A stretch of DNA of 64,000 nt, taken from positions 62,001 to 126,000 of the forward strand of contig NZ_BOON01000035.1 of assembly GCF_016863255.1 (NCBI RefSeq). Direction: 5' to 3'. The DNA is from Planosporangium mesophilum. Lineage in GTDB: Bacteria > Actinomycetota > Actinomycetes > Mycobacteriales > Micromonosporaceae. The translations under genes were made by a program, and so were the position numbers. A model generated the notes under the pieces. That model was given only the letters and a program-made list of their open reading frames with translations, searched no databases and was not told the origin of the DNA. Positions 1-64,000 of the stretch are shown piece after piece; within the stretch, counting starts at the first letter, position 1, and each line of letters begins with the position of its first letter.

Positions 1-124
1 CGAGCCCGGCGGCGACCGAGGCCTGGATCTGACGGCGTCGACGCGCGGCCACGGCGCGGCGGGCGATCTGGCGCTCGACCTTGGCGCGGGCCAGCGCGCG
101 CTGCCGGGACTTGCTTGGAGGCAC
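1..124 (-). CDS. peptidyl-prolyl cis-trans isomerase, N-terminal fragment
   Basis: Only the first 41 codons lie in the window; the gene runs off the left edge. Read on the minus strand it begins with GTG at 124, preceded by AAGGAG seven bases upstream, and encodes a very basic start (PPSKSRQRALARAKVER, then a run of Arg/Ala). This basic cytoplasmic leader before a membrane anchor is what I recall for actinobacterial cyclophilin-type isomerases found next to the MBL hydrolase and hisS. The catalytic domain is not visible, so the name rests on leader sequence and context. Confidence 0.5.
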   Translation of the reverse strand, partial: MPPSKSRQRALARAKVERQIARRAVAARRRRQIQASVAAGL

Positions 125-257
125 CGGACGCTCCTTTTCGGGACTGTCGACAACGGGTGAGGCACGCGCCACACGCCCGCCAGAGTGTACGGGGCCACGC
201 GGGTCGCAGGTCAATCCGGCAGGGCGCCCTGGGCAGATATCCGCTCGTCGGCGCGGT

Positions 258-263
258 TAGGCT
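258..263 (+). promoter_or_regulatory. candidate -10 box (TAGGCT) for the MBL hydrolase-hisS unit
   Basis: TAGGCT fits the actinobacterial TANNNT -10 pattern, lies in the divergent gap between two genes and would give a leader of about 45 nt before the TTG start at 317. No clear -35 is seen. Confidence 0.3.
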
Positions 264-316
264 CGGATGGCTGCGCCGTTACGCTCAGCGGAAAGTACGC
301 ACGGAGGGTCGAGAGC

Positions 317-1003
317 TTGCTGGTTGCCGGATTTCCCGCCCAGGCGTTCGGGACGAACTGCTACGTCGTCGCGCCGGGCGTGGGGGAGCAGTGTGTGGTG
401 GTCGACCCGGGCATCGGGGTCATCGACCAGCTCGACGCCGTGCTCGCCGAGCACCGCCTGCACCCGGCCGCGGTGCTGCTGACCCACGGGCACCTCGACC
501 ACACGTTCTCGGTGACGCCGGTCTGCGGTACGCGGGGGATCACGGCCTACATCCACCCGTCCGACCGCGAGCTGCTCGCCGACCCGACCAAGGGCCTGTC
601 GATGGACATGACCGCGCTCTTCGGCGGCCGGCTGCCGTGGACCGAGCCCGACGACGTCGCGGAGCTGCCCGACGGTGGCACGATCAGCATCGCGGGCCTT
701 TCGATCACGGTCGACCACGCGCCCGGCCATACCGGCGGGTCGGTGCTGTTCCGGATGCCGGGTGACGACGTGCCGCTGTGCTTCAGCGGTGACGTGCTGT
801 TCGCCGGCTCCATCGGGCGCACCGACCTGCCGGGCGGCGACTCCGCGGCGATGATGGCGAGCCTTCGCGACAAGGTGCTGCCACTCGCCGACGAGACCGT
901 CGTCCTGCCCGGCCACGGGCCCGAGACGACCATCGGCCGCGAGCGCGCGACCAACCCGTACCTGCGGGAAGCGGGCGCGGCCTTTCCCACCAGAGGCTGG
1001 TAG
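317..1003 (+). CDS. MBL-fold metallo-hydrolase (glyoxalase II-like)
   Basis: About 228 residues. The zinc ligand motif THGHLDH is at residues 56-62, followed by HAPGHTGG, FSGDVLFAGS and a C-terminal LPGHGPET, the usual order of metal-binding motifs in glyoxalase II-like hydrolases. The TTG at 317 is chosen because GGAGG lies 9 bases upstream and because the family start (short strand leading to a Gly-Phe-Pro turn and NCYV) follows at once; the frame stays open to 185 but that extension is not family-like. hisS follows 8 bases later, so the two genes are probably co-transcribed. Substrate is unknown; thiol-ester or related small-molecule hydrolysis is typical of the family. Confidence 0.85.
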   Translation: MLVAGFPAQAFGTNCYVVAPGVGEQCVVVDPGIGVIDQLDAVLAEHRLHPAAVLLTHGHLDHTFSVTPVCGTRGITAYIHPSDRELLADPTKGLSMDMTALFGGRLPWTEPDDVAELPDGGTISIAGLSITVDHAPGHTGGSVLFRMPGDDVPLCFSGDVLFAGSIGRTDLPGGDSAAMMASLRDKVLPLADETVVLPGHGPETTIGRERATNPYLREAGAAFPTRGW

Positions 1004-1011
1004 AGACTTTC

Positions 1012-2334
1012 ATGACCCGTCCCAAGCCGATCAGTGGCTTCCCCGAGTGGATGCCGCCGCAGCGCACGATCGAGCAGTACGTCGTCGACCGCATCCGGAA
1101 CACCTTCGAGCTCTACGGGTTCGCGCCGCTGGAGACCCGCGCGGTCGAGCCCCTCGACCAGCTCCTGCGCAAGGGCGAGACCTCCAAAGAGGTGTATGTG
1201 CTGCGCCGGCTGCAGGCCGAGGAGGGCGCGACCGACGACGACTCGCTCGGGCTGCACTTCGACCTCACCGTCCCGTTTGCCCGGTTCGTCCTTGAGAACG
1301 CCGGCAAGCTCCAGTTCCCGTTCCGGCGGTACCAGATCCAGAAGGTCTGGCGCGGCGAGCGGCCCCAGGAGGGCCGCTACCGGGAGTTCCTCCAGGCCGA
1401 CATCGACGTCGTCGACCGGGACACCCTGCCGTTCCACTACGAGGCCGAGATGCCCCTGGTGGTCGCGGACGCGCTGGGTGGCCTGCCGATCCCGCCGATC
1501 CGCATCCAGGTCAACAACCGCAAGGTCTGCGAGGGCTTCTACCGCGGCGTCGGAATCGGCGACCCGGAGGCGGCCCTGCGGGCGGTGGACAAGCTCGACA
1601 AGATCGGGCCCGACCGGGTCGCGGAGCTGCTGGTCGAGACCGCCGGTGCGACCCAGGCACAGGCCAAGGCCGCGCTGGCGCTGGCCGAGATCTCGGCGAC
1701 CGACGCCTCCTTCGCCGACGCGGTACGCGCCCTCGGCGTGGAGGATCCGCTGCTGGACGAGGGCCTGGCCGAGCTCGTCCGGGTCGTCGAGACGGCCAAC
1801 GAGGTCGCGCCGGGCCTGGTGATCGCGGATTTGAAGATCGCTCGCGGCCTCGACTACTACACCGGCACGGTCTACGAGACCCAGCTGCGCGGGTACGAGC
1901 GGTTCGGCTCGATCTGCTCCGGCGGCCGGTACGACAACCTCGCGTCGACCGGTACCGAGCGCTTCCCCGGCGTCGGCATCTCGATCGGCGTCTCCCGGAT
2001 GCTCGGCCTGCTCTTCGGGCACGACGCGCTGACGATCAGCCGGTCGGTACCGACGTGTGTGCTGGTCGCCGTGCCCACCGAGGACGACCGGCCGGCCTGC
2101 GACCGCACCGCCCGCGCGCTGCGGTCGCGAGGCGTCCCGACCGAGGTGGCGCCGACCGCCGCCAAGTACGGCAAGCAGATCAAGTACGCCGAGCGGCGGG
2201 GCATCCCGTACGTCTGGTTCCCCGGCGAGCCCGACACGGTCAAGGACATCCGCTCCGGTGAGCAGGTCGAGGCGGACGCGGCGACGTGGCAGCCGCCCGC
2301 CGAGGACCTGCGCCCGGTGGTGAGCGGTGCTTGA
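1012..2334 (+). CDS. hisS: histidyl-tRNA synthetase
   Basis: 440 residues, usual for the enzyme. It charges tRNA-His using ATP and histidine in the cytoplasm. Class II motif 1 is in the N-terminal third, motif 2 is at VWRGERPQEGRYREF, and the histidine-binding signature ARGLDYYTG is near residues 277-285 with GGRYDNL near 304. The C-terminal 100 residues form the anticodon-binding domain (VLVAVPTEDD onward). ATG start at 1012, eight bases after the MBL hydrolase stop. No T-box-like leader is present in the gap. Confidence 0.97.
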   Translation: MTRPKPISGFPEWMPPQRTIEQYVVDRIRNTFELYGFAPLETRAVEPLDQLLRKGETSKEVYVLRRLQAEEGATDDDSLGLHFDLTVPFARFVLENAGKLQFPFRRYQIQKVWRGERPQEGRYREFLQADIDVVDRDTLPFHYEAEMPLVVADALGGLPIPPIRIQVNNRKVCEGFYRGVGIGDPEAALRAVDKLDKIGPDRVAELLVETAGATQAQAKAALALAEISATDASFADAVRALGVEDPLLDEGLAELVRVVETANEVAPGLVIADLKIARGLDYYTGTVYETQLRGYERFGSICSGGRYDNLASTGTERFPGVGISIGVSRMLGLLFGHDALTISRSVPTCVLVAVPTEDDRPACDRTARALRSRGVPTEVAPTAAKYGKQIKYAERRGIPYVWFPGEPDTVKDIRSGEQVEADAATWQPPAEDLRPVVSGA

Positions 2335-2451
2335 TTGCCGGTAGGGCGCGGTGTTTCCTGGGTACATCCAGCAGTCGAGCCCGATGAGCCGGCCGTCGCC
2401 CCCGCGTCCGGCTCCCGGGCTACCACCCGATCCGAGCCGGGTAGGAGCGCG

Positions 2452-2589
2452 ATGTCCCACGTCGATCCCGCCGCCGTCGGCGCATCCGCCGGCGGCGGGA
2501 CCGCGAGCGTGCTGAACGGTGAGATCGGTCCGCCGCCGGGGGAGACGTCGAGGGAGACCGGGGCGTCGGCGGGACTGGACACCCGGTGA
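2452..2589 (+). CDS. 45-codon ORF coupled to the STAS-ATPase gene, hypothetical
   Basis: A small ORF beginning with ATG at 2452, with AGGAG four bases upstream, encoding 45 residues rich in Ala, Gly and Ser (starts MSHVDPAAVGAS). Its TGA stop overlaps the GTG start of the next gene (GTGA at 2586-2589), the classical arrangement for translational coupling. No domain is recognised. It may be a leader whose translation sets the level of the downstream regulator, or a chance ORF in GC-rich DNA; the good ribosome-binding site and exact overlap favour the former. Confidence 0.35.
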   Translation: MSHVDPAAVGASAGGGTASVLNGEIGPPPGETSRETGASAGLDTR

Positions 2590-3344
2590 CCCTGACCTGG
2601 GACATCGAGACCGATCCGCCGGTGGCGGTGATCTGGCTCATCGGCGAACTGGACGTGGAGACCGCGCCCGAGGTACGGCTCGCGGTGGCGACCGCACTGG
2701 CGGCGCAGCCGGCCGCGGTGGTGGTGGAGCTGTCGATGGTCACCGCGGCCGACGACGTCGTTCTCACCGTCTTCAGCGCACTGGCGCGGTCGGCGGTGGA
2801 GTGGCCGGGCTGCCCGGTGGTGCTCAGCGGGCCGACCGGTGAGGTCGCTGCCGGGCTGGAGCAGATGTCGATCAACCGGTCGGTCCCCGTACACCCGGAC
2901 CGGGCACGCGCGCTCGCCGCGCTGGAGGGGGTGCCGGCGCCCCGCCGGTTCCTCCGGCGGCTGCCCGCCTCGCCCTCGGTCGCGGGGCCGGCCGCCCGCG
3001 CGACGGTCGCCGCGGCCTGCGAGGCGTGGCAGCTGACGCACGTCACGGACCGGGCCGAACTGCTGGTCACCGAGCTGATCAGCAATGCGATCCTGCACGC
3101 GAAGACCGAGATAGAATTGCTTGTCGCGCTGCGCGAGCCGTACCTGCACATCTCGGTGGTCGACGGCAGTAGCGCGCCACCCCGGCTCATGTCGGCCGAC
3201 CCGACCGAGGTCCTGGGTGGTCGCGGGCTGATCCTCGTCGACGCGTTCGCGACGAAATGGGGGTTCCTGCCCACCCGGGACGGCAAGGTGGTGTGGGCCA
3301 TGCTTCGTCTCGATTCGCCCCGCTACGGTGGGACGTCGCCCTGA
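2586..3344 (+). CDS. STAS domain fused to anti-sigma-type GHKL ATPase
   Basis: 252 residues. Residues 1-110 resemble a STAS (anti-sigma-antagonist) domain, but the phosphorylatable DSSGL-type site is replaced by AADDVVL (residues 54-60), with no serine. Residues 125-245 form a histidine-kinase-like ATPase of the RsbW/SpoIIAB type: N box TELISNAILH (E163, N167), G1 box VVDGSS (D193, G194) and G2 box GGRGLILVDA (211-220). Normally these two domains are separate partner proteins in partner-switching control of sigma factors; here they are one chain, with an apparently unphosphorylatable STAS part. GTG start at 2586 overlaps the stop of a 45-codon ORF. No sigma factor gene is adjacent, so the target is unknown. 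Confidence 0.8.
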   Translation: MTLTWDIETDPPVAVIWLIGELDVETAPEVRLAVATALAAQPAAVVVELSMVTAADDVVLTVFSALARSAVEWPGCPVVLSGPTGEVAAGLEQMSINRSVPVHPDRARALAALEGVPAPRRFLRRLPASPSVAGPAARATVAAACEAWQLTHVTDRAELLVTELISNAILHAKTEIELLVALREPYLHISVVDGSSAPPRLMSADPTEVLGGRGLILVDAFATKWGFLPTRDGKVVWAMLRLDSPRYGGTSP

Positions 3345-3457
3345 TGGGGTTGTGGCATCCTCCCGGTCCGCCGGTTGAGAGAATGCCGTTGGAACCCTGT
3401 GCCGTTTGAGCCAAACTGGGCCCGCACCCCGGGCCAGGCCATGAAGGAGAAGTACCC

Positions 3458-5344
3458 GTGATCCGTACCCATGAAGCCGGCACGCTGCGCGCCGCCGACG
3501 CCGGCACGACCGTGACGCTCGCCGGGTGGGTCGCCCGCCGGCGCGATCACGGCGGGGTGATCTTCGTGGATCTGCGGGACGCCTCCGGCACCACCCAGGT
3601 CGTGTTCCGAGGAGCGGAAGCGACCGAGGACCAGGAGCACGGTCGAGGAGCGGACGCGGCCGAAGGCCGCGGGCTCAGTCGGGAAGAGATTGGCGGCCTG
3701 AGCGAAGCTCACGCCCTGCGCAACGAGTTCTGCGTCCTGGTGACCGGCGAGGTGTCGCGCCGGCCGGCCGGCAACGAGAACCCCGAGCTGCCCACCGGCG
3801 AGATCGAGGTCACCGCGACCAACCTGGAGATCCTGTCCGAGGCGGCCCCGCTGCCGCTGCCCGTCGACGACAACGTCGAGGCCAGCGACGACATCAGGCT
3901 CAAGCACCGGTACCTGGACCTGCGCCGCAGCGGCCCGGCACGGGCGCTGCGCCTGCGCTCGAAGGCCAACCAGATCGCGCGCCGGGTGCTGCACGACCGC
4001 GACTTCTTCGAGATCGAGACGCCGACGCTGACCCGCTCCACCCCGGAGGGTGCCCGCGACTTCCTGGTGCCGGTGCGCCTGCAGCCCGGTTCCTGGTACG
4101 CGCTGCCGCAGTCGCCGCAGCTGTTCAAGCAGCTGCTGATGGTCGGCGGCATGGAGCGGTACTACCAGATCGCCCGCTGCTACCGCGACGAGGACTTCCG
4201 CGCCGACCGGCAGCCGGAGTTCACCCAGCTCGACATCGAGATGTCGTTCGTGACCCAGGACGACGTGATCGCGCTCGGCGAGGAGATCGTCTCCAACCTC
4301 TGGCGCGAGCTGGCAGACCACGAGATCACCACGCCGATCCCGCGGATCACCTGGCACGAGGCGATGGACAGGTACGGCTCCGACAAGCCCGACCTGCGGT
4401 ACGGCCTCGAGCTGACCGAGCTGACCGACTACCTGCGCGGCACCGAGTTCCGGGTGTTCGCCGGCGCCATCGACGCGGGCGGGTACGTCGGCGCCGTGGT
4501 CATGCCCGGCGGCGCGTCGCAGTCCCGCAAGGAGCTGGACGGCTGGCAGGACTGGGCGAAGGCGCGCGGCGCGCGCGGCCTGGCCTACGTCGTGCTCGAC
4601 GAGCAGACCGGCGAGGCGCGCGGGCCGGTCGCCAAGAACCTCTCGGCCGAGCACCTCGCCGGCCTGGCCGAGGCGGTCCAGGCCAAGCCCGGTGACGCGG
4701 TCTTCTTCGCCGCGTCGCCGTTCCGGCGCGAGGCGCAGGAGCTGCTGGGCGCCGCCCGGCAGGAGATCGCCCGCCGTACCGGCGTGATCGACCCCGACGC
4801 CTGGGCGTTCTGCTGGGTGGTCGACGCCCCGATGTTCGAGCGCACCGACGACGGTGGCTGGACCGCGGTGCACCACCCGTTCACCTCGCCCAACGCGGAG
4901 TGGATCGACCGGTTCGAGGACGCGCCCGACCAGGCGCTGGCGTACGCGTACGACATCGTCTGCAACGGCAACGAGATCGGCGGCGGTTCCGTGCGTATCC
5001 ACCGCGCCGACGTCCAGCGCCGGGTGTTCGCGCTGCTCGGCATCACGCCGGACGAGGCCGACGAGAAGTTCGGCTTCCTGCTGGAGGCGTTCAAGTACGG
5101 GCCGCCGCCGCACGCCGGCATCGCGTTCGGCTGGGACCGGGTGACCATGCTGCTGGCCGGCGCCGACTCGATCCGCGAGGTCATCGCGTTCCCGAAGACC
5201 CGGGGCGGGTACGACCCGCTGACCAGTGCCCCGACGCCGATCACGCCGCAGCAGCGGGCCGAGGCGGGCGTGGACGCCAAGCCGAAGACGCCGGCGATCC
5301 CGGGTACCTCCGGGATCGCGGTTCCGGTCGAGCACAGCCGCTGA
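3458..5344 (+). CDS. aspS: aspartyl-tRNA synthetase with an in-frame insertion
   Basis: 628 residues; bacterial-type AspRS is usually about 590. An N-terminal OB-fold anticodon-binding domain (residues 1-140) is followed by the class II catalytic core with motif 2 [17 protein letters not shown] near 244-260, the bacterial GAD insertion domain, and motif 3 [13 protein letters not shown] near the C-terminus. Residues about 52-83 are extra: the expected strand VVFR should run directly to AHALRNEFC, but a charged Gly/Ala/Glu segment lies between, encoded by a repeat-like stretch. GTG start at 3458 has AAGGAG eight bases upstream. A strong hairpin terminator follows the stop. Confidence 0.97.
3608..3658 (+). 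repeat. 15-nt direct repeat inside aspS
   Basis: CGAGGAGCGGAAGCG at 3608-3622 is repeated with one change at 3644-3658, 36 bases later (12 codons), so the frame is kept. It lies in the segment that encodes the non-conserved insertion of AspRS. A related GAGCGGAGCG pattern occurs in the rpoZ-coaBC gap (40264 and 40314). Confidence 0.6.
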
Positions 5345-5351
5345 CGTCGCC

Positions 5352-5390
5352 GAAGTCGTGGTCTCCCGAGCCTCGGGAGACCACGACTTC
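5352..5390 (+). terminator. 18-bp perfect hairpin after aspS
   Basis: Arms 5352-5369 and 5373-5390 are exact reverse complements with a 3-nt loop (GCC), followed by GTTGTTT. It starts 8 bases after the aspS stop and should act as an intrinsic terminator. Confidence 0.8.
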
Positions 5391-5444
5391 GTTGTTTCGC
5401 GGCAATGGTGACGCCGGCCGCGTGCCCGGAGATCGTGGCATGCC

Positions 5445-6674
5445 ATGATGTCGCCCGTGGTTGTCTCCGCCGGTCAGTTCGACGCTCCCCAGGCAGCGAC
5501 GCCCCCGCTGGGGACGCCCCCGCGTCTGCCCGCGCAGCCGGCCGCCGGGGAGTCCTCGCCCGGCGGTCGGACCGGTGGCCGGCTGGCGGTCCTCGACGGG
5601 CTGCGCCTGGTCGCGGCGCTCGCGGTCGTGACGTACCACTACACGTACCACGCGCCGCGCACCTGGGGAGCGCCGTCCACGGAGGTCTTCAGCAGGACGT
5701 CACTGGTCACCGGGTACGGCTGGCTCGGCGTCGAGCTGTTCTTCGTGATCAGCGGCTTCGTGATCTGCATGAGCGCCTGGGGCCGGGGCCTGGGCCGGTT
5801 CTTCGTGTCGCGGGTGGTGCGGCTGTATCCGGCGTACTGGTTCGCGGTCCTCGCCACCACCGCCGTGGTCGCCGCGGTCATGGTCGGGCATCCCCGGCCG
5901 AGCGGGACCGACCTGCTGGTCAACCTGACCATGTTGCAGCGGCCGATGGGCGTGCCGGAGATCGACGGGGTGTACTGGACGCTCTGGGAGGAGCTGCGCT
6001 TCTACCTGCTGTTCGCGATCGTGATCTGGCGCGGGCTGACCTACCGCAGGGCGGTGCTGTTCTGCCTGCTGTGGACGGTCGCGTCGGTCGTGGTCAGCGG
6101 TTCGCCGCACGCGGTCCTCCACCTCGTCGTGGGCGACGAGTTCTCGCCGTTCTTCATCGCCGGCATCGCGTTCTACCTGATGCACCGCTTCCGCCCCACC
6201 ATCCTGCTGTGGGGCATCGTCGGGGTGTCCTGGGCGCTGGGCCTGAAGCGGGTCTACCCCACCGCCGAGTACGTCGCGCGGTCCGGCGACCGCCCCCACC
6301 TGTGGCTGGGCGTGGTCCTGGTGGTCACCGGCATCTTCGCGGTCATGGCCGCGATCTCCCTCGGGTGGTTGAACTGGATCCGCGGCGGATGGTTGACCAT
6401 CGCAGGCGCCCTGACGTACCCGCTCTACCTGCTGCACCAGGAGATCGGGTACGTGGTGATCGTACGGCTGCACGACCGGGTGCCGAAGTGGCCGCTGCTG
6501 ATCGGGCTGCTCGCCGCGATGCTGCTGGCCGCCTGGCTGGTGCACCGCTTGGTGGAGCGCCCGCTGGCGCCGCGGCTGAAGCGCGCCCTGACCGCCGCCA
6601 TGGCTGACGCCGCCACCGCCGACACCGCCGCAGGCGGCACCGCAGTGGATCAGCAGCCGCGACGCTCCGGGTAA
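5445..6674 (+). CDS. acyltransferase 3 family membrane protein
   Basis: About 409 residues. After a Pro/Ala-rich cytoplasmic start of about 45 residues comes the acyltransferase-3 opening [17 protein letters not shown] and the conserved catalytic-type histidine in TYHYTYH. About ten hydrophobic segments follow, with [11 protein letters not shown] after the second, and the chain ends with [10 protein letters not shown], the usual last motif of this family. Such enzymes acylate sugars, lipids or cell-surface polymers; the substrate cannot be told. ATG at 5445 or 5448 are both possible. It has its own transcriptional position between the aspS terminator and rarA. Confidence 0.88.
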
Positions 6675-6677
6675 CCT
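6672..6677 (+). promoter_or_regulatory. candidate -10 (TAACCT), leaderless rarA
   Basis: TAACCT ends seven bases before the rarA GTG start, which would place the transcript start at or next to the start codon. No Shine-Dalgarno sequence precedes the GTG, consistent with a leaderless mRNA. Confidence 0.35.
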
Positions 6678-6684
6678 CGTCGCG

Positions 6685-8136
6685 GTGGACGACACGGGAC
6701 TATTCGAACTCGGCGGGGGGCAGCCCCGCGCCGGTGGCGGCGACGCGACGGCGGGCGAGACGTTCGCCGCGCCGCTCCAGGACGCGCCGCTGGCGGTCCG
6801 CATGCGTCCCCGTACCCTCGATGAGCTGGTCGGCCAGGACCACCTGCTGACGCCGGGCGCACCGCTGCGCCGCCTGGTCGAGGGCGACTCGCCGATGTCG
6901 GTGGTCCTGTGGGGGCCGCCCGGCTGTGGCAAGACCACGATCGCCCACCTGGTCGCGGGCGCGACCGACCGCCGGTTCGTGGCCATGTCCGCGCTGTCGG
7001 CCGGGGTCAAGGACGTGCGCGCCGTGATCGACACCGCGCGCCGGACCCGTCGCTCCGGCGGCGCGCAGACCGTGCTCTTCATCGACGAGGTGCACCGCTT
7101 CTCCAAAACCCAGCAGGATTCGCTGCTCGCGGCGGTGGAGGACCGTACCGTCACGCTGCTGGCCGCGACCACCGAGAACCCGTACTTCTCGGTGATCTCG
7201 CCGCTGCTGTCCCGCTGCGTGCTGCTCACGCTGCAACCCCTCGACGACGATGCGGTGCGGCTGCTGCTGCGGCGCGCCGTCACCGACGAGCGCGGCCTGG
7301 GCGGCGCGGTCACCCTCGCGGCCGACGCGGAAGATCACCTCGTCCGCTTGGCGGGCGGTGACACCCGGAAGGCCCTGACCGCGCTCGAGGCGGCCGCCGG
7401 CGGCGCGCAGGCGCAGGGCGCGGCCGAGATCGACCTGGCGACCGCGGAGAAGGCGGTCGACGTGGCGGCGCTGCGCTACGACCGGGCCGGCGACGAGCAC
7501 TACGATGTGGTGAGCGCGTTCATCAAGAGCATGCGCGGCTCCGACGTCGACGCCGCGCTGCACTGGCTGGCCCGCATGCTGGTCGCGGGGGAGGATGCCC
7601 GGTTCATCGCCCGCCGCATGGTGATTTTCGCGAGCGAGGACGTGGGGATGGCCGACCCGATGGCGCTGGTGGTGGCGAACGCCGCAGCAGCCGCCGTCGA
7701 GTACGTGGGCCTGCCCGAGGTGCAGCTCAACCTCGCCCAGGCGGTGATCCACCTGGCCACCGCGCCGAAGTCGAACGCGGTCACGACGGCGATCTTCGCG
7801 GCGATGGGCGACGTGCGGTCCGGTACCGGCGGTCCGGTGCCGCGCCACCTGCGCGACGCGCACTACCAGGGTTCGAAGGGGCTCGGCCACGGGGTCGGGT
7901 ACGCGTACCCGCACGACGACGCGCGCGGGGTGGTGGCCCAGCAGTACCCGCCGGACGGGGTGGTGGGTCGCGACTACTACCGGCCCACCAGCCACGGCGC
8001 CGAGCGCCCGGTCGCGGAGCGGCTGGCCAGGCTGCGCCGGATCGTCCGCGCCGGGGCGGCCGGATCGGCACCGGAAGGGCGGTCGGCACCGGAAGGGCGG
8101 TCGACCCCGGGAAAACCACCGTCGGAAAAGAGTTAG
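6685..8136 (+). CDS. rarA: replication-associated recombination ATPase RarA (MgsA)
   Basis: 483 residues. AAA+ ATPase with Walker [10 protein letters not shown] (near 76-84), Walker [11 protein letters not shown], sensor 1 [10 protein letters not shown] and an arginine finger in LLSRCVLL. The C-terminal half is the tetramerisation/MgsA domain ([34 protein letters not shown]). It acts at stalled replication forks. The C-terminal tail carries a duplicated SAPEGR peptide from a tandem 18-nt DNA repeat around 8069-8105. GTG start at 6685 follows a -10-like box with no ribosome-binding site. Confidence 0.93.
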
Positions 8137-8151
8137 GGCGGTAATCGGCTG

Positions 8152-8171
8152 GGTCTCACGATGGTGGGACC
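8152..8171 (+). terminator. weak hairpin after rarA
   Basis: GGTCTCAC and GTGGGACC pair over 8 bp with one G-U wobble and a GATG loop, 16 bases after the rarA stop. No T-run follows, so termination is uncertain. The rest of the gap up to 8310 holds nothing else recognised except a TAGGGT -10-like box at 8272. Confidence 0.3.
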
Positions 8172-8323
8172 GTGGCCGAGGTGGTCGAGCGACCGGAGCG
8201 AATCGGGTGGATCGGCGCCGAATGCGAAACGGCGAGTCGGACAGTCGCGACGCGACCGGTCGATACCGACGGTAGGGTCTTGCGGAGTTGGCGGATGTAC
8301 AGGTGTGCCCGAAGGAGGAAGTC

Positions 8324-8791
8324 GTGCAGATGCATGGCTGGGAGATAGCGCTGCTGATCGTTTCCGGCGCGTTCGCGTTGCTCGTCATCGCGCTGATCGT
8401 GCCGATCCTGCGATTGCGGCACACCGTCGACGCGGCGACCAGGACGCTCCGTGACGTCGCCGACGCCACCGGGCCGCTGCTTCGCAACGTCAACGAGACG
8501 GTCGAGAACGTCAACACCGCTCTGGGCCAGGCGCAGACGTCGCTCGACGGCGTCAACGTGCAGCTCGCGCGGCTGGACAACATCACCGACAACATCCAGC
8601 ACGTCAGCGCGAACGTCGCCAACCTGTCGACCGTGGTCACCGCGGCCGCGGCCAACCCGCTGGTGAAGGTCGCCGCCTTCGGGTACGGCGTCCGTAACGC
8701 CGCCGCCAGGCGGCGCCGCTCCGACGAGGAGTCCGAGGTGCGCGACGAGCTCAAGCGCCGCCGGCGCCGGCCCCGCCCGTTCGGCGCCTGA
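8324..8791 (+). CDS. DUF948 family single-pass membrane protein
   Basis: About 155 residues. One membrane segment (WEIALLIVSGAFALLVIALI) at the N-terminus is followed by long amphipathic helix with repeated Asn/Val heptads (RNVNETVENVNTALG and similar), predicted coiled coil, and a basic Arg-rich C-terminus. This matches DUF948 proteins that actinobacteria carry just upstream of alaS; function unknown. GTG at 8324 lies five bases after AAGGAGG; ATG at 8330 is an alternative start. A second small membrane-anchored gene follows 14 bases downstream. Confidence 0.8.
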   Translation: MQMHGWEIALLIVSGAFALLVIALIVPILRLRHTVDAATRTLRDVADATGPLLRNVNETVENVNTALGQAQTSLDGVNVQLARLDNITDNIQHVSANVANLSTVVTAAAANPLVKVAAFGYGVRNAAARRRRSDEESEVRDELKRRRRRPRPFGA

Positions 8792-8805
8792 GGAGGGACG
8801 AGAAG

Positions 8806-9066
8806 ATGCGACGCTTGCTGTGGCTCGGCGTCGGCCTCGCGGTCGGTGCCCTCGCGGTCCGGGCGATCAACAAGAAGATGCAGGCCCTGACCCCTACCGG
8901 AATCGCCGGCTCGGTCCGGGAATCCGCTGTCGGTCTCCTCGGCGAGGTGCGTAGCTTTGTAGAGGACGTCCGAGAGAGCATGGCCGAGCGCGAGGCGGAG
9001 ATCCACGACGCGTTCCAGGCCGGCGCCCTACTCGATGAGCACGACGAAGAAGGAAAACAGAACTGA
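8806..9066 (+). CDS. small N-terminally anchored protein (DUF6167-like)
   Basis: 86 residues with a short hydrophobic N-terminus ([18 protein letters not shown]) and an acidic helical remainder. It is the usual partner between the DUF948 gene and alaS in this lineage; role unknown. ATG start at 8806 follows GAGGAGGGA. Its TGA stop shares one base with the alaS ATG, so the two are co-translated. Confidence 0.75.
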
Positions 9067-11750
9067 TGAGGACAGCGGAGATCAAGCGGCGTTTCCTGGC
9101 CCACTTCGAGGCGAACGGCCATGCCGTCGTGCCCAGCGCTCCGCTGCCCGCTATCGACGACCCCAACCTGTTGTTCGTCAACGCCGGCATGGTGCAGTTC
9201 GTGCCGTACTTCCTGGGGCAGCGCACGCCGCCGTGGAAGCGGGCGACGAGCGTACAGAAGTGCATCCGCACCCCGGACATCGACGAGGTCGGCAAGACCA
9301 GCCGGCACGGCACGTTCTTCCAGATGAACGGCAACTTCTCGTTCGGCGACTACTTCAAGGAAGGCGCGATCACCCTCGCCTGGGACCTGGTCACCAAGTC
9401 CGTTGACGAGGGCGGCTTCGGCCTGGACCCCGAGCGGATCTGGGCGACCGTCTACCTCGACGACGACGAGGCGTTCGACATCTGGCACCACAAGATCGGG
9501 TTGCCCAAGGAGCGCATCGTGCGCCGGGGCAAGGCCGACAACTACTGGTCGATGGGCATCCCCGGCCCGTGCGGCCCGTGCTCCGAGATCTACCTCGACC
9601 GTGGGCCGGAGTACGGCCGCGAGGGCGGCCCGGAGGTCGACGAGGACCGGTACATGGAGTTCTGGAACCTCGTGTTCATGCAGAACGAGCGGGGACCGGG
9701 CACCGACAAGGAGAACTACCCGATCCTGGGCGAGCTGCCGGCCAAGAACATCGACACCGGCATGGGCCTGGAGCGGATGGCCTCGATCCTGCAGGGCGTC
9801 GACAACATCTACGAGATCGACGAGATCAAGCCGATCCTCAACAAGGCCGCGGAGTTGACCGGCAAGCAGTACGGGGCGCGGTCGGGGCATCTGGCGAGCG
9901 AGTCGCACCCGGACGACGTGCGGCTGCGGGTCATCGCCGACCACGTGCGCACCTCACTGATGCTCATCGCCGACGGCGTCACGCCGTCCAACGAGGGCCG
10001 CGGCTATGTGCTGCGCCGCATCATGCGCCGGGCGATCCGGGCGATGCGGCTGCTGGGTTGGCAGGGCCGGGCGCTGCCGGAACTGCTGCCGGTGGCGCGC
10101 GACTGCATGGCCCCGTCCTACCCCGAGGTGGTCAGCGACTTCGAGCGGATCGCCAGCTACGCGTACGCCGAGGAGGAGGCGTTCCTGTCGACGTTGCGCG
10201 CCGGTACGACGATCCTCGACACGGCGGTGGCGGAGACGAAGCGCGCCGGCGGCACCAGGCTGACCGGCGAGCAGGCGTTCCAGCTGCACGACACGTACGG
10301 CTTCCCGATCGACCTCACCCTGGAGATCGCGGGCGAGCAGGGGCTCTCGGTCGACGAGGAGGGCTTCCGGCGCCTGATGGGCGAGCAGCGCAGCCGGGCC
10401 AAGGCCGACGCGCAGGCGCGCAAGACCGGCCACGTCGACCTGTCGGCGTACCGGGCGGTGCTCGAGTCGGGCGGCCCGGTGGAGTTCACCGGGTACGAGG
10501 AGACCCGCCGGGAGTCGCGGCTGCGGGCGCTGCTGTCCGGCTCCGGTACCGGGCTGTCCGGTGCCGGCGTGGGCGACACGGTCGAGCTGGTGCTCGACGC
10601 CACCCCGTTCTACGCGGAGGGCGGTGGCCAGCAGCCCGACCAGGGCATCATCACCGTGGGCGGCGGCAGCGTCGAGGTGTTCGACGTCCAGCAGCCGATC
10701 CCCGGCCTGATCGTGCACCGGGGGCGCGTGGTCGAGGGTGAGATCCGCCGGGGCGAGACCGGGTACGCCGAGATCGACGTCCTGCGCCGCAAGGCCATCT
10801 CGCGCGCCCACACGGCGACGCACCTGGTGCACACCGCGATGCGGAATTTCCTGGGCGAGTCGGCCACCCAGGCCGGTTCGCTCAACGCCCCGGGCCGGTT
10901 GCGCTTCGACTTCAACACGCCCGGCGCGGTGTCGCCGAGCGTGCTGCACGACATCGAGCAGCAGGTCAACGAGGTGTTGATGAGCGATCTCGACGTGCAC
11001 GCGTTCATCACGTCGCTGGAGGAGGCCCGCAAGCTCGGTGCGATGGCCCTCTTCGGGGAGAAGTACGGCGACGAGGTTCGGGTCGTCGAGGTCGGTGACT
11101 ACGCCCGCGAGCTGTGCGGTGGTACTCACGCCGCCCGCTCCGGGCAGCTGGGCCTGGTGAAGATCGTCCAGGAGTCGTCGATCGGCTCCGGGGTGCGCCG
11201 GGTCGAGGCGCTGGTCGGCATGGACGCGTTCGGCTACCTGGCGCGCGAGCACGTGCTGGTCAGCCGGCTCGCGGAGCTGTACCGGGTGCCCGGCGACCAG
11301 GTGGCCGACCGGGTCGAGCAGACCGTGGCCCAGCTGCGCGAGGCGGAGAAGGAGCTGGAGAAGCTCCGGGCCCAGCTCGTACTGGCCAACGTCGGCGCGC
11401 TCGTGGCCGGTGCGCGCGACGTCGGTGGCGTGTCTTTCGTCGGCGTCGAGGCGCCGGAGGGTACCGGCGGCAACGAGGTGCGGACCCTGGCGCAGGAGAT
11501 CCGCGGCCGGATGCCGGCCGACCGGCCGGGCGTGGCCGCGGTGACCGCGAGGTCCGGCGGCAAGGCGTCGCTGATCGTGGCGACCAACCCGGCCGCGCGG
11601 GACCGGGGCCTGTCCGCGGCGGACCTGGTCAAGGGCGCGTTGTCCGGGCGCGGCGGCGGCAACGCCGAGCTGGCCCAGGGCGGTGGCGCGCCGGCCGGTG
11701 ACGCGCCCTCGCTGCTGGCCGCGGTGGAGAAGGCGATTGCCAACTCGTAA
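9066..11750 (+). CDS. alaS: alanyl-tRNA synthetase
   Basis: 894 residues, normal length. N-terminal class II catalytic domain ([12 protein letters not shown], then [11 protein letters not shown]), tRNA-recognition region, then the editing domain with zinc ligands in HTATHLVH (about 581-588) and CGGTH (about 684-688), and a C-terminal coiled-coil plus C-Ala domain ending in [12 protein letters not shown]. It charges tRNA-Ala and clears mischarged Ser and Gly. ATG overlaps the preceding stop by one base. Confidence 0.98.
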
Positions 11751-11760
11751 TCCTGGATCT

Positions 11761-11798
11761 TGGACACTTGGCGGGGCCATGACCCCGCCAAGTGTCCA
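11761..11798 (+). terminator. 16-bp perfect hairpin after alaS
   Basis: Arms 11761-11776 and 11783-11798 pair perfectly around a CCATGA loop. The arm begins TGGACACTTGG and is preceded by GGATCT; the same GATCNTGGACAC core occurs in the hairpins at 18560 and 42825. No T-run follows directly. Confidence 0.65.
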
Positions 11799-11816
11799 GG
11801 AGTGCCAGTGGGGTGA

Positions 11817-12266
11817 GTGGTGATCCGCGGAGTGCGTCTCGGCGTGGACGTCGGCTCGGTACGGGTCGGCGTGGCCAGCTCCGACCCGGACGGGATCCTC
11901 GCGACTCCGCTCGCGACCGTGTCCCGAGATGTCACCCAAAGTAGCGATATTCCTTCCGACATGGCCGAGATCGCCCGGCTTGTCCGGGAGTACGAGGCCA
12001 TCGAGGTGGTGGTCGGGCTGCCCATCAACCTCGCTGGCAAAGAGGGTCCAGCAGCCGCCTCCATCAGGCAATACGTGGAGATTCTAAAGGCAGTTGTCGA
12101 TCCCGTCCCGGTGTTGTTCGCCGATGAGAGGCTGTCTACCGTCATAGCGACGCGTAGGCTGTCGGATCGAGGCGTGCGAGGGAAGCGCCAACGGGCTGTC
12201 GTCGACCAGGTGGCCGCCGTAGAGATTCTTCAGTCCTGGCTAGACGCGCAACGGAGGCGAAGCTGA
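11817..12266 (+). CDS. ruvX: Holliday junction resolvase-like nuclease RuvX (YqgF)
   Basis: 149 residues. RNase H-fold motifs are intact: GVDVGSVRVGVA near the start, VVVGLPINLAGKEG, FADERLSTV and a C-terminal DQVAAVEILQ. The family has been linked to Holliday junction resolution and to 16S rRNA 5' end processing. Start is one of two adjacent GTG codons (11817 or 11820). Its stop overlaps mltG, forming the usual ruvX-mltG-aroE cluster. Confidence 0.92.
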   Translation: MVIRGVRLGVDVGSVRVGVASSDPDGILATPLATVSRDVTQSSDIPSDMAEIARLVREYEAIEVVVGLPINLAGKEGPAAASIRQYVEILKAVVDPVPVLFADERLSTVIATRRLSDRGVRGKRQRAVVDQVAAVEILQSWLDAQRRRS

Positions 12267-13471
12267 TGTTGGACGAGCTCGAGCTTGCGTTCGACGACCA
12301 GGATCGTGAGCGTGGGCGGAGCCGGCATCGGCGGTCGGCGGCGCGCCGCGCCCAGAACGGCGGCGGTGCGCGCCAGCCGAAGGGGCGCGGCCGGTCCCTG
12401 CTCGCGCTGGCGCTGTCGATCGTGCTGCTCGGCGTCCTCGGCGCCGGCGGCTGGTACGGCTACACGAAGGTCACGGAGTTCTTCTCGGCCGCCGACTACT
12501 CGGGCCCCGGCACCGGAAAGGTCGAGGTGCAGGTGAAGTCGGGCGACTCGGCCGCCGACATCGGCCAGAGCCTCTTCAATGCCGGCGTCGTCAAGAGCGC
12601 CCAGGCTTTCGTCGACGCGGCCGCGGACAACCCGCAGGCCAAGAACATCCAGCCGGGCACCTATCAGCTCCGCAAGGAGATGCGGGCGAAGGACGCCCTG
12701 GCGCTCCTGCTGGGTGACGACAGCAAGCTGGTCAACAAGATCACCATCCCCGAGGGTCTGACCATGCAGGCGACCTTCAAGAAGCTGTCCGAGTACACCC
12801 ACCTCCCGGTGGAGGAGTTCCAGGCCGCAGCAGCGGACCCGGTCGCGCTCGGTGTGCCGGAGGCCTGGTTCACCCGCGGCGACGGCAAGCAGCCCGCCAA
12901 GAGCGTGGAGGGCTTCCTGTTCCCGGACACGTACCACTTCGACCCGGGCGTGACGCCGAAGCAGATCCTGCAGAAGATGGTCGGCAACTTCCTCGCCGTC
13001 GCCGACGAAAACAAGATCATGGATCTCGCGCAGTCCAAGCAGGTCGCGCCGTACGAGGTGCTGATCACGGCGTCGCTGGTACAGGCGGAGGCCGGCACCC
13101 CGGCCGACATGCCGAAGGTCTCGCGGGTGGTCTACAACCGGCTCAACCACAAGCCCAACGCGATGCCGCTGGAGTTCGACTCGGCCACCAACTACTGGCG
13201 CGAGCTGCGCGGTCAGGAGCGCAAGCACAACCTGACCACGCCGGAGCTGAACGACCCGAACAACCCGTACCGCACCTACGGGGTGACCGGCCTGCCGCCG
13301 GGGCCGATCAGCAACCCCGGCAAGGAGGCGCTGCTCGCGGCGGTCAACCCGACCCCGGGGCCGTGGCTGTTCTTCGTGCTCATCGACAAGCAGGGCAACT
13401 CGGCGTTCACCGACAACCTGGCCGAGCACGAGCGCAACATCGCGACCGCCCAGCGCAACGGTGCGTACTGA
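12266..13471 (+). CDS. mltG: endolytic murein transglycosylase MltG
   Basis: 401 residues. A basic cytoplasmic N-terminus (rich in Arg, residues 10-45) precedes one membrane segment (LLALALSIVLLGVLGAGGW). The outer part has a LysM-like region and the YceG catalytic domain with the conserved glutamate in LVQAEAGTPADMPKV. It cuts nascent peptidoglycan strands at the membrane face. ATG shares a base with the ruvX stop; the 3' end overlaps aroE by 11 bases. Confidence 0.93.
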   Translation: MLDELELAFDDQDRERGRSRHRRSAARRAQNGGGARQPKGRGRSLLALALSIVLLGVLGAGGWYGYTKVTEFFSAADYSGPGTGKVEVQVKSGDSAADIGQSLFNAGVVKSAQAFVDAAADNPQAKNIQPGTYQLRKEMRAKDALALLLGDDSKLVNKITIPEGLTMQATFKKLSEYTHLPVEEFQAAAADPVALGVPEAWFTRGDGKQPAKSVEGFLFPDTYHFDPGVTPKQILQKMVGNFLAVADENKIMDLAQSKQVAPYEVLITASLVQAEAGTPADMPKVSRVVYNRLNHKPNAMPLEFDSATNYWRELRGQERKHNLTTPELNDPNNPYRTYGVTGLPPGPISNPGKEALLAAVNPTPGPWLFFVLIDKQGNSAFTDNLAEHERNIATAQRNGAY

Positions 13472-14282
13472 CGTGTCGAACCGCCGCGCCGCCGTGCTCG
13501 GCAAGCCCATCGGCCACTCGCTGTCCCCGCTGATCCACAACGCCGGGTACGCCGCCGCCGGGTTGACCGACTGGAGCTATACGGCGATCGAGTGCGTCGA
13601 GTCGGAGCTGGTCGGTCTCGTCGCCGGGCTCGGCCCCGAGTGGGCCGGGCTGTCGCTGACCATGCCGCTCAAGGAGGCGGCGCTCGCGGTGGCCGACGCC
13701 GTATCGCCGGTCGCGGCCGCGATCGGCGCCGCCAACACCCTGGTACGGGTGGAGCACGGCTGGCGCGCCGACAACACCGACGCGCCGGGGATCGTCGACG
13801 CCCTCGGCGTCGTCGGGCTCCTCACCGCCACCCGGGTCGCCGTGCTCGGCGCCGGCGGCACCGCCCGCGCCGCCCTCGCCGCCGCGGCCGCCCTCGGCGC
13901 CGGCGTCACCGTGTACGCCCGGCGGCCCGAGGCGATCGCTCAGCTCGAGCCCGTGGCCGCGGCGCTCGGGGTGGAGCTGACCGGCGCCGACTGGGCCTCG
14001 GCGGCGAACTGCGTCGACGCCGACGTGGTGATCTCGACCGTGCCCAAGGGGGTCGCCGACGGGCTCGCCGAGGCGGTCCGGTGGCGGTGCGGGGTGGTCC
14101 TGTTCGACGCGCTGTACGACCCGTGGCCGACCCCGCTCGCCACGGCGGCCGCGCGGGCCGGCTGCCCGGTCGTGTCCGGGTACGACCTGCTGCTGGCCCA
14201 GGCCGTCCGCCAGTTCGAGTCCTTCACGGGCGTACCCGCCCCGGTCGACGCGATGCGCGCGGCCCTGCCCGTCTCTCCGTGA
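13461..14282 (+). CDS. aroE: shikimate 5-dehydrogenase
   Basis: 273 residues. Substrate-binding motif GKPIGHSLSP, the catalytic lysine in MPLKEAAL, NTLVR and DNTDAPG, then an NADP-binding GAGGTARAAL loop. It reduces 3-dehydroshikimate to shikimate. GTG at 13461 lies inside the end of mltG; GTG at 13473 is an alternative and would remove the overlap. First of the shikimate pathway genes here. Confidence 0.93.
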   Translation: MRTDVSNRRAAVLGKPIGHSLSPLIHNAGYAAAGLTDWSYTAIECVESELVGLVAGLGPEWAGLSLTMPLKEAALAVADAVSPVAAAIGAANTLVRVEHGWRADNTDAPGIVDALGVVGLLTATRVAVLGAGGTARAALAAAAALGAGVTVYARRPEAIAQLEPVAAALGVELTGADWASAANCVDADVVISTVPKGVADGLAEAVRWRCGVVLFDALYDPWPTPLATAAARAGCPVVSGYDLLLAQAVRQFESFTGVPAPVDAMRAALPVSP

Positions 14283-14342
14283 TCATGGGATGGGCCGGGA
14301 GCGGACGCGGGGACGGTTACGCGACGTGTCAGACTGTCACCC

Positions 14343-15521
14343 GTGCTGCGCTGGTTGACCGCTGGAGAATCCCATGGTCCGGCCCTCGTGGCGATCCTGG
14401 AGGGGGTACCCGCCGGGGTCGCGGTGACGAGTGCTGAGATCGCCCATGAGCTGGGCCGCCGCCGCCTGGGCTACGGCCGGGGCGCCCGGATGAGCTTCGA
14501 GCAGGACGAGGTCGAGATCATCGGCGGCATCCGGCACGGGCTCACCCAGGGCAGCCCGGTGGCCGTGCGGGTCGGCAACAGCGAGTGGCCCAAGTGGGAG
14601 ACGGTGATGTCGCCCGACCCGGTCGACGCCGGGGAACTCGCCGGGCTGGCCCGCAACGCTCCGCTCACCCGCCCCCGGCCCGGCCACGCCGACCTCGCCG
14701 GCATGCAGAAGTACGGCCACACCGACGCCCGCCCGATCCTGGAGCGCGCCAGCGCGCGGGAGACCGCCGCGCGGGTGGCGGCGGGCACCGTGGCGAAGTC
14801 GTTCCTGCGTCAGGCGCTCGGCGTGGAGATCGTCTCGCACGTGATCGAGCTGGGCAGCGTCGCGGTCAAGCCGGGACTGCTGCCGCACCCCGAGGACGCC
14901 GAGCGCATCGACGCCGACCCGCTGCGCTGCCTCGACCCGGAGGCGAGCGCCCGCATGGTCGAGGAGGTCGACGCCGCGAAGAAGGACGCGGACACGCTCG
15001 GCGGGATCGTCGAGGTTCTCGCGTACGGGGTGCCGCCGGGCCTGGGCAGCCACGTCCAGTGGGACCGCAAGCTCGACGCCCGGCTGGCGACCGCCCTGAT
15101 GTCGATCCAGGCGATCAAGGGGGTCGAGATCGGTGACGCCTTCACCCAGGCCCGCTCGCGCGGGTCGCAGGCGCACGACGAGATCGTCCCGAGCCCGGAC
15201 GGGGTGCGGCGGGTCACCGACCGGGCCGGCGGTCTGGAAGGCGGCATCACCAACGGCGAGCCGGTGCGGGTACGCGCCGCGATGAAGCCCATCTCCTCGC
15301 TCAACCGGGCGCTGTCCACGGTGGACGTGTCGACCGGCGAGCCGGCGACCGCCATCAACCAGCGCTCCGACGTGTGCGCCGTGCCGGCCGCGGCCGTCGT
15401 CGCCGAGGCGATGGTGGCGCTGGTGCTGGCCGAGGCGGCGCTGGAGAAGTTCGGCGGTGACTCGGTCGCCGAGATCCAGCGCAACCTGCGCGGCTACCTC
15501 GACAACCTGGTAATCCGATGA
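14343..15521 (+). CDS. aroC: chorismate synthase
   Basis: 392 residues. Family opening [19 protein letters not shown]-binding region with [13 protein letters not shown], and the C-terminal signature [16 protein letters not shown] followed by [11 protein letters not shown]. Converts EPSP to chorismate using reduced FMN. GTG start at 14343, 60 bases after aroE, with no clear ribosome-binding site. Overlaps aroK by four bases. Confidence 0.97.
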
Positions 15522-16024
15522 CCGCTCCGAAGTGTGTGCTCGTCGGGATGATGGGCGCGGGCAAGACGACGGTCGGCCGGTTGGTGGCCGAGCGTCTCGG
15601 CGCGCCGTTCCGCGACGTCGACGCCGAGATCGAGGCGGCCGCCGGAAAGCCGATCTCCGAGATCTTCATCGACGAGGGTGAGGAGCACTTCCGGGCCCTG
15701 GAGCGCCAGGCCGTGGCCGACGCGCTCGACGGCTTCGACGGCGTGGTGGCCGTCGGCGGTGGCGCGATCCTGTCCGACGAGACCCGCAAGCGCCTCGCGT
15801 ACCACCGGGTGGTGTACCTGTCGGTGGAACTGGCCGATGCGCTCAAGCGCGTCGGCCTGGGCGCGGGCCGGCCGATGCTGGCGATGAACCCCCGCGCCAC
15901 CCTCAAGTACCTGCTCGACCAGCGCCGGCCGCTCTACGAGGAGGTCGCCACGCTGGTGGTCCGCACCGACGGCCGCGCCCCGGACGAGGTCGCCGCCGAG
16001 GTCACGGCCGCGCTCAGCGCTTGA
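15518..16024 (+). CDS. aroK: shikimate kinase
   Basis: 168 residues. P-loop [12 protein letters not shown] at the N-terminus, shikimate-binding RDVDAEIE and GGGAI, and the lid arginine region GLGAGRPM. Phosphorylates shikimate at the 3-hydroxyl. Start ATG overlaps the aroC stop (ATGA). Its last 11 bases overlap the end of a convergent lipoprotein gene, and aroB lies beyond that gene. Confidence 0.95.
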
Positions 16025-16880
16025 CCTGTACCGCGTACACCCCGCCCTGCTCGCCGAGCAGGACGCGGTTGCCCAGCGGGGCGTCGAGGGTGACCGGGTA
16101 GCGGGCCGTCCGCAGCATCATGTCGCTGATGCACTCGCCCTTCTCTGCGTGCGCCACGGCGCCGGTGGGCACGGTGCGCAGCGCGATCGTCACGGTTTCC
16201 CGCGTCGACGTCGTGACCGGCTCCGATCTCGTGATCGGTTCGCCCGGGCAGGGTGGCCCCGGCGCGGGCAACTCGACGGTGACGGTACGGCCGTCGGGGT
16301 CGAGGGCGGCGTGGCCGAGCGTCGTCGGCGGCACCGCGCCCGCCCGCCAGAACACCTCGGGACCGACCGCCGGCCAGGCGATCGGTCCCAACGCGTCCAC
16401 CGGGTGGAACAGCCAGGCCGGTAGCTCGACCTGGCCCCGGTCGGTGGCGAATGTCGTGCTGCCCAGTTCCACGCGGGTGATGCGCAGCGGTGTGGTCTGT
16501 TCGACCGTCTTGACGTCGGGGTGGGCGCAAAGCTCGGCGAAGGCGTCCTGGGCGCCGATCAGGGGCAGCTCCCTGGTTCCGTCGGGGAGCGCGACCGGCC
16601 GCGGACCCGGCAGGAACGCCGGCAGCGGGGTGTCGAGCCTGAGGTTGCCGCTGACGGCCGCCACCTTCGCCTCGTCGGAGGTGTACCCGGCGTGCTTGGC
16701 CACCGGGCCGAGCAGCACGATCGGGCGGGGCGTCCGGTCGACCGGGAAGTCCCGCCAGTCGCCGTCCGTGGCGGGCGGAACGGGCGTCCTCGCGACGGGC
16801 GTGCGGGGCAGTGAGTGGGCGCAGCCGGCGAGGAGGAGGGCGGCGGAGGCGGCCAGCAGGCCTCGGTACAGCGAGGGCAT
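16014..16880 (-). CDS. predicted lipoprotein, hypothetical
   Basis: 288 residues. Signal peptide of the lipoprotein class: basic start, hydrophobic stretch ASAALLLAG and cysteine at residue 20 (lipobox L17-A18-G19-C20). The mature part has no domain I recognise; it contains several Cys-poor, Pro-rich beta-type segments. It is the only minus-strand gene among the shikimate genes, and its 3' end overlaps that of aroK by 11 bases, so its mRNA would be antisense to the aroK end. Likely anchored on the outer face of the membrane. Confidence 0.75.
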   Translation of the reverse strand: MPSLYRGLLAASAALLLAGCAHSLPRTPVARTPVPPATDGDWRDFPVDRTPRPIVLLGPVAKHAGYTSDEAKVAAVSGNLRLDTPLPAFLPGPRPVALPDGTRELPLIGAQDAFAELCAHPDVKTVEQTTPLRITRVELGSTTFATDRGQVELPAWLFHPVDALGPIAWPAVGPEVFWRAGAVPPTTLGHAALDPDGRTVTVELPAPGPPCPGEPITRSEPVTTSTRETVTIALRTVPTGAVAHAEKGECISDMMLRTARYPVTLDAPLGNRVLLGEQGGVYAVQVKR

Positions 16881-16922
16881 GTCGTTGTGACGCCCGTCAT
16901 CCCCGCCCGGTTTCCGTCACTT

Positions 16923-16978
16923 CCATGATCACGGGGATTTTTCCGTGTCCGAGCACGGAAAATCCTCCCGGATCATGG
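16923..16978. repeat. imperfect 25-nt inverted repeat between lipoprotein gene and aroB
   Basis: Arms 16923-16947 and 16954-16978 pair at 19 of 25 positions around a 6-nt loop; both ends (CCATGATC and TTTTCCGTG) are perfect. It lies in the divergent gap before aroB rather than after a gene, unlike most of its relatives. It shares CATGATC and TTTTCCGTG with the hairpin at 48061. Confidence 0.65.
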
Positions 16979-17017
16979 GCGGTGCGGCGGGACCAGGAGG
17001 TGCTTCGGCGCTCGGAG

Positions 17018-17023
17018 TAGGAT
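17018..17023 (+). promoter_or_regulatory. candidate -10 (TAGGAT) for aroB
   Basis: TAGGAT ends nine bases before the aroB ATG, giving a leader of only two or three bases. Confidence 0.3.
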
Positions 17024-17032
17024 CCGGACGCG

Positions 17033-18112
17033 ATGAGTGAACCCACCGTGATCACGGTCGCCGGGGACCAGCCGTACGAGGTGGTCGTCGGCCGTGACCT
17101 GCTGACTTCCCTGCCGCCGCTGCTGGAGGGCGCCGCCCAGGTGGCCGTGCTGTTCGCGGCCCCGCTGCGCGGGTACGCCGACCGGGTCGTCGCCGCGCTG
17201 CGCGACGCCGGGCTGGCCCCGCTGCCGATCGAGGTACCCGACGCCGAGGCGGGCAAGGGCATCGAGGTCGCCGCCCGGTGCTGGGACGCGCTCGGCGGGG
17301 CGGGCTTCACCCGTACCGATGCGGTTGTCGGGGTGGGCGGGGGAGCCGTCACCGACCTGGCCGGCTTCGTCGCCGCCTGCTGGCTGCGCGGGGTACGGGC
17401 GGTGCAGGTGCCGACCAGCCTGCTGGGCATGGTCGACGCCGCGGTCGGCGGGAAGACCGGCGTCAACACCGCCGCCGGCAAGAACCTGGTCGGCGCTTTC
17501 CACCCGCCGGCCGGTGTGCTCTGCGACCTGTCCACCCTGGACACGCTGCCCGCCGACGACCTGCGGGCCGGCCTGGCCGAGGTCGTCAAGTGCGGGTTCA
17601 TCGCGGACCCGCGGATCCTCGGGATCGTGGAGGCCGACCCGGCCGCCGCGGCCGACCCGCGCAGCGCCGCGCTGCGTGAACTCGTCGAGCGGTCGGTGCG
17701 GGTCAAGGCCCGGGTCGTCGGGGAGGACCTGCGCGAGTCGGGCCTGCGGGAGATCCTCAACTACGGCCACACGCTCGGCCACGCGATCGAGAAGATCGAA
17801 GGGTACCGCTGGAAGCACGGTCATGCGGTCTCGGTCGGCCTGGTCTACGCCGCGTCCCTGGCCCGCCGCGCGGGCCGGCTCGACGACGCCACCGCCGCCC
17901 GGCACCGGGCGGTGCTGACCTCGCTCGGGCTGCCGGTGTCGTACCGGGCCGAGGCGTGGGCGGACCTGCACGCGGCGATGCGGGTGGACAAGAAGGCGCG
18001 CGGCGCCCGGCTGCGCTTCGTCGTGCTGGACGGTTTGGCAAGTCCGTCCATTCTGGACGGGCCGTCGGATGAGCTGCTGCGGGCGGCGTACACGGAGGTG
18101 GCGCAATCGTGA
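17033..18112 (+). CDS. aroB: 3-dehydroquinate synthase
   Basis: 359 residues. NAD-binding [16 protein letters not shown], substrate-binding [16 protein letters not shown] and metal ligands in [11 protein letters not shown]. Converts DAHP to 3-dehydroquinate. ATG at 17033 just after a -10-like box. Overlaps aroQ by four bases. Confidence 0.97.
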
Positions 18113-18546
18113 AGGTGTACGTGCTCAACGGGCCGAACCTGGGGCGGCTCGGCACCCGCCAGCCGGAGGTTTACGGCCGCACCACGTACGCCGACCTCGT
18201 CGAGTTGTGCGTAGCGGCCGGCAAGGAGCGCGGTCTCGACGTCGAGGTGCGCCAGACCGACGCCGAGCACGAGATGCTGGGCTGGCTGCACGAGGCCGCC
18301 GACGCCGGCGTCGCGGTCGTGCTCAACCCCGGAGCGTGGTCACACTACTCGTACGCGCTGCGCGACGCCTGCGCCATGCTCCGCGCCCCGCTCGTCGAGG
18401 TGCACATCTCCAACATCCACGCCCGGGAGGAGTTCCGGCACCACTCGGTCGTCTCCGCCGTCGCGACCGGTGTGATCTGCGGGCTCGGCGTCGACGGGTA
18501 CCGGCTCGCGCTGCACCACCTCGCCGGGCCGGCCCGCGAGGCGTAG
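18109..18546 (+). CDS. aroQ: type II 3-dehydroquinate dehydratase
   Basis: 145 residues, standard for the dodecameric type II enzyme. [18 protein letters not shown] carries the catalytic tyrosine loop; [15 protein letters not shown] and [14 protein letters not shown] follow. GTG overlaps the aroB stop (GTGA). Converts 3-dehydroquinate to 3-dehydroshikimate, completing the set with aroE, aroK and aroC. Confidence 0.96.
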
Positions 18547-18559
18547 GTGACGCGCCCGC

Positions 18560-18617
18560 GCCGGGATCTTGGACACCGCGCGGTGCGACGGGCCCGCCGG
18601 GTGCTCACGATCCCGGC
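18560..18617. terminator. imperfect 18-nt inverted repeat after aroQ
   Basis: Arms 18560-18577 and 18600-18617 match over GCCGGGATC and CACC with a few mismatches between. The left arm contains GGATCTTGGACACC, the core also seen after alaS. Probable end of the aro transcript. Confidence 0.5.
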
Positions 18618-18659
18618 GGGAGCGTGGGGGCCATCGACGGGTGATCACGTTCGGGTCGG

Positions 18660-18665
18660 TACACT
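18660..18665 (+). promoter_or_regulatory. candidate -10 (TACACT) for efp
   Basis: TACACT lies 44 bases before the efp ATG. The same hexamer stands upstream of metK, def and rpe in this window. Confidence 0.4.
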
Positions 18666-18709
18666 TCTTCGGTTCAGTAGGCGAGCCGAAGACGGAGACA
18701 CGCGTACGT

Positions 18710-19267
18710 ATGGCCACCACCAATGACCTCAAGAACGGCCTGGTCCTCAACCTCGACGGCGAACTGTGGGCCGTCGTGGAGTTCCAGCACGTCAAGCCGG
18801 GCAAGGGCGGCGCCTTCGTGCGGACCACGCTGAAGAACGTGCTCTCCGGCAAGGTCGTCGACCGGACCTTCAATGCGGGTACCAAGGTCGACACCGCCAC
18901 CGTCGACAAGCGGACGATGCAGTACCTGTACGCCGACGGCGAGGACTTCGTCTTCATGGACCTCGACACCTACGACCAGATCCACGTACCGGGCGCCACG
19001 GTCGGTGACGCCTCGAAGTACCTGCTGCCCGAGGCGGAGGCGACGGTTGCCACCCACGAGGGCGTGCCGCTGTACGTGGAACTGCCCACCAGCGTCGTCC
19101 TGGAGATCACGTACACCGAGCCGGGCCTGCAGGGCGACCGGTCCACCGGCGGCACCAAGCCGGCGACCGTGGAGACCGGGGCCACCGTGAACGTGCCGCT
19201 GTTCATCTCCAACGGCGAGAAGATCAAGGTCGACACCCGCGACGGCCGTTACCTCGGACGGGCGTGA
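18710..19267 (+). CDS. efp: elongation factor P
   Basis: 185 residues, three OB-like barrels. The loop that reaches the ribosomal peptidyl-transferase centre reads KPGKGGAF with the tip lysine at position 32. It relieves ribosome stalling at polyproline. ATG at 18710 is chosen because family homology begins there. nusB follows seven bases after the stop, so the two are co-transcribed. Confidence 0.96.
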
Positions 19268-19274
19268 GTCAGTC

Positions 19275-19733
19275 ATGAGCAAGCCCGGCGGCCGCAGCTT
19301 CACCGGAGACGTCACGTCGACGATGTCGTCGCGGCGGAAGGCCCGCAAGCGCGCACTGGACGTGCTGTACGAGGCCGACCTCCGCCAGGCGCCGATCACC
19401 GACATGCTCGAGGCGTACCTGGAGCGGCTGCCCGAGCCACGGCCGGAGCAGTTGGACTTCACGGTGTCCCTGGTCGAGAGCGTTGCCCGCGAGCGCGACC
19501 GGATCGACGAGCTGATCTCCAGCTACGCGGAGGGGTGGACCCTCGACCGCATGCCGGTGGTCGACCGCAACCTGGCCCGCATCGCAGTGAACGAGCTGCT
19601 CTACCGCGAGGACATCGACGACGCGGTGGCGATCACCGAGGCCGTGGAGCTGGCCAAGATCCTGTCGACCGAGGACTCGCCGCGCTTCCTCAACGGCGTG
19701 CTCGGGCGGATCGCCGAGTACGCCACTCGCTGA
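19275..19733 (+). CDS. nusB: transcription antitermination protein NusB
   Basis: 152 residues. All-helical NusB fold: SRRKARKRALDVLYEADLR near residue 17, then DRMPVVDRNLARIAVNELLY and the C-terminal AKILSTEDSPRFLNGVLGRIAE. Part of the rRNA antitermination complex with NusE. An N-terminal Ser/Gly-rich extension of about 15 residues precedes the fold. Followed by a hairpin shared with the convergent bldD gene. Confidence 0.95.
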   Translation: MSKPGGRSFTGDVTSTMSSRRKARKRALDVLYEADLRQAPITDMLEAYLERLPEPRPEQLDFTVSLVESVARERDRIDELISSYAEGWTLDRMPVVDRNLARIAVNELLYREDIDDAVAITEAVELAKILSTEDSPRFLNGVLGRIAEYATR

Positions 19734-19759
19734 GGACCGCTGACAACCACAGGACCGCT

Positions 19760-19839
19760 GTCGACAACAGCGCCGGTCCAGGAGGAGTGGCCGCCCCTTG
19801 TGGGGCCACCGCTCTTTCTGGGCCGGCGCTGTTGTCGAC
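19760..19839. terminator. bidirectional terminator between nusB and bldD
   Basis: 17-bp perfect outer arms (19760-19776 and 19823-19839) enclose a second stem built on GTGGCC and GGCCAC around 19787-19809. It fills the gap between the two convergent genes and can fold on either strand. Confidence 0.7.
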
Positions 19840-19848
19840 AGGCGTCGG

Positions 19849-20337
19849 TCAGGAGTTGAACAGGCTGCGCGGGTCGGCGACGGTCACGCCGGCCTCGGTG
19901 AGCCGCTCGACCAGGGCCGAGGGCGAGAAGTCGTAGACGATGGCGAGCGCCCGCAGGTCGTCGGCGCGGATCGAGAGCACCCGGCCGTTGTAGTCGCCGC
20001 GCTGCTGCTGGATGGCGCGCGCGTACCGGGCGACGTAGGCCAGGTCCTCGCTGCTCTGGTCGTAGAGCTTCTCGAGGTCCAGGACGATCTTGTTGGTCGG
20101 CTCGTGCCGTACGCCGCTACCCTCGGGAAGCAGTTCCGCGACGGGTACCCGGTAGAACTCGGCCAGCTCGGCGAGGCGCGAGACGGTCACGGCGCGGTCG
20201 CCGCGCTCGTACGAGCCGACAACGACGGCCTTCCAGCGCCCGGCCGACTTCTCCTCCACGCCCTGCAGGGAGAGGCCCTGCTGCTGTCGGATAGAGCGCA
20301 GGCGGGCACCAAGAGACTTGGCGTATTCAGACGGCAT
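19849..20337 (-). CDS. bldD: developmental regulator BldD (c-di-GMP-responsive)
   Basis: 162 residues. N-terminal helix-turn-helix of the XRE type (residues 5-70, GARLRSIRQQQGLSL and GSYERGDRAVTVSRL). The C-terminal domain holds the c-di-GMP signature RXD-X8-RXXD: R113-G-D115, eight residues, R124-A-D-D127. In Streptomyces, BldD with c-di-GMP dimerises and represses sporulation genes. ATG at 20337 is chosen from homology; the frame is open 14 codons further. Convergent with nusB, divergent from pyrR. Confidence 0.94.
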   Translation of the reverse strand: MPSEYAKSLGARLRSIRQQQGLSLQGVEEKSAGRWKAVVVGSYERGDRAVTVSRLAELAEFYRVPVAELLPEGSGVRHEPTNKIVLDLEKLYDQSSEDLAYVARYARAIQQQRGDYNGRVLSIRADDLRALAIVYDFSPSALVERLTEAGVTVADPRSLFNS

Positions 20338-20463
20338 ACGGACACTCCCAGTCACTGGCCCGAGGATTCTCCCGAGCAATCGCTACGGAGCGTGACCGTA
20401 ATCGGGTTGAGACACGTGGTCAAGTGGTCGTGACCCTTCCGTTTCCCTGGTCAGCCCGGTTGC

Positions 20464-20469
20464 TAGGCT
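20464..20469 (+). promoter_or_regulatory. candidate -10 (TAGGCT) of the pyr operon
   Basis: TAGGCT would start transcription near 20476, giving a leader of about 53 nt that contains the whole PyrR-binding hairpin. No convincing -35 is visible. Confidence 0.35.
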
Positions 20470-20496
20470 TGCGGACGGCCCGACGTCCTTTAACGA

Positions 20497-20522
20497 CCCG
20501 TCCCGTGAGGCGGGGAAGGAGG
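20497..20522 (+). promoter_or_regulatory. PyrR-binding RNA hairpin with adjacent Shine-Dalgarno
   Basis: The loop CGTCCCGTGAGGCG (20499-20512) matches the Bacillus PyrR recognition consensus ARUCCNGNGAGGYU at every fixed base except the outer A-U pair, which is replaced by C-G. Short stem 20497-20500 with 20511-20514. The ribosome-binding site AAGGAGG (20516-20522) lies two bases after the stem. Binding of PyrR-UMP here should block translation of pyrR rather than end transcription, as reported for mycobacteria. Confidence 0.75.
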
Positions 20523-20529
20523 TCCTTCT

Positions 20530-21273
20530 TTGTCGTACCCACCATCCGGCCCACCGGCGGATCCCGGCGCCTCAGACCGCGCCGATTCCCCTGGTAGCGC
20601 CGCAGATCGGCTCGCTAGCACGGGCGGCACCGCGGCCCCGCCCCGCCCGCCGGCCGCCACCTTCTCCTCAGCCCCGGCAGCCTCCGGTGGGACGGACGCG
20701 CCGTCACGGTCGCGTGACGCCGGCACCCCTGACCGGCCCGTCAAGACGATCCTCTCGGCCGCCGACATCGCCCGGGTGGTCGACAGGATCGCGCACCAGA
20801 TTCTGGAGAAGACCTCCGGCGCCGCCGACACGATCCTGCTGGGCGTGCCCACCCGGGGCGTACCGCTGGCGCGCCGGCTGGCAGAGCGCATCCACACCTT
20901 CGAGAACGTGGCCGTGCCGGTCGGCGCGCTCGACGTCACCCTGTACCGCGACGACCTGCGGCTGCGCGGAGCGCGGGCGCTGGGCCGCACCGAGCTGCCG
21001 CCGGGCGGCATCGACGGCCGCCGGGTGATCCTGATCGACGACGTGCTCTTCTCCGGCCGCACCGTACGGGCAGCCCTGGACGCGCTCGGTGACCTCGGCC
21101 GGCCGCGCTCCGTGCAGTTGGCCGTGCTGGTCGACCGGGGCCACCGCGAGCTGCCCATCCGCGCCGACTACGTGGGTAAGAACATTCCGACGGCGCTGGC
21201 CGAGATCGTGCGGGTCGCGCTGGCCGAGACCGACGGCACCGACGAGGTGCGCCTGCTGGGAGGTACCCGATGA
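20530..21273 (+). CDS. pyrR: pyr operon regulator / uracil phosphoribosyltransferase PyrR
   Basis: 247 residues. Residues 70-245 form the PRTase fold: [31 protein letters not shown], and the PRPP motif [13 protein letters not shown] (166-178). The first 70 residues are a Pro/Ala/Ser-rich extension not usual for PyrR. The TTG start at 20530 is supported by AAGGAGG seven bases upstream. PyrR senses UMP/UTP and binds the hairpin in its own leader. Overlaps pyrB by four bases. Confidence 0.93.
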
Positions 21274-22184
21274 TCCGACACCTGTTGTCGGCCGCGGACC
21301 TGGACGCGGCCACCGCGACGCTGGTCCTGGACACCGCCCACGAGATGGCCCTGCTCGCTGACCGCGAGGTGAAGAAGCTGCCCACACTGCGTGGTCGTAC
21401 CGTGGTCAACCTCTTCTACGAGGACTCCACCCGGACCCGCATCTCGTTCGAGGCGGCGGCCAAGCGGCTGAGTGCCGACGTGATCAACTTCTCTGCGAAG
21501 GGGTCGAGCGTCTCCAAGGGCGAGAGCCTCAAGGACACCGCGCTCACCCTGCAGGCGATGGGCGCCGACGGGGTCGTGGTCCGGCACCCCGCCTCCGGCG
21601 CGCCGCACCGGCTCGCACACTGGGTCGACGGGAGTGTGCTCAACGCCGGTGACGGCACCCACGAGCACCCGACCCAGGCGCTGCTCGACGCGTACACGAT
21701 GCGCTCCCGGCTGGGGCGGCTGGAGGGACTCAACGTCGCGATCGTCGGCGACGTGCTGCACAGCCGGGTGGCCCGCTCCAACGTCCTGCTGCTGCACACC
21801 CTCGGTGCCAAGGTGACGCTGGTCGCGCCGCCGACGCTGCTGCCGGTGGGGGTCGAGGCGTGGCCGGCTCGGACCAGCTACCAGCTCGACTCGGTGCTGC
21901 CGGACTCCGACGTGGTGATGATGCTGCGGGTGCAACGGGAGCGGATGGACGAGGCGTACTTCCCGTCCGCCCGCGAGTACTCGCGCCGCTACGGCCTGGA
22001 CACCGCGCGGATGCGACGGCTGCCCGAACACGCGATCGTGATGCACCCCGGCCCGATGAACCGGGGCATGGAGATCACGCCGGAGGTGGCCGACTCCGTG
22101 CGCTCCACCATCGTCGAGCAGGTCGCCAACGGCGTGAGCGTCCGGATGGCAGTGCTCTACCTACTGCTCGGGGGGAAAGTGTGA
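21270..22184 (+). CDS. pyrB: aspartate carbamoyltransferase catalytic chain
   Basis: 304 residues. Carbamoyl-phosphate motif [13 protein letters not shown], aspartate loop region [14 protein letters not shown], and [11 protein letters not shown] near the end. Second step of UMP synthesis. ATG overlaps pyrR (ATGA) and the stop overlaps pyrC (GTGA). No regulatory pyrI gene is present, as in other actinobacteria. Confidence 0.97.
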
Positions 22185-23464
22185 CCACGTATCTGATCAA
22201 GGGTGTGAGTGTCCTCGGTGGACCGGCGACGGATCTGGTGATCCGCGACGGAGTCGTTGCTCAAATGGGCAACGACCTCTCCGCCGTCGACGCGCGCGAG
22301 ATCGACGCCGGCGGGCTCGTCGCCCTGCCCGGTCTGGTGGATCTGCACACCCACCTTCGCGAGCCCGGCCGCGAGGACGCCGAGACGGTCGAGACCGGAT
22401 CGCGCGCTGCGGCAATGGGTGGCTACACCGCCGTCTGCGCGATGGCGAACACCTCGCCGGTCGCCGACACCGCCGGCGTCGTCGAGCAGGTCTGGCGGCT
22501 CGGCCGGGAGGCGGGCCTGGTCGACGTGCAGCCGGTCGGCGCCGTCACCGTCGGCCTGGAAGGTACCCAGCTCGCCGAGCTGGGCGCCATGGCCGACTCC
22601 GCCGCCCAGGTGCGGATCTTCTCCGACGACGGCCACTGCGTGTCCGACCCGCGCCTGATGCGGCGCGCGCTGGAGTACGTGAAGGCCTTCGACGGGGTGG
22701 TGGCCCAGCACGCCGAGGAGCCGCGGCTGACCGTGGGCGCCCAGATGCACGAGGGCGAGGTCGCCGCCGGCCTGGGCATGACCGGCTGGCCGGCGGTGGC
22801 CGAAGAGTCGATCATCGCCCGGGACGTGCTGCTCGCCGAGCACGTCGGCGCCCGGCTGCACGTCTGCCACGTCTCCACGGCGGGCAGCGTCGAGATCCTG
22901 CGCTGGGCCAAGCGGCGCGGTGTCCGGGTCACCGCCGAGGTGACCCCGCACCACCTGCTGCTCACCGACGAGCGCGCCACCTCGTACGACCCCGTCTTCA
23001 AGGTCAACCCCCCGCTGCGTACCGCAAGCGATGTTGCGGCCTTGCGCACTGCGTTGATCGAGGGAGTGGTCGACATCATTGCCACCGACCACGCGCCGCA
23101 CACCCTGGAGGACAAGGAGTGTGAGTGGGCCTACGCACGTCCGGGAATGGTGGGGCTGGAGACGGCGCTGTCGATCGTCGTGGACGTAGCGCTGGACACG
23201 CTCGGATGGGACGGGATCGCGGAACGCATGTCGCGTACCCCGGCCCGCATCGCCGGGCTCACCGACCACGGCCTCGACATCGGTGTCGGTGTGCCGGCCA
23301 ACATCACCCTGGTCGACCCGGCCGCCCGCTGGCGGGTGGAGCCGGCCGACCTGGCCAGCCGTAGCCGCAACACCCCGTACGCAGGCTTGACCCTGCCGGC
23401 CCGGGTGGTCGCGACGTTCCTGCGCGGCGAGCCGACGGTTCTCGACGGAAAGGCGGTCAAATGA
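22181..23464 (+). CDS. pyrC: dihydroorotase, type I
   Basis: 427 residues. Metal ligands in [10 protein letters not shown], substrate region [10 protein letters not shown], later zinc ligands in [11 protein letters not shown] and the catalytic aspartate in [13 protein letters not shown]. Interconverts carbamoyl aspartate and dihydroorotate. GTG at 22181 overlaps the pyrB stop. A second, unrelated-class dihydroorotase is encoded at 35089. Confidence 0.96.
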
Positions 23465-24565
23465 CCCGCAGACCCAGCGCCGTACTCGTACTCGAAGACG
23501 GCACGACCTTCCGCGGCGAGGCGTACGGCGCCGTGGGGGAGACCTTCGGTGAGGCCGTCTTCTCCACCGGCATGACCGGGTACCAGGAGACCCTGACCGA
23601 CCCGTCGTACCACCGCCAGGTCGTGGTCATGACCGCGCCGCACGTCGGCAACACCGGCGTCAACGGCGAGGACGACGAGTCCGGCAAGATCTGGGTGGCC
23701 GGGTACGTGGTCCGGGACCCCTCCCGGTCGTACTCCAACTGGCGCGCCAAAGGCGGCCTGGAGGATCGGCTGGCCGCCGAGGGCGTGGTCGGCATCTGCA
23801 ACGTCGACACCCGGGCGCTCACCCGGCACCTGCGCGAACGCGGCGCGATGCGGGTCGGTATCTCCAGCGTGGACGACGACGTCGCGGGCGTGCTCGAGCG
23901 GGTACGCCGGTCGCCGGAGATGACCGGCGCGGACCTGGTCGGTGAGGTGACCACGGCCGAGCCGTACACGGTCAAGGCCGAGGGCGAGCATCGCCTCACC
24001 GTCGCCGCGATCGACCTGGGCATCAAGCGCAACACCCCGCGCCGGATGGCGGCCCGCGGCATCACCACCCACGTGATGCCGGCGACCGCGAGCGTCGACG
24101 ACGTCCTCGCCACCGGCGCCGACGCGGTGTTCCTGTCCAACGGCCCGGGCGACCCGGCCGCCGCCGACGACCAGGTCACGCTCACCCGGTCGCTGTTGGA
24201 GCGCCGGGTGCCGCTGTTCGGCATCTGCTTCGGCAACCAGATCCTGGGCCGGGCGCTGGGCCTGGGCACCTTCAAGCTCAAGTACGGTCACCGCGGCATC
24301 AACCAGCCGGTACTCGACCGGTCCACCGGCCGGGTCGAGGTGACCGCCCACAATCATGGGTTCGCGGTCGCGGCCCCGCTGGACGAGACCGTGGCGACGA
24401 CCTTCGGCCCGGCCGAGGTCAGCCACGTCTGCCTCAACGACAACGTGGTCGAGGGGCTGCGACTGCTGGACGCCCCGGCGTTCTCCGTGCAGTACCACCC
24501 GGAGGCCGCGGCGGGCCCACACGACGCCGACTACCTGTTCGACCGCCTGCTGGAATTGGTGAAGC

Positions 24566-24573
<8 letters not shown>
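23461..24573 (+). CDS. carA: carbamoyl-phosphate synthase small subunit
   Basis: 370 residues. N-terminal CPSase domain ([14 protein letters not shown]) and C-terminal class I glutamine amidotransferase with the nucleophile cysteine in [10 protein letters not shown] and the His-Glu pair in [12 protein letters not shown]. Supplies ammonia to CarB. Start overlaps pyrC; end overlaps carB by eight bases. Confidence 0.97.
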
Positions 24574-27919
<3,346 letters not shown>

Positions 27920-27985
27920 GCCGGCCCCGCGCGGCCGACGCGGGTCCACCTTGTGGCGACGCGGCGCGGTCACGATGCTGAGAGC

Positions 27986-28456
27986 GTGGATCTACTTCCC
28001 ACCGTGCTCTCGGCCGTGGCCGCGTCCGTCGCCGCGGTGTTCGCCGGGGTGAACCTGTACCTGTCCGGGCGGCGGGAACACGTGAAGTGGGCGCGCGACG
28101 CGCTCGTGGAGACGTTCCGGGCGTTTCTCGACGCGAGTTTCCAGAGCAAGGACGCGGTCAAGGCGGCGGTCCGGCTGAGCTGGTCCGGCGGTGACCCCGG
28201 CCGGCTCGCCGAGCTGCGGCGCGAGGCGGTGGCCGTCGAGCACGAGATGCGGCGGCTCCAGACCCGGCTGCGGCTGCTGACCTCGTCCGAGGTCGTCGCG
28301 TCCGCCCACGCGCTGCGGTCGGCGGTAGCGGAGTACGTGGCGGTGCTCGACGCGATCGACCCGGTGTCGGCCGAGACGGACCGCGAGCTTCGCCGTCGGC
28401 TGTGGACACTGCGCGAGGCGTTCATCGCGGCAGCCAAAGGTACCCTCGCCCTTTAG
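27986..28456 (+). CDS. hypothetical single-pass membrane protein
   Basis: About 156 residues. One N-terminal membrane segment (TVLSAVAASVAAVFAGVNLYL) followed by a soluble helical region rich in Arg, Glu and Ala. No family recognised. GTG at 27986 is the start that leaves the membrane segment at the N-terminus; the frame is open to 27953. It ends five bases before the convergent REC-kinase gene, so it may belong to the accessory block. Confidence 0.6.
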   Translation: MDLLPTVLSAVAASVAAVFAGVNLYLSGRREHVKWARDALVETFRAFLDASFQSKDAVKAAVRLSWSGGDPGRLAELRREAVAVEHEMRRLQTRLRLLTSSEVVASAHALRSAVAEYVAVLDAIDPVSAETDRELRRRLWTLREAFIAAAKGTLAL

Positions 28457-28461
28457 CGCGG

Positions 28462-30150
28462 TCAGAACGTCGGCCGCCGACGCAGGCCGGAGCCACCGGC
28501 CAGGATCTGATCATGGGCGGCCACCAGCGCGAGCGCCCGCTTGGCGGGTGGCAGGTCCTTCTGGTACGTGCGACGCAGCAACTGTTCGGCGAGGGCGACG
28601 TGCCACTCCCACCGCCGGCGCTCCTGCTCCAGCGGCGGCAGCACGTCGTACCGGTGCTCGGCGATCCAGCGCAGGGCGGCGACCACCGACGCGTTGCGCT
28701 CCTCGTCGTCGTCGATGGCCGGGTCGAGGTCCCCGAGCAGCCACGCCACCCGGCGCCACCGGGCGAACCGGTGCCAGAAGAAGGACTCCACGCCGGCGTC
28801 GAGGCTGCGCAGTACCAGGTCGACGGCGAGCCGGGCCACGTCGTTCGCCCAGTGGTGGGGCCCGAACCTGGCGAGGTCCACCAGCAGCGGCTGCGCGTCG
28901 TGCTTCGCGACCAGCACGTTGCCCCCGTGCAGGTCGCCGTGGCTCACGCACAGCAGGAGATCGTCGGCGGCGTCGGTGGCCGCGACGTCGCCGAGCCGGC
29001 CGTCCCAGCTGAAGCCCTCGACCACGTCGATGACGGCCTGCAGGTCGTCGATACCGGCGCCGGCCGGGTGGGCCAGGGCGGGCCCGAGTTCGTCGACGGC
29101 GGCCCGGACGAGCACCCGGCGGAACGCGGGCAGGACGAGCCGCTTGATGGCCCGTTCGCCGTCGGAGACCACGCCGTCGCGGTACCCGACGCTCAGGCCA
29201 CCACGCAGGAAGAGCCGCTCCATCACCTGCGGCACCACGGGCGCGACGGCCGGGTCGGTGATCCAGCGCCGCAGCGGCAGCGCCTCGTCGGCGAAGGCCA
29301 TGCCCAGCGCCGCCCAGCCGTTGCGCGGCCCGACGGCCCCGATGTAGGGCACCACCAGCGGGTGGGCGTACAGGCCGGCGCTCCTCTCGGAGTTGCGCTG
29401 CTCGAGCCGCAGCGCCTCCACGTCCTTGCTCACCTTGATGAACAGTTGCCGGTGCGAGCCGTCGGCGAGCGTCGCCGCCGCCCGCATCACCCGCGCACCG
29501 GAGGCACCCGGCGTGACGTAGCTGAGGGCGATCTCGGTGGGCGTCATCTCGCGCGCCGCGAAGACGTCCGCGAGCAGCAGCCGGAGGGTGGGGTGCCCGG
29601 CGTCGTGGACCACCGACTGCATCCCCGGTTCCTCGGGGATCTTCAGGCTCGGCCCGAACGGGACCATGTCGCGCTCGCACAGCAGTGCGTACACCTTGCG
29701 GACGAGCTCCTGATGCCCGCCCTGTTTGGCGTCGGCCAGCAACTGCTGACGGCGAAGCACGATATCGGCGCCGCCGTCGGCCGCCTCGTGCTCCAGCCGC
29801 GGCTGGTGCACCGAGCCCTGGGTCAGGGCGACGATGACGGTCTTGTCCGACGCGGTGCGGGCCTGCTCCACGACCTCGATGCCGCGCGGCGCCAGTGGTG
29901 CGTTCGCCTCCGCGTCGTGGCGGACCGGCCGGGTGGGGAACAGCAGGTCCGCGATGACCACCGGGAACGGCTCGGACCGGTCGCGCCGCGAGATGCGGTC
30001 GCACGCGGAGTCGACGTCGTCGTCGAACACGATGCGAAGCTCGCAGCCGAGCTTGTCGAACGAACGCACCAGGCGCTTCTCCAGTACCTTGAGGTTGTCC
30101 TCCTCGTCGTCGACGAAGAGGATCTCGACGGTCTGCTTCGGCATGGTCAT
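28462..30150 (-). CDS. receiver domain fused to APH-type kinase
   Basis: 562 residues. Residues 1-160 are a receiver domain: acidic pair D14-D15 (FVDDEEDN), probable phosphoacceptor D68 (VVIADLL), Thr110 (ALTQG); the usual lysine near the end appears as Arg133. Residues 185-560 resemble aminoglycoside/choline kinases: ATP lysine K239 in LFIKVSKD, Brenner motif HGDLHGGN (H404-N411, catalytic D406) and metal aspartate D425 in LVDLARFG. So a phosphorelay input may switch a phosphotransferase. ATG at 30150 overlaps the stop of the giant gene upstream (ATGA), showing translational coupling. The kinase substrate is unknown; I know of no characterised protein with this order. Confidence 0.75.
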   Translation of the reverse strand: MTMPKQTVEILFVDDEEDNLKVLEKRLVRSFDKLGCELRIVFDDDVDSACDRISRRDRSEPFPVVIADLLFPTRPVRHDAEANAPLAPRGIEVVEQARTASDKTVIVALTQGSVHQPRLEHEAADGGADIVLRRQQLLADAKQGGHQELVRKVYALLCERDMVPFGPSLKIPEEPGMQSVVHDAGHPTLRLLLADVFAAREMTPTEIALSYVTPGASGARVMRAAATLADGSHRQLFIKVSKDVEALRLEQRNSERSAGLYAHPLVVPYIGAVGPRNGWAALGMAFADEALPLRRWITDPAVAPVVPQVMERLFLRGGLSVGYRDGVVSDGERAIKRLVLPAFRRVLVRAAVDELGPALAHPAGAGIDDLQAVIDVVEGFSWDGRLGDVAATDAADDLLLCVSHGDLHGGNVLVAKHDAQPLLVDLARFGPHHWANDVARLAVDLVLRSLDAGVESFFWHRFARWRRVAWLLGDLDPAIDDDEERNASVVAALRWIAEHRYDVLPPLEQERRRWEWHVALAEQLLRRTYQKDLPPAKRALALVAAHDQILAGGSGLRRRPTF

Positions 30151-33100
30151 CGGCGTGCTCCGTTCCCGCCGGCGGTGGTCCACCGCGACAGGCGCAGGTG
30201 GGCCTCGAAGCTCCACCCCTCCGCCGGGTCCACGGTCTCCAGGCCACCGTCGAAGTCGCGAAGTTTGCGCTGCACGGAGGCGATTCCCTTGCCCGGCCGG
30301 GCGGCGGCCCGGGTGCCGGTGTTGCGGCACACGACGGTGACGTGATCCGGCCCGGGACGTACCAGGATGTGCAGATCCACCCGCCGGTCCGCGCAGTCGG
30401 GGTCGCGGTGGGTGACGACGTTGTCGATGAGCTGCATGACGGCGTTGCCGAGCAGCTCCTCGTGGCAGAAAACCTCGACCTCGTCACCGTGCTCCGGTTC
30501 GATCGTGATGTCCACCGGCAGCTCGAGGCCGTGGGCCTCGTCGCGGCACCGCACGAGGGTCTTGTGCAGCGGCGCCGGGCAGGCGCTGATGAAGGCGGCC
30601 AGCGTCGCCGGTCTGAAGGCGTCGCCGTCCACCGACAGCACATTGCGCCGGAGCTCGTCGAGTTGGCCGGCGACGTTGCTCCACGCCATGTCCAGCTCCT
30701 GGGGCGGCAGGTCCAGGGCGTGCAGCTCCTGCAGGGCGGAGGCCAGCTCGGTCAGCTTGCGGGCGGCCTCGTCGGCCAGCAACCACACCCGCTCGGCCGG
30801 TCCGAAGTGCTCCTCGGCGAATGTCCCGAGCAGCGGCCCGGACAGCGGAGGCAGGAACGGCAGGACGTGTACCTGCAGGAACGCTTCGATGCTCAGCCAG
30901 CTGCGCCACATCACGGCCCACTCGTCCGGCCCACTGTCCCTGGTCAGCGGCTCCTCCATCTGCAGCAGGAGCCGGATCATCGCCGCTTCCGCATCGGGAT
31001 GGTGGCGCAGCATGTCGATGTAGTGCTCTCGTAGCCGCGCCCAGGCCTGCTGCGCGTCGAGGGTCTCCTGCTCGACCGAGGCGCGGTCGACCGCGAACAG
31101 GATCCTGGTGAGCAGCCACCTCATCTCCTCCGCCTGCTGCTCGGTGGCGGACCTCGGGCCTGACGCCTCCCGGCACCGGACGATCTGCGCGCGCAGGTCC
31201 GGCAGCGAGACCGGGATCTCGCCCGGTGGTCGGCGGACGACGTGGTGGAGCTGGTACACGATGTGCAGCAGCAGCGTCGAGCTGTGCAGCGACGCGGACC
31301 ACAGCTCGGGCAGGTATGCCACCAGGCTCTCCGGGGCCGCGGTCGCGAGGACCACCAGCGCCTGTAGCCGCAGCCGCTCCGGGGCGGCCTGGTCGCGGGC
31401 CACCCCGCAGGCCAGTTGCGCCACATGGCTGCGGCACCCGGTGAACCGCAGCGGTGGAAGCTTCAGCCACTGCCGCTCCGCGGCCAGCAGCCGGACGGCG
31501 GCGTGGGCGGCCGGGCTGCCCGGTTCGCCGGCGAGGCCGGCCATGAGGTCGGCGAGCCGTTGCGAGCGGGACGTGGAGCGCAGCGCGGCCACCAGGTGGC
31601 CGCGCAGCCGGATGTACTCCACGGCCTCGTCGGACCTGACCGGTACGCCGAAGGCGTCGGCCTGCCGGGACACCGCCTCCTCCCGGGTGACCGGTGTGAG
31701 CTGCCTGGCCAGCTGCCGGGCGTGCTGGGCCACCTGCGGTGACAGCAGGCCGTCGTCGGCCTCGCCGGACAGCTGGGCGGCCAGGCGGCACAGTGGACAG
31801 TTGCCGCGGGGTACGGCGGAGATTTCGAGCGCGGTGAGGAAGCGCACCCGGGTGGGCACGGCGTCCGCGGCCGATCCGTCCACCGACCGGATCATGGTCA
31901 GCGCCCGCTCCTCGTGGTCGTGCAGTTGGCTGAGCAGCACCACGCCGAGGATCCGGGCCGCGCCGGCCTCCGCCGCGAGGCGGATGAGCTGCGTCATCGT
32001 GGCGGCGTTCAGGCATCCCCAGTCGGCGAGCACGACGTCGCACCCGGGCGGCAGGGGGTCGAGGGCGTCCGGGAACGCCCACCGCGAGCCGGCGACGGAG
32101 CGGGGTACCGCCAGGGTGGGCACCGGCCGGCGGGCGCGCAGACTGCGGGTGAGCCGCCGCGCGATGAGGCGGGCGAATCTGGCGGCGTAGTCGTCGGCCC
32201 CGCCCGGGTAGCAGACCACGATCTGGCGGTCGCCCGTCGCCCGCCCGGTCTCGTCGAGCCACTGCAGGACCGTCGAGGTCATCTTCTCGGCCACCTGCTT
32301 GCTGAGCGGGCTGTCCGAGTCGATGACCCGGCCGGCGTCGAGGTAGACGGTGAAGTGGCCGTGTGCGGACCGCTCGATGTGTCCGAGGCCGATCACCCGG
32401 GACTGCTCGGCGCATCCGGCCAGGAACTCGTCGGGTTTCCAGATGTGGGGCCGGCCGCGCTCGGCCCGGCTGTCCGGCGCCGGCGACCGCAGCAGCGGGT
32501 CGATGTCCACGATCTGGTCCGCCGGTACCCGGGGCTCCTGGATCTCGGCGCGGACCAGTCGCACGACGGGGACGACCTTGCCGTACACCTCGATCGGTCC
32601 GTCCGTCGGCCGGGCGTCGATCGGCACGATGATCGCCCGTGGGATCGCGCCCCAGCTCAGCACCTCGGCCAGCGCGCGCCGCACCTCGTTCTCGGTCAGC
32701 AGGATGTCCGCGCAGAGCACCACCTGCGTGTGGGCGCGGATCCGGTCCACCCCCTGGGGCGCGTCGAACTGGTCGGCCATGACGTAGACCGATCCGCGTA
32801 GCCCCGCGCTCTCCACGAAGGTCTGCGACAGGTTCAGGGCGACGGGCCCGACCTGGACGATGTGGGTGTCCGGATGCAGCGCCTCGGGTACGTCCGCGGC
32901 CAACTTCTGCATCAGCAGGAACGCGGCGGTCGCGGTACCGATCGTGCTCTCGACCAGGACGTCGACCTCGAACCAGCGGTCGGTCAACCGCAGCGTCGGG
33001 GTCCGGTAGGCGCCCCGCAGGATCCCCGGGCCGCCCCGGTCCATCGCCTCGCGCAGCGCCTCGTGCGCCATGCGCTGCAACTGCCCGATGACGTCGGCGG

Positions 33101-34742
33101 GCCGTACCGACAGCCGGACCCAGTCGCCGTCGGGCTCGACCAGGCGGTCCTGGTCCCTCAGCAACTGCCGCATCGCGGCCGCGTCGGGGGAGCGCGAGAC
33201 CGGCAACCGCTCCCGCGCCAGCAGTTCGTCGAGCAGCCCGCGGACCTCCGGCGCGCCGCCGCACCAGTGTGAGTGGCCGGTGTCGTCGATGAGCAGGAAC
33301 GGGCCACCCCGCAGCTGGTCACCGGCCTCCGCCGCCGGCTGGTGATGCAGCGCGTCGACCGCGGCCTCCAGCCGTACCGGGTTGACGCCGGTCACCACGA
33401 CGCCGACCACCGTCGGCGCGGCCAGCCTCGCGGCGGCGCGGAGGATCTCGACCAGTCGTTCGTGGGGCACGCTGCGCCCCATGCCGCCGTCCACCGTCAC
33501 GATCACGTCGTGCTCGCGGGCGAGGTCGTACGCGGCGTCGAACGCCTTGGCGTCGTCGGCCTTGACCGGTACCCACCGGAAGTCGAGCCGGGTGCCGGCG
33601 GCCCGCGGTGCCACGGCGACCGGGTCGAAGCGCGTGGCCTGCGGCAGCACCGTGACGTCCACGAGCGTGCCCGCGGCCGGTACCAGCCCGGACTGCCGGA
33701 CCGGTTCGGTCACGTCGCCGGGCCCGTACACGTAGCCGCTGAAGGCGTCGGCGCTGCGGATGAGGACGGCCCCGCCGTAGGTCCGTACCAGTCGCAGCAC
33801 CCGCCACAGGCCGCGGGTCCCCAGGCGCGGGTCGGTGCCCTTCGGATCGCTGGTGGACCAGCGGTCGAACGCCCAAAGGATCGTGCCGTCGCCGAGTCCT
33901 CCGGGCGCGGCCCACGGCCTGCCGGCGACCTCGCCCGCGGTGGTCCGGGGCAGGTGCGGCGACAGCCGCGAGACGAGGCCTGCGCCGGAGTCGCCGACCA
34001 CGAGCCGGATCATCGTGGAGCCGGAGGCCGTCACCCACCGGGTCAGGTCGTGCAGGTGCGCCGGTGTGCCGTCGGGGTCCGTCGGCCCGTCCGGCCCCGG
34101 CAGGTGGGCGCCGACCAGGGCGTGCAGCGGCGGCCCGGTCAAGCCGTCCGCGGCGTAGATGGCGGTGTTCTCCACCAGTTCGTGTACGGCCACGTCGACC
34201 AGGAGCCGGGCGTCCCGTTGCGACAGTCCGATGTCGCGCAGCCCGGCCTGGACGGCGCCGAGCGCCTCCGACTGCAGCAGCGGTTCGCCGGTACCGGGCG
34301 GAATCCAGCGAAAGGGGAGGTACCGGTCGCCACCGGCCGTCGTGGGGTGATCGGCGTCGAAGCCGGTACCCTCGGCCGGTCCGCGGACCTCGACGCTCGC
34401 CTGCGGCAGGTGCGGCATGCGGATCGCCGACGTGAAGCCGGTCGCGTCGAGCATCTGCAGGCAGCGCCCCCGGCGCCACCCGGCGCCCGCGTCTTCGCCG
34501 GGCGTCCCGGCGCGGGGCGCCGCGACCGGCAGGTCCACCCCCAGTCGGGTTCCGCCGCGGGCCGCGCGCTCCGCCACCAGCAGCAGCTGCGCGAGCGAGC
34601 CGAACTCCGCGCACTCCACGGCCGCGAGGTCGAGGTGCAGATTCACCGGCCGGCGGTCGGGCGGACGTCGGCCGGACAGCAGCGGCCGGAGGGCGTGGTC
34701 GAGAGTTGCGGTGGTGAGTGCCTGAGGGAAGGTCAGGATCAC
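30147..34742 (-). CDS. giant STAS / GHKL ATPase / tandem OPRT-like signalling protein
   Basis: 1531 residues, unrecognised as a whole. Visible parts: STAS-like start (1-75, LHLDLAAVECAEFGS); GHKL ATPase 1 (about 150-365; N box VDVAVHELVENT with E188 and N192, G1 VVGDSGAG at 248-255, G2 GTRGLWRVLR from 308); a Rossmann- or STAS-like region (385-515); OPRT-like domain 1 (about 545-735, PRPP loop position VVLCADILLTENE); OPRT-like domain 2 (about 785-970, VVLADWGCLNAAT) ending in GNCPLCRL (C982, C985), which matches the CPLC tail of the intact PyrE encoded at 36160; a helical region (1000-1370); GHKL ATPase 2 (about 1400-1520; LIDNVVTH with N441 of the second thousand, G2 GKGIASVQRKL). Both PRPP loops lack the acidic pair and TTGG, so the OPRT folds are probably binding, not catalytic. 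No clear phosphoacceptor histidine domain. GTG at 34742 follows GGGAG. Confidence 0.7.
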   Translation of the reverse strand: MILTFPQALTTATLDHALRPLLSGRRPPDRRPVNLHLDLAAVECAEFGSLAQLLLVAERAARGGTRLGVDLPVAAPRAGTPGEDAGAGWRRGRCLQMLDATGFTSAIRMPHLPQASVEVRGPAEGTGFDADHPTTAGGDRYLPFRWIPPGTGEPLLQSEALGAVQAGLRDIGLSQRDARLLVDVAVHELVENTAIYAADGLTGPPLHALVGAHLPGPDGPTDPDGTPAHLHDLTRWVTASGSTMIRLVVGDSGAGLVSRLSPHLPRTTAGEVAGRPWAAPGGLGDGTILWAFDRWSTSDPKGTDPRLGTRGLWRVLRLVRTYGGAVLIRSADAFSGYVYGPGDVTEPVRQSGLVPAAGTLVDVTVLPQATRFDPVAVAPRAAGTRLDFRWVPVKADDAKAFDAAYDLAREHDVIVTVDGGMGRSVPHERLVEILRAAARLAAPTVVGVVVTGVNPVRLEAAVDALHHQPAAEAGDQLRGGPFLLIDDTGHSHWCGGAPEVRGLLDELLARERLPVSRSPDAAAMRQLLRDQDRLVEPDGDWVRLSVRPADVIGQLQRMAHEALREAMDRGGPGILRGAYRTPTLRLTDRWFEVDVLVESTIGTATAAFLLMQKLAADVPEALHPDTHIVQVGPVALNLSQTFVESAGLRGSVYVMADQFDAPQGVDRIRAHTQVVLCADILLTENEVRRALAEVLSWGAIPRAIIVPIDARPTDGPIEVYGKVVPVVRLVRAEIQEPRVPADQIVDIDPLLRSPAPDSRAERGRPHIWKPDEFLAGCAEQSRVIGLGHIERSAHGHFTVYLDAGRVIDSDSPLSKQVAEKMTSTVLQWLDETGRATGDRQIVVCYPGGADDYAARFARLIARRLTRSLRARRPVPTLAVPRSVAGSRWAFPDALDPLPPGCDVVLADWGCLNAATMTQLIRLAAEAGAARILGVVLLSQLHDHEERALTMIRSVDGSAADAVPTRVRFLTALEISAVPRGNCPLCRLAAQLSGEADDGLLSPQVAQHARQLARQLTPVTREEAVSRQADAFGVPVRSDEAVEYIRLRGHLVAALRSTSRSQRLADLMAGLAGEPGSPAAHAAVRLLAAERQWLKLPPLRFTGCRSHVAQLACGVARDQAAPERLRLQALVVLATAAPESLVAYLPELWSASLHSSTLLLHIVYQLHHVVRRPPGEIPVSLPDLRAQIVRCREASGPRSATEQQAEEMRWLLTRILFAVDRASVEQETLDAQQAWARLREHYIDMLRHHPDAEAAMIRLLLQMEEPLTRDSGPDEWAVMWRSWLSIEAFLQVHVLPFLPPLSGPLLGTFAEEHFGPAERVWLLADEAARKLTELASALQELHALDLPPQELDMAWSNVAGQLDELRRNVLSVDGDAFRPATLAAFISACPAPLHKTLVRCRDEAHGLELPVDITIEPEHGDEVEVFCHEELLGNAVMQLIDNVVTHRDPDCADRRVDLHILVRPGPDHVTVVCRNTGTRAAARPGKGIASVQRKLRDFDGGLETVDPAEGWSFEAHLRLSRWTTAGGNGARR

Positions 34743-35088
34743 ATCGACTCCCAGGGGACGGCCGGACCGTCAGTCGCTCGCGAGCGGCGAAACCAACAGT
34801 GGAGTCGGCCCAGTCTATTCGCAGAGAGCAATGTGTTGTCTACTGAAAGCAACACATGCGACTCGGTCCCGGTCGGGGCGCGGGTGATCCTGTGGCGGAA
34901 TCGACGCATCTCCGCCGGTGGGGACCTATCGTCTTTCTTGCCGACGGGTAGAAAACGCCGACTGGCCGGCCCCCGGGCTCTGGCCCACAGGCTCTGGCCC
35001 CTCCGGGCGTACCGGCGACTGCGCTAGCATCCACCGCGCTCAATATCATGAATCCCGCATGCCCTATCTACCGCCAAGGGGACGCCCC
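34743..35088. other. divergent control region of the accessory block
   Basis: 346 bases between the giant gene (leftward) and pyrC2 (rightward). It holds an 8-bp inverted repeat at 34831-34857 in a locally AT-richer patch, a -10-like TAGCAT at 35025-35030, a duplicated GGCTCTGGCCC (34977 and 34990), and the pyrC2 ribosome-binding site AAGGGGA at 35075. No gene was found in it. Confidence 0.5.
34831..34857. promoter_or_regulatory. candidate operator: ATGTGTTG-N11-CAACACAT
   Basis: Perfect 8-bp inverted repeat with an 11-nt spacer in the divergent gap. Half-site spacing of about two helical turns (19 bp centre to centre) suits a dimeric regulator acting on either or both transcripts. No regulator gene is adjacent. 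Confidence 0.4.
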
Positions 35089-36156
35089 ATGACACGGCTG
35101 GTGGCTCGCGAACCGGAGGCGTCGTCGACGTCGCTTCGGATCCGTCGACCCGACGACTTCCACCTACACCTGCGGCAACACGACATGCTCCGGGCGGTGC
35201 TGCCGGCGACCGGCCGGCACTTCGCCCGGGCTCTGGTGATGCCGAACACCGACCCACCGGTCGCCGACGCCGACGCGCTGGCGCGGTACCGCTCGGAGAT
35301 CGTCTCGGCCAACGAGTGGCCCTTCGAGCCGCTGATGACCATCAAGCTCACCGCCGGAACCGGCGACAAGACGGTACGGCTGGCCGGCGAGGCGGGAGCG
35401 GTGGCGGCGAAGCTGTACCCGCGCGGGGTCACCACCAACTCGGCGGACGGGGTCGACGAGGTCGACGACCTCTATCCCGCGTTCGCGGCGATGGTCGACG
35501 TCGGCATGGTGCTCTGCGTGCACGGCGAGAGCCCGGACGCGTTCTGTCTCGACCGCGAGGAGGCGTTCCTGAGCGCCGTCCTGCCACGGATCACCTCCGA
35601 GTTCCCGACGCTGCGGGTCGTGGTGGAGCACGCGTCGACGGCGGCCGCCGTGCGGTGGGTGCGCGACCACCGGGACCGCACCGGTACCTCCACGGTCGCC
35701 GCCACCATCACCGTGCACCACCTGTTGCTCACCCTCGACGATGTGATCGGCGACCTGCTGTCACCGCACCACTTCTGCAAACCGGTGGCGAAGCGGCCCG
35801 AGGACCGGGCGGCGCTGGTCGAGGCCGCCACCAGTGGCGACCCGGCGTTCTTCCTCGGTACCGACAGCGCGCCGCACGCCCGCGAGGCCAAGGAGTGCGC
35901 GTCCGGATGCGCGGGGGTTTTCACGGCGCCGGTCGCCCTGCCGGTGCTCGCCCAGGTCTTCGAGTCCGCCGGTGCCCTCGACCGGTTGGAGCGGTTCACC
36001 TCCGTGGCCGGCGCGCACTTCTACGGGCTGCCGCTCAACGAGGGCGTCGTGACGCTGCGGCGCGAGCGCTGGCGCGTGCCGGCCGAGTACCACGGGGTCG
36101 TGCCCTTCCTGGCCGACCGGTACCTGGACTGGCGCGTGTCCGAGGACGGTGAGTGA
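35089..36156 (+). CDS. pyrC: dihydroorotase, type II (second pyrC)
   Basis: 355 residues, the size and sequence of the enterobacterial class. Metal ligands DFHLHLRQHDM, carboxylated lysine in AAKLYP, zinc histidines in CVHGESPD and VVEHAST, catalytic aspartate in LGTDSAPH; all are intact, so it should be active. It is a different class from the pyrC at 22181. ATG at 35089 is chosen for AAGGGGA eight bases upstream. pyrE follows three bases after the stop, forming a two-gene unit divergent from the giant gene. Confidence 0.93.
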   Translation: MTRLVAREPEASSTSLRIRRPDDFHLHLRQHDMLRAVLPATGRHFARALVMPNTDPPVADADALARYRSEIVSANEWPFEPLMTIKLTAGTGDKTVRLAGEAGAVAAKLYPRGVTTNSADGVDEVDDLYPAFAAMVDVGMVLCVHGESPDAFCLDREEAFLSAVLPRITSEFPTLRVVVEHASTAAAVRWVRDHRDRTGTSTVAATITVHHLLLTLDDVIGDLLSPHHFCKPVAKRPEDRAALVEAATSGDPAFFLGTDSAPHAREAKECASGCAGVFTAPVALPVLAQVFESAGALDRLERFTSVAGAHFYGLPLNEGVVTLRRERWRVPAEYHGVVPFLADRYLDWRVSEDGE

Positions 36157-36159
36157 CCC

Positions 36160-36840
36160 ATGGACGTACTGCGGCAGTTGGCCGAGCGGGGCGCCATCTC
36201 CACCGACCGGCACTTCGTGTACGCCAGCGGCAGGCACGGCGCCGCCTACATCAACCTCGACCACGCGCTACCGGACACGACGCTGATGGCGCGACTGTGC
36301 CGCGAACTGGCGGCGCCCTTCCAGGGGCAGGCCGAGATCGTGGCGGCTCCCGCGGTCGGGGGCATCGTGCTGGCCGTCCTCACCGCCCAGGCGCTCACAT
36401 CGGACGGCGGCGCCGCGATCCCCGCGGTCTGGGCAGACAAGACGGGCGGCGGCGGCCTCGCGGTGGAGCGGGCCGGCTTCGCCGACCTGCTGCGCGGCCG
36501 GGCGGCACTGGTCGTGGAGGACCTCATCACGACCGGGGGCTCGGTGGCCGCGGTGTGCCGGGAGGTCGAACGGCACGGCGCCCGGGTCGTCGGGGTCAGC
36601 GCCGTCTGCAACCGCGGCGGCGCCACCGCCGGAGAGTTGCGCGTACCGCGCCTGCACTCGCTCGCCGAGGTCGAACTCGCCGCGTTCCCGGCCGACGCCT
36701 GCCCGCTGTGCGCGGAAGAGATACCGATCGTGGCTGACGTGGGCCACGGCGGCGAGTTCCAGGCGTTGCGGCCGGACTATCCCGGCGGCTTCGTACCGCT
36801 GATCTCCGTCGGCGGTGAGTGCCCTGGTCGCGGCGTGTAG
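36160..36840 (+). CDS. pyrE: orotate phosphoribosyltransferase
   Basis: 226 residues. Orotate/PRPP features are intact: YASGRHGAAYIN, PAVGGIVLA, mobile loop ADKTGGGGLAVERAGF and PRPP motif LVVEDLITTGGS. The C-terminal tail has CPLCAEEIPI, a form seen in one subgroup of PyrE proteins, and the same CPLC occurs after OPRT-like domain 2 of the giant protein. Three bases after pyrC2. It converts orotate to OMP, so with pyrD and pyrF downstream the pathway to UMP is complete in this window. Confidence 0.92.
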   Translation: MDVLRQLAERGAISTDRHFVYASGRHGAAYINLDHALPDTTLMARLCRELAAPFQGQAEIVAAPAVGGIVLAVLTAQALTSDGGAAIPAVWADKTGGGGLAVERAGFADLLRGRAALVVEDLITTGGSVAAVCREVERHGARVVGVSAVCNRGGATAGELRVPRLHSLAEVELAAFPADACPLCAEEIPIVADVGHGGEFQALRPDYPGGFVPLISVGGECPGRGV

Positions 36841-36854
36841 GCGCGCCGCACCTG

Positions 36855-36911
36855 GGTAGCGGGCCGTGGCCGCGACAGGCCACGGCGGCGGGTCCATCCG
36901 GTCCCGCTACC
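36855..36911 (+). terminator. nested hairpins after pyrE
   Basis: Outer arms GGTAGCGGG (36855-36863) and CCCGCTACC (36903-36911) enclose a 9-bp hairpin (36863-36871 with 36878-36886, GCGACA loop). A T-rich stretch (TCGTTTTGTTGTT) follows. Probable end of the pyrC2-pyrE transcript. Confidence 0.6.
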
Positions 36912-36942
36912 GTTGGGCAGTCGTTTTGTTGTTCAACTTACT

Positions 36943-36976
36943 CGGCCCGCGGAACCGGTGAAGAGTTCGCGGGCCG
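36943..36976. promoter_or_regulatory. inverted repeat upstream of pyrD
   Basis: CGGCCCGCG (36943-36951) and CGCGGGCCG (36968-36976) pair perfectly, extendable by AAC/GTT with one bulged base. It lies 24 bases before the pyrD GTG and could be part of a promoter or a leader hairpin. Confidence 0.35.
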
Positions 36977-37000
36977 GGACCGGATCGACGGTGAGGAAAC

Positions 37001-38038
37001 GTGCTGTACAGGCGGGTGGCCCGACCGGTGCTCTTCCGAGTCAAGGGGGGCGACGCCGAGGGTGTGCATGAGCTGACGCTGCGGTGGCTGGGCCGGCTCG
37101 GCTCGGTCGCGCCGGGCGCTCCGTACTCTCCACCCGGGGCCGGGTGCACGGTGTTCGGGGTGCGCTTCCCCAACCCGGTGGGGCTGGCCGCGGGCATGGA
37201 CAAGGACGGCCGGGCGCTGCGGGCGTGGCCACGGCTCGGGTTCGGCTTCGTCGAGGTCGGCACGGTCACCCGGTACGCGCAGCCGGGCAACGACCGGCCG
37301 CGGCTGTTCCGGTTGAAGGACAGCGGGGCTGTCATCAACCGGATGGGCTTCAACAACGCCGGCGCCTCCGCCCTGGCCGCCCGCCTGGCCTCGGTCGGCA
37401 AGCTGCCGGTGCCGCTGGGCATCAGCCTCGGCAAGTCGAAGGTGACGCCGCTGGAGGAGGCCGTCGACGACTACGTCGCGTCGATGCGTGAGCTGTACCC
37501 GTACGGCGACTACTTCGCCGTCAACGTCTCCTCGCCCAACACTCCGGGGCTGCGTACCCTCCAGAACGCCGAACACCTCGACGCGCTGCTGGGCGCGCTG
37601 TGCGCGGAGGCGGACGGGCGGCTGGGCCCGCCCAAGCCCGTACTGGTCAAGGTGGCTCCCGACCTCACCGACTCCGCCCTAGGCGAGGTCCTCGAGGTCT
37701 GCGACACCCACGGTGTCTCGGGGCTCATCGCCACGAACACCACCCTGCGGCGTGACGGGGTGGCACCCGCCGACGAGCGGCTCGCCGCCGAGGCGGGTGG
37801 GCTGAGCGGCGCGCCGCTCACCGACCGCGCCCTCGAGGTGGTGCGGTTCGTCAACCGGGAGACCGGCGGCCGGCTGCCGGTGATCGGGGTGGGCGGCATC
37901 ATGCACCCCGACGACGCGCTGCGGATGCGAGACGCCGGCGCGAGCCTGGTCCAGTTGTACACCGGCCTGATCTATGCCGGGCCGGCCCTCGTACGCGGAT
38001 GCGTACGGACACTTTCGTCTACAAGGAGCGGTCAATGA
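37001..38038 (+). CDS. pyrD: dihydroorotate dehydrogenase (quinone), class 2
   Basis: 345 residues. N-terminal amphipathic helical region for membrane association ([17 protein letters not shown]), FMN barrel with [21 protein letters not shown], catalytic serine loop [11 protein letters not shown] and [12 protein letters not shown]. Passes electrons to quinone. GTG start at 37001. Stop overlaps the pyrF ATG. Normally expected directly after carB, from which it is separated here by the accessory block. Confidence 0.95.
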
Positions 38039-38880
38039 GTGACGGACGGTTCGGTGCGCGACTGCGCGCCGCGATGGATGCGCGCGGACCGCTGTGCGTG
38101 GGCATCGATCCGCACCCGGCGCTGCTGTCCGCGTGGGGGCTGCCGGACACGGCGGCGGGCCTCGAACGATTCACCCGAACGGTGGTTGAGGCGGTCGGCG
38201 ATCGGGCCGCGGTGGTCAAGCCGCAGTCCGCCTTCTTCGAGAGATTTGGGTCACAGGGCATCGCGGTCCTCGAGTCGGCTATCCGACAGTTGCGGGAAGC
38301 AGGGTCATTGATCTTGCTCGATGTCAAACGAGGTGACATCGGCTCGACCGCGGCGGCGTACGCCGACGCGTACCTGGACCCGGCGAGTTCGCTGCGCGTT
38401 GATGCGATCACGGCGAGTCCCTACCTGGGGTTCGGATCACTCACGCCGATGATCGAGAAGGCGGTCGCCACGGGCGCCGGCGTTTTCGTGCTGGCCCTCA
38501 CCTCCAACCCCGAGGGGTCGTCGGTCCAGCACGCGCGTACCGCCGACGGGCGGACCGTCGCGCAGCTGGTCATCGATGAGATTTCGCAGCTCAACAAGGG
38601 TGTCAGTCCACTGGGGGACATCGGCGTCGTGGTCGGCGCGACGGTTGGGCAGACCGGGCACGACATGAGCGAACTGGGCGGTCCGGTGCTGGTTCCGGGC
38701 CTCGGTGCGCAGGGTGGCCGCCCCGAAGACCTGCGAACCGTCTTCGGCGACGACCTGAGTGCGGTGCTGCCCGCGTACTCCCGGGAGATCCTGTCGCGGG
38801 GGCCCTCGGTGGTCGCGCTGCGGGACTCGCTGGAGCAGCTTATGGACGCGTGTCGGAGGGTGGTGCAGCCGATCGGATGA
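38035..38880 (+). CDS. pyrF: orotidine 5'-phosphate decarboxylase (long, type 2)
   Basis: 281 residues, the long form used by actinobacteria. [22 protein letters not shown] and the catalytic lysine-aspartate array in [13 protein letters not shown]. Last step to UMP. ATG at 38035 has AAGGAG six bases upstream and overlaps the pyrD stop (ATGA). Confidence 0.95.
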
Positions 38881-39022
38881 CGCGACGCGGATGTGATCAA
38901 GCCACTCCGACGTTGCTGAAACCGCCGCCGACCGCTAGTTTTCCCGGCGCTGGCAACGCATGATTCAGCTAGCGCCACAGATTCATGGACCACCGTTTCG
39001 TCAAGGGACCCGAGGAGACCTG

Positions 39023-39346
39023 GTGCCGCTCCCGTCATTGAGCCCCGAACAGCGCGCTGCCGCTCTCGAGAAGGCTGCGGAGATTCGTAAGGCTCGTGCT
39101 GAGCTCAAAGAGCAGCTCAAGCAGGGCAAGACCACGCTCGCCAAGGTACTCGAGCAGGCTGAGGCCGACGACGTCGTCGGTAAGCTGAAGGTGTCAGCCG
39201 TCCTGCAGGCGATGCCCGGTATTGGCAAGATCCGTGCGACTCAGATCATGGAGAAGCTCAAGATCGCCGATAGCCGGCGCCTGCGTGGCCTCGGCGAGCA
39301 GCAGCGTAAGGCACTGCTTGGGGAGTTCTCTGCCAACGGCAAGTGA
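39023..39346 (+). CDS. mihF: actinobacterial integration host factor mIHF
   Basis: 107 residues. Helical protein opening PLPSLSPEQRAAALEKA, with the DNA-binding helix-two-turn-helix at GIGKIRATQIMEKLKI and ending RRLRGLGEQQRKALLGEF. It bends DNA and is a nucleoid protein; required for phage L5 integration in mycobacteria and for development in Streptomyces. GTG at 39023 has GAGGAG nearby. Placed between pyrF and gmk as in other actinobacteria. Confidence 0.93.
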   Translation: MPLPSLSPEQRAAALEKAAEIRKARAELKEQLKQGKTTLAKVLEQAEADDVVGKLKVSAVLQAMPGIGKIRATQIMEKLKIADSRRLRGLGEQQRKALLGEFSANGK

Positions 39347-39366
39347 GCGTTGTGTAGAAACAAGCA

Positions 39367-39954
39367 GTGAGCAACGATGACGAGGCGCGCCCGGTTTCAG
39401 TCCGATTGACTGTCTTGTCCGGCCCCAGCGGGGTCGGGAAGGACAGCGTGATCGAGCTGATCCGGGCGCGCTCGCCTTGGGTGCGCCTGTCCGTGTCGGT
39501 CACCACTCGGCGTAAGCGCGACTACGAGGTCGACGGAACCCACTACCACTTCGTCAGCCGGACAGAGTTCCAGCGGATGGTGTCCGCCGGGGAGCTGCTG
39601 GAGTGGGCGGAGTTCGCCGGCAACCTGTACGGCACGCCCCGCGCCCAGGTCGAGGGGTACCTCGCCCAGGGCATCCCGGTGCTGCTGAAAATCGACATTC
39701 AGGGCGCCCGGCAGGTCCGCGCGGCGATGGCCGACGCGCAGTTGGTCTTTCTCGCCCCGCCGAGCGTCGAGGAGCTGGAACGCCGGCTCACCGGCCGCGG
39801 TACCGAGGATCCCGACATGATCGCCCGCCGCCTGCAGCACGCCCACGAGGAGCTCGCGGCCGCCAAAGACTTCGACGAGATCATCGTGAACGACTCGATC
39901 GAACACGCCGCGGACGAACTGGTAAGCTTGCTCGGTTCTCCAGCACTCCGCTGA
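39367..39954 (+). CDS. gmk: guanylate kinase
   Basis: 195 residues. P-loop [15 protein letters not shown]-binding [19 protein letters not shown] and the lid region. Phosphorylates GMP to GDP. GTG start at 39367, 20 bases after mihF; rpoZ follows. Confidence 0.95.
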
Positions 39955-39988
39955 GAACATCGTCTAGCCCGTCTCGAGGATTTTCATA

Positions 39989-40252
39989 GTGTCCGGAATC
40001 GTGGCCAACCCCGAGGGCATCACCAACCCGCCGATCGACGAGCTGCTGGAGAAGACCACCTCCAAGTACGCCCTCGTGATCTTCGCGGCGAAGCGCGCCC
40101 GGCAGATCAACGCGTACTACAGCCAGCTCGGCGAGGGCCTGCTGGAGTACGTCGGTCCGCTGGTGGAGACGACGCCGCAGGAAAAGCCCCTGTCGATCGC
40201 CATGCGCGAGATCAACTCGACGCTGCTGACCGCCGAGCCGATCGAAGGCTGA
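39989..40252 (+). CDS. rpoZ: RNA polymerase omega subunit
   Basis: 87 residues. Omega signature [19 protein letters not shown] and [15 protein letters not shown]. Helps fold the beta-prime subunit. GTG at 39989. Confidence 0.95.
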
Positions 40253-40263
40253 GCGCCTTACCG

Positions 40264-40325
40264 AGCGGAGCGGGGCCATCGACACGTCCGGCCGTCGTCA
40301 CGGCCCCGCGGTGGAGCGGAGCGAG
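40264..40325. repeat. inverted and direct repeats in the rpoZ-coaBC gap
   Basis: GCGGGGCC (40270-40277) pairs with GGCCCCGC (40302-40309); GAGCGGAGCG occurs at 40264-40273 and again at 40314-40323. The second copy runs up to the coaBC start. The GAGCGGAGCG unit resembles the repeat inside aspS. The hairpin may end the rpoZ transcript. Confidence 0.5.
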
Positions 40326-40328
40326 GCC

Positions 40329-41549
40329 GTGACAGAGGTCGTACTGGGAGTTTCCGGAGGGATCGCCGCCTACAAGGCGTGTGAGCTCCTCCGGCTGTTC
40401 ACCGAGTCGGGGCACCGGGTGCGGGTCGTACCCACCGCCTCGGCGCTGAAGTTCGTCGGCGCGCCCACCTGGGCCGCACTGTCCGGCCAGCCGGTGAGCA
40501 CCGAGGTCTGGGACGCGGTGCACGAGGTGCCGCACGTCCGCCTCGGCCAGCGCGCCGACCTCGTCGTGGTGGCTCCCGCGACCGCGGACGTGCTGGCCAA
40601 GGCCGCCACCGGCCAGGCCGACGACCTGCTCACCAACACCCTGCTGACGGCGCGGTGCCCGGTCATGTACGTGCCGGCGATGCACACGGAGATGTGGGAG
40701 CACCCCGCCACCGTGGAGAACGTCGCCACCCTGCGCCGGCGCGGTGCCGTGGTGATCGAGCCGGCCGTCGGCCGACTCACCGGCGTCGACACCGGCAAGG
40801 GCCGGCTGCCCGACCCGGCGGAGATCTTCGCCATGGCCAGGCGGGTGCTCGCCCGCCCCGATCAGCAGCCCGATCTCGTCGGCCGCCACGTGGTCGTCAC
40901 GGCCGGCGGTACCCGCGAGCCGATCGACCCGGTCCGGTTCATCGGGAACCGGTCCAGCGGCAAGCAGGGGTACGCGTTCGCCCGCGCCGCCGTCGCCCGG
41001 GGCGCCCGGGTGACGATTGTCTCGGCCAACGTCGCGCTGCCCGCCCCCGCCGGCGCGGACATCGTGCGGGTCGGCACCACCGAGGAGCTGCGGCAGGCCA
41101 CCCTCAAGGCCGCCGAGGAGGCCGACGCGGTGGTGATGGCGGCCGCTCCCTGTGATTTCCGGCCGGAGCACTACGAGGCCGAGAAGATCAAGAAGCGGGA
41201 CGGCGCGGACGCGCCCACGCTGCGCCTGGTCGCCAACCCGGACATCGCCGCCGAGCTGGGCGCGCGCAAGCGGCCCGGCCAGGTGCTGGTCGCGTTCGCC
41301 GCGGAGACGGCCGCCGAGCCGGTCGCGCTGGAAAACGCCCGCGAGAAGTTGCTGCGCAAGCGCGCGGATCTGATAGTTGTCAACGAGGTCGGAGTGGACC
41401 GTACGTTCGGGGCCGACACCAACGCCGCGATCGTCCTCGGCCCGGAGATTGAACCCATCCGGATCGGGGAGCGCTCCAAGGAGGAGCTCGCCGATGCGGT
41501 ACTGGACCTGGTCTCCGGTCGGCTGTGTCACACACCCGGCGCCGGGTGA
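40329..41549 (+). CDS. coaBC: phosphopantothenoylcysteine synthetase/decarboxylase
   Basis: 406 residues. CoaC half: FMN-binding GVSGGIAAYKACELLRLF, active histidine and PAMHTEMWEHPAT. CoaB half begins near residue 185 with VVVTAGGTREPIDPVRFIGNRSSGKQG in shortened form: TAGGTREPID and NRSSGKQG. Two steps of coenzyme A synthesis. GTG at 40329 is chosen from homology; the upstream six codons belong to the repeat. Confidence 0.95.
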   Translation: MTEVVLGVSGGIAAYKACELLRLFTESGHRVRVVPTASALKFVGAPTWAALSGQPVSTEVWDAVHEVPHVRLGQRADLVVVAPATADVLAKAATGQADDLLTNTLLTARCPVMYVPAMHTEMWEHPATVENVATLRRRGAVVIEPAVGRLTGVDTGKGRLPDPAEIFAMARRVLARPDQQPDLVGRHVVVTAGGTREPIDPVRFIGNRSSGKQGYAFARAAVARGARVTIVSANVALPAPAGADIVRVGTTEELRQATLKAAEEADAVVMAAAPCDFRPEHYEAEKIKKRDGADAPTLRLVANPDIAAELGARKRPGQVLVAFAAETAAEPVALENAREKLLRKRADLIVVNEVGVDRTFGADTNAAIVLGPEIEPIRIGERSKEELADAVLDLVSGRLCHTPGAG

Positions 41550-41579
41550 GCCCTGGCCGACAACGCCAGCAACTGGTCT

Positions 41580-41585
41580 TACACT
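41580..41585 (+). promoter_or_regulatory. candidate -10 (TACACT) for metK
   Basis: TACACT gives a leader of about 27 nt before the GTG at 41619, too short for any SAM riboswitch. Confidence 0.4.
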
Positions 41586-41618
41586 CTGCCGATAGTTTTC
41601 AAGCCGCAAAGGAGCACC

Positions 41619-42812
<1,194 letters not shown>

Positions 42813-42824
42813 CCGCCACTTTTC

Positions 42825-42876
42825 GCGATCGTGGACACGCGGCCGGGTCATAGGCCCGCCGCGTGTCCACGATCGC
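42825..42876 (+). terminator. 18-bp perfect hairpin after metK
   Basis: Arms 42825-42842 and 42859-42876 are exact reverse complements; the loop can form a further short GGG/CCC stem. The arm reads GCGATCGTGGACACGCGG, a member of the GATCNTGGACAC family. AGAATTTT follows. Confidence 0.75.
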
Positions 42877-42900
42877 AGAATTTTCGGGTAAGAATGTCCG

Positions 42901-44922
42901 GTGAGTGAGGCGGCGTCCAAGCCCAAGGCCCCGGTGAAGGCACCGGCCCGCCGGGCGCCACGCGCCCGTCCGGAGCCGGCGGCCACGCTGCCGGTGGCCC
43001 GTATCTGCGTCGACCTGCCGCTGGCCCACCTCGACCGGCCCTTCGACTACCTCGTCCCCACGACCGCCGACGCCGACGCCGTGCCCGGCAGCCGGGTACG
43101 GGTCCGGTTCGCCGGCCAGCTCGTCGACGGGTACCTGCTGGAGCGCGTCGAGGACTCCGCGCACGGCGGCAAGCTGGCCTTCCTGGAGCGGGTCGTCTCG
43201 TCCGAGCCCGTCCTGCACCCCGAGACCGCCCGGCTGGCCCGGGCCGTTGCCGACCGCTACGGCGGGACCCTGGCCGATGTGCTGCGGCTGGCGGTGCCGC
43301 CGCGGCACGCCCGCGCCGAGACAAAGGCCGACGCCGCGCCCGTCGACACCGAGGCGCCGCCTCCACCGGATCAGACCGGATGGTCGGCGTACCCGGCGGG
43401 CGCCGCGTTCCTGCGCGCCGTCGCCGACGGCCGCCCCGCGCGCGCGGTCTGGAGCGCGCTGCCGGGGGAGGACTGGCCGGCGCGGCTGGCCGAGGCCGCG
43501 GCCGCCGCGGACACCGCCGGCCGGGGCGCCGTCCTCGTCGTCGCCGACGCCCGTGACCTCGACCGGCTCGACGCCGCGCTCGGCCGCGTCCTCGGGCCGG
43601 GCCGGCACGTCGCGCTGTCGGCCGCCCTCGGGCCGGAGGAGCGGTACCGGCGTTTCCTCGCGGCCAGCCGGGGGCGGGTACGCGTCGTCGCCGGCACCCG
43701 GGCGGCCGCGTTCGCCCCGGTCGAGCCGCTCGGCCTGGTCGCGATCTGGGACGATGGTGACGACCTGCACGCCGAGCCGCGCTCGCCGTACCCGCACGCC
43801 CGCGAGGTCCTGCTGACCCGCTCCCAGCTCGCCGGCTGCGCCGCGCTGGTCGGCGGGTTCGCCCGCAGCGCCGAGGCGCAGCAACTGGTGGAGACCGGCT
43901 GGGCCAAGGAGATCGCCGCCACGCGCGAGGACGTCCGCCGCGCCGCGCCGCACGTCCAGGCGGTCGGCGACGACGTCGAGCGGGACCGCGACCCGGCCGC
44001 GGCCTCGGCCCGGCTGCCCAGCATCGCGTGGCGGGCCGCCCGCGAGGCCCTCGCCGCGGGCGCGCCGGTGCTCGTCCAGGTGCCCCGCCGCGGGTACCTG
44101 CCCTCCGTCGCCTGCGCCGACTGCCACACTCCCGCGCGCTGCCCGTCCTGTTCCGGGCCGCTCGCGCTACGCGAGGCCGCCGGCGCGCCGGGCTGCCGCT
44201 GGTGCGGGAAGGTCGCCGCGGCGTACTCCTGCCCGCACTGCGGCGGCCGTCGGCTGCGGGCGTCCGTCGTGGGCGCCCGGCGTACCGCGGAGGAGCTGGG
44301 CCGAGCCTTCCCGGGCACTCCCGTGCGCACCAGTGGCCGCGACGGCGTACTGGCGAGCGTGCCGGCCCAGCCGGCGCTCGTCGTCTCCACGCCGGGCGCC
44401 GAACCGGTGGCCGAAGGCGGCTACGGAGCCGTCCTGCTGCTGGACACCTGGGCCCTGCTCACCCGCGCCGACCTGCGCGCCTCCGAGGAGACGATGCGCC
44501 GCTGGCTCGCCGCCGCCGCACTGGCGCGCCCGGCCCGTACCGGTGGCCGGGTCGTCATCGCCGCCGACGCCGGCATCCCGACGGTGCAGGCCCTCGTCCG
44601 GTGGGACCCGGCCGGGCTGGCGGCCCGGGAGCTGGCGGAGCGGCGCGAGCTGGCGTTCCCGCCCACGGTCCGGTTCGCCTCCCTGACCGGCGTACCCGAC
44701 GCCGTCGCCGAGATGCTCGCCGCGGCCGACCTGCCGCCCGACGCCGAGCTGCTCGGCCCCGTACCCGCCGCCGACCCCGACTCCGAGCGCATGCTGGTAC
44801 GGGTACCGCGCTCGGCGGGCCGGGCGCTCGCCGCCGCCCTGCACGCCGCGGCCGGGGTGCGCAGCGCGAAGAAGGCGCGCGACCCGGTCCGGGTCCAGGT
44901 CGACCCGCTGGAGCTGCTGTGA
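42901..44922 (+). CDS. priA: PriA-like primosomal protein, helicase motifs degenerate
   Basis: 673 residues. N-terminal 3'-DNA-binding domain (ICVDLPLAHLDRPFDYLVP), a helicase-derived core, and eight zinc-binding cysteines in four pairs (CADC, CPSC, CRWC, CPHC, about 404-446). The Walker A position reads ALPGEDWPARL with no GKT, and the DEXH position reads IWDDGDD, so it should not hydrolyse ATP as a helicase. This matches the degenerate PriA of actinobacteria, which probably keeps only the fork-binding and primosome-loading role. GTG start at 42901 with AAGAAT six bases upstream. Confidence 0.88.
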   Translation: MSEAASKPKAPVKAPARRAPRARPEPAATLPVARICVDLPLAHLDRPFDYLVPTTADADAVPGSRVRVRFAGQLVDGYLLERVEDSAHGGKLAFLERVVSSEPVLHPETARLARAVADRYGGTLADVLRLAVPPRHARAETKADAAPVDTEAPPPPDQTGWSAYPAGAAFLRAVADGRPARAVWSALPGEDWPARLAEAAAAADTAGRGAVLVVADARDLDRLDAALGRVLGPGRHVALSAALGPEERYRRFLAASRGRVRVVAGTRAAAFAPVEPLGLVAIWDDGDDLHAEPRSPYPHAREVLLTRSQLAGCAALVGGFARSAEAQQLVETGWAKEIAATREDVRRAAPHVQAVGDDVERDRDPAAASARLPSIAWRAAREALAAGAPVLVQVPRRGYLPSVACADCHTPARCPSCSGPLALREAAGAPGCRWCGKVAAAYSCPHCGGRRLRASVVGARRTAEELGRAFPGTPVRTSGRDGVLASVPAQPALVVSTPGAEPVAEGGYGAVLLLDTWALLTRADLRASEETMRRWLAAAALARPARTGGRVVIAADAGIPTVQALVRWDPAGLAARELAERRELAFPPTVRFASLTGVPDAVAEMLAAADLPPDAELLGPVPAADPDSERMLVRVPRSAGRALAAALHAAAGVRSAKKARDPVRVQVDPLELL

Positions 44923-44982
44923 CGGGGCCCTGCCGGCTGCGTGCTCGGCCTACCGGCCCCGGATCACGCTCCGCGGTACCCG

Positions 44983-44988
44983 TACACT
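44983..44988 (+). promoter_or_regulatory. candidate -10 (TACACT) for def-fmt-rsmB
   Basis: TACACT lies 37 bases before the def GTG, in the 103-base gap after priA. Confidence 0.35.
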
Positions 44989-45025
44989 CGGAAGGTCTTG
45001 ACAAGCGTGGAAGGAGCGTGCCCGG

Positions 45026-45577
45026 GTGACCGTGCAGCCGATCCGCCTGTTCGGCGACCCGGTGTTGCGTACTCCGGCCGAGACGGTGGTCGATTTCGAC
45101 AAGGAGCTGCGCAAGCTCGTCGAGGATCTGACCGAGACGATGCGCGACCAGTCCGGCGCCGGGCTCGCGGCCCCGCAGATCGGCGTGGGCCTGCGGGTGT
45201 TCACCTTCGACGTGGACGACGTCCTCGGGTACATCGTCAACCCGGTGCTGGAGTTCCCCGATTCCGAGGAGCAGGACGGCCCCGAGGGCTGCCTGTCCAT
45301 CCCCGGGCTGTACTTCGACACCAAGCGCCGGCAGAACGTCGTCGCCAAGGGCTTCAACGTCCACGGTGACCCGATGCAGATCGTCGGGACCGGCCTGATG
45401 TCGCGCTGCATCCAGCACGAGACCGACCACCTCGACGGCGTGCTCTTCGTCGACCGGCTGGACCGCGCCGCCCGCAAGGAGGCGCTGCGGGCCATCCGCT
45501 CCGCGGACTGGTACGACCCGGGCAGGCCGCCGCAGATCAAGGTGAGCCCGCACGGTTCACGGGGTATCTTCGGCTAG
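45026..45577 (+). CDS. def: peptide deformylase
   Basis: 183 residues. The three motifs are [18 protein letters not shown] and QHETDHLDG, providing the cysteine and two histidines for the metal. Removes the formyl group from new proteins. GTG start at 45026; fmt, which makes the formylated initiator tRNA, follows two bases later. Confidence 0.96.
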
Positions 45578-45579
45578 CC

Positions 45580-46521
45580 ATGCGACTCGTCTTCGCCGGT
45601 ACTCCCGCCGTCGCCCTGCCCGCGCTCGACGCCATCGCCGCGTCGGGCCACGACCTGGTGGCCGTGGTCACCCGGCCCGACGCACCCGCCGGGCGCGGGC
45701 GGCAACTGCACCGTTCGCCGGTCGGCGCCTGGGCCGACGAGCGGGGGATCGAGGTACTGACCCCGCAGCGCCCCCGCGAGCCCGAGTTCCTCGACCGGCT
45801 GCGGGAGATCGCGCCGGACTGCGTACCGGTGGTCGCCTACGGCGCGCTGGTCCCCCCGGCCGCGCTGGAGATCCCGCGCCACGGCTGGGTCAACCTGCAC
45901 TTCTCGCTGCTGCCGGCCTGGCGCGGCGCGGCCCCCGTGCAGCACGCCATCCTGCACGGGGACGAGCTGACCGGCGCGAGCGTGTTCGGACTCGAGGAGG
46001 GGCTCGACACCGGGCCGGTCTACGGCACCCTGACCGAGCCGATCAAGTCGTCCGACGACGCCGGCGAGCTGCTGGACCGGCTGAGTGTCGCCGGCGCCGG
46101 GCTGCTGGTGAGTGTGCTGGACGGAATCGGGTCCGGAACGCTGGAGCCGGTACCGCAGCCGCACGAGGGCGTCACCCTCGCGCCCAAGGTGACCGTCGAG
46201 GACGCCGCGGTGCGGTGGGGCGATCCGGCCTTCGCGGTCGACCGCCGGATCCGTGCCTGTACCCCCAACCCCGGCGCGTGGACCACGTTCCGGGGCGAGC
46301 GGGTCAAGCTCGGGCCGGTGACCGTGGTGCCGGGCGGCCCGCGGCTGCACCCCGGTGAGCTGCTGGTCGAGCGCGGGCGGGTGCTGGCGGGTACCGCCAC
46401 CGACCCGGTCGCGCTGGGGGAGGTACGCGCGGCGGGCAAGAAGCCGATGCCGGCGGACGCGTGGGCCCGTGGGGTACGCCCGGACGCCGGTGAGCGGGTC
46501 GGGGCCGACGGCGGCGCGTGA
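45580..46521 (+). CDS. fmt: methionyl-tRNA formyltransferase
   Basis: 313 residues. [15 protein letters not shown] start, formyl-folate site [20 protein letters not shown] and the C-terminal OB domain. Overlaps rsmB by four bases. Confidence 0.96.
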
Positions 46522-48068
46522 TGAGTGATTCGGGCGGGCGGCCGCGCCGCCCGGGACCGGGGGCCGACCGCGATCGTGGGCGGTCAGGCGGCGATCGCGA
46601 CCATCCGCGGCGGGGCGCTGATCGCGACCGTGGGCCACAGGGCGGCGATCGCGACCGCCAGCGGCCGCGCGGTGACCGGGGCCACCGGCGCCCGCCGGCC
46701 GATCCGGCACGCCGGGCCGCGTACGAGGCGGTGGCGGCGGTGCACCGCGACGACGCGTACGCCAACCTGGTCCTGCCCCGGCTGCTGCGCCAGGCGCGGC
46801 TGCACGGGCGCGACGCGGCCTTCGCCACCGAGCTGACCTACGGCACGCTGCGGCTGACCGGCACGCTCGACGCGATCATCGCCGTCGCGGCCGACCGCGA
46901 CGTCGCGCGCATCGACCCTCCCGTACGCGACGCGCTGCGGCTCGGCGCCTACCAGCTCCTGCGGACGAGGGTGGCGCCGCACGCGGCCGCGAGCACGACC
47001 GTCGACCTCGTCCGCGCGGTCGCGCCGGGCGCCATCGGTTTCGCCAACGCCGTCCTGCGCCGCATCGCCGAGCGGGACTGGGATGGCTGGATCGACCGGC
47101 TGGCCCCGAGCGCCGACGGCGACCCGGTACACCGGCTCGCGCTGGCCCACGCCCATCCCGAGTGGATAGTCCGGTCGTTCTCGGACTCGCTGCGTGCCGG
47201 TGGCGATCCCGAGGAGACGGCCCGCGCCCTGGCCGCCGACAACGTGGCCCCGCCGGTGCACCTGGCCGCCCGGCCCGGGCTGATGACCGCGGCCGAGCTG
47301 GCCGAGGAGGTCGGCGGCAAGGTCGGCCGGTACTCGCCGTACGCGGTCTACCTGCCGGGCGGGGCGCCGGGCGACGTCGCGGCGATCCACGAGGGACGGG
47401 CCCACGTACAGGACGAGGGCAGCCAGCTCGTCGCCGCGGCCCTCGCCGACGCCCCCGTGGACGGCCCGGACGACCGCTGGCTGGACCTGTGCGCCGGGCC
47501 TGGCGGCAAGTCCGGTCTGCTCGGCGCGCTCGCCGCCCAGCGGGACGCCCGCCTGACCGCCGTCGAGGTCACCCCGCACCGGGCGCAGCTCGTCACCACC
47601 GCCACCCGGGACCTGCCCGTCACCGTGATCACCGCCGACGGCCGGGACGTCGGCCAGATCGAGGAGCTGCCGGAGCAGGGCTTCGACCGGGTACTGGTGG
47701 ACGCGCCGTGTACCGGTCTGGGTTCGCTGCGCCGGCGGCCGGAGTCGCGCTGGCGTCGCCAGCCGTCCGACCTCGCCCCGCTGACCCGGCTCCAACGGGA
47801 GCTGCTCGCCGCCGGCCTGCGCGCGGTGCGCCCCGGCGGGGTGGTGGCGTACGTGACCTGCTCGCCGCACCTGGTCGAGACGGAGGTCGGAGTCACCGAG
47901 GCGTGCCGGCGCTCCGGGTACCCGGCCGATCTCGTCGACGTGCGGCCGCTGCTGCCGGTCGACATGCCCGACCTCGGCGGCGGCCCGAGCGTGCAGCTGT
48001 GGCCGCACCGGCACGGTACCGACGCGATGTTCCTGGCCATGCTGCGCCGGGGCCCCGGCCCCTCATGA
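46518..48068 (+). CDS. rsmB: 16S rRNA m5C967 methyltransferase RsmB
   Basis: 516 residues. The first 65 residues are an Arg/Asp/Gly-rich tail made of three nine-residue repeats ([27 protein letters not shown]). Then the NusB-like RNA-binding domain ([18 protein letters not shown]) and the SAM methyltransferase with [26 protein letters not shown] and [10 protein letters not shown]; both catalytic cysteines are present. Start is GTG 46518 or ATG 46521, overlapping fmt. The stop codon lies inside a long hairpin. Confidence 0.92.
46587..46656 (+). repeat. 27-nt tandem repeat in the 5' end of rsmB
   Basis: GATCGCGACC recurs at 46593, 46620 and 46647, exactly 27 bases apart; GGCGGCGATCGCGACC is identical at 46587 and 46641. 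The period is nine codons, producing the nine-residue DRD repeats. Confidence 0.75.
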
Positions 48069-48119
48069 TCATGAAGGATTTTCCGTGCCAGGCAGGGAAA
48101 ATCCTTCATGATCATGAGG
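48061..48119 (+). terminator. 24-bp perfect hairpin covering the rsmB stop
   Basis: Arms 48061-48084 and 48096-48119 pair at all 24 positions around an 11-nt loop. The left arm contains the rsmB TGA (48066-48068). The arms are AT-richer than their surroundings and include ATGATCATG and GGATTTTCC, related to the repeat at 16923. Confidence 0.75.
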
Positions 48120-48158
48120 GGTGGACGGGCGGCGGCTGGCGGGCGGAGCATTCATCCG

Positions 48159-48164
48159 TACACT
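48159..48164 (+). promoter_or_regulatory. candidate -10 (TACACT), leaderless rpe
   Basis: TACACT ends six bases before the rpe GTG at 48171, so transcription should begin at the start codon. No ribosome-binding site is present. Confidence 0.45.
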
Positions 48165-48170
48165 GACCGC

Positions 48171-48851
48171 GTGGTTGGTTCGTCGCTCATCGTCGCTCCC
48201 AGCATTCTCGCCGCCGACTTCGCTCGTTTGGGGGAGGAGGCGCGCGCGGTCGAAGGCTCGGCCGACTGGCTGCACGTCGACGTGATGGACAACCACTTCG
48301 TGCCCAACCTGACGATCGGCCTGCCCGTCGTGGAGCATCTGCTCAAGGCGACCACGCTGCCGTTCGACACCCACCTCATGATCGAGGCGCCGGACCGGTG
48401 GGCGCTGGGCTACGCCGAGGCCGGCTCCTACAACGTGAGCTTCCACGTCGAGGCGGCGGCCGACCCGGTCGGGCTGGCCAAGAACCTGCGGGCGGCCGGC
48501 AGCAAGGCCGGGCTGGCGATCGACCGGGACACGCCGATCGAGCCGTACCTGGAGATCCTGCCGCACTTCGACACCTTGCTGATCATGACGATCAAGGCGG
48601 GCTTCGGCGGGCAGAAGTTCATGCCGGAGCTGCTGGACAAGGTGCGTACGGCCCGGCGACACCTGGCCAGCGGGCACCTGGAGCTGCGGATCGAGGTCGA
48701 CGGCGGTATCGCCGAGGACACCATCGAGGCCGCCGCCGAGGCGGGTGCCGACGCGTTCGTGGCGGGTACCGCCGTGTACGCGGCCGACGACCCGGCCGAC
48801 GCCGTGCGGCGGCTGCGCCGGCGGGCCGAGGCGGTGGTGGCCGGCGGGTAG
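48171..48851 (+). CDS. rpe: ribulose-phosphate 3-epimerase
   Basis: 226 residues. [13 protein letters not shown], metal/substrate motif [24 protein letters not shown] and the phosphate-binding VDGGIAEDT. Interconverts ribulose and xylulose 5-phosphate; ribulose 5-phosphate is also a riboflavin precursor, made use of by the rib operon nearby. GTG at 48171. Confidence 0.96.
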
Positions 48852-48934
48852 GCGCAACCCGGCCACCGCGAGGCCCGGTGCGGCGGACCAGCATGATCAC
48901 GGGGTGAGACGACGAGGTGGACGAGGAGACTGCC

Positions 48935-49909
48935 GTGAGCGTCGAGGGGGTTGCGGTCGGTACCGGCGTGACCGAGCGCGACGGTGACCTGCTGATCGTG
49001 GTGGACGACGACGTGGACATCGCCCGCTTCGTCGAGGTCAACCTCACGTTCGAGGGGTTCCGGGTGCTGCTGGCCCACGACGGCGAGGAGGCGCTCGGGT
49101 TGATCGAAAGCCATCAGCCCGCGCTCGCCATCGTCGACGTGTCGATGCCCAAGATCGACGGTCTGGAGCTGACCCGGCGGCTGCGCGCCAACCCGCTGAC
49201 CACGGCGATGCCGATCATCCTGCTCACCGCGCGCGGCCTGACCGCCGACAAGGTGATGGGGCTGACCGCGGGCGCCGACGACTACCTGGTCAAGCCGTTC
49301 GACACGATGGAGCTGGTGGCGCGGGTCCAGGCGACCCTGCGGCGAAACCAGGAGGCCCGCGAGATCTCGCCGCTGACCGGCCTGCCGGGAAACACCCGGA
49401 TCCTGCGGGAGATCGCCGACCGGGTCAACGGTGGCACCGACTACGCCGTGTGCCACATCGACATCGACCGGTTCAAGAGCGTCAACGACGTGTACGGGTT
49501 CGCGCGCGGCGACGAGTTCATCGGCGCGCTGGCCCGGTGTCTGCACCGCGCCGTCGTGGGGGTGGGGCTGCCGCCCGCGTTTCTGGGCCACATCGGCGGT
49601 GACGACTTCATCCTGGTGTGCACCCCCGAGCAGGTGTACCCGGTGACTGAGAAGGCCGTGGTCGACTTCGAGGCGGCGGCCGACGCGCTGTACGACCCCG
49701 AGGACCGGGAGCGGGGCTACGCCGAGGTGGTCAAGCGCAACGGCGAAGTGCAGCGGGCGAACCTGGTCACGCTCTCGATCGGGGTCGCGGTGTCGAGCAA
49801 CCGCGGGAACGCCAGCCCGCACGAGATCATCGAGATCGCCACCGAGATGAAGACCGTGGCCAAGCGCCACGACGGCTCGTACGTGGCGATGGACCGTAGA
49901 CGATCCTGA
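48935..49909 (+). CDS. response regulator with diguanylate cyclase (GGDEF) output
   Basis: About 324 residues. Receiver domain: acidic VVDDDVD, phosphoacceptor aspartate in AIVDVSMPKIDG, conserved Thr in LLTARG and lysine in LVKPF. GGDEF domain: DIDRFKSVNDVYGFARGDEF and signature GGDDF, with no RXXD inhibitory site in the expected place just before it. Should make c-di-GMP when phosphorylated. GTG at 48935 is preferred because GAGGAG lies six bases upstream; GTG at 48917 is in frame too. No partner histidine kinase gene is adjacent. c-di-GMP is the ligand of BldD, encoded at 19849. Confidence 0.9.
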   Translation: MSVEGVAVGTGVTERDGDLLIVVDDDVDIARFVEVNLTFEGFRVLLAHDGEEALGLIESHQPALAIVDVSMPKIDGLELTRRLRANPLTTAMPIILLTARGLTADKVMGLTAGADDYLVKPFDTMELVARVQATLRRNQEAREISPLTGLPGNTRILREIADRVNGGTDYAVCHIDIDRFKSVNDVYGFARGDEFIGALARCLHRAVVGVGLPPAFLGHIGGDDFILVCTPEQVYPVTEKAVVDFEAAADALYDPEDRERGYAEVVKRNGEVQRANLVTLSIGVAVSSNRGNASPHEIIEIATEMKTVAKRHDGSYVAMDRRRS

Positions 49910-49990
49910 GACGCGATCGTGGTGTGACGTGCGTCGCTCGTGGCGGGTCACCCTACCGGTCGGTGTGCAAGACTCGCAGGGTACCCACCA

Positions 49991-50135
49991 CGCGCTGGCG
50001 GGGCTCGGTGAAAGTCCGAACCGGCGGTGACCCGGCCTGTACGGCCGGCAGCCCGCTACCCGGTCACATCCAGTGACCGGTGGATCCGGTGAAATTCCGG
50101 AGCCGACGGTGAAAGTCCGGATGGGAGGCAGCGCG
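49991..50135 (+). ncRNA. FMN riboswitch (RFN element)
   Basis: All conserved blocks are present in order: CTCGGTGAAAGTCCGAACC, CGGCGGTGA, CAGCCCGC, GGATCCGGTGAAATTCCGG and CGACGGTGAAAGTCCGGATG. Closing stem P1 pairs CGCGCTG (49991-49997) with CAGCGCG (50129-50135). It controls the rib operon that starts at 50255. Confidence 0.95.
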
Positions 50136-50211
50136 CGGGAGTAGGCCGTATCCGGCGGCCGTGGGGTGCCGCGCCTGCGTTTCGCGGCAGCCCGTCCCTC
50201 CTGCTCGTCGT

Positions 50212-50255
50212 CGCCCGCCACCTCCGGCGCGCAAGCTGAGCGAAGGAGGCGGGCG
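50212..50255 (+). promoter_or_regulatory. hairpin masking the ribE Shine-Dalgarno and start
   Basis: CGCCCG (50212-50217) and CCTCC (50221-50225) pair with GGAGG (50245-50249) and CGGGCG (50250-50255), leaving a 3-nt bulge. The right arm is the ribosome-binding site plus the G of the GTG start, so FMN binding likely acts on translation. Confidence 0.6.
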
Positions 50256-50854
50256 TGTTCACCGGCATCGTCGAAGAGCTGGGCGCCGTCGTCGGCTGGA
50301 ACGCCGACCATTCCCGGCTGGTGATCCGCGGCGAGGTCGTCGCCGCCGACGCCGGCCACGGGGACTCGATCGCCGTCAACGGCGTCTGTCTGACCGTCGT
50401 CGAGGTCGACGCTGACGTCTTCACCGCCGATGTCATGCAGGAGACCTTCGACCGCACCTCGGTCGGTGCCCTGGCACCCGGCGACCCGGTCAACCTGGAG
50501 CGCGCCGCGACCCTCGCCACCCGCCTGGGCGGCCACCTGGTGCAGGGACACGTCGACGGCGTCGCCACGATCGTGAGCAGGGTGCCGGGCGAGCACTGGG
50601 AGGCGGTCCGCTTCACCCTCCCGGAGCGGCTCGAACGGTACGTGGTGGAGAAGGGCTCGATCACCGTCGACGGCGTCTCCCTCACGGTGACCGCGGTCGG
50701 CCCGGACTTCTTCGAGGTCGGTCTGATCCCGACGACGCTCAAGCTCACCACGCTGGGTTCCAAGGGCGTCGGTGACCCGGTCAACCTGGAGGTGGACGTG
50801 ATCGCCAAGTACGTCGAGAAGATGCTGGCCCGCCGGGACGGGGACGCCCGATGA
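50255..50854 (+). CDS. ribE: riboflavin synthase alpha chain
   Basis: 199 residues. Two homologous lumazine-binding halves (FTGIVEELGAVV start; NGVCLTVVEVD in the first, DGVSLTVTAVG in the second). Joins two lumazines to riboflavin. GTG at 50255 follows AAGGAGG. Overlaps ribM by four bases. Confidence 0.95.
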   Translation: MFTGIVEELGAVVGWNADHSRLVIRGEVVAADAGHGDSIAVNGVCLTVVEVDADVFTADVMQETFDRTSVGALAPGDPVNLERAATLATRLGGHLVQGHVDGVATIVSRVPGEHWEAVRFTLPERLERYVVEKGSITVDGVSLTVTAVGPDFFEVGLIPTTLKLTTLGSKGVGDPVNLEVDVIAKYVEKMLARRDGDAR

Positions 50855-51549
50855 ACGCCCTGCTCTGGCTGCTCGACGCCCGCCTGGAGATCGCCGGTTC
50901 GCACGTACTGTGGCGCGAGATCGTCGGCAACGTCTTCGGCCTGGCCTCCGCCCTGCTCGGCATGCGCCGCCTGGTCTGGGCCTGGCCGGTGGGCATGTTC
51001 GGTAACGCGCTGCTGTTCACCGTCTTCCTCGGCGGGGCGTTCGCCACCCCGCAGGCGGTCGACCTGTACGGGCAGGCCGGGCGCCAGGTCTTCTTCTTCG
51101 CCGTCAGCGTGTACGGCTGGTGGCGCTGGTCGCGCAACCGCCGGCTGGGCACGTCGCCCGACGCCGGTGCGGTGGTGCCGCGCTGGGCCAGCGCCCGGGA
51201 GCGGGTCGGGCTGGTGGCCGCGGCGGTGATCGGTACCGCCCTGGCGTACCCGGTGCTCAAGGCGCTCGGCTCGTGGGGTCCGCTGCCGGACGCGTGGATC
51301 CTCGTCGGCAGCCTGCTCGCCACGTACGGAATGGCGCGCGGCTGGGTGGAGTTCTGGCTTATCTGGATCGCCGTGGACGCCGTCGGCGTGCCGCTGCTGC
51401 TGCAGGGCCGGTTCTACCCGTCGGCCGCGATGTACGGCGTGTACGGATTCTTCTGCGCCTGGGGCTTCGTCTCCTGGCTGCGCACGTCGCTCGCGTTGCG
51501 GCGCCGCACCGATCAGGCGCCCACCAGCTACGTGGAGGTGACGGCATGA
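50851..51549 (+). CDS. ribM: riboflavin transporter, PnuC family (RibM/PnuX)
   Basis: 232 residues with six to seven membrane segments ([49 protein letters not shown]). PnuC-type facilitator. Its place inside an FMN-riboswitch operon between ribE and ribBA is the same as reported for the riboflavin transporter RibM in Streptomyces davawensis, so riboflavin rather than nicotinamide riboside is the likely substrate. Overlaps both neighbours by four bases. Confidence 0.85.
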
Positions 51550-52781
51550 ACGGCTTCTCGGACATCGAGCGGGCGGTCGCGGACATCGCGGCCGGACGCG
51601 CGGTGGTCGTCGTGGACGACGAGAACCGGGAGAACGAGGGCGACCTGATCTTCGCGGCCGAGCTGGCCACGCCGGAGCTGCTTGCGTTCACGGTGCGGTA
51701 CACGTCGGGCTTCATCTGCGCGCCGCTGACCGAGGCGGACGCCGACCGGCTGGAGCTGCCGCCGATGTACCACACCAACCAGGACCGGCGCGGCACCGCG
51801 TACACGGTGACCGTCGACGCCCGGGAGGGCGTCAGCACCGGAATCTCCGCCGCCGACCGGGCCCACACCATCCGGCTGCTCGCCGACGCGGGCACCACGC
51901 CGGCGGACCTGGCGCGGCCCGGACACGTCGTGCCGCTGCGCGCCCGCAAGGGCGGGGTGCTGCGCCGGCCCGGCCACACCGAGGCCGCGGTCGACCTGGC
52001 CGAGCTGGCCGGGCTGCGGCCGGCGGGGGTGCTGTGCGAGCTGGTCAACGACGACGGCACCATGATGCGCCTGCCGGAGTTGGAGAAGTTCGCCGCCGAG
52101 CACGGCCTGACGTTGATCTCGATCGCCGACCTCATCGCGTACCGGCGCCGCACCGGGACCCAGGTCGAGCGGGTGGTCGAGACCCGCATCCCCACCGCGC
52201 ACGGCGTCTTCCGGGCGGTGGGCTACCGGGCCGACTTCGACGACACCGAGCACGTGGCCCTGGTCCACGGCGACCTGGGCGACGGCGAGGACGTCCTGGT
52301 ACGCGTGCACTCCGAGTGCCTGACCGGCGACGTGTTCGGCTCGCTGCGCTGCGACTGCGGCCCGCAGCTGGAGGCGGCGCTGGGCCGGGTGGCCGCCGAG
52401 GGGCGCGGCGTGGTGCTCTACATGCGCGGCCACGAGGGGCGCGGCATCGGCCTGCTGCACAAGCTCCAGGCGTACGAGCTGCAGGACCAGGGTCGCGACA
52501 CGGTCGACGCCAACCTGGAGCTGGGGCTGCCGGCGGACGCGCGTGACTACGGCACGGGCGCGCAGATCCTGGTGGATCTCGGTATCCAAAGCATGCGGCT
52601 GTTGACCAACAATCCGGCTAAAAGGGCCGGTCTGGAAGGGTATGGTCTTAAAATCACCGGTCGGGTGTCCCTGCCCGTACGCCCGCACCCCGAGAACGTG
52701 CGGTACCTGCGCACCAAGCGGGATCGCATGGGACACCTGCTCGAGGAGCTGGACCAGATCACGTCGGAAGGGCTGGCATAA
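51546..52781 (+). CDS. ribBA: DHBP synthase / GTP cyclohydrolase II
   Basis: 411 residues. RibB half (1-200): [19 protein letters not shown], and the [12 protein letters not shown] loop. RibA half: [20 protein letters not shown] with zinc cysteines, then [11 protein letters not shown] and [16 protein letters not shown]. Makes both riboflavin precursors. ATG overlaps the ribM stop; ribH follows three bases later. Confidence 0.96.
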
Positions 52782-54259
<1,478 letters not shown>

Positions 54260-54338
54260 CAGTTGGTTGTACCGCCCGGCACCCCCGTCGCGCCACGGGC
54301 GCGGCAACCCCGGTGGGTGTATGGGGGTGCTGCGCAAC

Positions 54339-54423
54339 GCTTTGCTCTGCTCCCGGATAGGCAGCGATAGGGAGCACCTATTGCCCCGCTACCGGTGTTG
54401 CCCGCCCGGCAGCAGAGCAAAGC
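54339..54423. repeat. nested inverted repeats in a divergent gap
   Basis: GCTTTGCTCTGCT (54339-54351) pairs perfectly with 54411-54423. Inside are two GATAG motifs and an ATAGG/CCTAT stem (near 54368-54382). The 240-base gap 54260-54499 holds no gene; the structure may be an operator, a terminator pair or a small RNA. Confidence 0.45.
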
Positions 54424-54499
54424 ACGTGGCACGTAGCCGGGGTGGCGGCTGGCTCGAGCCGGTGCCAGGCTTGGAGGTTGAAGATCGATTGGAGTTGAC

Positions 54500-54952
54500 A
54501 TGACTAACCTCGATCAGCCGACCGACCCCACCGAGGGCTGGCAGGCCGACCACATCCGGCGGTACCTCGACACCGACGGCCGTGACGGCCACGAGTGGCG
54601 GCCGGGAGTGTTCACCCTGTTGCTGACCACCCGGGGCCGCCGTTCCGGACAGGCCCGGCGCAACGCGCTGATCTACGGCCGCGACGACGACCGGTACGTG
54701 GTGGTGGCGTCCAAGGGCGGCCATCCCGAGCATCCGGACTGGTACCGCAACCTGTCCGCCGACCCGAACGTGCGGGTACAGGTCCTCGGTGACCGGTTCG
54801 ACGCCCGGGCCAGGACGGCCACGCCCGAGGAGCGGGACCGGCTGTGGCCGGAGATGGCCCGCGTCTTCCCGCCGTACGACGAGTACCAGAAGGGCACCGA
54901 CCGGGAGATCCCGTTGGTGATCCTGGAGCCGACGGGCCGGCCCGAAAGCTAG
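54500..54952 (+). CDS. deazaflavin (F420)-dependent oxidoreductase family protein (Ddn-like)
   Basis: 150 residues. DUF385/Ddn pattern: LLLTTRGRRSGQARRNALIY, YVVVASKGGHPEHPDWYRNL and VRVQVLGDRFDARAR. The family uses coenzyme F420, which Micromonosporaceae make. Substrate unknown. ATG at 54500. Confidence 0.9.
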   Translation: MTNLDQPTDPTEGWQADHIRRYLDTDGRDGHEWRPGVFTLLLTTRGRRSGQARRNALIYGRDDDRYVVVASKGGHPEHPDWYRNLSADPNVRVQVLGDRFDARARTATPEERDRLWPEMARVFPPYDEYQKGTDREIPLVILEPTGRPES

Positions 54953-54975
54953 GGCTGTCAGCTTTGGTTGACGGA

Positions 54976-55009
54976 CTCACGCGTGTCAGCTGAAGCTGAC
55001 ACGCGTGAG
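54976..55009. promoter_or_regulatory. 16-bp palindrome over the HTH gene start, candidate operator
   Basis: Arms 54976-54991 and 54994-55009 are exact reverse complements with two bases between. The right arm contains the GTG start (55005). The inner core TGTCAGCT-GA-AGCTGACA is partly repeated just upstream as TGTCAGCTTTGGTTGAC (54957-54973), giving two similar sites. Confidence 0.6.
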
Positions 55010-55235
55010 CGAACTGGGCGACCTGGCCACCGCCGCGGACAGTCCCGACCCGGCGGTCGGGCTCGCAGCGGTGGCCGCCCTGGGCCGGTTGCTGGAGGAG
55101 TTGGAGGCGCTGCACGTCGCCAACGCCCGGGCCCAGGGCTGGTCCTGGGAGACGATCGCCGACGCCCTCGGCGTGCGGCGGCAGACCGCTCACCGCAAGT
55201 ACGCCCGCCGCATCGCCGATCGGAGCGCACGTTGA
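55005..55235 (+). CDS. small helix-turn-helix protein
   Basis: 76 residues. Helical leader (AVAALGRLLEELEALHVANAR) and a C-terminal HTH (GWSWETIADALGVRRQTAHRKY). Probably a DNA-binding regulator that acts on the palindrome at its own start. GTG at 55005; its stop overlaps the TTG start of the Clp-N gene (TTGA), so the two are coupled. Confidence 0.75.
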   Translation: MSELGDLATAADSPDPAVGLAAVAALGRLLEELEALHVANARAQGWSWETIADALGVRRQTAHRKYARRIADRSAR

Positions 55236-55819
55236 CCCTCTTCGCCGGCTTCACCCCGTCCGCAACCGACACCGTCGTGCGCGCCGGCCGGCTCGCCGCC
55301 GAGACCGGCGCGCCCCGGCTGCGTACCGACTTCCTGCTGCTCGCCCTCGCCGAGGGCGGCTACCTCACCCCGCCGCTGGACGCGCTCGCCGGGCACGGCA
55401 GCGCGGTCCGCGGGCACATCCCCGAGTACGTGTCGGGCCGCACCGACCGGGAGCTGTTGGCGCTCCTCGGCATCGACCTCGACGAGGTGCGCCGGATCGC
55501 GGAGGCCAGCACCGGCCGCCGGCTCGACGACGCGACGCTGTGGCGCCTGGAGCGGTCCCGGCTGCGGCGGCTGCGGTACACGCTGCGCGGCCCGGCCGGT
55601 GAGCTCCGCCTCGACGGCCGGAGCCGCAAGGTGGTCGAGGTCGCCCAGTACTGGGCGCGCCGCCGGGGGACCCCGGTCGGGCCCGAGCACCTGCTGTGGG
55701 GGCTGCTCGCCGACGGCTCCAACGAGTCGGTACGTGTTCTTCGTCGCATCGGCGTCGATCTGCCGCGCCTGGGCGAGAGCCTGCAGCGCTGGTACACCCG
55801 CTCCGCCGACGCCCGCTGA
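55232..55819 (+). CDS. Clp N-terminal domain protein without ATPase
   Basis: 195 residues. Two Clp-N repeat-like halves: [18 protein letters not shown] with [12 protein letters not shown], and [17 protein letters not shown] with [14 protein letters not shown]. Such stand-alone N-domains bind substrates or regulators in place of ClpC/ClpA, but have no AAA+ part. Coupled to the HTH gene, it may be the sensor or partner of that regulator. Confidence 0.8.
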
Positions 55820-55868
55820 GTGGAACCGATGTGACGCAGGGTCAGGTCGCCTGGCAGACTCGGTGCCC

Positions 55869-56132
55869 GTGAAGACCTTCGACGACCTCTTCGAGGAGCT
55901 GCGGGCCAAGGCCGCGGCGCGCACTCCCGGCTCCGGCACCGTCGCGGCGCTCGACCGCGGCGTGCATGCCATCGGCAAGAAGGTCGTCGAGGAGGCGGCC
56001 GAGGTGTGGATGGCCGCCGAGCACGAGGGGCGGGAACGCACCGCCGAGGAGATCTCCCAGCTGCTCTACCAGTTGCAGGTGATGATGCTGGCGACCGGTC
56101 TGGAGCCCGAGGACGTGTACCGACATCTGTGA
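55869..56132 (+). CDS. hisE: phosphoribosyl-ATP pyrophosphatase
   Basis: 87 residues, normal. [36 protein letters not shown] and LLYQLQVMM. Second step of histidine synthesis. GTG at 55869 matches the family start; GTG at 55863 is possible. hisG follows. Confidence 0.95.
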
Positions 56133-56175
56133 CTCCCGGTCAGATGTCCCACGTTCTTCCCAAGGAGCTTTGAGA

Positions 56176-57024
56176 GTGCTACGCATCGCCATCCCCAACA
56201 AGGGCACCCTGTCCGGGCCGGCCGCCGACATGCTGCGCGAGGCGGGCTACCGCCAGCGCACCGACGGCCGTGACCTGGTCTGCGCCGACCCGGCCAACGA
56301 CGTCGAGTTCTTCTACCTGCGCCCGCGCGACATCGCCACCTACGTCGGCTCCGGCGACCTCGATCTCGGCATCACCGGCCGGGACCTGCTGATCGACGCC
56401 GAGACCGGCGCCGAGGAACTGCTCGACCTGGGCTTCGGCGGCGCGACGTTCCGCTTCGCGGCCCGCCCCGGCACGCTGACCGCGCCGGCGGACCTCGCAG
56501 GCCGGCGCATCGCCACCTCGTACCCCGGGGTGGTGGCCCGGTACCTGGCCGAGCACGCCATCGCCGCGGAGGTCGTCCGGCTGGACGGCGCGGTGGAGAA
56601 CGCGATCCGCCTCGGGGTCGCCGACGTGATCGCCGACGTGGTCTCCACCGGTGCCACGCTGCGCCAGGCCGGCCTCGAGCCGGTCGGCAAGCCGCTGCTG
56701 GAGTCGTCGGCGATCCTGATCCGCCGCCGCGGCGCCGGGGATCCGACGCCGCCGGTCAGCCAGCTGCTGCGGCGCCTGCAGGGCGTACTGGTCGCCCGGC
56801 GGTACGTGATGCTCGCCTACGACGTGCGGGCCGACCTGCTGGAGCGGGCCTCCGCGCTGACGCCGGGCATCGAGTCGCCGACGATCTCCCCGCTGCACCG
56901 GGAGGGTTGGGTGGCGGTCCAGGCCATGGTCCTGCGCGACGAGGTGCACCGGATCATGGACGAGCTGTACGAGATCGGCGCGCGGGCGATCCTGGTCACC
57001 GGTATCCACGCCTGCCGCCTCTGA
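56176..57024 (+). CDS. hisG: ATP phosphoribosyltransferase, long form
   Basis: 282 residues, the long form with a C-terminal ACT-like histidine-feedback domain. LRIAIPNKGTLSGPA start, DLGITGRDLL and the PRPP site DVVSTGATLRQAGL. First step of histidine synthesis. GTG at 56176 has AAGGAG eight bases upstream; TTG at 56170 is too close to that site. Confidence 0.95.
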   Translation: MLRIAIPNKGTLSGPAADMLREAGYRQRTDGRDLVCADPANDVEFFYLRPRDIATYVGSGDLDLGITGRDLLIDAETGAEELLDLGFGGATFRFAARPGTLTAPADLAGRRIATSYPGVVARYLAEHAIAAEVVRLDGAVENAIRLGVADVIADVVSTGATLRQAGLEPVGKPLLESSAILIRRRGAGDPTPPVSQLLRRLQGVLVARRYVMLAYDVRADLLERASALTPGIESPTISPLHREGWVAVQAMVLRDEVHRIMDELYEIGARAILVTGIHACRL

Positions 57025-57033
57025 CCCGCATTT

Positions 57034-57091
57034 CCCATGATCACGGAGCCTTGGTGCCGTCCTGGCGACCGCACCTTTCCGTGATCATGGG
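57034..57091 (+). terminator. 14-bp hairpin after hisG
   Basis: CCCATGATCACGGA (57034-57047) pairs perfectly with 57078-57091 across a 30-nt loop. Member of the CATGATCACGG family. Confidence 0.55.
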
Positions 57092-57123
57092 ACAGGGCGT
57101 GGCAGACTCGTTGTCGTGAACGA

Positions 57124-57600
57124 GTGGGGGAGCCAGTGAGCCAGTCGGTGATTTTCCGTCCGCGTCGACTGCGGATGGTCTGCTGGGTGGCGGCGGCCGC
57201 CGTCCTGATCGTGTTCACGGCCATCTCGTTCGGCCTGCACGGGCCGCTGGGCGACGGTGCGCCGGGTACCTTCCAGCGCGGTGACCAGGCGGCCATGATC
57301 GGTCTGGGTGTACTGGCGGCGCTGGGCATCCTGCTGTTCAGCCGGCCCCGGGTCGTCGCCGACGGGAGCGGCATCCACGTCCGCAACGTGTTGGGCGGCT
57401 ACGACCTGCCGTGGGAGATCATCCGGGCGGTCCGCTTCTCGCGCGGCGCGCCCTGGGCGAGCATCGAACTCGACGACGACGACGTGGTGAGCGTGCTGGC
57501 GGTCCAGTCCGCCGACAAGGAGTACGCGGTGCAGGCCGTGCGTGCTCTGCGCACGATGCTGGAGTCGCACCGGGCCGCGGCGGCCGCCGACGGCGCCTGA
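57124..57600 (+). CDS. PH-domain membrane protein
   Basis: 158 residues. Two membrane segments ([20 protein letters not shown] and [17 protein letters not shown]) followed by a bacterial PH-like domain ([20 protein letters not shown], then [16 protein letters not shown]). Function unknown. GTG at 57136 is an alternative start. Preceded by a CAGACT box similar to those ahead of hisE and aroC. Confidence 0.75.
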
Positions 57601-57920
57601 GGGCGCGGCTCACCCCTGCTGGATTGGCGTGCTGTCAGGTACGCCTGGTAGTCTGGCGCTGTCGACCATATCGTGCCATTGATCCGCGCAAGCGGTCAGT
57701 AACACACGATGTTCAAAGCGGAGCGTCCCGCTCCCACCCGAGCAGCCATGAGGCGGCCGGGTCCGGTCAGCCGACACCGGGAATTCCGGTGATCGGTAGC
57801 GCGTTGTGCGCTGTGACCGGTCGAGCGGGCCCTGGCATGCGCCGGGGCCTTCTGCTTTCCGGTTGGCTTTGCCAGGAAAGGCCTGACAAAACTGCAAAGA
57901 CATTGACTTTAGGAGGCCAC
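57601..57920 (+). other. long structured leader of infC-rpmI-rplT
   Basis: 320 bases without a gene. Contains a -10-like TAGTCT at 57649-57654 (with TTGGCG at 57624, spacing 19), an AGCGC-GTTGT-GCGCT hairpin (57798-57812), a terminator-like hairpin at 57828-57849 and the infC ribosome-binding site. Consistent with autoregulation of the operon. Confidence 0.5.
57828..57849 (+). terminator. attenuator-like hairpin in the infC leader
   Basis: GGCCCTGGC (57828-57836) and GCCGGGGCC (57841-57849) pair over 9 bp with one U-G wobble and an ATGC loop, followed by TTCTGCTTTCC. Confidence 0.45.
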
Positions 57921-58622
57921 ATCAGCACCGAGCCACGCGTCAACGAGCAGATCCGGGCACGAGAGGTCCGGCTGGTCGGCCCGGAGGGTGAGCAGGTGGG
58001 TATCGTCCCGCTGGAGCGTGCCCTTCAGCTGGCCGCGGACGTCGATCTGGACCTGGTCGAAGTTGCGCCCCTGGCCCGCCCGCCAGTGTGCAAGCTCATG
58101 GACTTCGGCAAGTTCAAGTACGAGAGTGCACTGAAGGCGCGCGAGGCCCGGCGTAACCAGCAGCAGACCGTTATCAAGGAGATGAAGCTCCGGCCGAAGA
58201 TCGACCCGCACGACTACGAGACCAAGAAGGGTCACGTCGTACGGTTCCTCAAGGCTGGTGACAAGGTCAAGGTGACGATCATGTTCCGCGGCCGGGAGCA
58301 GAGCCGCCCGGAGCTGGGTTTCCGGCTCCTGCGCAGGCTCTCCGAAGAGATCGCGGAGCTGGGGTTTGTCGAGGCCAGTCCCAAGCAGGACGGCCGTAAC
58401 ATGATCATGGTGCTGGCGCCGCACCGCGCGACGAAGGTCGCCGCGTCCGACGCCAAGGTCGCCGCCTCCGAGGCGAAGGCGACCGCGTCGGCGGAGGCGA
58501 AGACCGCCGCCGCGGCCGCGAAGGCGACGCACCGGGAGGCGACTGCCGACGAGGCACCGGCCCCGCAGGCAGAGACGGTCAACGCCGCGGCCACCGCAGA
58601 CCGCGGTGCGGGCGAACAGTAG
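57921..58622 (+). CDS. infC: translation initiation factor IF-3, AUC start
   Basis: 233 residues. IF3-N ([46 protein letters not shown]) and IF3-C ([31 protein letters not shown]), then an Ala/Glu-rich tail from about 175. No ATG, GTG or TTG lies at the family start; the only in-frame TTG (57903) is upstream of the ribosome-binding site. AGGAGG (57911-57916) is followed four bases later by ATC, which I take as the start, as infC of E. coli uses AUU for IF3 autoregulation. Confidence 0.93.
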
Positions 58623-58638
58623 GGGAGAAGCAGTTTCA

Positions 58639-58833
58639 ATGCCGAAGATGAAGAGCCACAGCGGCATGGCCAAGCGGGTCAAGGTCACGGCTAAGGGCAA
58701 GATCCTCCGTGAGCCGGCCGGCAAGCGCCACCTTCTGGAGGGCAAGTCCTCCAAGGTCACCCGCCGCATGACTGGCAACGTGGAGCTCGACAAGGTCGAG
58801 ACGAAGCGGATCAAGAAGCTGCTGGGCCTCTGA
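58639..58833 (+). CDS. rpmI: ribosomal protein L35
   Basis: 64 residues, PKMKSHSGMAKRVKVTAKGK start and GNVELDKVETKRIKKLL end. ATG at 58639, 16 bases after infC. Confidence 0.96.
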   Translation: MPKMKSHSGMAKRVKVTAKGKILREPAGKRHLLEGKSSKVTRRMTGNVELDKVETKRIKKLLGL

Positions 58834-58910
58834 CAGGCGCGCCACCAACTGACGAGAACCACTTCGACCGGCCCGCCCACCGGGCCGGTCCTTGATGAGG
58901 AGTACGAACC

Positions 58911-59273
58911 GTGGCACGCGTCAAGCGGGCTGTAAACGCCCAGAAGAAGCGCCGTACCGTCCTTGAGGCCGCCAGCGGCTACCGCGGGCAGCGCTCGCGG
59001 CTGTACCGCAAGGCCAAGGAGCAGATGCTGCACTCGATGCAGTACGCCTACCGGGACCGGCGCGACCGCAAGGGTGATTTCCGGCAACTGTGGATCACCC
59101 GTATCAACGCCGCCGCTCGGGCGAACGGCATGACGTACAACCGTCTGATCCAGGGTCTGCGGCTGGCCGGCATCGACGTCGACCGCAAGATCCTGGCAGA
59201 CCTGGCGGTGACCGACGACAAGGCGTTCGCCGGCCTCGTCGAGGTGGCCCGCAAGGCCGTCGCCGCCGCCTGA
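58911..59273 (+). CDS. rplT: ribosomal protein L20
   Basis: 120 residues. [36 protein letters not shown] and the globular end [22 protein letters not shown] at 58911 with GAGGAG upstream. L20 is the known repressor of this operon in other bacteria. Confidence 0.97.
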
Positions 59274-59279
59274 TCGATC

Positions 59280-60097
59280 ATGCACACACGACCCGGGGTC
59301 GAGCCGTACACCACGCGCACGCCCCGGGTCGTTGCTGCCCGGCGCCTGCAGCGCCGTCGGGAGCGCATGCAGGAGCGCCGGTTCCTCGCCGAGGGGCCGC
59401 AGGCGGTACGGGAGGCGCTGGCCGAGGGCGTCGTCGTGGAACTGTTCACGACCCTGGAGGCCGCTTCGCGGTACGCGGACCTCGTCGAGGCGGCGGAGCG
59501 GTCCGGTGTCCGGAGCTCGCCGGTCACCGACGACGCGCTCGCCGCGCTGGCCGAGACCGTCACGCCGCAGGGCCTGGTCGCCGTCTGCGAGTTCGTGGAC
59601 GTACCGCTGGCCGAGGCGCTGTCCCACCAGCCCCGACTCGTCGCCGTCCTGGCCGGCATCCGCGATCCCGGTAACGCCGGGACCGTGCTGCGCACCGCCG
59701 ACGCGGCCGGCGCCGGCGCCGTCGTGTTCGCCGGGGACGCCGTCGACCCGTACAACGGCAAGTCCGTGCGGGCCTCCGCCGGCAGCCTGTTCCACGTCGA
59801 CGTCGTCCGGGACGACGATCCGCTGGCGGTCGTGGAACGGATCCGGGCCGCGGGTCTGACCGTCTACGCCGCCGACGCCTACGGCGCGCAGGACCTCGAC
59901 CACGTACCGCTGGCACAGCCCACCGCCTGGTTGTTCGGCTCGGAGGCGCACGGGCTGCCGCCGCAGCTCGCCGACGCCGCGGACGCCCGGGTACGGGTGC
60001 CGATCTACGGCCGTGCCGAGAGCCTGAACCTGGCTGCTGCCGCAGCCGTCTGCCTGTACTCTTGCGCCAGAGCGCAGCGTACGGAGGGGACATCCCG

Positions 60098-60101
<4 letters not shown>
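59280..60101 (+). CDS. TrmH/SpoU-family RNA 2'-O-methyltransferase
   Basis: 273 residues. N-terminal substrate-binding domain (RRERMQERRFLAEGPQAV) and the SPOUT knot motifs GIRDPGNAGTVLRTADAAG, LFGSEAHGLPP and YGRAESLNLAAAAAVCLY. Methylates rRNA or tRNA ribose; the target is not certain. ATG six bases after rplT, so part of the operon. Confidence 0.92.
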
Positions 60102-61316
<1,215 letters not shown>

Positions 61317-61317
61317 G

Positions 61318-63792
61318 GTGCGGGTACCCCTCTCGTGGCTGCGCGAGTACGTCGACCTGCCGGCCGACCTCGACACCGACGCGCTGGAGAAGGCGTTCGT
61401 GCGGGTCGGGCTGGAGGTCGAGGAGATCCAGGACCTGCGCGAGACCGTCACCGGCCCGCTGGTGGTCGGCCGGGTGTCCTCGATCGAGGAGCTGACCGGC
61501 TTCAAGAAGCCCATCCGGTACTGCCTGGTCGACGTCGGCAACGCCGAACCCCAGGGGATCGTGTGCGGCGCCCGCAACTTCGCCGAGGGCGACCTCGTCG
61601 TGGTCTCGCTGCCGGGTGCCGTGCTGCCGGGCGGCTTCGAGATCGCCGCGCGCAGCACGTACGGGCACGTCTCCAACGGCATGATCTGCTCCGCCCGCGA
61701 GCTGGGCCTGGGCGACGACCACTCCGGCATCATCGTGCTGCCGCCGGACACCGACGCCGCCCCCGGCGTGGACGCCCGGCCGGTGGTCGGCCTCGACGAG
61801 GTCGTCGTCGAGCTGGCGATCACCCCGGACCGCGGGTACTGCCTGTCCATGCGCGGCGTCGCCCGGGAGCTGTCGCACTCGCTCGGCGTCGCCTACCGCG
61901 ACCCGGCCGCCGCGGTGCTCCCGCTGACCAGCGAGGAGCCGGGCTACCCGATCAAGGTCGAGGACCCGGCCGGCTGCGACCGGTTCACCGCGGTCGCCGT
62001 CCGCGGGACCGACCCGATCGCGGAGAGCCCGGCGTGGATGAAGCGGCGGCTCACCCTCGCCGGCATCCGCTCCATCTCGCTGCCCGTCGACATCACCAAC
62101 TACCTGATGCTCGAGCTCGGTCAGCCGATGCACGCCTTCGACCTGGGCCGCATCTCCGGCGAGCTGGTCGTACGCCGGGCCCGCCCCGGCGAGCGGCTGA
62201 CCACCCTGGACGGTGCCGACCGGAAGCTCGACCCCGAGGACCTGGTCATCGCCGACGCCACCGGTGTGATCTCGCTGGCGGCTGTCATGGGAGGAGCCAA
62301 TACCGAAGTCTCCGTTGGAACCGTGGACCTTCTTTTCGAAGCGGCGCACTGGGATCCGGTCACGGTTGCTCGTACGGCGCGCCGGCACAAGCTGCCCAGC
62401 GAGGCGAGCAAGCGCTTCGAGCGCGGGGTGGACCCGCAGCTCACCCCGGTCGCCATCGCGCGGGCGGCGGCGCTGCTCACCGAGTACGGCGGCGGCACCG
62501 TCGACGAGCGGGTGACCGACGTGTACGCGGTCGCCCCGCCCGCCCCGATCGCGATGCCGGCCGACCTGCCGGCCCGTACCGCCGGCGTGGACTACCCGGG
62601 AGAGCGGGTCGTCGAGCTGCTCACCGAGGTGGGCTGCGCGGTCGAGCGGGACGACGACCGGCTGCTGGTCACCCCGCCGACCTGGCGGCCCGACCTCACC
62701 GACCCGGCGGACCTGGCCGAGGAGGTGATCCGGCTCGACGGGTACGACAAGGTGCCGACGGAGCTGCCGGTCGCCCCGCCCGGGCGCGGCCTCACCGCGA
62801 CCCAGCGCCGCCGCCGTACGGTCGGCCGGACGCTCGCCGAGGCGGGCTACGTCGAGACGGTCAACTACCCCTTCGTCGGGCAGGAGACCCTCGACGCGCT
62901 CGGCATCCCCGCCGACGACCCCCGGCGGCAGGCCGTGCGGCTGCGCAACCCGATCTCCGAGGAGGAGCCGGAGCTTCGGACCACGCTGCTCCCGCCGCTG
63001 CTCGCCACGCTGCGGCGCAACATCGGCCGGGGCCACCGCGACGTCGCGCTGTACGAGATCGCGATGGTGTTCCACCCGACGTCGGCGCAGGGCACGCCGC
63101 CGAGCATGGGCGTGGACCGGCGACCCGACGACGAGGACCTGGTGCGGGCCAACGCGTTCGTACCGGACCAGCCGTGGCACGTCGCCGCGGTGCTGGCCGG
63201 CGAGATCGAGCCCGCCGGATGGTGGGGCGGGGGCCGGGCCGGTGACTGGTCGGACGCCATCGAGGCGGCCCGCCTGGTCGTGGCGGCGGCGGGGCACACC
63301 GCCGAGGTGCGGGCCGCCGCGTACGCCCCGTGGCACCCCGGCCGTGGCGCCGAGATCCTGGTCGACGGCACGGTCGTCGGGCACGCCGGTGAGCTGCACC
63401 CGCAGGCCTGCGCCGCGCTCGACCTGCCCCGGCGGACCGCGGCCATGGAGATCAACCTCGATGCGGTACCGCTGCCCGGCGTGACCGACGCGCCGCCGAT
63501 CTCCGGCTTCCCGCCGGCCCTCATCGACGTCGCGCTCGTGGTCGACCGGGCCACCCCGGCGGCCAGCGTCGAGTCGGCGCTGGTCGACGGCGCGGGTGAG
63601 CTGCTGGAAGGGGTGCGGCTGTTCGACGTGTACACCGGCGAGCAGCTCGGCTCCGGGCGCAAGAGCCTGGCGTACAAGCTGACGTTCCGCGCGCCGGACC
63701 GTACCCTCACCGTCGAGGAGGCGGTGGCCGCCCGCGACGCCGCGGTGGCCCTCGCCGCCGAGCGGGTGGGCGCGACCCTGCGCGGAGCGTGA
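61318..63792 (+). CDS. pheT: phenylalanyl-tRNA synthetase beta subunit
   Basis: 824 residues. Opening VPLSWLREYVDLP, tRNA-binding OB domain (about 40-150), editing B3/B4 domain, B5 domain (RTAGVDYPGERVVELL), the catalytic-like core and the C-terminal ferredoxin-like anticodon-binding domain (PPALIDVALVVD). Forms the heterotetramer with PheS. Followed by a strong hairpin. Confidence 0.97.
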   Translation: MRVPLSWLREYVDLPADLDTDALEKAFVRVGLEVEEIQDLRETVTGPLVVGRVSSIEELTGFKKPIRYCLVDVGNAEPQGIVCGARNFAEGDLVVVSLPGAVLPGGFEIAARSTYGHVSNGMICSARELGLGDDHSGIIVLPPDTDAAPGVDARPVVGLDEVVVELAITPDRGYCLSMRGVARELSHSLGVAYRDPAAAVLPLTSEEPGYPIKVEDPAGCDRFTAVAVRGTDPIAESPAWMKRRLTLAGIRSISLPVDITNYLMLELGQPMHAFDLGRISGELVVRRARPGERLTTLDGADRKLDPEDLVIADATGVISLAAVMGGANTEVSVGTVDLLFEAAHWDPVTVARTARRHKLPSEASKRFERGVDPQLTPVAIARAAALLTEYGGGTVDERVTDVYAVAPPAPIAMPADLPARTAGVDYPGERVVELLTEVGCAVERDDDRLLVTPPTWRPDLTDPADLAEEVIRLDGYDKVPTELPVAPPGRGLTATQRRRRTVGRTLAEAGYVETVNYPFVGQETLDALGIPADDPRRQAVRLRNPISEEEPELRTTLLPPLLATLRRNIGRGHRDVALYEIAMVFHPTSAQGTPPSMGVDRRPDDEDLVRANAFVPDQPWHVAAVLAGEIEPAGWWGGGRAGDWSDAIEAARLVVAAAGHTAEVRAAAYAPWHPGRGAEILVDGTVVGHAGELHPQACAALDLPRRTAAMEINLDAVPLPGVTDAPPISGFPPALIDVALVVDRATPAASVESALVDGAGELLEGVRLFDVYTGEQLGSGRKSLAYKLTFRAPDRTLTVEEAVAARDAAVALAAERVGATLRGA

Positions 63793-63818
63793 CGCTCCAC
63801 CCACGCAGGGATCAGATT

Positions 63819-63868
63819 CGTCGATCCAGGAGAAGTCGTTCATACTGACGACTTCTCCTGGATCGACG
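63819..63868 (+). terminator. 21-bp perfect hairpin after pheT
   Basis: Arms 63819-63839 and 63848-63868 pair at all 21 positions around an 8-nt loop. The sequence CGATCCAGGAGAAGTCG is not of the GATCATG family. The right arm runs up to the next gene's -10 box. Confidence 0.75.
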
Positions 63869-63870
63869 TG

Positions 63871-63876
63871 TATAAC
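63871..63876 (+). promoter_or_regulatory. candidate -10 (TATAAC) for the amidohydrolase
   Basis: TATAAC is the best -10 match in the window and lies 19 bases before the GTG, implying a leader of about 12 nt. The expected -35 zone falls in the hairpin. Confidence 0.45.
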
Positions 63877-63895
63877 CGCACGGTAGGGTGATCAC

Positions 63896-64000
63896 GTGCA
63901 CCGTATCGAAGCCGAACTGATGATCCCCGGTCAGGGCGAACCGGTGCGGAACGCCGCCGTCATCCTTGACGGGCCGACAATCTCCTACGCCGGGCCGGCA
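63896..64000 (+). CDS. amidohydrolase family protein, N-terminal fragment
   Basis: 35 codons to the window edge. The start (HRIEAELMIPGQGEPVRN, then AAVILDGPTISYAGPA) is the N-terminal beta-sandwich of imidazolonepropionase- or prolidase-type amidohydrolases. The metal-binding barrel is outside the window. GTG at 63896. Confidence 0.6.
   Translation, partial: MHRIEAELMIPGQGEPVRNAAVILDGPTISYAGPA

Follow-up and report, generated by a model that had tools for sequence, protein, structure and literature searches.

Within the window, that is, the whole 64,000-nucleotide stretch of Planosporangium mesophilum DNA analyzed here, we have identified two adjacent genes, P1 and P2, which are inherited as one unit and whose products bring together signaling modules and phosphoribosyltransferase (PRTase) folds. 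We give an even chance to the reading that the pair is a co-inherited cytoplasmic signaling unit, in which P1, as a large sensor-transducer, would switch the kinase of P2 through the receiver domain of the latter. Namely, the tandem PRTase folds (PyrR/PurR/APRT-like) of P1 would act as sensors and not as enzymes, with a pocket in which a nucleotide, PRPP or a (p)ppGpp-like molecule would be bound, and the STAS domain with the RsbW-type GHKL ATPase, as well as the C-terminal histidine-kinase-type ATPase, would change their state with ATP. P1 would then dock on the receiver of P2, with or without phosphotransfer, and thereby switch the fused APH-type kinase, which in turn may phosphorylate a small molecule or a protein.

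The pair is located on contig C35 of a 6.6 Mb draft genome (G000), and its coordinates and domains are listed in Table 1. An earlier note on this DNA, made from the letters alone, had taken the two genes to be coupled by an ATGA overlap; indeed, the stop codon of P1 and the start codon of P2 overlap in this way at 30147-30150. The frame of P1 is open over 1531 codons, and the GC contents at the three codon positions on the minus strand are coding-like for both P1 (0.77/0.51/0.93) and P2 (0.78/0.44/0.95). Also, P1 has full-length homologs that retain the same architecture at 24-31% identity, and the observation is therefore not a matter of chance.

Table 1. Features of the P1/P2 locus (positions are those of the window; residue numbers are those of the respective protein)
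Feature	Position	Strand	Description and basis
P1	30147..34742	minus	1531 aa multidomain protein; GTG start at 34742
STAS-like domain	34413..34742	minus	P1 residues ~1-110; STAS_2 in 5/7 members
First GHKL domain (RsbW/HATPase_c_2-like)	33618..34325	minus	P1 residues 140-375; profile and motifs
Alpha/beta domain	33093..33617	minus	P1 residues 376-550; AlphaFold model
PRTase domain 1	32508..33092	minus	P1 residues 551-745; structure, PDB sequence hits, hhalign; PRPP loop within 672-692
PRTase-like domain 2	31788..32405	minus	P1 residues 780-985; hhalign, alignment; loop within 901-926
Helical region with hairpin ahead of the kinase-type ATPase	30603..31787	minus	P1 residues 986-1380; AlphaFold model, alignment
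Histidine-kinase-type ATPase (CA)	30180..30581	minus	P1 residues ~1388-1521; structure comparison
P2	28462..30150	minus	562 aa receiver-kinase; ATG start at 30150
Receiver domain	29731..30150	minus	P2 residues 1-140; Response_reg in 5/7 members and PDB profile hits
APH/TCAD9-like kinase	28507..29538	minus	P2 residues ~205-548; TCAD9-type match in 7/7, motifs
h167	27953..28456	plus	167-aa ORF in the insert; coding-like GC
Inverted repeat	34831..34857		8-bp perfect, 11-nt spacer; between divergent P1 and pyrC2
pyrC2	34918..36156	plus	Second dihydroorotase, dimeric type; TIGR00856, 361.5 bits (cut-off 292.95)
pyrE2	36160..36840	plus	Orotate-phosphoribosyltransferase-like; TIGR01367, E 4.3e-31, 108 bits, below the cut-off of 150.25

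A single-sequence search with P1 hit two of 296 genomes in the phylum, namely its own and one with a C-terminal fragment, and the search with P2 hit five of 397 genomes in the order, namely its own and four others. Immediately upstream of three of these four P2 matches was a full-length P1; the remaining match was weak, 129 residues long and interrupted by stops, and the genes called in its vicinity included neither P1 nor P2. When 84,980 species were scanned with patterns from the P1 alignment, six further P1 loci (L027-L032) were obtained, a lower bound given that the scan relied on two peptide patterns only: four in Micromonospora, including M. chaiyaphumensis (L028) and M. gifhornensis (L029), one in Actinoplanes cyaneus (L032) and one in Actinokineospora auranticolor (L030). 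Three of the six were contigs already met via P2, and a scan of genome contigs with the P1 sequence alone gave no loci. The C-terminal fragment in the phylum, as well as matches in five of 296 class genomes beyond its own, cover the C-terminal part of the profile only and were discounted, as a group, as probably ordinary proteins of the histidine-kinase-like kind. No relatives of P1 were found in plasmids, phages or viral contigs, and none of P2 in plasmids; a single match of P2 in viral contigs, 57 residues long, was taken as a generic kinase and rejected.

In all six loci outside the window, P2 is located directly downstream of P1 on the same strand and in the same order, and the pair is accordingly present in every one of the seven P1-bearing loci (the window and these six). 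The survey of homologous gene pairs for conserved linkage, which the earlier note had proposed as a check, thus found the two genes together and not apart. An in-frame ATG of P2 overlaps the stop codon of P1 as ATGA in six of the seven loci, the window counted, and a 6-nt gap takes the place of the overlap in Actinokineospora. Furthermore, the pairwise identities of P1 and those of P2 are correlated with r = 0.995 over the 21 locus pairs, the p value of which is not meaningful because the locus pairs share ancestry. The dN/dS ratios of P1 and P2 were 0.25 and 0.21, respectively, between M. chaiyaphumensis and M. gifhornensis (L028/L029) and 0.44 and 0.37 between M. chaiyaphumensis and Actinoplanes (L028/L032), the latter with dS near saturation; both genes are under purifying selection. 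The sample behind these comparisons consists of seven members, four of which are from Micromonospora, and two of these four (L028 and L031) are 99% identical in P1.

The domain set that the earlier note had assigned to P1 (a STAS domain, two GHKL ATPases and two PRTase-like domains) proved right by family, profile and structure comparison. As to the folds, the GHKL fold of the C-terminal ATPase (CA) and the PRTase fold were found by structure, whereas the first GHKL domain and the receiver and kinase of P2 were recognized by profile only. In a Pfam scan of the window P1 at E up to 1, zero models were matched. Across the seven members, STAS_2 was matched in five, with the best E of 1.7e-4 (L027) being under the Pfam cut-off and the window copy having no match, Pribosyltran in five (best 3.3e-4) and HATPase_c in three (best 0.0042); in the four members with coordinates, no match was over the Pfam cut-off, and the HATPase matches were C-terminal only.

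More sensitive comparisons were made by hhalign against sets of domains from the same genome, where unrelated pairs scored 0.1-0.8% and the E-values are those for single comparisons. The first GHKL domain reached 95.0% over 91 columns against the HATPase_c_2 set (14 domains), and its N-box (E188/N192) and G1 box (D251-x-G253-x-G255) are invariant in all seven copies; on these grounds it is a predicted RsbW-type ATPase. Against the RsbW-type set, the C-terminal ATPase reached no more than 2.2%, and yet it is a GHKL domain by structure, so the hhalign test misses remote relatives. P1 was modeled in two parts (residues 1-1000 and 980-1531), and the AlphaFold model of the former, with a mean pLDDT of 54.6, is poor over the first GHKL domain. 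Over residues 391-570, the 10-residue means of pLDDT range from 52 to 84. A second STAS domain, suspected at residues 376-550 from the order of the elements, found no support in a comparison with the N-terminal domain (0.2%), and the entries in the structure lists belong to the CA domain and PRTase 1. Likewise, an internal duplication of the two ATPase domains found no support in a profile comparison (1.3% only).

In the following, active-site motifs are compared across the seven copies in an alignment made partly by eye. Across the seven P1 copies, no conserved phospho-serine/threonine was found in the STAS-like domain; the phospho-Ser position, placed by eye, is Gly or Val in all seven, and the residue one position off is Ser/Thr in four (Ser in the window copy) and Ala in three.

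PRTase domain 1 is similar to known PRTases in both structure and sequence. The model of residues 553-738 is superposed on human APRT with Z 14.5 and an rmsd of 3.0 over 155 aligned residues, PurR is among the structural hits, and, in a PDB sequence search with the P1 profile, the top 11 hits are PyrR without exception and fall on this domain (best E 7e-4). Against the 12 PRTases of its own genome, hhalign gave 93.9% over 52 columns for domain 1 and 87.9% over 54 columns for domain 2, covering the PRPP-loop half only in both cases. Domain 2 had no structure match of its own, and a comparison of the two PRTase profiles reached 7.1% only, giving no indication of an internal duplication. The region of domain 2 opens with an LGH(I/F)xR...H(F/Y)..Y motif (P1 784-804, about 32331-32393 in the window), of which H788 and H796 are present in all seven copies and for which no family was matched in the Pfam scans, and the domain ends with an invariant C982-x2-C985.

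The PRPP loops of the window P1, VLCADILLTENEV and VLADWGCLNAATM, are degenerate and deviate from the canonical motif. Judged by eye, the loops are near-canonical in four of the seven copies (L028, L029, L031 and L032); those of the window copy and of Actinokineospora (L030) are degenerate, and those of L027 partly so. Such a distribution fits binding over required catalysis, and degenerate loops might also equal a loss of ligand binding. As for the nucleotide or PRPP-like ligand suggested in the earlier note, with the loops of the window copy degenerate, PRPP is plausible and no more than that.

The alternative that survives best, albeit unlikely in our estimate, is a true two-component phosphorelay, in which the CA domain would phosphorylate a non-canonical His (H1007, or H1240/H1247), the phosphoryl group would pass to D68 of P2, and the kinase would be turned on. 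The C-terminal domain of P1 is, according to the AlphaFold model of residues 980-1531 (mean pLDDT 78.4), a histidine-kinase-type CA ATPase; its residues 1388-1521 match VanS with Z 14.9 and an rmsd of 2.5 over 125 aligned residues. Its nucleotide-binding motifs comprise N1441, R1473-N-T-G1476 and G1484-x-G1486, where the G1 box reads RN(T/D)G with Asn replacing Asp. On the side of P2, Response_reg was matched in five of the seven proteins (best 1.3e-10) and in neither the window copy nor L030, and a profile of the seven members hit receivers in the PDB (best 9.8e-8). D14 and D68 are invariant in all seven, and position 110 is Thr in six and Ser in one. D15 of the acidic pair is Asn in two of the seven, the Lys position (R134) is Arg in all seven, and the full receiver motif (an acidic pair, a phospho-Asp, a Thr/Ser and a Lys) is thus incomplete.

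The resemblance of the CA fold to histidine kinases and the retention of D14, D68 and T/S110 in P2 are in line with a phosphorelay, and so is H1007, which is on a modeled helix and, within the helical region, is the sole His shared by all seven copies (H1240 and H1247 are conserved in six). H1007 lies, however, about 380 residues N-terminal of the CA domain and right after the invariant CxxC, and it may therefore bind a metal. Furthermore, the hairpin preceding the CA domain (residues 1318-1372) contains no His conserved among the seven sequences, and the receiver Lys is replaced by Arg. A classical phosphorelay is doubtful from these residues, and the missing hairpin His together with the receiver Arg leads us to prefer docking or allostery. 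As for the phosphorelay-like switch of the earlier note, the domain make-up stands, but a literal phosphorelay is weakened by the absence of a conserved hairpin His, by the receiver Arg and by the finding of no phospho-Ser/Thr conserved in all seven STAS domains.

The genomic location of the pair raises a second alternative. P1 and P2 sit within a pyrimidine operon in the order of pyrC, carA, carB, insert, pyrD and pyrF, where the insert of ~9 kb (about 27920-37000) separates carB from pyrD; in three relatives of the same genus without the insert, pyrD follows carB after 6, 129 and 7 bases. In the stretches read from five further relatives, no homolog of h167, P1, P2 or pyrE2 was found; pyrC2 matched the ordinary pyrC only, and pyrD went uncalled by the simple gene caller in two of the five. 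The true start of pyrC2 is probably downstream of 34918, as the match to TIGR00856 begins at residue 73. No dimeric dihydroorotase was found in other genomes of the order (397, E up to 1e-30), and another pyrE, over the cut-off, is on contig C17 of the same genome. While pyrC2 and pyrE2 adjoin the pair, their membership of its system is only putative. h167 matched nothing in Pfam and NCBIfam. The inverted repeat between P1 and pyrC2, with the arms ATGTGTTG/CAACACAT, is operator-like at best, the pattern having been picked post hoc and short inverted repeats being present in both other stretches searched.

The pair could accordingly be a pyrimidine-status controller, in which PyrR-like PRTases would read UMP, orotate or PRPP and pyrC2/pyrE2 would belong to the same module. 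The extra dihydroorotase and PyrE-like genes in the carB-pyrD insert, the PyrR hits of PRTase 1 and the divergent region with its inverted repeat speak for such a role. Among the 83 neighbors called at the other six loci, however, none matched window genes besides P1/P2 at E up to 1e-5, the window genes compared including pyrC, carA, carB, pyrD, pyrF, pyrC2 and pyrE2 and not pyrB. The pyrimidine context is therefore seen in one of the seven loci and may be a coincidence of a single insertion, and the structure ranking favors APRT. We thus consider a pyrimidine-status controller improbable.

Neighbors other than P2 mostly differ between the loci, with few similarities at E up to 1e-5: the close loci L028 and L031 have several neighbor genes in common, and single similarities were noticed between L027 and L032 and between L030 and L032. 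A divergent ORF of ~183 aa was found upstream of P1 on the minus strand in L029 (9289-9840), L031 (9289-9891) and L032 (9291-9845); it is 77-92% identical among the three, has no Pfam match in L029 and L032, and either encodes a conserved small partner or is a shadow ORF. Also, L027 (9433-9711) and L028 (9485-9637) share a short plus-strand ORF immediately ahead of P1, with 59% identity over 49 residues, for which a Pfam search of the L027 copy gave no match. In Actinokineospora (L030, 16377-18446), a gene for an AAA/NB-ARC-TPR protein overlaps the end of P2, and this protein is a possible third component there.

The C-terminal part of P2 bears on a third alternative. A TCAD9-type match was found in all seven P2 proteins (best 8.5e-13) and an APH match in two, and the kinase residues K239, D406, N411 and D425 are invariant in all seven; APH-type kinases usually have small molecules as substrates. 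The receiver fused to an APH-type kinase, as described in the earlier note, is thus confirmed as a prediction at the level of profiles. A family membership in TCAD9 was tried and rejected; the window P2 scored 35 bits, below the cut-off of 40, and of four homologs scanned singly, L030 passed (48.7) and three remained below. Matches to TCAD9 at E up to 0.001 occur in 163 of 246 genomes of the class, with one over the cut-off, and matches of this strength are so common that TCAD9 here says "APH-like kinase" and no more. TCAD9 appears in a figure legend as a domain named for the vWA-MoxR-VMAP conflict systems (PMC10910872), and receiver domains are mentioned among vWA-associated effectors in another text, which does not contain the word TCAD (PMC7159879).

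A role in anti-phage defense or conflict, where infection would alter nucleotides and the P2 kinase would be a toxic effector, appears slightly less probable still than pyrimidine control. It would agree with the rare and patchy distribution, with the relatedness of the P2 kinase to TCAD9 and with the AAA/NB-ARC-TPR gene overlapping the P2 end in L030, but the searches for defense genes gave no clear signal in its favor. Namely, P1 of three members matched nothing in PADLOC at E up to 1; the window P2 had two weak matches (best E 0.0018) and two other P2 proteins had none; and among 73 neighbors of the six homolog loci, five PADLOC models were matched at E up to 1e-8, each by a single member, with no defense cluster found. 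In addition, neither vWA, MoxR nor VMAP was present among the 29 neighbors named by family search (10 in the window and 19 of the 83 called at the homolog loci), and TCAD9 matches are, as described above, widespread. Between the defense and nutrient roles that the earlier note had left side by side, therefore, PADLOC and the neighbors give nothing firm for the former, and the latter keeps a hint from the insert in one of the seven loci. Least probable of all is that the PRTase domains are active enzymes, the nucleoside-like product of which is phosphorylated by P2 with the ATPase modules being regulatory; the near-canonical PRPP loops in four of the seven copies and the usual preference of APH-type kinases for small molecules fit with this, but the window copy and L030 have degenerate loops together with intact kinase residues.

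Every single domain of P1 and P2 is already known, and the kinship of the pair is with two-component and partner-switch signaling. As in two-component systems, P1 has a histidine-kinase-type CA ATPase, P2 has a receiver with the conserved Asp, and the two genes are adjacent; unlike them, P1 has no conserved phospho-histidine at the DHp position and adds the PRTase and STAS/GHKL domains, and the output of the P2 receiver is an APH-type kinase. The pair is set apart from two-component systems because two of their defining features, the DHp His and the receiver motif, are not found in it. SpoIIAA/SpoIIAB (RsbV/RsbW) are similar in combining a STAS-like domain with an RsbW-type GHKL ATPase, which in P1 are on one chain; in the STAS domain of P1, however, no phospho-serine/threonine was found that is conserved in all seven copies, and this domain shares its chain with PRTases and a second ATPase. 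PyrR and PurR share the PRTase fold with P1, PyrR giving the best PDB sequence hits and PurR being among the structural ones, whereas the PRTases of P1 are in tandem within a signaling protein and their loops are partly degenerate. Also, the TCAD9 kinases of vWA-MoxR-VMAP systems resemble P2, given its TCAD9-type match in all seven members and over the cut-off in L030, but P2 has a receiver in front, and no vWA, MoxR or VMAP is among the neighbors named. In the literature searched on the domain combination and on TCAD9 systems, outside of which most subscription journals fall, no such arrangement is described; within that literature, the statement of the earlier note that no characterized system has this make-up holds.

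In our favored reading, therefore, P1 would sense a ligand through its PRTase domains and switch the P2 kinase by way of the receiver. More tentatively, and with less than even confidence, we suggest that the pair may represent an undescribed class of switch, in which tandem PRTase sensors drive a histidine-kinase-type ATPase that works without a phospho-acceptor His and controls a small-molecule or protein kinase via a receiver, and which has been recruited here into the pyr operon together with extra pyrC/pyrE-like genes. If this is right, modules of histidine kinases and partner switches would have been rewired around phosphoribosyltransferase sensors, with a kinase instead of DNA binding as the output. 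The insert in the pyr operon, with its extra pathway enzymes, would then offer a direct link to test, and the pair would be a testable case of nucleotide-status signaling in actinobacteria composed of only two genes.
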